IMG/VR virus record: IMGVR_UViG_3300044522_000130
Location: 1-23,101 of that record
Strand: one strand, 5' to 3'
Length of the DNA stretch: 23,101 nt
From: a virus
Shown: piece after piece, positions 1 through 23,101 of the stretch
Layout: each line of letters begins with the position of its first letter
How positions within the stretch are numbered: the stretch's first letter is position 1
Program-made: the position numbers and the translations under genes
Notes under the pieces: generated by a model
Told to the model about the DNA's origin: nothing
The model's input: the letters and a program-made list of their open reading frames with translations, nothing else
Databases searched by the model: none

Positions 1-2
1 TA

Positions 3-551
3 ATGGAAATAACAGAAAGAATAAAACAGATAATAAAGCAAGAAACAAATATAGATGTTTGTAAAAGCAGTAGGAAACATAATATAATTGAAGCAAGAGC
101 ATTATACTTTCATTCAATTAAACATTTTAAACCTAAAATGACATTACAAGAAATGGCTGATTCAGTAAATAAGAATCACGCTACTGTAATACATTCACTA
201 AACAACTATTCTATGTACGAAAAGTTTAACGATGAATTAAGATATTTAAAAAACATAATTATAAATCAAATGGAAGAAGAAAACGTTTTAAATACAGAAG
301 ATAACAATCAGTTAAGATTAGAACTTAAAAAAAGAACTTTAAAAATATCAGAACTGCAAATTAAATTAGAGGAAAGTAATTTAAGAATAAAACAAATGGA
401 AAAAGCAAGATACGAATACAAAATAATAGAACGCTTAACTAACCTTCTTAATGAAACAAAAGGAACAGAACATCAAGAAGTAATGATACTACGTTTAGAA
501 GCTATCTACGATATGAATATGAAAGTAATAGAACATAATAAAAACAAATAA
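3..551 (+). CDS. DnaA domain IV-like DNA-binding protein with C-terminal coiled coil
   Basis: The first 75 residues resemble the DnaA C-terminal DNA-binding domain (domain IV): an Ile-Glu-Ala-Arg helix near residues 28-32, a Met-Thr-Leu-Gln-Glu-Met helix near 46-51, and NHATVIHS at 58-65, which corresponds to the DnaA-box recognition signature usually read as DHTTVLHA. There is no AAA+ ATPase domain, so this is not a full initiator. Residues about 88-150 are charged and heptad-like, suggesting a coiled coil for dimerisation. The ATG overlaps a TAA at 1-3 (TAATG), so an upstream gene probably ends there. Stand-alone proteins of this kind occur in Bacteroidota phages. By inference it could bind DnaA-box-like sites in phage or host DNA to affect replication or transcription. 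The domain call is fairly secure; the role is not. Confidence 0.75.
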   Translation: MEITERIKQIIKQETNIDVCKSSRKHNIIEARALYFHSIKHFKPKMTLQEMADSVNKNHATVIHSLNNYSMYEKFNDELRYLKNIIINQMEEENVLNTEDNNQLRLELKKRTLKISELQIKLEESNLRIKQMEKARYEYKIIERLTNLLNETKGTEHQEVMILRLEAIYDMNMKVIEHNKNK

Positions 552-552
552 G

Positions 553-717
553 ATGCCAGATATAACAATGTGTTCAGGAAACAACTGTGAATTATCTTCT
601 ATGTGCTATAGATATAAAGCAGAACCAAGTAAGTTTAGACAATCTTGGTTTATGTATCCTCCTAATAAAGGATTAGAATGTGAATACTTCTGGGAATATA
701 AAACTGATGAAGAATGA
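553..717 (+). CDS. Small Cys-rich protein, possible zinc binder
   Basis: A 54-residue protein that I translated by hand; the ATG lies one base after the preceding stop. Cysteines fall at residues 7, 12, 18 and 43, with the pattern C-x4-C-x5-C-x24-C, and the end is rich in aromatics and acids (a Cys-Glu-Tyr-Phe-Trp motif). Four conserved-looking cysteines in such a short chain suggest metal binding. Small proteins with this pattern recur in Bacteroidota phages without a known function. It overlaps the next mini-gene by four bases (ATGA at 714-717), indicating translational coupling in one operon. Confidence 0.6.
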   Translation: MPDITMCSGNNCELSSMCYRYKAEPSKFRQSWFMYPPNKGLECEYFWEYKTDEE

Positions 718-806
718 AATATATATTAGTGTTATTAGCTTATGAATTTATAAGGTCAAAAATGATTTGGCTATGGTATTATTTAATTAAAAAAGGAACA
801 GAATAA
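714..806 (+). CDS. Tiny hydrophobic peptide
   Basis: A 30-residue reading frame that starts in an ATGA overlap with the upstream gene and ends in a TAATG overlap with the downstream gene. These perfectly coupled junctions are the main reason to accept it. Residues 3-11 and 17-25 are hydrophobic and aromatic (including W19, W21, Y22, Y23), so it could associate with the membrane. It has no recognisable family. It may be a real peptide or mainly a coupling device that carries ribosomes to the next gene. Confidence 0.45.
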   Translation: MKYILVLLAYEFIRSKMIWLWYYLIKKGTE

Positions 807-1048
807 TGGAAGCAAGATTAACATTTATTTTACCCGAAGAATTATCAGATTTTTATAGAGCAACACAGTCTTTAAATATGGCTTGTGCTTTATTTGATAT
901 ATTACAATTGCGTAAGACTACGGAAAGAAGATTTGAAGGTATAGATAATACTCATAATGATGTATTTGATGGAATAGACGCAATGGCAGAAGGAATTGCA
1001 CAAATATTTGAGGAGCATAATATTAATGTTGATAAACTAATAGAATGA
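806..1048 (+). CDS. Hypothetical phage protein, 80 residues
   Basis: This small acidic protein has an N-terminal beta-like stretch followed by helices (residues about 12-40 and 55-78). I recognise no domain or catalytic motif. The start in a TAATG junction and the stop overlapping the next gene by four bases place it inside the same coupled string of small genes. The length and the phrase around LPEELSDFYRAT are like small hypothetical proteins seen in Bacteroidota phages. Function unknown. Confidence 0.65.
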   Translation: MEARLTFILPEELSDFYRATQSLNMACALFDILQLRKTTERRFEGIDNTHNDVFDGIDAMAEGIAQIFEEHNINVDKLIE

Positions 1049-1251
1049 AACCAATTCATAAACTAAATGGAGGAATAGGTGCTACACTATGTCACTTATG
1101 TAGTATAATAATAAATACAGGTGCTACTCAAGACTTGTATTGTGATAAATGTTTATCTGAAAGAATTGTAACTGATTCTGAATTTAAACAAATAAAAGAA
1201 AGAGCAAATAATTTAATGAGATTGAAAAAAGGATTTAAAGATAAACAATAA
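1045..1251 (+). CDS. Small zinc-ribbon protein
   Basis: A 68-residue protein with two CxxC knuckles: CHLC at residues 17-20 and CDKC at 33-36, separated by a 12-residue loop, which is the layout of a short zinc ribbon. The remainder is a basic C-terminal helix (about residues 45-68). Similar zinc-ribbon mini-proteins are common in Bacteroidota phage genomes. It overlaps the previous gene by four bases and is the last of the coupled small genes before the terminase. By inference it binds nucleic acid or a protein partner; the target is unknown. Confidence 0.65.
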   Translation: MKPIHKLNGGIGATLCHLCSIIINTGATQDLYCDKCLSERIVTDSEFKQIKERANNLMRLKKGFKDKQ

Positions 1252-1296
1252 TAGATTTTATTTATTTTTAATTCAATAATAATTACTTTTTTGAAT

Positions 1297-1593
1297 ATGG
1301 AAGATAAAAGAAAATACAACGGTGGTAATAAAAATGCTGGACGTAAACCAAAAGTAGAAGAACAAAAAGTAAACAATATCTTTTTAAAAGCATTAGGTGA
1401 ACTTTACAATAAAGATACAGAAGAAGAAACAAAGATAGCATTTGTTAAATCTACACTAATGGAATCACAAAGAGGACAGTTGTTTATTGCTGAACATATA
1501 TTTGGTAAGCCAAAAGAAATTATTGAAGCTACACACAACGTAAATGATTTTAACATAAAAGATATATTTAAAATTGGAAATAAATCTGAATGA
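1297..1593 (+). CDS. Putative terminase small subunit or DNA-binding partner
   Basis: 98 residues from the ATG at 1297; a TTG six bases upstream (1291) is in frame, but I prefer the ATG. The N-terminus is basic and Gly/Asn-rich with the pattern GGNKNAGRKPK, typical of the start of small terminase subunits and related DNA-binding proteins. A helical middle follows. The gene lies immediately upstream of the large terminase subunit and overlaps it by 20 bases, the classical TerS position. It is shorter than most TerS proteins and I see no clear full helix-turn-helix, so the assignment rests mainly on position and the basic N-terminus. Confidence 0.5.
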   Translation: MEDKRKYNGGNKNAGRKPKVEEQKVNNIFLKALGELYNKDTEEETKIAFVKSTLMESQRGQLFIAEHIFGKPKEIIEATHNVNDFNIKDIFKIGNKSE

Positions 1594-2782
1594 AAAGTAT
1601 AATCTATTAGGAAGTGATAGTAGGTACTTTGTAATTACAGGTGGAAGGGGTTCAGGGAAATCATATTCTTTGAACTCGTTTCTTCTGTTATTAACTTATG
1701 AAGTAGGACACGTTATATTATTTACAAGATATACTTTAACTTCTGCAAACGTTTCTATTATTCCTGAATTTATAGATAAGATTGAAACAGCTAATTTAAG
1801 CCACGAATTTTATATTACGAAGGATGAAATAGTAAATCTAAAAACAGGTTCTAAAATACTCTTTAAAGGTATTAAAACAAGTAGTGGCACACAGACTGCA
1901 AGTTTAAAATCATTAGCTGGAGTTACAACTTGGGTATTAGATGAAGCAGAAGAATTAAATGATGAAGAAATATTTGAAAAGATTGATTTTAGTATAAGAA
2001 CTAAAGGAATACAAAATAGAGTTTTATTAGTCTTAAATCCTGCAACAAAAGAACATTTCATTTATAAGAAATTCTTTGAAGATAAAGGAATACAATCAGG
2101 AAGTAATTTAATCAAAGGAGATACAACTTATATCCATACAACATACGAGGACAATATAGAAAACCTTTCTGAATCATTTATCAATCAGATTGAAAATATA
2201 AAGTTAAGGAGACCAGAAAAGTATAAACATCAAATATTGGGTGGATGGTTAGATAAAGCTGAAGGAGTTATATTTACTAACTGGACTATTGGAGAATATA
2301 AACAAATAGGTAAAAGTATATTCGGTCAAGATTATGGATTTGCTGCAGATGAATCAACTTTATTAGAATGTAATATAGATAGTTCTAATAAACGAATTTA
2401 TATTAATGAAAGGTTTTATTTAAAAGGGTTAACAACATCACAGATATATCAATTAAATAAACAACACGCTAATGATGGTTTAATAGTTGCTGATTCAGCA
2501 GAACCAAGATTAATAAGTGAATTAGCTACATTAGGTTTAAATATAGTACCTGCAATTAAAGGACCAGATTCTGTTACTTATGGTATTAGTGTATTACAAG
2601 ATTATGATTTAATAGTTTCACCTGAATCAATTAATTTAATAAGAGAATTAAATAATTATTGTTGGTTAGAAAGAAAGTCAAAAACACCACAGGATGCACA
2701 CAATCATTTGCTTGACCCATTAAGATATGCAGTTACATATCAATTAGGAAATGCTAATAAAGGAAATTATTTTATATATTAA
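1574..2782 (+). CDS. terL: Terminase large subunit (ATPase and nuclease)
   Basis: The 402-residue DNA-packaging motor. The N-terminal ATPase has Walker A GGRGSGKS at residues 23-30, Walker B VLDEAEE at 121-127 (D123, E124) and a coupling-motif-like LVLNPAT at 152-158. The C-terminal RNase H-like nuclease shows GQDYGF (D253), VADSAEP (D307) and a DPLRYA segment (D381), the expected acidic triad. The length and motif spacing fit the PBSX/Terminase_3 group. The start is a TTG inside the end of the preceding gene; no in-frame ATG exists before Walker A, and starting at 1574 gives the usual short N-terminus, so TTG is likely real and keeps translation coupled to the small subunit. It packages DNA through the portal, whose gene lies about 14 kb downstream instead of next door. 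Confidence 0.95.
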   Translation: MEINLNEKYNLLGSDSRYFVITGGRGSGKSYSLNSFLLLLTYEVGHVILFTRYTLTSANVSIIPEFIDKIETANLSHEFYITKDEIVNLKTGSKILFKGIKTSSGTQTASLKSLAGVTTWVLDEAEELNDEEIFEKIDFSIRTKGIQNRVLLVLNPATKEHFIYKKFFEDKGIQSGSNLIKGDTTYIHTTYEDNIENLSESFINQIENIKLRRPEKYKHQILGGWLDKAEGVIFTNWTIGEYKQIGKSIFGQDYGFAADESTLLECNIDSSNKRIYINERFYLKGLTTSQIYQLNKQHANDGLIVADSAEPRLISELATLGLNIVPAIKGPDSVTYGISVLQDYDLIVSPESINLIRELNNYCWLERKSKTPQDAHNHLLDPLRYAVTYQLGNANKGNYFIY

Positions 2783-2789
2783 AATTGTA

Positions 2790-2797
2790 TATATTTG
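2790..2797 (+). promoter_or_regulatory. Candidate Bacteroidota promoter -7 box
   Basis: TATATTTG matches the Bacteroidota -7 consensus TAnnTTTG, about 25 bases upstream of the ATG at 2823. I see no good TTG at the usual spacing upstream, so the -33 element is weak or absent. The box and the following bases (GTA, then TAATAT and AAAC) closely resemble the candidate promoter at 3010. Confidence 0.5.
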
Positions 2798-2822
2798 TAT
2801 AATATTAAACTAAAAATTAATT

Positions 2823-2972
2823 ATGAGTTACGGACAAATGATTGCAGTAATACAATGTTATATACATCACAAAAAGAATGTAGAAGTGGTTATTAATTTA
2901 CCAAGAAATATAGGTGAGATTAGAAAGATGCAGGAAATGTATAAGGTTGCAAGTTCTTATTTGAAAAGTTAA
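2823..2972 (+). CDS. Mini-gene, 49-residue hypothetical protein
   Basis: A short frame translated by hand, beginning 25 bases downstream of a promoter-like box and ending before a second one. The product has a hydrophobic beginning with Cys and His residues (C12, H15, H16), a short beta-like stretch VEVVINLP, then a charged helix. I do not recognise it. Its position just after a promoter box and before a second promoter suggests an independently expressed small gene between the terminase and tail modules. It could be a regulator or a moron-type insertion. Confidence 0.45.
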   Translation: MSYGQMIAVIQCYIHHKKNVEVVINLPRNIGEIRKMQEMYKVASSYLKS

Positions 2973-3009
2973 ATAAAAGTTAAATGTATTATATTTAAAA
3001 CAAAATGAT

Positions 3010-3017
3010 TATATTTG
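3010..3017 (+). promoter_or_regulatory. Candidate Bacteroidota promoter -7 box
   Basis: TATATTTG again matches TAnnTTTG, 23 bases before the ATG at 3040. The flanking sequence resembles that at 2790 (GTA, then TAATAT, then AAAC). A near-match TATATTTA lies just upstream at 2990-2997. No clear -33 TTG is visible. Transcription from here would cover the next mini-gene and the structured RNA region. Confidence 0.5.
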
Positions 3018-3039
3018 TACATAATATAAAACAAACACT

Positions 3040-3201
3040 ATGAAACAATACGAAGTTAAAGGTTGGTACAGATATGCCGACAACGAGAAAGATTATGAGT
3101 ATGCTAAAATAATAGCAGAAAACGAACAAATGGTTATCACATTATTCAGAGATATGTTTAAACAAAACTTCTTTGCAATAGATATAAAAGAAATTAGTTA
3201 A
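3040..3201 (+). CDS. Mini-gene, 53-residue hypothetical protein
   Basis: This short frame encodes a mixed alpha-beta small protein: an initial beta strand with aromatics (Y4, W9, Y10, Y12), a charged helix (residues about 16-38), then an aromatic-rich end with FRDMF and a final strand. The pattern of strand, helix and strand resembles small single-domain phage proteins, but I recognise no family. It sits 23 bases after a promoter-like box and immediately upstream of the structured RNA and terminator, so it may share a transcript with them. Confidence 0.5.
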   Translation: MKQYEVKGWYRYADNEKDYEYAKIIAENEQMVITLFRDMFKQNFFAIDIKEIS

Positions 3202-3215
3202 GCTGTGTAAAGCGT

Positions 3216-3314
3216 TGGAACTTATAATCCATTAGAAACTAAATGTAATTCAAAACCCTGATAAATAAAAAATCCCGCCGTCAATTACAGGGAGCAAGGC
3301 GGATTGGAATTACA
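3216..3314 (+). ncRNA. Candidate structured RNA with enclosed pseudoknot
   Basis: Two small hairpins (TGGA/TCCA at 3216-3231 and TTAG/CTAA at 3232-3242) lead into an 8-bp outer helix, 3244-3251 with 3307-3314. Inside it, CCCTG (3256-3260) pairs with CAGGG (3288-3292), and CCGCC (3275-3279) pairs with GGCGG (3298-3302). The order 1-2-1'-2' makes an H-type pseudoknot with an A-rich first loop. The second helix can extend by AAT/ATT around a bulged C. The stems are GC-rich in an otherwise AT-rich genome and lie directly before an intrinsic terminator. The 7-base AATTACA occurs twice (3283-3289 and 3308-3314), so the outer helix has two possible partners, as in a switch. I do not recognise a known RNA family. 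Pairings were found by eye, not by folding software. Confidence 0.5.
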
Positions 3315-3318
3315 AATT

Positions 3319-3348
3319 AAGACTTACAGAAATGTAGGTCTTTTTTTT
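3319..3348 (+). terminator. Intrinsic terminator between terminase and tail modules
   Basis: A 10-bp stem (3319-3328 with 3333-3342, one G-U pair) closes a GAAA tetraloop and is followed by a run of eight T (3341-3348). This is a strong rho-independent terminator. It separates the terminase and mini-gene segment from the tail genes starting at 3397 and lies five bases after the candidate pseudoknotted RNA. Confidence 0.85.
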
Positions 3349-3374
3349 GTTTAATACAATTTATACTTTATTTT

Positions 3375-3391
3375 ATTATTATAAAAAAATA
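3375..3391 (+). repeat. 17-base A/T leader shared with 16522-16538
   Basis: The same 17-base A/T-rich string, with seven consecutive A, occurs just upstream of the ATG at 3397 and again at 16522-16538 upstream of the ATG at 16541. It may be a translation-enhancing leader of the kind Bacteroidota use instead of Shine-Dalgarno sequences, or part of a phage promoter. Chance is not excluded in DNA this AT-rich. Confidence 0.4.
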
Positions 3392-3396
3392 AACAA

Positions 3397-4077
3397 ATGA
3401 AGTTAGAAATAACAATACCAACAAAATTAAGTGAAATAAAACTTTCACAATATCAGGCTTTTTTAAAGATAGCTAAAGACAATGAAGATTCAGAATTTCT
3501 ACATCAAAAGATGGTACAGATATTTTGTGGAATAGATTTAAAAGAGGTTGCACAGATTAAATATAAAGATGTAAATGATATAACTACATCTATTGGAAAT
3601 ATGTTTAACCAGAATCATTCTTTTATACCTACGTTTAAAATGGGAGGAACTGAATTCGGTTTCATTCCTAATTTAGATGATATGACATTTGGGGAATATA
3701 CTGATTTAGATACTTATATTACTGATTGGGATGAGATACATAAAGCAATGGCAGTATTGTATAGACCAATTAAAAAGAAAGGCTTAAATGGCACGTATGA
3801 GATTGAAGATTACAATGGAAGTATAACTTACGCAGAGGTTATGAAGTTTGCTCCATTAGATGTTTGTTTAGGTGCTACTGTTTTTTTTTATCGTTTAGGC
3901 AACGAATTATTGAAAGCTACGATAGCTTATTTGGAGAAGGACAAGGAGGTACAGAATATTCTGCAACGGCATTATTCAACTCAAGATATGGATGGTACAG
4001 TAGCTTATATGCTCTCAGTCAAGGAGATGTTACAAGATTTGATTCCATCACAAGATTACCAATTAATCAATGTTTAA
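3397..4077 (+). CDS. Tail assembly chaperone (G-type), start of a frameshift pair
   Basis: 226 residues. It occupies the place of the short tail assembly chaperone: first gene of the tail module, upstream of the tape measure and overlapped by a second frame that appears to be reached by -1 slippage. The protein is a mostly helical, acidic fold with a conserved-looking segment FFYRLGNELLKATIAYLE near residues 163-180, and similar phrases occur in chaperone-like proteins of Bacteroidota phages as far as I recall. No catalytic motif is present. Both the zero-frame tail and the -1 extension look like real protein over 3888-4077. The family-level call is inferred from context rather than from a strong motif. 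Confidence 0.6.
   Translation: MKLEITIPTKLSEIKLSQYQAFLKIAKDNEDSEFLHQKMVQIFCGIDLKEVAQIKYKDVNDITTSIGNMFNQNHSFIPTFKMGGTEFGFIPNLDDMTFGEYTDLDTYITDWDEIHKAMAVLYRPIKKKGLNGTYEIEDYNGSITYAEVMKFAPLDVCLGATVFFYRLGNELLKATIAYLEKDKEVQNILQRHYSTQDMDGTVAYMLSVKEMLQDLIPSQDYQLINV
3882..3888 (+). promoter_or_regulatory. Slippery heptamer for -1 frameshift
   Basis: Nine T run from 3881 to 3889. In the zero frame the codons are GTT TTT TTT TAT, so T TTT TTT at 3882-3888 is an ideal X XXY YYZ heptamer. Two hairpins follow: CGTT/AACG (3892-3904), three bases downstream, and AAGCTA/TAGCTT with a three-base loop (3914-3928). A run this long could also support transcriptional slippage. Confidence 0.6.
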
Positions 4078-4145
4078 CATATTTAACATTCGAAAAAGAA
4101 AAGAATAAAATAGAAGCTGATTTAATTAAAAGACAGAATAGATGA
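3888..4145 (+). CDS. Frameshift extension of tail assembly chaperone (GT-type)
   Basis: This is the -1 frame relative to the chaperone gene, open from 3807 to a TGA at 4145. It contains no ATG anywhere, so ordinary initiation is unlikely; only a TTG at 3864 is available. Slippage at the T9 run would fuse about 164 chaperone residues to 85 residues from this frame. The encoded end looks like real protein, with RYGWYSSLYALSQGD, an aromatic-rich segment, then a charged helix with LTFEKEKNKIEADLIK. Similar ends occur in Bacteroidota phage proteins as far as I recall. The stop overlaps the next ATG in an ATGA junction, which implies that ribosomes arrive in this frame. In lambda-type phages such extended chaperones recruit tail tube protein to the tape measure. 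Confidence 0.6.
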   Translation, partial: LSFRQRIIESYDSLFGEGQGGTEYSATALFNSRYGWYSSLYALSQGDVTRFDSITRLPINQCLTYLTFEKEKNKIEADLIKRQNR

Positions 4146-4597
4146 CATCACATTATTACGAAATAACACAAGCAATTAAGAACCAATTAAAGGAAGATTT
4201 ATTTGTAAATACAGTTACTATAGGAGACATATTTAAAGTTGATTTAAACAAGCTTACAATCTTTCCTTTGAGTCATATTATAATTAATTCAGCAACTTAT
4301 TTAGGTTCAACTTGGAGTTACAATGTATCTATATTATGTATGGATATAGTTGATGAAAGTAAATCATTAACAACTGATATATTTTTAGGTAATGACAATG
4401 AGCAAGATGTTTTAAATACGCAATTAATGGTAGTTAATAGATTCTTGGAAGTTTTAAGAATGGGTAAATTTGGAGATGATTATGAATTAGCAGGAACACC
4501 TTCTTGTGAATTTTTTACAGAAAGATTTGAAAATAAAATGGCAGGAGTTACAGTTACTTTTGATATGGTAATTCAAAATCAAATGAGCAAATGTTAG
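4142..4597 (+). CDS. Putative tail terminator or tail-completion protein
   Basis: A 151-residue protein that begins with a helix (HYYEITQAIKNQLKED), then alternating strands and helices, including a run around ATYLGSTWSYNVSILCMDI that alternates hydrophobic residues as beta strands do. Size and predicted mixed fold resemble tail terminator or minor tail proteins that cap the tail tube. It is translationally coupled to the frameshift extension upstream (ATGA) and overlaps the next gene by seven bases. No unique motif was found; the role is inferred from neighbours. Confidence 0.5.
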   Translation: MTSHYYEITQAIKNQLKEDLFVNTVTIGDIFKVDLNKLTIFPLSHIIINSATYLGSTWSYNVSILCMDIVDESKSLTTDIFLGNDNEQDVLNTQLMVVNRFLEVLRMGKFGDDYELAGTPSCEFFTERFENKMAGVTVTFDMVIQNQMSKC

Positions 4598-5097
4598 AAG
4601 TTGAAAAGACTTTAAAGAAATTTAGGGATTATGTTATCCAACAATCAAGAAGCAATCTAACTAAAGGTGGTAAAAATAGTTCTAAAGAATTATATAATTC
4701 AATCGATGGTGAAGTAGTTACTGAAAATGGATTTAGCATAGTTGGTTTTACAATGGCTGAATATGGTGCTTACCAAGATAAAGGAGTTTCAGGTAAGATT
4801 AAAAAATATAATACACCATATAGTTATAAAAATAAAATGCCACCTGTAAAAGCATTTGATAAATGGATGGTAAGAAAAGGAATAGCACCAAGAAATGAAA
4901 AAGGAGAATTTCAATCAAGAAAAGGTTTACAATATGCAATAGCAAGAAGTATATTTTTAAATGGAATTAAACCTTCTTTATTCTTTACTAAACCATTTGA
5001 AGCAGGATATAAGAAATATATAGATGTAGATTTAATAAAAGCATTTGGTCAAGATGTTGAAACAATGGTAGATTATAATTTAAAAGATATAAAATGA
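4591..5097 (+). CDS. HK97 gp10-like tail completion or head-closure protein
   Basis: 168 residues. The N-terminal helix is followed by a sequence of the type SKELYNSIDGEVV, then FTMAEYGAYQDKGVSGK, in which a YGAYQDKG-like segment corresponds to the EYGTyqe-type core of HK97 gp10-like proteins. Next comes a Pro-containing segment with aromatics, a KGLQYAIARSIFLNGIKPSLFF block and a C-terminal helix. The RSIFxNGIKP pattern fits the end of that family, which completes the tail or closes the head-tail joint. The position next to the putative tail terminator supports this. The gene starts within the end of the previous gene and overlaps the following mini-gene by four bases. Confidence 0.6.
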   Translation: MLEVEKTLKKFRDYVIQQSRSNLTKGGKNSSKELYNSIDGEVVTENGFSIVGFTMAEYGAYQDKGVSGKIKKYNTPYSYKNKMPPVKAFDKWMVRKGIAPRNEKGEFQSRKGLQYAIARSIFLNGIKPSLFFTKPFEAGYKKYIDVDLIKAFGQDVETMVDYNLKDIK

Positions 5098-5255
5098 ACA
5101 TAGTAAAAATTTATAAAGGAGAAGATACAGAACCAACTTTTGTAATAGAAAGTACAGAAGTAATTGATTCAAGTCAATATGTAATTTTATTGGATTGCAA
5201 AGAAGAAATATATTTAGATGAAGAATTGATTAATACCATATATCATACAATATGA
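5094..5255 (+). CDS. Small coupled tail-module protein, 53 residues
   Basis: A frame translated by hand. It starts in an ATGA overlap with the upstream gene and ends in an ATGA overlap with the downstream gene, strong evidence that it is translated. The protein has beta-strand-like hydrophobic alternation in its first half and is acidic overall, with a single cysteine at residue 36. No family is recognised. It could be a small tail or baseplate factor or a coupling peptide. Confidence 0.55.
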   Translation: MNIVKIYKGEDTEPTFVIESTEVIDSSQYVILLDCKEEIYLDEELINTIYHTI

Positions 5256-6361
5256 AAGTAGTAAAAGTAAGAAGTCCGTTTATAATTGAAGTAGGAGGTT
5301 ATGGGTCAACACATATTGGAAGCAAAATAATATTATCTATTTGGAATAAAGGAACAGCAGAGCCTACTTCTGGAAATGGGTATTATGAATTATCAAAATC
5401 AAATCCAAGTGCAACACAAAAAGAAACATATTACAACGTTTCTAATTATGTGAGAGAATTTATAGAAAATATAAAGCCTACTAAAATAGTAAGTTCACCA
5501 TCTTACGAAGATAATAATGAATGGGTAAATTTTAGAGTACGTAAATCTTGGGATAATGGAACAACTTATACAGAAATTTCTAATGTAGTATATGTAGGTG
5601 TTAATGGATTTACAACTTATACTCAAGGAGTTAATTCTATTATCGATAGTACAACTACTGGATTTTTATCTAATGATTTAATTTCAAAAAATATATTAAA
5701 GTCAAGTTCATCTTTAAAAAATTATGGTAATTGGATGGGTGAATTTACAGGTAGTAATTCGGTAAATATTGTTTACACTAATTTATCGAATACTTATACC
5801 ATAACTCAAACAGTAAGCGGATTGAGTGGGATATATAATTTAAAAATACCATTAACATTGCATCCAACAAATACTAATTTTCAAGACGGATGTAAATTAA
5901 CAGTTAATTATTTTAATGGTGGTACATTATTAAATTCAGATGTAGTTTTTGTCAATTCAATTGAAGAATGTAAATATACACCAGTTGAATGTACGTTTAT
6001 AAATAGATATGGAGGTTGGGAATTCCTAACATTTTTCAAAGCACAAAGTAACACAGTTACATCAAAAGGAGCAGATTACAAATTAACTCAAGCTAATATA
6101 AATTATAATCATTCAATAGGTCAATTCAAAACATTTAATCTAAATGGTAAACAAACTATAAAATTAAATACAGGTTTTGTAGATGATAATTATTCAGAAT
6201 TGATAACTGATTTATTATTATCAGAAACTGTTTTGTTAGATGGTAAACCTGTAACAGTAAAAACACAAGGAAGCGAATTAAAGACAAGTTTAAAAGATAA
6301 ACTAATAAACTACGAAATGGAATTTGAATACGCTTATAACCTTATAAATGATGTTGTATAA
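5252..6361 (+). CDS. Tail protein, probable distal-tail or minor tail component
   Basis: 369 residues, rich in beta-type alternation, Ser, Thr, Asn and aromatic residues, as in tail and baseplate structural proteins. No catalytic motif. The N-terminus MKVVKVRSPFIIEVGG is a beta strand pair; the middle holds repeated short strands with Gly-Asn turns; the end (about 290-365) has strand-rich sequence with LNGKQTIKLNTGFVDD and a closing helix. Its stop overlaps the ATG of the large tail protein (TAATG), so the two are coupled and likely act together. I recall similar proteins only as unnamed structural genes in Bacteroidota phages; the distal-tail role is inferred. Confidence 0.55.
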   Translation: MKVVKVRSPFIIEVGGYGSTHIGSKIILSIWNKGTAEPTSGNGYYELSKSNPSATQKETYYNVSNYVREFIENIKPTKIVSSPSYEDNNEWVNFRVRKSWDNGTTYTEISNVVYVGVNGFTTYTQGVNSIIDSTTTGFLSNDLISKNILKSSSSLKNYGNWMGEFTGSNSVNIVYTNLSNTYTITQTVSGLSGIYNLKIPLTLHPTNTNFQDGCKLTVNYFNGGTLLNSDVVFVNSIEECKYTPVECTFINRYGGWEFLTFFKAQSNTVTSKGADYKLTQANINYNHSIGQFKTFNLNGKQTIKLNTGFVDDNYSELITDLLLSETVLLDGKPVTVKTQGSELKTSLKDKLINYEMEFEYAYNLINDVV

Positions 6362-9300
6362 TGAAAGTAGTAGGTATATATATCCAAGATTCAGAAACTT
6401 TAGAATACAATAGAGTTGATTTATTTGATGATGAGAAAATAAGTGTTACAAGTTCTATACAAAATATAAATGATATTGCTAAAACTTATACAGACTTTAG
6501 TCAAACATTTACAGTACCAGCGACAAAACAAAACAATAAGATATTTAAACATTGGTACGATAACTCAAATGATTTTCCATTTAGTACATTAGTTAAATCT
6601 AATGCTTATATTGAAATAGATACTATACCATTTAGAAAAGGTAAGATTCAACTTGAAAGTGCAAATGTAATTGATGGTCAAGCACAAGATTATTCAATTA
6701 CTTTTATTGGAATATTGGGTAACTTAAAAGATACGTTTGCGGGTAAGTATTTAAAAGATTTAACGAGTACTGCTTACGATTTTGAGTATACTGCTGATAA
6801 TGTAGCACACGATATTTTTGGTGCTGCAGTAAGTACTGATGTAATGTTCCCATTAATAACATCAGGTAGAAGATGGAATTACGGATTAGGTAATGTTGAT
6901 GATATAAGTTTAGATACAAGTCCAATAAGATACAATGAATTATTTCCAGCTATAAGATTGAGAGCAGTTTTAAATATGATTGAAACTCAATTTGGAATTA
7001 ACTTTGATGGAACAACAGAAGAACCAAGTACTTTTTTAAGTGATGCAAGATTTACAAATGCTTATTTATATTTAAATAATGCTGAAGAATTTAAAACAGA
7101 CTTATTTCAACAAATTGATTTTACAACAAAAGGAAATTTAGAAGATTTACCGGGAGTAACTGTAAATTTAGACGAAAATTATTTTATAAGAGCAAATGGT
7201 GGAAATACAATAATTACAATTACACCTCAAACTGGATTTACAACTGTTCCTTATACTGTTAAAAGATATTTAGACGGAGAAGTTTGGACTACATACACAG
7301 ATAGCGATGGAGGTACAAGCACATTCTTTGTCAGAACTGATGCAGATAATAAAAAACATTCATTTTATATTGAAACAACTCAAAGTTTTGAATTTGAATT
7401 TCAAATACAGATGGCTCAATATGGACAAGTTAGTTACACAAAATCTGCTACTATGTCACCTCCTCAAATACTTTCATCAAATTTATCAATTATTACACAT
7501 TTCCCCGAAATAAAAATAGAAGATTTCTTTTCTGGATTATTAAAAATGTTCAATCTAACTTGTTATTCAAGTGATGGAATAAACTATACAGTAGAGCAAT
7601 TAGAAAGCTATTACAATGCTGGTTCAGACATAGACATAACAAAGTACGTATTACAAGATAAGAAGGCTTTAAATCGAGTTAAAACATATAAGAGAATAAA
7701 CTTTGAATATGAGAAGTCAGAATCATTTATAAATGTAGATTTTAATTCAAGAACTGGTATTGAATACGGTTCACTTTATTATCAAAATAATCCAATAACA
7801 GAAGGTGAAGAATATTCTGTTAAGTTACCTTTTGAAAATTTAAACTTTAGTAAATTAAGTGGATTTTTACAAGTAGGATATTGTTTAAAAACAGATTTAC
7901 AAAAGTATATTCCTAAGCCAGTAATTTTATATGATTATTCTCGTGATGGATTAACAAATTGCCCAACCGTTTATTTTTCAAATGCATTAATTGGAAATGG
8001 AAGTGGTTACAATCAATATAAAGCATTTGGTCAAGAAACTTTGGCTTATAATACAACTTACGGATTAAACTTCCCACCACAACAAAGCACACTAACATTA
8101 GAAATTATAGAAAATGGATTATACCAACAATACTATCAACAATACTTTGCTAATATATACAACTATAAAGCACGATTAATTAAATTAAGTGCTATACTAC
8201 CAACAAGTGTATTAACTACGCTTAAATTGAACGATAGTATCATTATACGTGATTCTAAATATTTAATCAATACTTATACAACAGACTTAACAACAGGATT
8301 AGTTCAATTTGAATTGTTAACAGATGAAAGAGTAAGGATAGATTTACAAGAAGTAAATACTTTTATAGGAGGTGTATCATCAACTATTTCTACAGATTCA
8401 CTTCTTGCTACAAAACTTGGCATATCAGTATCAGCAATTTCTAAATTTTCAATAGATGGTAGTAATATAAGTTGTAGAATTGAAGGAAATTATAATATAC
8501 CAGCATCAGCTTTTGCTAACAATACTAATATAACTTATTTTGATGATTCAGATGGATTAGTTAATATTATAAATAATACTGCTTTTTTTGGATGTACAGC
8601 ACTATCTTATATTGAATTTCCAAATGTTACCAATATTATATCAAGTTCAGCAGGTGGAACAGCAGGAACATTTCAAAACTGTACATCTTTAATTTCTTTT
8701 TCAACTCCTAAATTAGTTACATTAAGCGGTACTGGGTCTGCTTTTTTCGGATGTACATCATTAATATCTTTATCATTTCCTTTATCAAATACAAGTATTC
8801 CAACAACTACTTTTTATAATTGTTCATCATTAACTTTGGTAGATATTAATATTAATGGAAATGTTGGTGTCCTTGCTTTTGCAGGTACAAAAATAACAAG
8901 TATTAACTTATCGAATGCTACAAGTATAGGGAATGATTGTTTTAATAGTGTGACTACTTTAGTTGGTGCAATAAATGCTAATTTATGTACAAATTTAGGT
9001 AGCAATTCTTTTAAAAACACAAGAATTACAAGTATATCGTTAAACTTATTAACTCATATAAACGTTAGAGCTTTTTACGACTGTATATCACTAACTTCTA
9101 TTTCTATTCCAGAAGTATTGACAATAGATAGCTCGAATGCAGGTGGAACAGCAGGAACATTTCAAAACTGTACATCTTTGACATCTTTTATAGCTCCTAA
9201 ATTGACTACAATACAAAATAATGGATATTTTTTATTGGCAAGTTGTTCAAGTATAAACACTATATCAATGCCTGCACTTACAACATTAGGTGGAACAGTT

Positions 9301-9444
9301 GGTGATAATTATATTTTTTATCTTATAAAAACAGGATGTACAATAACAGTCCCTATCGCTTTTCAAACTAATAATAGTGGTAGTCCTGATGGAGATTTAC
9401 AATATGCAATAACAACAAGAGGAGCTACAGTAACATATATATAA
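6361..9444 (+). CDS. Large tail protein with C-terminal BspA-type leucine-rich repeats
   Basis: 1027 residues. Residues 1-690 form a beta-rich structural region with no catalytic motif, consistent with a tail tip or baseplate hub component. From about residue 693 to 1000 there are repeated units with the pattern F-x2-C-T-S-L followed by x4-P and a strand ending near I or L, the BspA/LRR_5 type of leucine-rich repeat known from surface proteins of Bacteroidota and others. The C-terminus (GDLQYAITTRGATVTYI) looks like a short capping strand. Two repeats share a 41-base exact copy. By inference the repeat region projects from the tail and binds a host surface molecule. The gene lies upstream of the tape measure, unlike the usual siphovirus order in which tail-tip genes follow it. 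Confidence 0.75.
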   Translation: MKVVGIYIQDSETLEYNRVDLFDDEKISVTSSIQNINDIAKTYTDFSQTFTVPATKQNNKIFKHWYDNSNDFPFSTLVKSNAYIEIDTIPFRKGKIQLESANVIDGQAQDYSITFIGILGNLKDTFAGKYLKDLTSTAYDFEYTADNVAHDIFGAAVSTDVMFPLITSGRRWNYGLGNVDDISLDTSPIRYNELFPAIRLRAVLNMIETQFGINFDGTTEEPSTFLSDARFTNAYLYLNNAEEFKTDLFQQIDFTTKGNLEDLPGVTVNLDENYFIRANGGNTIITITPQTGFTTVPYTVKRYLDGEVWTTYTDSDGGTSTFFVRTDADNKKHSFYIETTQSFEFEFQIQMAQYGQVSYTKSATMSPPQILSSNLSIITHFPEIKIEDFFSGLLKMFNLTCYSSDGINYTVEQLESYYNAGSDIDITKYVLQDKKALNRVKTYKRINFEYEKSESFINVDFNSRTGIEYGSLYYQNNPITEGEEYSVKLPFENLNFSKLSGFLQVGYCLKTDLQKYIPKPVILYDYSRDGLTNCPTVYFSNALIGNGSGYNQYKAFGQETLAYNTTYGLNFPPQQSTLTLEIIENGLYQQYYQQYFANIYNYKARLIKLSAILPTSVLTTLKLNDSIIIRDSKYLINTYTTDLTTGLVQFELLTDERVRIDLQEVNTFIGGVSSTISTDSLLATKLGISVSAISKFSIDGSNISCRIEGNYNIPASAFANNTNITYFDDSDGLVNIINNTAFFGCTALSYIEFPNVTNIISSSAGGTAGTFQNCTSLISFSTPKLVTLSGTGSAFFGCTSLISLSFPLSNTSIPTTTFYNCSSLTLVDININGNVGVLAFAGTKITSINLSNATSIGNDCFNSVTTLVGAINANLCTNLGSNSFKNTRITSISLNLLTHINVRAFYDCISLTSISIPEVLTIDSSNAGGTAGTFQNCTSLTSFIAPKLTTIQNNGYFLLASCSSINTISMPALTTLGGTVGDNYIFYLIKTGCTITVPIAFQTNNSGSPDGDLQYAITTRGATVTYI
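8650..8690 (+). repeat. 41-base direct repeat, copy 1, in leucine-rich repeat region
   Basis: This 41-base segment recurs exactly at 9139-9179. Both copies encode the AGGTAGTFQNCTSL repeat core in the same frame. Neighbouring repeats have diverged, so exact identity points to recent duplication or gene conversion. Confidence 0.85.
9139..9179 (+). repeat. 41-base direct repeat, copy 2, in leucine-rich repeat region
   Basis: Exact copy of 8650-8690, 489 bases downstream and in frame (489 is divisible by three), so recombination between the copies would remove or add 163 residues without breaking the gene. Confidence 0.85.
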
Positions 9445-9456
9445 AACACTAAAACA

Positions 9457-9615
9457 ATGATAAAGCACATATTAGATTTATTAGCATTAGATGAATTTTA
9501 CGGACAAAGTAAATTGATTGAAATAGCTAAAGGAAAATATCAAAGACCAACAACATTAAAACAAGGATTTAACCAAATCAAAAGAGAAATAAAATGGCTG
9601 AAAAGAAAACAATAG
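9457..9615 (+). CDS. Small basic protein upstream of tape measure, 52 residues
   Basis: A frame translated by hand. It starts 12 bases after the large tail gene and overlaps the tape measure start by 22 bases. The product is helical and lysine-rich with a hydrophobic first helix (IKHILDLLALDEFYG) and a basic end (about residues 38-52). The overlap suggests coupling with the tape measure. No family is recognised; a minor assembly role is possible. Confidence 0.5.
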   Translation: MIKHILDLLALDEFYGQSKLIEIAKGKYQRPTTLKQGFNQIKREIKWLKRKQ

Positions 9616-11591
9616 AGTTAGAAATAAAATCTAATTTAAATGTTGCAGAAAAACAATTAAAAGATTTAGGAGATGCCATTAAAATAGTAGATAAAGAAGC
9701 TACTAATCTTGATGCTACATTTGAAGAAATTTATGGTGATATAAAACCATTAACTGCTCAAATGGGTGAATTGGAAGATAGACTTTATGAACTTGCTAAA
9801 GCAGGAAAACAAAATACTAAAGAATATCAAGATTTATTAAGAGAGGTAGGAAAATATAAAAGAATACAACAAGAAACAGATAAAGTTGTAGATGCTGCTG
9901 CACAAACAATGAGCAGTAAATTATCAGGGTCTTTAAATGCTGCTGCTGGAGGTTTTTCTTTAGTACAAGGTTCGATGGCTTTGTTTGGTGCTGAAAGTAC
10001 ACAAGTTGAAGAAGCTATTTTAAAAGTTCAAGCAGCTATGGCTATAAGTCAAGGTGTTCAAACTATTCAAGAAGGTGCTAAAAGTGTTACTGCTTTAGGC
10101 AATTCAGTTAAAAGTTATACAATAGTACAAAAAATTATTACTGCTGGACAATGGTTATGGAATGCTGCTATGTCTGCAAATCCAATAGGATTACTTATTG
10201 CAGGTATTGCTGCTTTAATTGCAGGAGGTATTGCCTTAACAAATTATTTTAAATCAAATGCAATAGCAGCAGAAAAAAATGCTGCATCTATTAAAGCAAA
10301 TAAAACTGCATTAGAAAGTCAATCTAAAGCTGCTGATAGTGCTTCTAAATCATTACAAACAAATTATAATTACCAATTAGAAATGGCTAAAGCAACAGGT
10401 GCTTCTACTGCTGCAATTAGAAAATTAGAATTAAAATTAATAGATGAAAAAATAGCTTTTGCTGATTCAAGTAGAGAGATAGCTAAAAACACATACCATA
10501 AAAATTTAAATGCTTTAGCAAGTTTAAAAGCAGCAGATGCTGATGAAGAACAAATAAAATTACAAGAAGAAATAACAAGAAAATCATTAGAAGAATTTGG
10601 TAAACAAACCAAAAATTTAAATGATGCAAATGCTGAAAAGGGTAATATAATTAGAAAGCAAAATGTAGAAATAAGACAAGAGCAAACTAATCATAATAAC
10701 GAATTAAGAAATAAAAATAAAGAAGCATCAACAAAAGCAAAAGAAGATGCTATTGCTGCTGCAAAAGAATTAGAAGAAGAACGCCAAGCATTAATAGGTA
10801 AACAAGGTGAAAGAGCAAGAGATGAATACGAAGCATCTGAAAAATTAATTAAAGATGCAAAAAAAGCAAATGAAGATGCTTTAAAAACTGAAAACCAAAT
10901 AAAGGTTGAAAAAGAAAATGCTGATTTTGAATTAAAAAAACAAAGTTTATTACAAAAAGGGTTGTCTATTGAAGAAATAGAAAAAGAACATAAAAGAAAA
11001 TTAGCTGAATTAGATACCGAATATTTTGCAAGTGAAGCAGATAAAGGTATTAAAAGTACTGCTGATGCAAAAGCACAGTCAGACGCTAAAATTGCAATAG
11101 CTCAAAAAGAAAAAGAAGGAAGAATACAAGCTGCTGATGCTGCTGCAAATACATTATCTGGATTATCTGAATTATTAGGTAAAGAAACTGCTGCTGGAAA
11201 AGCTGCTGCTGTAGCAAGTGCAACTATTAACACTTTTAGTTCTGCTCAAAAGGCTTATGATTCTACAGTTGGTATTCCATTTGTAGGTCCTGTTTTAGCA
11301 CCTATTAATGCAGGTTTAGCTATTGCTGCTGGTATTAAAAATGTTAAATCTATTTTAGCGGTTAAAACTCCGGGAGGCGGAGGCGGTTCTGCTCCAAGTG
11401 GTGGTGGTGGAGGTGCTTCTACTCCTGCTGCTCCTGCATTTAACGTAGTAGGTGCAAGTCCAACAAATCAAATTGCTCAAACAATAGCAAATCAACAACA
11501 ACAGCCTATAAAGGCTTATGTAGTTTCTAATGATGTTACAACTGCTCAAAGTTTAGACAGAAATATAATTTCAAGTGCTTCAATAGGATAA
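9594..11591 (+). CDS. Tail tape measure protein
   Basis: 665 residues. It begins with a long coiled-coil region (about 15-110), then Ala/Gly-rich amphipathic segments, a strongly hydrophobic double helix containing NPIGLLIAGIAALIAGGIAL around residues 197-216, a long charged coiled coil (about 350-500), another Ala-rich stretch and a flexible Gly-rich linker near 590-610. A compact end (QQQQPIKAYVVSNDV and following) closes it and is like the C-termini of tape measure proteins in Bacteroidota phages as I recall them. This mix of coils and hydrophobic segments is diagnostic of tape measures, which set tail length and can enter the membrane during DNA injection. Short for the family, so it predicts a short siphovirus tail, perhaps near 100 nm by the usual 1.5 angstrom per residue rule. 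The start overlaps the preceding small gene. Confidence 0.9.
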   Translation: MAEKKTIELEIKSNLNVAEKQLKDLGDAIKIVDKEATNLDATFEEIYGDIKPLTAQMGELEDRLYELAKAGKQNTKEYQDLLREVGKYKRIQQETDKVVDAAAQTMSSKLSGSLNAAAGGFSLVQGSMALFGAESTQVEEAILKVQAAMAISQGVQTIQEGAKSVTALGNSVKSYTIVQKIITAGQWLWNAAMSANPIGLLIAGIAALIAGGIALTNYFKSNAIAAEKNAASIKANKTALESQSKAADSASKSLQTNYNYQLEMAKATGASTAAIRKLELKLIDEKIAFADSSREIAKNTYHKNLNALASLKAADADEEQIKLQEEITRKSLEEFGKQTKNLNDANAEKGNIIRKQNVEIRQEQTNHNNELRNKNKEASTKAKEDAIAAAKELEEERQALIGKQGERARDEYEASEKLIKDAKKANEDALKTENQIKVEKENADFELKKQSLLQKGLSIEEIEKEHKRKLAELDTEYFASEADKGIKSTADAKAQSDAKIAIAQKEKEGRIQAADAAANTLSGLSELLGKETAAGKAAAVASATINTFSSAQKAYDSTVGIPFVGPVLAPINAGLAIAAGIKNVKSILAVKTPGGGGGSAPSGGGGGASTPAAPAFNVVGASPTNQIAQTIANQQQQPIKAYVVSNDVTTAQSLDRNIISSASIG

Positions 11592-11630
11592 ACAAAATAA
11601 ATATAAATTAATTATAATTAAAAAAATAAT

Positions 11631-12530
11631 ATGAGAATAGTTGAATTAATAATAGACGAAACTGAAAAGTTAAACGGAATAGAAGCGGTATCAATAGTTG
11701 AATTTCCTGCAATAGAATCTAACTTTATTGCTTTGAGTGAACATTTAGAGCTTGCTAAAGTTGACGATGAAAAGAAAATTTTAATGGGTGCTGCATTAAT
11801 ACCAAATAAAAACATTTACCGTAAAAATGGCGATGATGAATATTATATATTCTTTTCAAATGATACAGTAAGAAAAGCAAGTGAATTATTCTTAATGAAT
11901 AGCAATCAAAACAATGCAACATTAGAACACGAAAAGAAACTAAAAGATTTAAGTGTAGTTGAATCTTGGATAGTTGAAGATACTGAAATGGATAAGTCTA
12001 AAAAGTATGGTTTAAATGCTCCTGTAGGTACTTGGATGGTATCTATGAAAGTTAATAATGATGCTATATGGAATGACTTTGTAAAGACCGGAAAGGTTAA
12101 AGGATTTTCAATCGAAGGATATTTTTCGGACAAATTAGAAATGAGTTTAAATTTAAATAAAAAAGAAATGGAAAAAAATGTTATGATTGAAAAGATTAAA
12201 TCTTTAATTGAAAAAAGTGAATTAAAGAATCAAAAAGTAGAATTAGCAACTATAACTTCAATAGTTAAAGAAAGAGAAAAAATTGCAGATGATTATTTAA
12301 AAGCACAAGGTATAGCAAGTAATGCAACAGGTCAATTAGATGCTATATTGAAAAACATAAAACTTAAAGCTACTTCAAATTTAAGTTCAATAGAAGAAGC
12401 TAAAAAACAAGTTAAAGATTTAGGAATCGAAAATCCAAAAGAATTAATTGACGCTGAAACAAGTGCAAAAAATTATATTAAAAGAACAGATGAATTTTTA
12501 AAGTTAGTAACTACACTTGGAAATTTTTAA
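11631..12530 (+). CDS. XkdF-like capsid maturation protease with scaffold-like C-terminus
   Basis: 299 residues. The first 170 resemble the XkdF family of putative phage serine proteases: an N-terminal strand pattern with VEFPAIES, His100 in the segment ATLEHEKKL, the VVESWIVED strand, the GLNAPVGTWMVSMKV segment, and Ser160 in GFSIEGYF. His and Ser are the expected catalytic pair by comparison with prohead proteases. From about residue 187 the protein is helical and contains KSELKNQKVELA at 195-206, a domain also found in the gene at 12789 and in the broken gene at 15419. Proteases fused to scaffold-like tails are known in HK97-type phages, so this may release or process scaffold during head maturation. 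It is preceded by an A/T-rich leader. Confidence 0.75.
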   Translation: MRIVELIIDETEKLNGIEAVSIVEFPAIESNFIALSEHLELAKVDDEKKILMGAALIPNKNIYRKNGDDEYYIFFSNDTVRKASELFLMNSNQNNATLEHEKKLKDLSVVESWIVEDTEMDKSKKYGLNAPVGTWMVSMKVNNDAIWNDFVKTGKVKGFSIEGYFSDKLEMSLNLNKKEMEKNVMIEKIKSLIEKSELKNQKVELATITSIVKEREKIADDYLKAQGIASNATGQLDAILKNIKLKATSNLSSIEEAKKQVKDLGIENPKELIDAETSAKNYIKRTDEFLKLVTTLGNF

Positions 12531-12538
12531 AAAAAATA

Positions 12539-12742
12539 ATGCTGAAATTAATAAATAAAATTATGGGAAAAACAAGTTCACCAACAGGTGGTAATAGAGG
12601 TTGCTTATGCAAAGATGGTAAATACTCGCAAAAATGTTGCAATGGAGAATTATCAGAACAAGGAATAGGAACTTTAGTTGGAGGTTCTACTGCAGTAGTT
12701 AGAGATGGAGCAGGAAATATAATTTCAACAAGAACAACGTAA
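12539..12742 (+). CDS. SEC-C-like zinc-binding small protein
   Basis: 67 residues. The core GCLCKDGKYSQKCC (residues 21-34) has the spacing C-x-C-x8-C-C of the SEC-C zinc motif found at the end of SecA and in other proteins. After it comes a GIGTLVGGSTAVV stretch and a short strand. A second ATG at 12563 (residue 9) would also keep the whole motif; I list the first. It lies between the protease and the scaffold-like genes, so it may be a small head-assembly factor. Similar proteins occur next to capsid genes in Bacteroidota phages. Function unknown; the metal-binding call is inference from spacing. Confidence 0.6.
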   Translation: MLKLINKIMGKTSSPTGGNRGCLCKDGKYSQKCCNGELSEQGIGTLVGGSTAVVRDGAGNIISTRTT

Positions 12743-12763
12743 TTTATAACAAAGTGTTATAAA
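12743..12763 (+). promoter_or_regulatory. Perfect 9-bp inverted repeat in intergenic region
   Basis: TTTATAACA and TGTTATAAA flank a three-base AAG spacer, directly after the stop of the previous gene and 25 bases before the next ATG. It lacks a T-run, so it is not an intrinsic terminator. It could be a protein-binding operator or an RNA processing or stabilising hairpin. Confidence 0.45.
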
Positions 12764-12788
12764 AATAATTATAATAAAAAATAATAAT

Positions 12789-13175
12789 ATGACAACTGAA
12801 AAATTAGTAAACGAGGCTTTGTTTGGAAAAACAGAATTAGCAAGTTTAAAAGTAGAATTAGCTTTAACAGATGCTATTAAAAAATATACTGCTGGTTACA
12901 AAAAATATAATGATGAAGGTTTAGGTTTAACTCAAAAAGGACAAAGAATAAAAGCAGAATTAAATGAAATTATTTCTGCTATGTTAAAATGGAGAGAATT
13001 AGGAGATAGTATTGCTAATGATATGTTACCTGAATTTAAAAAAATAGAAAATGCTGCAAAAGAATTAGGTATTGATGTTAAAACTATTCCTGATTATAAA
13101 GACGCTAATGATGCTTTTGTAAAATATTCAATGTTTGCAAGTAAAATGGAAGCTGAAGCAAACAAATTAAAATAA
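12789..13175 (+). CDS. Scaffold-like helical protein, intact copy of the KTEL domain
   Basis: 128 residues, almost entirely helical and charged, with KTELASLKVELA at 14-25 and a second conserved-looking part, AKELGIDVKTIPDYKDAND, near residues 90-108. Both parts match the C-terminus of the protease at 11631 and the interrupted gene at 15419. It sits between the protease and the capsid gene, where scaffold genes usually lie. No catalytic motif is present. It may be a free scaffold or a capsid-associated internal protein. The homology among the three copies is visible by eye; the function is inferred from position. Confidence 0.6.
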   Translation: MTTEKLVNEALFGKTELASLKVELALTDAIKKYTAGYKKYNDEGLGLTQKGQRIKAELNEIISAMLKWRELGDSIANDMLPEFKKIENAAKELGIDVKTIPDYKDANDAFVKYSMFASKMEAEANKLK

Positions 13176-13193
13176 AACTTTAAATAAGTAAAT

Positions 13194-13739
13194 ATGAATG
13201 TAATTAATGAAATCAAAACTCTTTTGGGTATGGAAGTTAAACTTGCTCAAATGAAACTTAAAGATGGAGTTACTGTTATAGAAGCAGATGCTTTTGAAAT
13301 GGATAACAATGTTTTTATTGTAAACGGTGAGGAAAAAATTCCTGTACCTGTTGGAGAATACGAACTTGAAGATGGAATGATTTTAGTTGTAGCAGTAGAA
13401 GGTATTATTGCTGAAATTAAAGAACCTGTTGCAGAAGTTGAAGAAGCTCCTGAAGTAGAAGAAGAAGTTGAAGCACAAGCTGCTACACCTGCTACTCCTA
13501 AAAGAATTGTTGAATCAGTTTCTAAAGAAATGTTCTTTTCTGAAATTGAAAAACTACGTACTGAAATTGCTGAATTAAAATTAAGCAAAGAAGTTGTTAA
13601 AGAAGAATTAAGTTCTGATGTTGTTGTTGAACCATTAACACATTCACCTGAAGTTAAATCTGAATTAAAATTAAATAAAATATCAACTAATCGCCAAATG
13701 ACTACACAAGATATAGTTATGGCAAAACTTTTTAACTAA
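13194..13739 (+). CDS. Scaffold-like or capsid assembly protein
   Basis: 181 residues in three parts. A first helix contains LGMEVKLAQMKLKDG (about 11-25), weakly like the KTEL motif of its neighbours. A small beta domain follows (about 23-78) with GVTVIEADAFE, VFIVNGEEKIPVPVGEYELEDG and VEGIIAEIK. Then comes a Glu/Pro/Ala-rich linker (about 80-105) and a helical C-terminus (about 112-140) with a short conserved-looking end. Proteins of this design lie directly before the major capsid gene in Bacteroidota phages. An acidic linker and coiled end suit a scaffold. The beta domain could bind capsid or serve as a decoration fold. The 13-base spacing to the capsid gene fits co-expression. Confidence 0.6.
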   Translation: MNVINEIKTLLGMEVKLAQMKLKDGVTVIEADAFEMDNNVFIVNGEEKIPVPVGEYELEDGMILVVAVEGIIAEIKEPVAEVEEAPEVEEEVEAQAATPATPKRIVESVSKEMFFSEIEKLRTEIAELKLSKEVVKEELSSDVVVEPLTHSPEVKSELKLNKISTNRQMTTQDIVMAKLFN

Positions 13740-13752
13740 AAAAATTTAAATT

Positions 13753-14718
13753 ATGCCTACTACAACAACAATTACTTCTCCTACTTATGCTGGAGAATTT
13801 GCAGGAAAATATATTTCTGCTGCTTTACTTTCTGGTTCTACTATTGCAAATGGTGGTATTGAAGTATTACCTAATATCAAATTTAAGCAGGTAATCAACA
13901 GAATCAATACTGATGCTATTGTTGCCAATGCAACTTGTGATTTTAGTGCTACTTCTACTGTTACTATTGCTGAAAAAATTATTACTCCTGAAGAATTTCA
14001 AGTAAATTTACAACTTTGTAAAAAAGATTTTCACCAAACTTGGATGGCGATTTCACAAGGGTATTCGGCATTTGACTCTTTGCCCCCAACATTTGCTGAT
14101 TATTTGATTTCTCACGTAGCTGCTAAAGTTGCTGAAAAAATGGAAAACAACATTTGGAAAGGTGTAACTGCTAACGCTGGAGAATTTGATGGTTTTACTG
14201 CATTGCTTACTGCTGATGCTGGTTTACCTTCTACTCAAGAAGTTGCTGCTACTTCAACTAATATTACTGCTGCTTCTACAGTAGTCGCAGAATTAGGAAA
14301 GCTGGTAGACGCCATTCCAGCCGCCCTCTATGGAAAAGAAGATTTGTATCTATACATCTCTCAAGCAACTGCAAGAGCATACGTTAGAGCTTTAGGAGGA
14401 TTTGGTGCTTCTGGATTAGGTGCTAATGGTACAAACGCAATGGGAACACAATGGTATAACAACGGTTCACTTTCTTTTGATGGTATCAAAATATTTGTTG
14501 CAAATGGATTAGCTCCAACTGTTGCAATAGCTGCTCAAAAATCTAACCTTTATTTTGGTACAGGTTTATTAAATGACCAAAACGAAGTTCAAGTGATTGA
14601 TATGTCTCCTGTTGATGGTTCTCAAAACGTTAGAGTTGTAATGCGTTTTACTGCTGCAGTTCAATATGGTAATGTTTCTGATATTACTACTTATGGTATT
14701 ACAAACGCTGCTAACTAA
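13753..14718 (+). CDS. Major capsid protein (HK97-like fold predicted)
   Basis: 321 residues. It follows scaffold-like genes and precedes the tail tube gene, is rich in Ala, Thr and Gly, has no catalytic motifs, and is followed by its own terminator, as expected for the most abundant virion protein. Segments include a flexible N-arm (about 1-40), an E-loop-like strand region (about 60-90), a long helix near 115-140 (ADYLISHVAAKVAEKMENNIW), the ALLTADAG region and a final strand set with VVMRFTAAVQYGN. The pattern fits an HK97-type capsid. Codon use is richer in GCT and ACT than neighbouring genes, and 14281-14330 is locally GC-rich. I am confident of the role from context; the fold is predicted. 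Confidence 0.8.
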   Translation: MPTTTTITSPTYAGEFAGKYISAALLSGSTIANGGIEVLPNIKFKQVINRINTDAIVANATCDFSATSTVTIAEKIITPEEFQVNLQLCKKDFHQTWMAISQGYSAFDSLPPTFADYLISHVAAKVAEKMENNIWKGVTANAGEFDGFTALLTADAGLPSTQEVAATSTNITAASTVVAELGKLVDAIPAALYGKEDLYLYISQATARAYVRALGGFGASGLGANGTNAMGTQWYNNGSLSFDGIKIFVANGLAPTVAIAAQKSNLYFGTGLLNDQNEVQVIDMSPVDGSQNVRVVMRFTAAVQYGNVSDITTYGITNAAN

Positions 14719-14739
14719 TAATTAGTAACGTATATTAAT

Positions 14740-14770
14740 AAGGGGTGGTAAAATGCCATCCCTTTTTTTT
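14740..14770 (+). terminator. Intrinsic terminator after major capsid gene
   Basis: A 9-bp stem (14740-14748 with 14756-14764, one G-U pair) with a seven-base loop and eight T (14763-14770). It lies 21 bases after the capsid stop and 20 bases before the next start. It probably sets the capsid transcript apart, with partial read-through to the tail tube gene since no promoter is seen between them. Confidence 0.85.
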
Positions 14771-14790
14771 AACTTTAAAAATATAAAATT

Positions 14791-15333
14791 ATGCCTTGCG
14801 ATATATCATTAGGAAGAGCTGTACAATGTAAAGACAGTTTAGGAGGATTAAGAGCAGTTTACTTCATTAATTGGGGTGATGCTACAACAGTAACATATTC
14901 TGCAACTGCAGGACAAGAGGATGTTATCACTGCTTTAGGTGGTACTCCTATTGGTTACAAATATGAATTAAAAGGAACTTCAACTTTTGAGCAAACTGTA
15001 ACAAGTTCAAGAGACAATGGAACTACATTTGTTGACCAAAAATTATCTTTGGATATTAAAAAATTAACTATTGCAGACCATAAACAACTTAAACTTTTAG
15101 CTTATGGACGTCCACAAGTTATAGTTGAAGATAACAACGGTAATTTCTTTATGGCTGGTTTGACTAAAGGAATGGATTTAGTAACTGCAACAGTATCTAC
15201 AGGTGCTGCAATGGGTGATGCTTCATCTTATAAAATGGAATTTCAAGGAATGGAAAAATTACCTGCAAATTTCGTTACTGGACCATTAACTACAGGAATA
15301 TTAGCTTCTATTGTTGAAGGTACTGTAGCATAA
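14791..15333 (+). CDS. Probable major tail tube protein
   Basis: 180 residues, mostly predicted beta strands, beginning MPCDISLGRAVQCKDSLGG and with repeated strand-turn units such as YKYELKGTSTFEQTVTSSRD and LSLDIKKLT. Size, beta content and Gly/Thr richness fit a siphovirus tube protein. The pattern of an initial Cys-rich segment then a GG turn is like proteins annotated as tail tubes in Bacteroidota phages. It is the second monocistronic-looking gene in this region, with a strong terminator after it, as expected for a highly expressed virion component. It is separated from the rest of the tail module by more than 3 kb. An alternative would be a capsid decoration protein. Confidence 0.6.
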   Translation: MPCDISLGRAVQCKDSLGGLRAVYFINWGDATTVTYSATAGQEDVITALGGTPIGYKYELKGTSTFEQTVTSSRDNGTTFVDQKLSLDIKKLTIADHKQLKLLAYGRPQVIVEDNNGNFFMAGLTKGMDLVTATVSTGAAMGDASSYKMEFQGMEKLPANFVTGPLTTGILASIVEGTVA

Positions 15334-15355
15334 CATTTTGTTTGTTTGTTTTTTT

Positions 15356-15390
15356 AAAGGGGTTTATGGTAAAAGTAAATCCCTTTTTTT
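15356..15390 (+). terminator. Intrinsic terminator after tail tube gene
   Basis: An 11-bp stem (15356-15366 with 15376-15386, one G-U pair) around a nine-base loop, then seven T (15384-15390). The stem design (AAGGGG in the left arm, TCCCTT in the right) is nearly the same as in the terminator after the capsid gene, suggesting duplication or a shared phage terminator type. Confidence 0.85.
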
Positions 15391-15418
15391 AAACAATAAC
15401 TTTTAAAAATATAAAAAA

Positions 15419-15751
15419 ATGAGTGAATTAAAAAGAGTAATGGATACATTATTCAAAACAGAATTAAATTCTCAAAGAGTAGAGTTAGGATTAATTCAAG
15501 ATTTAGAAAAATAATATTCTAAAATTGTAAATTCAACAAAAGAAATAGTTTCTGAAGGAACAAGAATAGGTAAAGAAATTTTTAATTTTAGAGATACTTA
15601 CGCTGTAGATGCAAATAAATTTATTGACTTACAATCTAAATATATAAGTATGGCAAAAGAATTAGGAGTTGATGTAGATGCTAAATTTCAAAAAGCATTA
15701 AATGATTTAAGCGAAGCAAAAAATACTTTTAAATCTTTAGTTGGAAGATAA
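15419..15751 (+). pseudogene. KTEL-domain scaffold-like gene with in-frame TAA
   Basis: Reading from the ATG at 15419 gives 31 residues, then TAA at 15512-15514, then 78 more codons in the same frame to a TAA at 15749-15751. The pieces together match the intact protein at 12789: KTELNSQRVELG at 13-24 against KTELASLKVELA, and AKELGVDVDAKF against AKELGIDVKTIP. The internal stop aligns with a Lys or Tyr position, and one base change (AAA or TAT/TAC to TAA) would explain it. After the stop, the first in-frame ATG comes far downstream. Both a leader like that of neighbouring genes and a terminator right after it are kept. Options are a recent nonsense mutation, read-through of a leaky stop, or a sequencing error. 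Other genes here use all three stops normally, so recoding of TAA is unlikely. Confidence 0.7.
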
Positions 15752-15755
15752 AATT

Positions 15756-15782
15756 AAAGCACCTTAATTGGTGCTTTTTTTT
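15756..15782 (+). terminator. Intrinsic terminator between convergent transcripts
   Basis: An 8-bp stem, AAAGCACC (15756-15763) with GGTGCTTT (15770-15777), loop TTAATT, then eight T on the plus strand (15775-15782). On the minus strand the same hairpin is followed by an A/T-rich stretch with four T, so it may act weakly in both directions between the plus-strand head genes and the minus-strand block. Confidence 0.8.
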
Positions 15783-16047
15783 ATATATTTTTTATTTCTT
15801 TTTTTACTTCTTTCCAATATATATTTACATCACTTTTAAAACTTTCATTTAATTTTCTTTTTTCCATAAGAGTTTTAATAATTTTTATTAATTGAGGTAC
15901 AATAACATTTTCTTGTTTTATAATTTCATCAACTGCTATTAATGCACATTGTTTATGCCTTTCGGTATTGATGTTTATATAACCAAACTCATCAGTTGCT
16001 AATTTTATCTTATCAACTAACTCTCTTGCTTTTTCTTTTGGTGTCAT
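15781..16047 (-). CDS. MTPKEKA-family small protein, copy 3
   Basis: 88 residues, third of three tandem paralogues. It starts MTPKEKARELVDKIKLATD, then has a HKQCALIAVDEIIKQ segment (about residues 31-45), an insertion absent from the other copies, and the conserved end YWKEVKKEIKNI. The Cys-Ala-Leu-Ile-Ala-Val-Asp-Glu-Ile core and the terminal W-x-E-V-K-x-E-I are shared with both sisters. The start overlaps the stop of the middle copy by four bases (ATGA). All-helical, charged; similar small proteins occur in Bacteroidota phages with no assigned role. The gene runs into the convergent terminator. Confidence 0.7.
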   Translation of the reverse strand: MTPKEKARELVDKIKLATDEFGYININTERHKQCALIAVDEIIKQENVIVPQLIKIIKTLMEKRKLNESFKSDVNIYWKEVKKEIKNI

Positions 16048-16050
16048 AAT
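16027..16050 (-). repeat. 24-base repeat over a start codon, copy 3
   Basis: The same 24 bases occur at 16221-16244 and 16445-16468. Each covers the first seven codons (MTPKEKA) and the three bases before the ATG. Confidence 0.9.
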
Positions 16051-16241
16051 AACTCTATTTCTTCTTTAACTTCTTGCCAAAACCAATCCATTCCTACTCT
16101 ACATTCAGCTATAATCTCATCAACTGATGCTAATGCACATAATTTTATTATATGATTCTTTTGATAATATCCCTCTATTTCATCAAATAATATGTTACTA
16201 AATGAGCTTCTTAAATCTTCTGCTTTTTCTTTTGGTGTCAT
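16044..16241 (-). CDS. MTPKEKA-family small protein, copy 2
   Basis: 65 residues, middle member of the tandem set. It has the same beginning (MTPKEKAEDL), the core IIKLCALASVDEIIAE, and the end WFWQEVKEEIELL. It is the shortest and most diverged: the core reads CALASVDE instead of CALIAVDE. The start overlaps the stop of copy 1 and the stop overlaps the start of copy 3, so all three are translated from one message. Helical, acidic; unknown function. Confidence 0.7.
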   Translation of the reverse strand: MTPKEKAEDLRSSFSNILFDEIEGYYQKNHIIKLCALASVDEIIAECRVGMDWFWQEVKEEIELL

Positions 16242-16244
16242 AAT
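16221..16244 (-). repeat. 24-base repeat over a start codon, copy 2
   Basis: Exact copy of 16027-16050 and 16445-16468, marking the junction of copies 1 and 2. Confidence 0.9.
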
Positions 16245-16465
16245 TTTTCTATTTCTTGTTTAACTTCTCTCAAATAATTAGCTAAATGATAATCTTGTGT
16301 CCATCTTAAATATTCTATAAACTCATCAACTGCTATTAATGCACATTCTTTGGCATCTTCATTATTCATACGCATATCACAAGTTCCTTCTATTGAATCA
16401 ACAAAACTAATACTTACATCTCTATATTTTTCAATTAACTCTATTGCTTTTTCTTTTGGTGTCAT
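16238..16465 (-). CDS. MTPKEKA-family small protein, copy 1
   Basis: 75 residues, first gene of the only minus-strand operon here. MTPKEKAIELIEKYRDVSI, then a variable acidic middle, the core AKECALIAVDEFIEYL (about 38-53), and the end YLREVKQEIEKL. Three copies with the same ends and a variable middle suggest duplication followed by divergence. The promoter at 16476-16506 is so close that the message would start within a few bases of the ATG. The start is secure because the first seven residues are identical in all copies. Opposite strand, own promoter and repeat structure mark it as an accessory (moron-like) cassette between head genes and portal. Confidence 0.7.
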   Translation of the reverse strand: MTPKEKAIELIEKYRDVSISFVDSIEGTCDMRMNNEDAKECALIAVDEFIEYLRWTQDYHLANYLREVKQEIEKL

Positions 16466-16468
16466 AAT
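16445..16468 (-). repeat. 24-base repeat over a start codon, copy 1
   Basis: Exact copy of 16221-16244 and 16027-16050; here it also lies between the promoter and the first codons of the operon. Confidence 0.9.
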
Positions 16469-16475
16469 TTTTTTT

Positions 16476-16506
16476 CAAATATATAAAACTTTATAATACA
16501 AAACAA
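16476..16506 (-). promoter_or_regulatory. Bacteroidota-type promoter for the minus-strand operon
   Basis: On the minus strand, TTG (16504-16506), a 20-base spacer, and TATATTTG (16476-16483) match the TTG and TAnnTTTG consensus at normal spacing. This is the best promoter in the window. The -7 box ends only 10 bases before the A of the ATG at 16465, so the 5' leader would be very short or absent. Confidence 0.75.
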
Positions 16507-16521
16507 TTTTATGTTTAAATT

Positions 16522-16538
16522 ATTATTATAAAAAAATA
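16522..16538 (+). repeat. 17-base A/T leader shared with 3375-3391
   Basis: Matches 3375-3391 exactly and ends two bases before the ATG at 16541. Both follow a break between transcription units (terminator or strand switch). See the entry at 3375. Confidence 0.4.
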
Positions 16539-16540
16539 TT

Positions 16541-16870
16541 ATGATAATTTTAAAAGAACAAAATACTGCACAAACTTTTAGCTTTATTCCACGTGAATTA
16601 AAAGCTACTACTATTGTTTTAAGAAATGAAAGTACAGGAAGTGAAACAACTATTGCTGCTGATTTCTTTTTATCAGATTATTATTTAACAACAACATCTG
16701 TTTTTAATTTAAAAGAAAATACATTTTACAATCTTTCAATTAAGAACAATAATGAAATAGTTTATAAAGACAAAGTTTTTTGTACAAATCAAGAAACAAG
16801 TACATATACAGTTAATCAAAATCAATACGTAGCAAACACTACAAACAACGAATTTGTAATTTATGAGTAA
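16541..16870 (+). CDS. Hypothetical small beta protein before the portal
   Basis: 109 residues, predicted mainly beta: strands at FSFIPRE, TIVLRNES, a LKENTFYNLSIKNNNEIVYKDKVFC segment, and a closing TNNEFVIYE. No catalytic motif. The ending resembles small structural proteins found next to portal genes in Bacteroidota phages as I recall them. It overlaps the portal start by eight bases, so the two are co-translated. A minor virion or connector-associated part is possible. Confidence 0.55.
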   Translation: MIILKEQNTAQTFSFIPRELKATTIVLRNESTGSETTIAADFFLSDYYLTTTSVFNLKENTFYNLSIKNNNEIVYKDKVFCTNQETSTYTVNQNQYVANTTNNEFVIYE

Positions 16871-18641
16871 TATATCAATAGTTAATTTAAGTGCTTATAC
16901 AAGTCCTCAAATTCAAGAAAACAAAAAGAGCAATTATATAGAATACGGAATTGATAACAATTACTTTCAGTATTTAATTGATAGGTATCTTTATAGTGCT
17001 ACAAATGGTGCTATTATAACAGGTGTTACTAATATGATTTATGGCAAAGGATTAGATGCTTTAGATTCTAATCGTAAGCCAAATGAGTATGCTCAATTCA
17101 AATCTCTTATTAAAGATGCTGATGTAAAAAAAGTAGCTTTAGAAAGAAAGTTATTAGGAATGGCTGCAATGCAAATTGTAATGGAAAAGAAACAAGTTAA
17201 ACAAGTTTTACACTTTCCGATGCAAACATTAAGAGCAGAAAAATGTAATGATAAAGGACAAATTGAAGCTTGGTATTATTTCCCTGATTGGACAAAAAAG
17301 AAACCAAGTGAAGAAGCTAAACGCATTCCTGCTTTTGGATTTGGTAATGGTAATGAAGTTGAAATATATGTTATTAAACCTTATGTAAGTGGATTTGATT
17401 ATTACAGTCCTATTGACTATTCTGGTTCTTTACCTTATGCTTTATTAGAAGAAAACATTGCAGATTATCAAATAAATGATTGTCAAAACGGTTTTAGTGG
17501 CACAAAAGTAATCAATTTCAATAATGGTATTCCTTCAGAAGAAATGAGGGATAAAATGAAACGTGAAGTACTTGGTAAATTAACAGGTGCAAGAGGAGAA
17601 AAAGTAATTGTAGCTTTTAATAGTAATGCTGAATCAAAAACAACAGTTGAAGATTTACCTTTAAATGACGCTCCTGCACATTACGAATATTTGTCAAGAG
17701 AATGTTTTGAAAAGCTAATAGTAGGACATAGAGTTACAAGTCCAATGTTATTAGGAATTAGAACAGGAGATGGTGGTTTAGGCAACAATGCAGACGAAAT
17801 AAAGACTGCTACGCTATTATTTGACAACATAGTAATAAAACCTTACCAATTAGAAATAATTGAAGCATTAGACGCTATTTTAGCTATTAACAATATATCA
17901 TTAAAGTTATATTTTAAAACAATTCAACCTTTAGAATTTGTAGATACATCAGGAATGAATGCAGAAACTCAAGAAGAAGAAACAGGAGTTAAAATGTCTG
18001 CTGAAACTAATGTAGAATTAGATGATTTTCTTTCTTCTAAAGGTGAAATATTATCTGATAATTGGGTTTGTGTTGATGAAACAGAAGTTGATTATGATAC
18101 TGAAGAAGAATTAGATTCTGAAATTAACAATCTAAATAAAAAAAGTATATTATCAAAAATTGTAAAATTTGCAACAAGTGTCAGTTCAAGACCAAATGCT
18201 AAATCTTCACAAGATGAAACAATAGATAGTTTTAAATTTATTACAAGATATTCTTATACCGGTAATCAAAGTCCAGAAAGAGAATTTTGTCAAAAAATGA
18301 TGACTGCATCAAATAACGGTAGAGTTTACAGAAAAGAAGATTTAGAAAATGTAAATTCTAAATTAGTTAATGATGGATTTGAACACAATAATACTCCTTA
18401 TAATATCTTCTTATATAAAGGTGGACCAAGATGCCACCATAAATTTTTAAGAAAGACTTTTGTAAATATGGAAGGTGTTAAAATTGATGTTAATAATCCT
18501 AATGCAAAAACAATATCTGTTGCAACTGCTGAAAAATATGGTTATAGAATTAGAAACGCAAAAGAAGTAGCAATGATGCCAAATGATATGCCTTTAAAAG
18601 GTTTTCATCCAAATAATAAAAATTTACCTAAAGACGTTTAA
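16863..18641 (+). CDS. Portal protein with C-terminal Cys-His-His domain
   Basis: 592 residues. The first 370 fit a portal: an N-terminal wing with GAIITGVTNMIYGKG, then FPMQTLRAEKCNDKGQIEAWYY, a stem-like region, and the helix-containing segment VTSPMLLGIRTGDGGLGNNADE followed by a long helix. This forms the dodecameric ring through which the terminase packages DNA. After an acidic linker (about 375-425), residues about 454-560 form a second domain with REFCQKMM, a GRVYRKEDL segment, YNIFLYKGGPRCHHKF (C524, H525, H526) and a final basic stretch. This part resembles the ends of MuF-type head morphogenesis proteins, so it may be a portal-minor head fusion. The gene lies about 14 kb from the terminase, whereas the two are usually adjacent. 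Confidence 0.8.
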   Translation: MSNISIVNLSAYTSPQIQENKKSNYIEYGIDNNYFQYLIDRYLYSATNGAIITGVTNMIYGKGLDALDSNRKPNEYAQFKSLIKDADVKKVALERKLLGMAAMQIVMEKKQVKQVLHFPMQTLRAEKCNDKGQIEAWYYFPDWTKKKPSEEAKRIPAFGFGNGNEVEIYVIKPYVSGFDYYSPIDYSGSLPYALLEENIADYQINDCQNGFSGTKVINFNNGIPSEEMRDKMKREVLGKLTGARGEKVIVAFNSNAESKTTVEDLPLNDAPAHYEYLSRECFEKLIVGHRVTSPMLLGIRTGDGGLGNNADEIKTATLLFDNIVIKPYQLEIIEALDAILAINNISLKLYFKTIQPLEFVDTSGMNAETQEEETGVKMSAETNVELDDFLSSKGEILSDNWVCVDETEVDYDTEEELDSEINNLNKKSILSKIVKFATSVSSRPNAKSSQDETIDSFKFITRYSYTGNQSPEREFCQKMMTASNNGRVYRKEDLENVNSKLVNDGFEHNNTPYNIFLYKGGPRCHHKFLRKTFVNMEGVKIDVNNPNAKTISVATAEKYGYRIRNAKEVAMMPNDMPLKGFHPNNKNLPKDV

Positions 18642-18643
18642 AA

Positions 18644-19174
18644 ATGGCACAAGGATTATTCATAAGCACAAATGACATAGTTAAATTTACTAATTTGAAT
18701 GGTAATTTAGACCCTGATATATATACTCAATATATATTTCAAGCACAACAATTACACATACAAAACTATTTAGGAACTAAACTATACGATAAAATAAACG
18801 ATGGTATTGTAGCAGGTAATTTAGCAAGTCCATATACAACGCTTTTAAGCAAATATATTAAGCCAATGGTAATACATTGGGCAATGGTAGAGTTTTTACC
18901 TTACGCAGCTTATAAAGTATCAAATAAAGGAGTATTCAAACATAATTCTGAAAACAGTTCTACAGTTGAAAAGTCTGAAATAGATTTCTTAATTGAAAAA
19001 GAAAGAGATGTTGCACAATCTTATACAAATAGGTTTATAGATTATATGAGTTTTAATCAAAATTTATTTCCTGAATATACTGCTAATTCAAATGCTGATG
19101 TATTTCCAGACCACAATGCAAACTTTACTGGCTGGGTTTTGAATTTAGCAATTCTATTAACATTAATAATTTAA
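18644..19174 (+). CDS. Head-tail connector (gp6-like adaptor)
   Basis: 176 residues, directly after the portal with a two-base gap. It is helical: FISTNDIVKFTNLNG, then an IFQAQQLHIQNYLGTKLYDKI helix, a LLSKYIKPMVIHWAMVEFLPYAAYK helix pair, and a long charged helix (about 112-140). This series of short helices fits gp6/gp15-type connector proteins that bind the portal and prepare it for tail joining. The last ten residues after TGWVL are hydrophobic (NLAILLTLII) and look out of place. They lie immediately before the HNH gene, so the end may have been altered by an insertion. Confidence 0.65.
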   Translation: MAQGLFISTNDIVKFTNLNGNLDPDIYTQYIFQAQQLHIQNYLGTKLYDKINDGIVAGNLASPYTTLLSKYIKPMVIHWAMVEFLPYAAYKVSNKGVFKHNSENSSTVEKSEIDFLIEKERDVAQSYTNRFIDYMSFNQNLFPEYTANSNADVFPDHNANFTGWVLNLAILLTLII

Positions 19175-19191
19175 CATAAATAAAAAAGCGT

Positions 19192-19593
19192 ATGCAAACA
19201 GAAATTTGGAAGCCAATAAGTGGATACAATGGCTATTATGAAGTAAGTAATTTAGGTAGGGTAAAAAGTATTACAAGGAAAATAGAAATGACAAATCCTT
19301 TTATTCCTACCAAAAAAGATTTTTATACTTACAAAGGAAAATTAATTTCTTTTTGGATAACTCCAAAAGGATATTGTAGATGTACATTAAATATTGATGG
19401 TATTAAAAAAAATCATTTAGTACATCAGTTAGTCGCAAAATCTTTTATAGAAAATATAGAAAACAAAAAACAAGTTAATCATATTAATTGTATAAAAACA
19501 GATAATAGACTTGAAAATTTGGAATGGGTTACAAATTATGAAAATCATTTACACGCAGTAAAAAATGGTTTGTTACATTATCAAAAAAGATGA
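19192..19593 (+). mobile_element. HNH homing endonuclease gene (NUMOD4 + HNH)
   Basis: 133 residues. Residues 4-27 (EIWKPISGYNGYYEVSNLG) are a NUMOD4 DNA-binding motif; 71-115 hold the HNH nuclease, with H78, VNHINCIKTDNRLENLEW (95-112; H97, N105, N109) and the closing NYEN. This is a free-standing phage homing endonuclease, a selfish gene that cuts sites in related phages and spreads by repair. It lies 17 bases after the connector gene and its stop overlaps the following mini-gene (ATGA). The gene is complete, with nuclease residues intact, so it is probably active. Confidence 0.9.
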
Positions 19594-19676
19594 ATAAAAA
19601 AGAAACATACAAGCCAAAAGAAACTAACGTAAAAAAGTTAGAGGTATTTTTAAACAAACTAAATAAAGACAAATAA
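19590..19676 (+). CDS. Lys-rich peptide, 28 residues
   Basis: A tiny frame starting in an ATGA overlap with the HNH gene and ending in a TAATG overlap with the next gene. The product has ten lysines and a possible short helix at the end. Junction geometry supports translation, but the peptide could be a remnant of a small gene beside the HNH insertion. No function can be given. Confidence 0.4.
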   Translation: MNKKETYKPKETNVKKLEVFLNKLNKDK

Positions 19677-20011
19677 TGGCTTTAGATTTTACACATATAA
19701 AAGGAGATACATTTGAATTGGTAAACTTTCAAATGCTTGTTAATTCAGTTGCTTTAAATTTAACAGGTTGTACATTAAGAATGCAATTAAGAAAAGAATA
19801 TGGAGGAGTAATATTTCTTTCATTAACTTCTGTTGCAAGTGCTGGAATAACTATTACAAATGCTGCCACAGGTTCATTTAGAATTAATAGACAAATAATA
19901 AATTTAGATGCTTATAACTATATTTATGACATTGAATTAATAAAAACAGATGGTACTGTTAAAACTTATATAAGTGGAAACTTTTCAATAACTAATGACG
20001 TAACACGATAA
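19676..20011 (+). CDS. BppU N-terminal-like baseplate/fibre-attachment protein
   Basis: 111 residues, all beta. It has the pattern DFTHIKGDTFELVNFQ, then LNLTGCTLRMQLRKE, a GITITNAATGSFRIN turn, and the ending YIYDIELIKTDG plus SGNFSITNDVTR. This series (I-K-G-D-T, L-T-G-x3-R-M-Q-L, Y-D-I-E-L, D-G-x-V-K-T-Y-I-x-G-x-F) is typical of the BppU N-terminal domain, which holds receptor-binding proteins onto the baseplate of lactococcal phages. It is directly followed by the tail fibre gene (TAATG-type one-base overlap), so the two probably form one appendage. Confidence 0.7.
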   Translation: MALDFTHIKGDTFELVNFQMLVNSVALNLTGCTLRMQLRKEYGGVIFLSLTSVASAGITITNAATGSFRINRQIINLDAYNYIYDIELIKTDGTVKTYISGNFSITNDVTR

Positions 20012-22134
20012 TGGCAAACGATATAATAGATATTAATGTTTACGAAACAACTGAATCGGTTTCAATTACTGTAAATCCTAATTTAACTACTGTAAATATT
20101 AATCAAGTTACAGGAGGTGGTGGTGGTGGTTCTCAAGATTTACAATCTGTTACAGATATAGGTGCAAATACTACTAATGGTATAACCATTGATACTGGAG
20201 ATACTTATGAAATAGGTCTTTCTGCAATATCAGGTAATATAGGTGTATATGGAGAATCAAATGAATATTACGGTGTTTATGGAACTTCACCATTAGCAGG
20301 TGTTTATGGAAATTCAGATAGTGGATATGGTGTTCAAGGATATTCTGAATCAGGAATAGCTGTATATGGTAGTTCTCAAGACAATATTGGTGTACAAGGA
20401 AATTCACCACTTGGAACAGCTATATCTGCAAATTCTGATTCAGGAACTGGTTTATATAGTTATTCTGAATCAGGTGTAGGCGTATCTGCTACCTCTAATT
20501 CAATAGGTTTAGAAGTGAATGGAAATGGTACAATAGCTATTGAAGCTAATTTAGGTAACTCAAATAAAGGTTTAGTTATAAACAGCGGAACTTCGTCAAC
20601 TGGCAATTTCATAGAATTAGATAAAAACGGAGTTGATAAATTAGTAGTAAATCAAGCTGGAGAATTAACTGCTACAAAATTAATTAAACAAGGTGGTACT
20701 TCATCTGAAATATTAGCTGCTGATGGTTCTGTAATAACTGCTGGAACAAATATAACAATTACAGGCGGTCAAATATCTTCTGTTGGTGGGACAGGCGGAG
20801 GAGGTTCAAGTGTTAATTATTATTTAAACGGCGGTACAAGTCAAGGTACATTTGGGGGTACAACTTATTATGAGTTTAGTAAGACTGCAGTAATAGGAAC
20901 AGGTGCGGATTTTAATATAAGTTCTAATGGATATATAGCTTCATTTATAACTGATGTAGCAGACCCATCACTATTACTTATTCCTGCTGGAAATTGGAAT
21001 TTAGAATTTTTCTTTTCTTCAAGTTCTGCTGGTGGTTCACCTTCATTTTATGTTGAATTATATAAATACGATGGAACTACATTTACGTTAATCACAAGTA
21101 GTTCTGCTACTCCTGAAGGAATAACAGGTGGCACAGCTATTGATGCTTATTTTACACCATTGGCAGTTCCTGAAACAATATTAACGGTTAATGATAGATT
21201 AGCTATTAGAGTTTTTGTAAATGCTTCAAGCAAAACAATTACACTACATACTCAAAATGGACATCTTTGTGAGGTAATAACAACTTTTACTGCTGGATTA
21301 ACTGCTTTAAATGGATTACAAGCACAAGTTCAAAATTTTGCAACAGGAACAACAGGGACAGATTTCGCTATTAATTCAAGTGGAAGTACACATACATTTA
21401 ATTTACCAAGTGCAAGTGCAACTGCAAGAGGTGTAGTTACAACGGCAAGTCAAACATTCGCTGGAGATAAAACATTTACAGGGGCAATAGGTGCAAGTAA
21501 TTTAAGCGGAACTAATACAGGAGATAATGCTACAAATACTCAATATAGTGGATTAGCAACATCAAAACAAGATACTTTACAATCTACTGTAAATATTAAA
21601 TCTATTAACGGAAATAGTCTTTTAGGAAGTGGAGATTTAACAATAAGTGCATCACCTGCTTCTCAATCTGCATTTACAATATTAGCAAACAACACAAATG
21701 CAACTGCATTACCAACTGAACAACCATTTGAAAATTTAACTAATCAAGTATATTCAGGTACTATTGTTTGGACGGGTGGTGCTGCACCAAGTGGAACTAC
21801 TTCACATACTTATTCGTTATCTCAAGTTGGTAATTTAGTAACATTAACAATAAATTTAGTTTATGGTGCTGCTGGAGCTTCAACATTAAATAATGTAACT
21901 ATGGAATTGCCATCAACTGCTCCTCAACCATCAGCACCATCTTCAGTAACAACAGTTGGCGATGTATTAAGTTTTGTAAATGGAAATATAACAACAACAA
22001 AATTGGTACCAGCTGCTAATGCTGTTTCAATAATTCGTTTAAAATCAACTTCTCCAAACGTATTTGAAATAAGTATATCAAGAGCAGCCGCATCATATAG
22101 ATACGCATACGCAACAATTCAATATTTTGTATAA
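20011..22134 (+). CDS. Tail fibre / receptor-binding appendage, mosaic
   Basis: 707 residues. The N-terminal NDIIDINVYETTESVSITV (about 3-21) is probably the attachment strand, followed by a Gly-rich hinge near 34-40. Residues about 77-170 hold repeated short units of the form G-V-Y-G-x-S and G-V-Q-G-x-S, each a likely rung of a beta helix. A second Gly-rich hinge follows near 258, then a beta domain (about 265-430). The stretch STHTFNLPSASATARGVV and TFAGDKTF (about 457-490), SGTNTGD and SINGNSLLGSGDLTI (about 530) are widespread phage fibre modules. The last 130 residues form a separate beta domain that probably contacts the host. No chaperone or peptidase domain is seen. Mosaic structure is typical of host-range genes. 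Confidence 0.8.
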   Translation: MANDIIDINVYETTESVSITVNPNLTTVNINQVTGGGGGGSQDLQSVTDIGANTTNGITIDTGDTYEIGLSAISGNIGVYGESNEYYGVYGTSPLAGVYGNSDSGYGVQGYSESGIAVYGSSQDNIGVQGNSPLGTAISANSDSGTGLYSYSESGVGVSATSNSIGLEVNGNGTIAIEANLGNSNKGLVINSGTSSTGNFIELDKNGVDKLVVNQAGELTATKLIKQGGTSSEILAADGSVITAGTNITITGGQISSVGGTGGGGSSVNYYLNGGTSQGTFGGTTYYEFSKTAVIGTGADFNISSNGYIASFITDVADPSLLLIPAGNWNLEFFFSSSSAGGSPSFYVELYKYDGTTFTLITSSSATPEGITGGTAIDAYFTPLAVPETILTVNDRLAIRVFVNASSKTITLHTQNGHLCEVITTFTAGLTALNGLQAQVQNFATGTTGTDFAINSSGSTHTFNLPSASATARGVVTTASQTFAGDKTFTGAIGASNLSGTNTGDNATNTQYSGLATSKQDTLQSTVNIKSINGNSLLGSGDLTISASPASQSAFTILANNTNATALPTEQPFENLTNQVYSGTIVWTGGAAPSGTTSHTYSLSQVGNLVTLTINLVYGAAGASTLNNVTMELPSTAPQPSAPSSVTTVGDVLSFVNGNITTTKLVPAANAVSIIRLKSTSPNVFEISISRAAASYRYAYATIQYFV

Positions 22135-22298
22135 TGAGACATATAAGACAAATTAATTCAGTAGGAACAGATAGTTATACTGTTGTAATAGCAGAAGAAC
22201 CATTAGAGCAACACCCATCAATAGTAAATCATCCAGATTTATTTGAAATTTCAGAAGATGATATTCCAGAAACACATCAATATTTAAATTATGAATAA
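22134..22298 (+). CDS. Small acidic protein after tail fibre, 54 residues
   Basis: A frame translated by hand. It starts in a TAATG overlap with the fibre gene and ends overlapping the next start by eight bases. The sequence has a beta-strand half (SYTVVIAEE) and an acidic half with HPSIVNHPDLFEISEDD and YLNYE. Small proteins with a HPxLFEI phrase after fibre genes occur in Bacteroidota phages as I recall. The role is unknown; it may help the fibre fold or attach. Confidence 0.55.
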   Translation: MRHIRQINSVGTDSYTVVIAEEPLEQHPSIVNHPDLFEISEDDIPETHQYLNYE

Positions 22299-22467
22299 TT
22301 TAGATAAAATATTAAATAAGATTATCTCACGTAAGTTAATGGTATTTATAATCGCTTGTTGTGGATTATTCGCTGGAGATTTAACATCTCAAGATTGGGT
22401 AGTAATAGCTACTGCTTATGTAAGCATTCAAGGATTTACTGATATAGTTGCAAAATTAAAAAGTTAA
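22291..22467 (+). CDS. Small membrane protein, holin candidate 1
   Basis: 58 residues. A basic N-terminus (MNNLDKILNKIISRK) is followed by a hydrophobic span LMVFIIACCGLFAG (about 15-29), a short polar turn (DLTSQDW), a second span VVIATAYVSIQGFTDIV (about 37-53) and a basic end. Two membrane spans, short length and position directly before lysis genes make a class II-type holin plausible. Small proteins with this layout occur in the lysis region of Bacteroidota phages. Confidence 0.6.
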   Translation: MNNLDKILNKIISRKLMVFIIACCGLFAGDLTSQDWVVIATAYVSIQGFTDIVAKLKS

Positions 22468-22644
22468 ATGGAGTCAATGAAATTATATATGCTTAATTCG
22501 TTAGCATTGGTTATTACGTTTACTAACGTAGAGAATATATTAAAATTAACTCTTTTAGTGTTATCTATTGTATATACAGGTGTTAAAATTTACGAATCAT
22601 TTAATAAAAATACAAATGAAAATACAGATAAAAAGACTTCATAA
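22468..22644 (+). CDS. Small membrane protein, holin candidate 2
   Basis: 58 residues, starting one base after the previous stop. Two hydrophobic stretches (YMLNSLALVITF near 7-18 and ILKLTLLVLSIVYTGVKIY near 24-42) are followed by a polar Asn/Lys-rich tail. A holin or antiholin partner of its upstream neighbour is the natural reading. The next gene begins inside its 3' end (29-base overlap), which couples the membrane protein to the DUF5675 protein. Confidence 0.55.
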   Translation: MESMKLYMLNSLALVITFTNVENILKLTLLVLSIVYTGVKIYESFNKNTNENTDKKTS

Positions 22645-22999
22645 AAGCGAAAATTCTACAATAGGAGAAATGACTATTGATGGTAAATTTGAATGCTATA
22701 CTTTAGAGGATATAGAAAGAGATGTTAAAATAAAATCTGAAACTGCTATTCCAAAAGGTACATACAAAGTAATTATAAATCAATCAAACAGATTTAAAAA
22801 ATTAATGCCATTGGTTTTAAATGTTCCTAACTTTGAAGGAATACGTATTCATCCAGGGAACTCTAATCACGATACAGAAGGTTGTATATTAGTTGGACAA
22901 ACAAGGTCTAAAGATTATATAAGTAAATCAAGAAAAGCTTACGAAATATTATTTGCAAAAATGAAATTAGCTAAAGATATAACTTTAACAATATTGTAA
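22616..22999 (+). CDS. DUF5675-family protein in lysis cassette
   Basis: 127 residues from the ATG at 22616. A TTG at 22568 is also in frame, but the first 16 residues it adds lack family character, and MKIQIKRLHKS is the usual kind of beginning. Family features: TIGEMTIDGKFECYTLED, ETAIPKGTYKVIINQSNRF, a PLVLNVPNFEGIRIHPGNSNHDTEGCILVG segment with His and Cys in an order like a catalytic or metal site. I identify this as DUF5675, common in phages and bacteria, function unproven. The HPGN...DTEGC signature resembles the His-Cys arrangement of L,D-transpeptidase-type folds, so a peptidoglycan-acting role is conceivable. Its place after holin candidates supports a lysis role. Confidence 0.7.
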   Translation: MKIQIKRLHKSENSTIGEMTIDGKFECYTLEDIERDVKIKSETAIPKGTYKVIINQSNRFKKLMPLVLNVPNFEGIRIHPGNSNHDTEGCILVGQTRSKDYISKSRKAYEILFAKMKLAKDITLTIL

Positions 23000-23101
23000 T
23001 GATTAAAAAAAATAAAGGGGTTATTACATTTTGGTTATCAGTTATATTAGCTTCTACTATAGTTACATTATTATCATCTTGTTCAACAAGAAAAGTAGTA
23101 A
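22999..23101 (+). CDS. Start of a lipoprotein, spanin-like candidate (partial)
   Basis: 34 complete codons before the window ends. The basic MIKKNKG start, a hydrophobic span VITFWLSVILASTIVTLL, and the lipobox LSSC (cysteine at about residue 29) predict a lipoprotein signal processed by signal peptidase II. It begins in a TAATG overlap with the DUF5675 gene. A short lipoprotein at the end of a lysis cassette in a Gram-negative host fits an outer-membrane spanin, but the mature part lies outside the window. Confidence 0.6.
   Translation, partial: MIKKNKGVITFWLSVILASTIVTLLSSCSTRKVV

Follow-up and report, generated by a model that had tools for sequence, protein, structure and literature searches.

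Genomic context

The window (the whole stretch of 23,101 nucleotides analysed here, from the lake phage with IMG/VR virus record IMGVR_UViG_3300044522_000130) contains a small upstream gene, two structured modules named E1 and Pk, an intrinsic terminator and a promoter-like block in front of the next late gene (Table 1). In Nonlabens phage P12024L the homologue of this late gene (gene 3397) is contiguous with terL. Thus the small genes, the slot holding the RNA modules, the terminator and the promoter-like block form an inserted unit in this family.

Table 1. Features between the small upstream gene and the next late gene (positions in the window; all on the plus strand)
Feature	Position	Strand	Description
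Promoter-like element TATATTTG	3010-3017	+	Putative Bacteroidota-type -7 element before the small upstream gene, assigned from the consensus TAnnTTTG
Upstream ORF	3040-3201	+	53 aa; no family match; stop codon 3199-3201 at the 5' arm of E1
E1	3194-3242	+	49-nt module; outer stem 3194-3199/3237-3242, hairpin 3216-3219/3228-3231, conserved loop ACTKATAA; match to model R2, covariation
Pk	3244-3314	+	71-nt pseudoknotted RNA module
Pk outer helix, 5' arm	3244-3251	+	Partner 3307-3314; TGTAATTC/GAATTACA; three compensatory pairs, one wobble
Pk helix B, 5' arm	3256-3260	+	Partner 3288-3292; CCCTG/CAGGG; one compensatory pair (L195)
Pk helix C, 5' arm	3275-3279	+	Partner 3298-3302; CCGCC/GGCGG; invariant in nine sequences
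Intrinsic terminator	3319-3346	+	10-bp stem, GAAA loop, T-run; stems of relatives differ in sequence and are equally paired
GTTTAATACAAT ... TTATTATTATAAAAAAATA block	3349-3391	+	Probable late promoter and leader of gene 3397; conserved in relatives
Next late gene	3397-4077	+	226 aa; phrog_32199 match, function not known

The -7 promoter consensus of Bacteroidota is TAnnTTTG. No -33 TTTG was found at the right distance from the element at 3010. The terminator has the sequence AAGACTTACA-GAAA-TGTAGGTCTT followed by the T-run. An earlier, sequence-only reading of the window had placed it five bases after the outer helix of Pk; the hairpin is present, but the spacer is four bases long. The two terminators which that reading had noted within the late genes were found, one at 14740 and the other as a hairpin with a T-run at approximately 15356-15390, and one further terminator lies at 15756. 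Its description of the downstream genes as a tail module is only loosely right: most of them are unassigned, and the assignable ones encode a BspA-type leucine-rich repeat protein, a product with an endolysin/tape-measure match and a head protease. The repeat protein (6361-9444, 1027 aa; PF13306, E 6e-38) is encoded among the late genes, and the numerous 17-mers that recur in the window resemble repeat DNA from this gene or from others. A 182-aa protein at 3-551 matches the DnaA C-terminal helix-turn-helix domain just below the Pfam cut-off.

The interval between the terminator and gene 3397 contains GTTTAATACAAT followed by about 30 nt with TTATTATTA(T)AAAAA, and this arrangement is conserved whatever lies upstream. 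A second copy of the block was found at 16492-16538, where TATAATACAA... is followed by the identical 19-mer TTATTATTATAAAAAAATA. It is situated between divergent genes, so that a plus-strand unit begins opposite a minus-strand gene. Conservation and the second copy make this block the best candidate for the late promoter, and the earlier statement that there is no promoter from 3350 to 3397 is doubtful. A sigma-70 scan was uninformative, as it gave fewer matches than in shuffled sequences. Near terL, P12024L encodes a protein annotated with sigma-70 region 2 (L294:1665-2144; NC_018272.1 gp35). One possibility is that gp35 reads a phage-specific late promoter; no counterpart of it was identified in the window.

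The pseudoknotted module Pk

The sequence-only reading had proposed an 8-bp helix around two crossing GC-rich 5-bp helices, and all three were found, with the arms of the inner helices in the order B-C-B'-C'. None of 300 dinucleotide shuffles of 3202-3350 produced such an arrangement. Across both strands, 46 kb in total, one other site shows the same crossing topology (19741-19781 of the reverse complement), and thus the topology alone is weak proof. Free folding of the Pk region leads to a nested competitor structure. In a comparison with 200 shuffles, the segment 3236-3350 folds better than 199 of them (z -2.9), to which the terminator contributes in part.

Degenerate patterns placed on different parts of the element each returned the same 12 IMG/VR contigs, and in all 12 Pk occupies the same slot as in the window. 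Shorter patterns also gave chance matches in coding sequence. The alignment comprises nine distinct sequences from close relatives (mean column identity 93%), in which the pseudoknot as drawn keeps 99.4% of the pair cells. Compensatory changes are observed at four pairs, three in the outer helix and one in helix B. The outer helix TGTAATTC/GAATTACA of the window corresponds to ATTAATTC/GAATTAAT in a homologue and to TGTAATTG/CAATTACA in L195, where helix B reads CCTTG/CAAGG. The covariation score was reached by none of 500 shuffles, and slid versions of the structure scored near zero. Since homologues show compensatory changes, Pk is more than a chance arrangement: the pseudoknotted RNA in front of a terminator is genuine, and the covariation that the sequence-only reading proposed to look for is seen in the outer helix and helix B, both of which are supported by this comparison. 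Helix C does not vary in the nine Pk sequences and hence gains no covariation support; it is plausible.

The 5' arm of the outer helix had also been credited with two possible partners, since AATTACA is present twice, at 3282-3288 and 3308-3314. The repeat exists, but the inner copy is not conserved as a partner: the corresponding site is GACATACA in L097 and ATATTACA in L101, the latter against the 5' arm ATTAATTC. Two-partner switching of this arm was therefore dropped. A longer helix C, with AAT/ATT pairing across a bulge, was also rejected, as the pairing is broken in L125. A weak match in L243 (21.7 bits) was not accepted as a homologue. Pk was never found in a tRNA array, and whole records of large phages gave one chance-level match only.

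The outer helix also marks the boundaries of Pk. It lies downstream of at least four different, unrelated genes, and the terminators that follow it differ in sequence. The 14-nt first loop (ATWAATAAAAAATC) and AGCAA are nearly invariant, whereas the outer helix and the loop between C and B' vary. Such a pattern could be expected of a riboswitch-like RNA sensing a ligand or protein, with the conserved loops as the binding site. However, no expression platform is conserved alongside Pk, no riboswitch family of Rfam matches even at E 5, and Pk is at the 3' end of its own unit; we consider this the least probable of the readings discussed here.

A second structured RNA, E1, and the long RNA of large lake phages

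On its 5' side Pk adjoins E1, which is absent from the sequence-only reading. The stretch 3191-3244 exactly matches a Flavobacterium phage (elemoA), and the match stops where the tRNA-Ala gene of that phage begins. E1 was found in dozens of IMG/VR contigs, and 8 of its 10 pairs show compensatory changes (16 distinct sequences). On contigs of larger phages, as long as 132 kb, it is located 0-2 nt 5' of tRNA-Ala and other tRNA genes; it also precedes tRNA genes read as tRNA-Leu by eye, and elsewhere it is found about 35 nt before tmRNA. Whole records of large phages contain one copy of E1, or two in one record. The usual single copy per genome led us to drop the idea that E1 is the leader of every phage tRNA. 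A 10-bp pairing of the E1 loop with the start codon of the upstream gene at 2823, seen in the window, is not conserved in E1-bearing relatives. E1 as a hammerhead, a theta/HDV-like ribozyme or an integron attC site was rejected, as the core motifs or topology do not fit, judged by eye. Weak matches to the E1 model (18-19 bits) occur inside tmRNA genes (L134:1398-1438, L145:2451-2491, L137:1477-1517), around a CUAAGC-UGUA segment near the tRNA-like end.

In the tRNA arrays of large phages E1 also forms the 5' domain of an unclassified RNA-like sequence of 260-460 nt. This long sequence is conserved in L143:1342-1713 (minus strand), L134:1764-2134 (minus strand), L142:462-813 (plus strand), L138, L164, L129, L153 and others, within or close to the tRNA/tmRNA arrays that large lake phages carry. 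Its elements follow in the order E1, AGGUUAAACAUUGA..CCU, UUUGUAA/UUUACAUAAAG, UGUGUUGU/ACAACACA, AAUGAGUUCUCAGC, UGACCC..GGGUGCUA. In the helix UGUGUUGU/ACAACACA, compensatory changes are seen at six pairs. The E1 loop GAACUUAU is complementary to the conserved AUGAGUUC (alignment A3, columns 24-31 against 369-376; L143, L134 and others). This pairing is invariant, or G-G in two sequences, and has no covariation support. The long RNA is a candidate for a new class of ornate phage RNAs.

No Rfam 15 family matched Pk, E1 or the long RNA, either in the window or at permissive thresholds on the region and on the E1-bearing regions of large phages; the only relevant matches in the latter were known tRNA and tmRNA genes. 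The window contains no tRNA or tmRNA according to ARAGORN and Rfam. The patterns of Pk and E1 gave no matches in 84,980 GTDB host species genomes.

The slot in related phages

We define the slot as the interval from the upstream stop codon to the terminator. Relatives were identified either through the similarity of their terminases or through the downstream block, and a census covered 130 distinct slots sampled without regard to the element. No recognised element is present in 110 of them, although the terminator is kept. Nine slots have a long element that is closed by AATTACTAA/TTAGTAATT and contains an E1-like hairpin. E1 occurs in four (one with Pk) and Pk in two (one with E1). An RNA of the L039 type and a lone GGTGTCC hairpin are each seen in two slots, and a tRNA and a domain of the L057 type in one each. 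ARAGORN identified tRNAs in the slots of L021 and L024. Thus the slot may hold nothing, a tRNA, E1, Pk, both, or other closed RNA domains. E1 and Pk are found apart as well as together, having been gained and lost independently. A near relative of the window, L050, has an identical terminator and flanks that are 92-93% identical, and contains neither module.

The long slot element (about 150 nt, E1-like hairpin AUCGGAACUGAUAAUCCGA) was observed in L025, L048, L052, L056, L170, L182, L186, L212 and L236; in the L056 version the loop is replaced. Another structured-looking element (GUUGCUUGAUUCAGGUAGUACAGCAAC...) occurs behind two different genes in L039:5178-5330 and in L214. In the small phage L057 the slot (3760-3840) carries only the UGUGUUGU..ACAACACAAAUGAGUUCU domain of the long RNA.

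Modular exchange at one site with sharp edges, and the sharing of E1 and another domain with much larger phages, would also be produced by mobile or recombinogenic DNA hairpins, passengers spread by phage recombination and having no function as RNA. On the other hand, both modules combine compensatory changes with long conserved unpaired loops, which points to selection on the folded RNA, and the fixed position of E1 5' of tRNAs and tmRNA is not what passengers would show. This makes a purely passenger role rather improbable.

Regulation of the neighbouring genes

The sequence-only reading took Pk for a cis-acting antiterminator or attenuator that governs readthrough into the late genes, which would then depend on it for expression. 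Indeed, 4 nt separate the end of Pk from the terminator, which itself precedes late genes. However, the 110 slots without any module, and L050, keep the terminator and the gene but not the helices, an observation which that reading had itself named as contrary. Another such observation, a strong promoter between 3350 and 3397, is nearly at hand in the conserved GTTTAATACAAT block. Apart from G-U pairs with the U tract, no pairing of Pk with the terminator arms recurs; there is no conserved alternative helix, and Pk:terminator switching was dropped for lack of conservation, as was the second AATTACA partner. The antitermination model thus loses its premises, and a slot that accepts tRNAs and unrelated folded RNAs also counts against it. 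We regard such control as very unlikely.

The main rival to the interpretation given below is a structured 3' untranslated region. E1 and Pk would then shield the upstream mRNA from 3'-5' exonucleases or regulate it, with no separate role as RNAs; in phage lambda, sib retroregulates int. Both modules occupy the interval from stop codon to terminator, and the upstream stop codon itself is overlapped by E1 and, in L101, L103, L106 and L108, by Pk. However, the upstream gene differs between carriers, most relatives that share this gene and terminator carry no module, and neither the tRNA in the slot nor E1 before tRNA genes is explained. A protective or regulatory role towards the upstream mRNA is possible, at perhaps one chance in a few.

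Comparison with known systems

The put RNA of phage HK022 consists of two adjacent stem-loops near a promoter and acts on downstream terminators. Like put, Pk is a cis-encoded structured phage RNA close to a terminator; unlike put, it is an enclosed covarying pseudoknot that abuts the terminator, is absent from most relatives and is followed by a promoter-like block. Attenuators and riboswitches with terminators rely on a conserved, mutually exclusive pairing with the terminator, which was not found here. Type III toxin-antitoxin RNAs (ToxI-like) are tandem pseudoknot repeats before a terminator and a toxin gene. Pk is a single copy with variable upstream partners, and gene 3397 matches only phrog_32199. 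Morons are cargo genes that lie in the late operons of phages and are transcribed independently. The insertion between genes that are contiguous in P12024L, the promoter-like element and the terminator are all reminiscent of morons, with the reservation that the upstream element at 3010 has no clear -33 partner. The difference is that the cargo here includes exchangeable structured RNAs and not proteins alone. To our knowledge, an exchangeable RNA slot has not been described.

GOLLD and ROOL are structured phage RNAs near tRNA islands whose function is not known (PMC12286853). E1 resembles them in its location, since in such arrays it makes up the 5' domain of the long unclassified RNA, but neither E1, Pk nor the long RNA matches Rfam, and Pk is only 71 nt long and was not found in tRNA arrays. 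Theta ribozymes are HDV-like, adjoin phage tRNAs mainly in Bacteroidota phages, and have been proposed to process tRNA 3' trailers (PMC10879173). E1 is likewise a small motif abutting phage tRNAs, but it lies on their 5' side and is a simple stem with a hairpin. Structured RNA domains in 3' untranslated regions have been called "highly unusual" in bacteria in work on the L17 downstream element, a structured domain in a potential 3' untranslated region (PMC2864571); this element is similar in that respect, but it is unrelated, and the content of the slot described here is exchangeable.

Interpretation

Taken together, we give about even odds (roughly 0.5) to an interpretation, derived from sequence comparison, in which 3194-3346 is an exchangeable noncoding-RNA cassette at the end of a short accessory transcription unit, itself situated between terL and the late gene that follows. 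The cassette would consist of two self-closed RNA domains, E1 and then Pk, followed by the terminator that sets the 3' end of the unit. RNA polymerase would start upstream of the 53-aa gene, read through E1 and Pk and stop at about 3346, leaving a compact and probably stable 3' RNA of about 150 nt, whole or processed. This RNA with E1 and Pk would act in trans as an RNA product, and transcription of the late genes would begin anew at the conserved block (3349-3391).

Several observations argue for such a cassette: covariation in both modules, the occurrence of Pk in one slot behind varied genes and in front of varied terminators, the tRNAs accepted by the same slot, and the proximity of E1 to tRNA and tmRNA genes in larger phages. 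It is probable that Pk functions within a small stable RNA. As it was never seen in a tRNA array, its status as an RNA gene is suggested by the company it keeps and not directly. Since both modules also occur separately, E1 and Pk need not form one RNA.

A broader and distinctly tentative possibility, which we rate as unlikely, is that this is a site of RNA-cassette exchange at which Bacteroidota lake phages trade self-closed RNA domains: tRNAs, the pseudoknot Pk and, from the new long RNA class, single domains such as E1 and the UGUGUUGU domain. The host would then be the target of these small RNAs in trans, and they might serve as decoys or adaptors against its defence or translation. If the cassette interpretation is right, phages of this group would have a dedicated site for swappable structured RNAs, comparable to that for cargo protein genes elsewhere, and single domains of a larger RNA would be used as independent parts. 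It would also provide two new compact, testable RNA motifs, together with natural pairs of phages with and without them in which the function of phage noncoding RNA may be studied.

Follow-up and report, generated by a model that had tools for sequence, protein, structure and literature searches.

Two variable segments of a small phage protein family, V1 and V2, recombine independently of each other and behave as exchangeable segments. The family was studied starting from the window, i.e. the whole stretch of 23,101 bases that was analyzed, a linear IMG/VR virus record that encodes terminase, portal, and tape-measure proteins. The window phage is a virus of aquatic bacteria, and its portal is 32% identical to the portal of the Nonlabens phages P12024S/L. 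We give an about even chance to the explanation that the family members are small modular binders, most likely for counter-defence or host takeover, and that homologous recombination at conserved blocks exchanges the two segments that determine their specificity; the exchange was observed, and the kind of target is inferred.

The cassette of the window and its insertion site

The first-pass annotation had described an array of three minus-strand genes with ATGA overlaps, a repeat at each start, and a conserved core, and the ORF and repeat analyses confirmed this description (Table 1). The overlaps join c1 to c2 and c2 to c3, head to tail. The genes had also been called the only minus-strand genes, and indeed no other credible minus-strand gene was seen in the window. 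The 24-nt string TGCTTTTTCTTTTGGTGTCATAAT occurs with exactly the same letters at 16027, 16221, and 16445. The repeat finder lengthened this start repeat to 57 nt (88% between the starts of c3 and c2), because it extends from a gene's C-terminal block into the start of its successor. A second direct repeat of 37 nt covers the core of all three genes (15918, 16109, and 16315). The core had been noted as a protein feature only and written as CAL-x-VDE; its true form is CAL-x-x-VDE (CALIAVDE, CALASVDE).

Table 1. Features of the cassette and its surroundings in the window
Feature	Position	Strand	Description and basis
Accessory insertion site	15334..16540		between the genes 14791-15333 and 16541-16870; most relatives have an empty site of about 105 nt
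Terminator-like hairpin, bidirectional	15756..15777		between cassette and plus-strand gene; scan 2 found vs 0.4 expected; sequence only
c3	15781..16047	-	cassette gene 3, 88 aa, long V2; ORF list, PHROG match, AlphaFold2 pLDDT 90.6
Core repeat of c3	15918..15954	-	repeat finder, family D2
24-nt repeat, c3 start	16027..16050	-	repeat search
c2	16044..16241	-	cassette gene 2, 65 aa; ORF list, PHROG match
Core repeat of c2	16109..16145	-	repeat finder, family D2
24-nt repeat, c2 start	16221..16244	-	junction of c1 C block and c2 N block; repeat search
c1	16238..16465	-	cassette gene 1, 75 aa; ORF list, PHROG match, AlphaFold2 pLDDT 90.1
Core repeat of c1	16315..16351	-	CALIAVDE block; repeat finder, family D2
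24-nt repeat, c1 start	16445..16468	-	N block; repeat search
Promoter-like TTG-N20-TATATTTG	16476..16506	-	10 nt ahead of c1 start; sequence only

The promoter-like motif ahead of c1 fits the Bacteroidetes -33/-7 consensus. A sigma-70 scan stayed at chance level (11 found versus 11.5 expected), and scanning the window for Rfam families and tRNAs gave no matches. As a family-wide promoter motif, TAnnTTTG was considered and rejected. It was present in 27 of 266 upstream regions versus 7.3 in shuffles, but many of these regions belong to related contigs, and therefore only the window's own motif was used.

The insertion site was surveyed in the window and in 67 relatives that contain the whole gap, and the gap was at most 200 nt long in 61 of these 68 loci. 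In one relative, the portal of which is 99% identical to that of the window (L170), it is empty and 104 nt long. As the gap is empty in most comparable loci, it is a moron-like accessory site. The earlier proposal of a moron-like accessory cassette is thus borne out by the survey, and by sequence the cassette has a promoter-like motif and a convergent terminator-like hairpin. Phage morons, or accessory cassettes, are an established concept. The window's cassette resembles them as a sporadic insert between late genes, on the opposite strand and with its own putative signals. In most other phages, in contrast, the family gene lies in a same-strand, probably early, operon: about 92% of the family genes have the same strand as their neighbours, and as far as these are annotated, DnaA-like and primase genes are often nearby. 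A gene with the DnaA C-terminal helix-turn-helix domain is also found at the very start of the window (3-551, plus strand), and because such a gene often adjoins family genes in relatives, the phage may carry more copies past the contig end.

All seven filled sites contain a plus-strand gene starting with MSELK together with small minus-strand ORFs. Family members were found in the window (three), in L176 (one), and, as a distant match, in L212 (hhalign E 2.9e-5); the filled sites of L227, L204, L214, and L215 carry other small genes instead. The plus-strand gene of the window (15419-15751), which begins MSELKRVMDTLFKTEL, is interrupted after 31 codons by an in-frame TAA at 15512-15514. The versions of L176, L227, L212, L204, and L214 are intact; they have about 25 first residues in common, and their bodies are largely different. 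Thus, this gene, too, combines a conserved start with a swapped rest. An LFKTELxxQKVELA-like motif recurs on the plus strand of the capsid region, at 11631-12530, 12789-13175, 13194-13739, and from 15419 on. One gene with this motif encodes a putative XkdF-like protease, and the motif might serve as a tag for targeting to the capsid or scaffold.

Family membership, predicted structure, and arrays

The proteins c1, c2, and c3 belong to PHROG 21441 only, the function of which is given as unknown in the library. The HMM matches had E-values of 3.5e-11, 3.2e-7, and 3.6e-13, respectively, and ran nearly end to end (profile positions 1-74 or 1-75 of 75). Searches of Pfam, NCBIfam, and PDB sequences with the window copies yielded nothing convincing. 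A Pfam match of c3 to glutamate-cysteine ligase (E 0.0017) was under the curated cut-off and was judged to be due to chance. For 126 members, Pfam gave no consistent match and PADLOC no known defence-system family; 14 PADLOC families matched at most 2 of the 126 members each, with a best E-value of 0.0011. The family number and the conserved strings were absent from the open-licence paper texts that were searched.

The family set comprised 367 sequences from scans of viral contigs, a pattern-limited scan of bacterial genomes, and phage records, from which 432 members (344 distinct) were obtained after removal of two fragments from 434 matches. Most members stem from metagenomic IMG/VR contigs. 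At least 528 relatives were confirmed in one scan of viral contigs, and the family is therefore common among them. It is virus-borne and rare in bacteria: it occurred in 2 of 395 bacterial genomes of the class to which a Flavobacterium MAG belongs, the pattern-limited scan found six loci among 84,980 bacterial genomes, and none of 72,556 plasmids yielded a family member. Isolated phages with a family gene are P12024L, P12024S, and Pseudanabaena phage Pan5, and the record of Rhodobacteraceae phage LS06-2018-MD05 gave a weak match. P12024L_31 and P12024S_29 are clear members, present in a single copy in the early region next to a helicase gene and annotated as hypothetical proteins. In a search for an origin of the modules in other proteins, only 4 of 51,082 ORFs outside the family had a match at E < 1e-3, and two of these are pieces of a broken family gene.

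The members have a length of 55-95 aa, and their alignment shows an N block (MTPKEKAxELvdKF), V1, a core (AKQCALIAVDEI), V2, and a C block (YWxEVKqEIEKL). The blocks are K/E-rich and charged, and the median length of both V1 and V2 is 16 aa. AlphaFold2 models were calculated for c1 (126 sequences, pLDDT as in Table 1) and c3 (103 sequences). The c1 model has helices at residues 3-15, 35-56, and 59-74 and, with lower certainty, a beta hairpin in V1, and the c3 model has helices at residues 3-20, 28-63, and 74-87. Both models, which have high confidence values, contain three helices and differ in the shapes of V1 and V2. The predicted three-helix scaffold is thus constant, and V1 and V2 lie at inter-helix connections that are predicted to differ between copies. 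Foldseek searches of the PDB with c1 and c3 gave no match at E 0.001 or better, and the BFVD matches were unnamed phage proteins of P12024L and Cellulophaga phage phi18:3. YqeY proteins were the best fold kin according to VIA-align (Z 7.3, 6.9, and 6.2), but they were not accepted as relatives, as the similarity may reflect a common helical arrangement alone.

The conservation of the blocks was also analyzed at the DNA level. Use of the same codon was higher than expected at most block positions, e.g. 0.90 versus 0.30 at the threonine after the start. However, in 14 control families it was 0.93 to 1.53 times the expectation overall and up to 1.93 times in conserved stretches, and because an excess is thus found in some controls too, DNA-level conservation of the blocks is suggestive only.

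Related arrays show that the organization of the window's cassette is not a chance arrangement: in addition to the PHROG matches of all three genes, 96 of 105 inter-copy junctions are an exact 4-nt overlap. Of 327 arrays, 253 have one copy, 50 two, 17 three, and 7 four, so that 74 are multi-copy. The 56 distinct multi-copy arrays yielded 100 within-array pairs, none of which shared both variable segments; 3 shared one and 97 neither. Copies within an array share almost no segments and thus seem to have been acquired, not duplicated. Each array links different variants by the same 4-nt overlap, and its copies are not recent duplicates. Therefore, homologous unequal crossing-over inside the array, which had been considered easy because of the start repeats, was not supported as the main process. 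The array is real, but the interest lies in the shuffling of two segments, and the repeats matter as intragenic exchange points between phages, not for within-array crossing-over.

Independent exchange of V1 and V2

The pairing of V1 and V2 was analyzed with 318 members and 50,403 pairs; 26 of the 344 distinct proteins, which have a very short V1 or V2, were left out. V1 was at least 0.7 identical in 253 pairs, in 153 of which the identity of V2 was below 0.35. V2 was at least 0.7 identical in 253 pairs as well, and V1 was below 0.35 in 173 of these. Both segments matched in 61 pairs. Clustering at 0.65 resulted in 220 V1 and 232 V2 clusters in 279 combinations. Among the clusters with several members, 36 of 42 V1 clusters paired with at least two V2 clusters, and 25 of 36 V2 clusters paired with at least two V1 clusters. 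When the same kind of test was applied to 30 neighbour families as a control, the value was 6.7% (1041 of 15,594 close segments). V1 was never similar to V2 (0 of 79,222 cross pairs at 0.6). The window itself contains examples: c1 has its V1 in common with L001 and a different V2, and c3 has its V2 in common with L076 and a different V1. In a blastn comparison of L001 and the window, the matches were limited to the family genes and their repeats.

The position of the crossovers was deduced from the DNA identity along the core. In V1-sharing pairs, the identities of the four core quarters were 0.853, 0.829, and 0.837, followed by a drop to 0.657. In V2-sharing pairs they rose from 0.547 to 0.698, 0.848, and 0.885, and in pairs with neither segment in common they were flat (0.67-0.71). 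As the identity step lies inside the core and on the expected side, the crossovers fall in the core. A Chao1 estimate, obtained with a biased sample, predicts about 900 or more V1 types and likewise V2 types. A prior report of a modular V1/V2 exchange was not found in the open-licence literature searched, which is no proof of absence. The most widely shared module is V2 cluster 0 (27 proteins, e.g. in L017, L002, and L045), which has the pattern EALxxHxWQNR and is combined with 14 V1 clusters. One family gene (L317:2081-2787) is apparently split by about 360 extra bases within V1, which gave no Rfam intron match above chance.

Within pairs of related modules, pN/pS was 0.13 for V1 and 0.23 for V2, values that are biased downwards because the pairs were chosen by protein identity. 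In pairs with a pS of at least 0.3, the median pN varied with the identity cut-off, within 0.066-0.097 in V1 and 0.084-0.255 in V2. The identity histogram is bimodal, and the trough between related and unrelated modules is deeper for V1 than for V2. Module types thus look discrete, conserved, and replaced rather than drifting, and V2 seems to drift more. Purifying selection within modules would be compatible with a conserved non-immune function as well.

Replacement was also found between nearly identical phages. P12024L and P12024S, for both of which Persicivirga sp. IMCC12024 is listed as host, are 97-99% identical around the family gene. The gene is identical in both phages over 30 nt at its start and about 40 nt at its end, and the interior is replaced. 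The P12024S genome contains five stretches without an 85% match in P12024L, one of which is the interior of the family gene (19703-19830). For metagenomic contigs, 40 flank lineages were defined, in which both flanks are at least 85% identical over 200 bases. Family gene content differed in 21 and did not differ in 19 of them; some loci derive from one contig with two ids, and this raises the number of lineages that show no variation. In overlapping categories, V1 alone was replaced in 3 lineages, V2 alone in 6, and both in 9. Copy number differed in 4 of the 40 and, together with the count of copies in the 327 arrays, this supports the earlier expectation that it may vary among relatives. At a flank identity of 95%, 6 of 30 lineages were variable. 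When one set of criteria was applied to both, a pair with less than 0.7 identity was present in 10 of 29 groups of single-copy family members versus 3 of 193 groups of other ORFs of 55-95 aa on the same contigs (Fisher p = 7e-8). At less than 0.5 identity the contrast was weak (2 of 29 versus 2 of 193, p = 0.08), which is expected because only parts of the gene are replaced.

Possible functions of the exchanged segments

A binder function is inferred because a constant fold with replaceable connections, non-redundant copies, and replacement between sister phages occur together. We hypothesize that each gene encodes a three-helix scaffold in which V1 connects helices 1 and 2, and V2 connects helices 2 and 3. 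The three conserved blocks would not only form the scaffold of the fold but also provide short stretches of DNA homology. Recombination there, between phages that infect the same cell, would replace V1, V2, or both, and whole copies would be gained or lost through the ATGA-joined ends. Annealing recombinases of the phages probably assist the exchange; both P12024S and P12024L encode ERF and YqaJ proteins, and phage single-strand annealing proteins are reported to be capable of exchange at short blocks (PMC3945230, PMC8093625). V1 and V2 would be binding surfaces for variable host molecules, of which defence or takeover targets are the likeliest, and an arms race would keep the swapping going. 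The conserved surface may have a common partner. In the window, the three non-redundant copies would form a small moron cassette with its own promoter-like motif and terminator-like hairpin.

Alternatively, host sensors might recognize the protein, so that variable segments are replaced for escape while the scaffold performs an unrelated housekeeping task early in infection. The replacement between sister phages on one host strain and the typical place among early genes next to DnaA-like and primase genes would fit this explanation. However, escape would favour point changes too, and amino-acid changes are rare within a module type despite synonymous differences. Several different copies per genome and the absence from close relatives also argue against housekeeping, and we regard an immune-evasion role as unlikely.

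Slightly less probable is a role in superinfection exclusion or as a self/non-self marker, in which V1 and V2 would determine the specificity type, so that co-infecting relatives are excluded. The moron-like setting of the window's cassette, on the opposite strand and with a promoter-like motif of its own, and the coexistence of many types in near-identical phages speak for such a role, but the rarity of the family in bacterial genomes and the prevalence of same-strand early operons, which are not prophage-expressed positions, speak against it.

The conserved-variable-conserved-variable-conserved layout with two exchangeable segments and the K/E-rich blocks would also be compatible with a regulatory or nucleic-acid-binding protein, the segments of which set DNA or RNA specificity as in a miniature analogue of HsdS, the specificity subunit of Type I RM systems. 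In HsdS, too, two variable specificity segments lie between conserved regions, and recombination there exchanges them. Duplicated distinct hsdS genes have been reported (PMC3077401, PMC7394358), and HsdS domains are reported to move between positions (PMC3077401). The segments of the family, in contrast, hold their position, and the phage-borne proteins are very short. HsdS models did not match the window copies (Pfam, NCBIfam) and were not among the matches listed for the 126 members (Pfam, PADLOC), a DNA-binding family match was not found, and no hsdM/hsdR gene or methylase partner adjoins the window's cassette. By analogy, the protein may work like a miniature HsdS-style modular recognition protein, but nucleic acid as the target is rather improbable. 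Two other known variation systems do not seem to fit the family: the modules vary in length and over their entire sequence, which makes the target of a diversity-generating retroelement seem unlikely, and the three window copies and the repeats over them are in direct orientation, unlike an invertible shufflon.

The sporadic presence at the window's site might also indicate neutral accessory DNA, i.e. a gene that is dispensable and lies in a recombination hot spot. The pN/pS values of related V1 and V2 modules, which the choice of pairs biases downwards, are well below 1, frames are open, blocks are constant, and ordinary small ORFs on the same contigs seldom vary, all of which makes neutrality a little more improbable still. 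Assembly chimaeras, in which assemblers join halves of different genes at short conserved blocks, would be conceivable for IMG/VR contigs and blocks of 24-57 nt common to many genes, but this very improbable explanation is largely refuted by the complete isolate genomes of P12024S and P12024L with the same kind of replacement, by the recurrence of the same combinations across contigs (e.g. L254, L258, L259, and L260), and by frames that are open through all joins.

Returning to the modular binder, we tentatively propose, with less confidence than for the binder as such, that phage populations hold an open combinatorial repertoire of two-segment binders of about 70 residues, with one to four non-redundant variants per phage, segments exchanged at built-in homology blocks, and variable host defence or takeover targets. 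If this is true, a widespread family of unknown function constitutes a natural library of small binders with two segments each and a virus-side counterpart of shuffled recognition proteins. The swaps would mark where phages and bacteria conflict, and the conserved blocks would account for the recombination of phages within 200-base genes. The role is directly testable with the sister phages, whose differences lie mainly in a few stretches that include the interior of the family gene. A second intragenic replacement between P12024S and P12024L affects 107 nt of a DUF3310 gene (L378:13440-13546).
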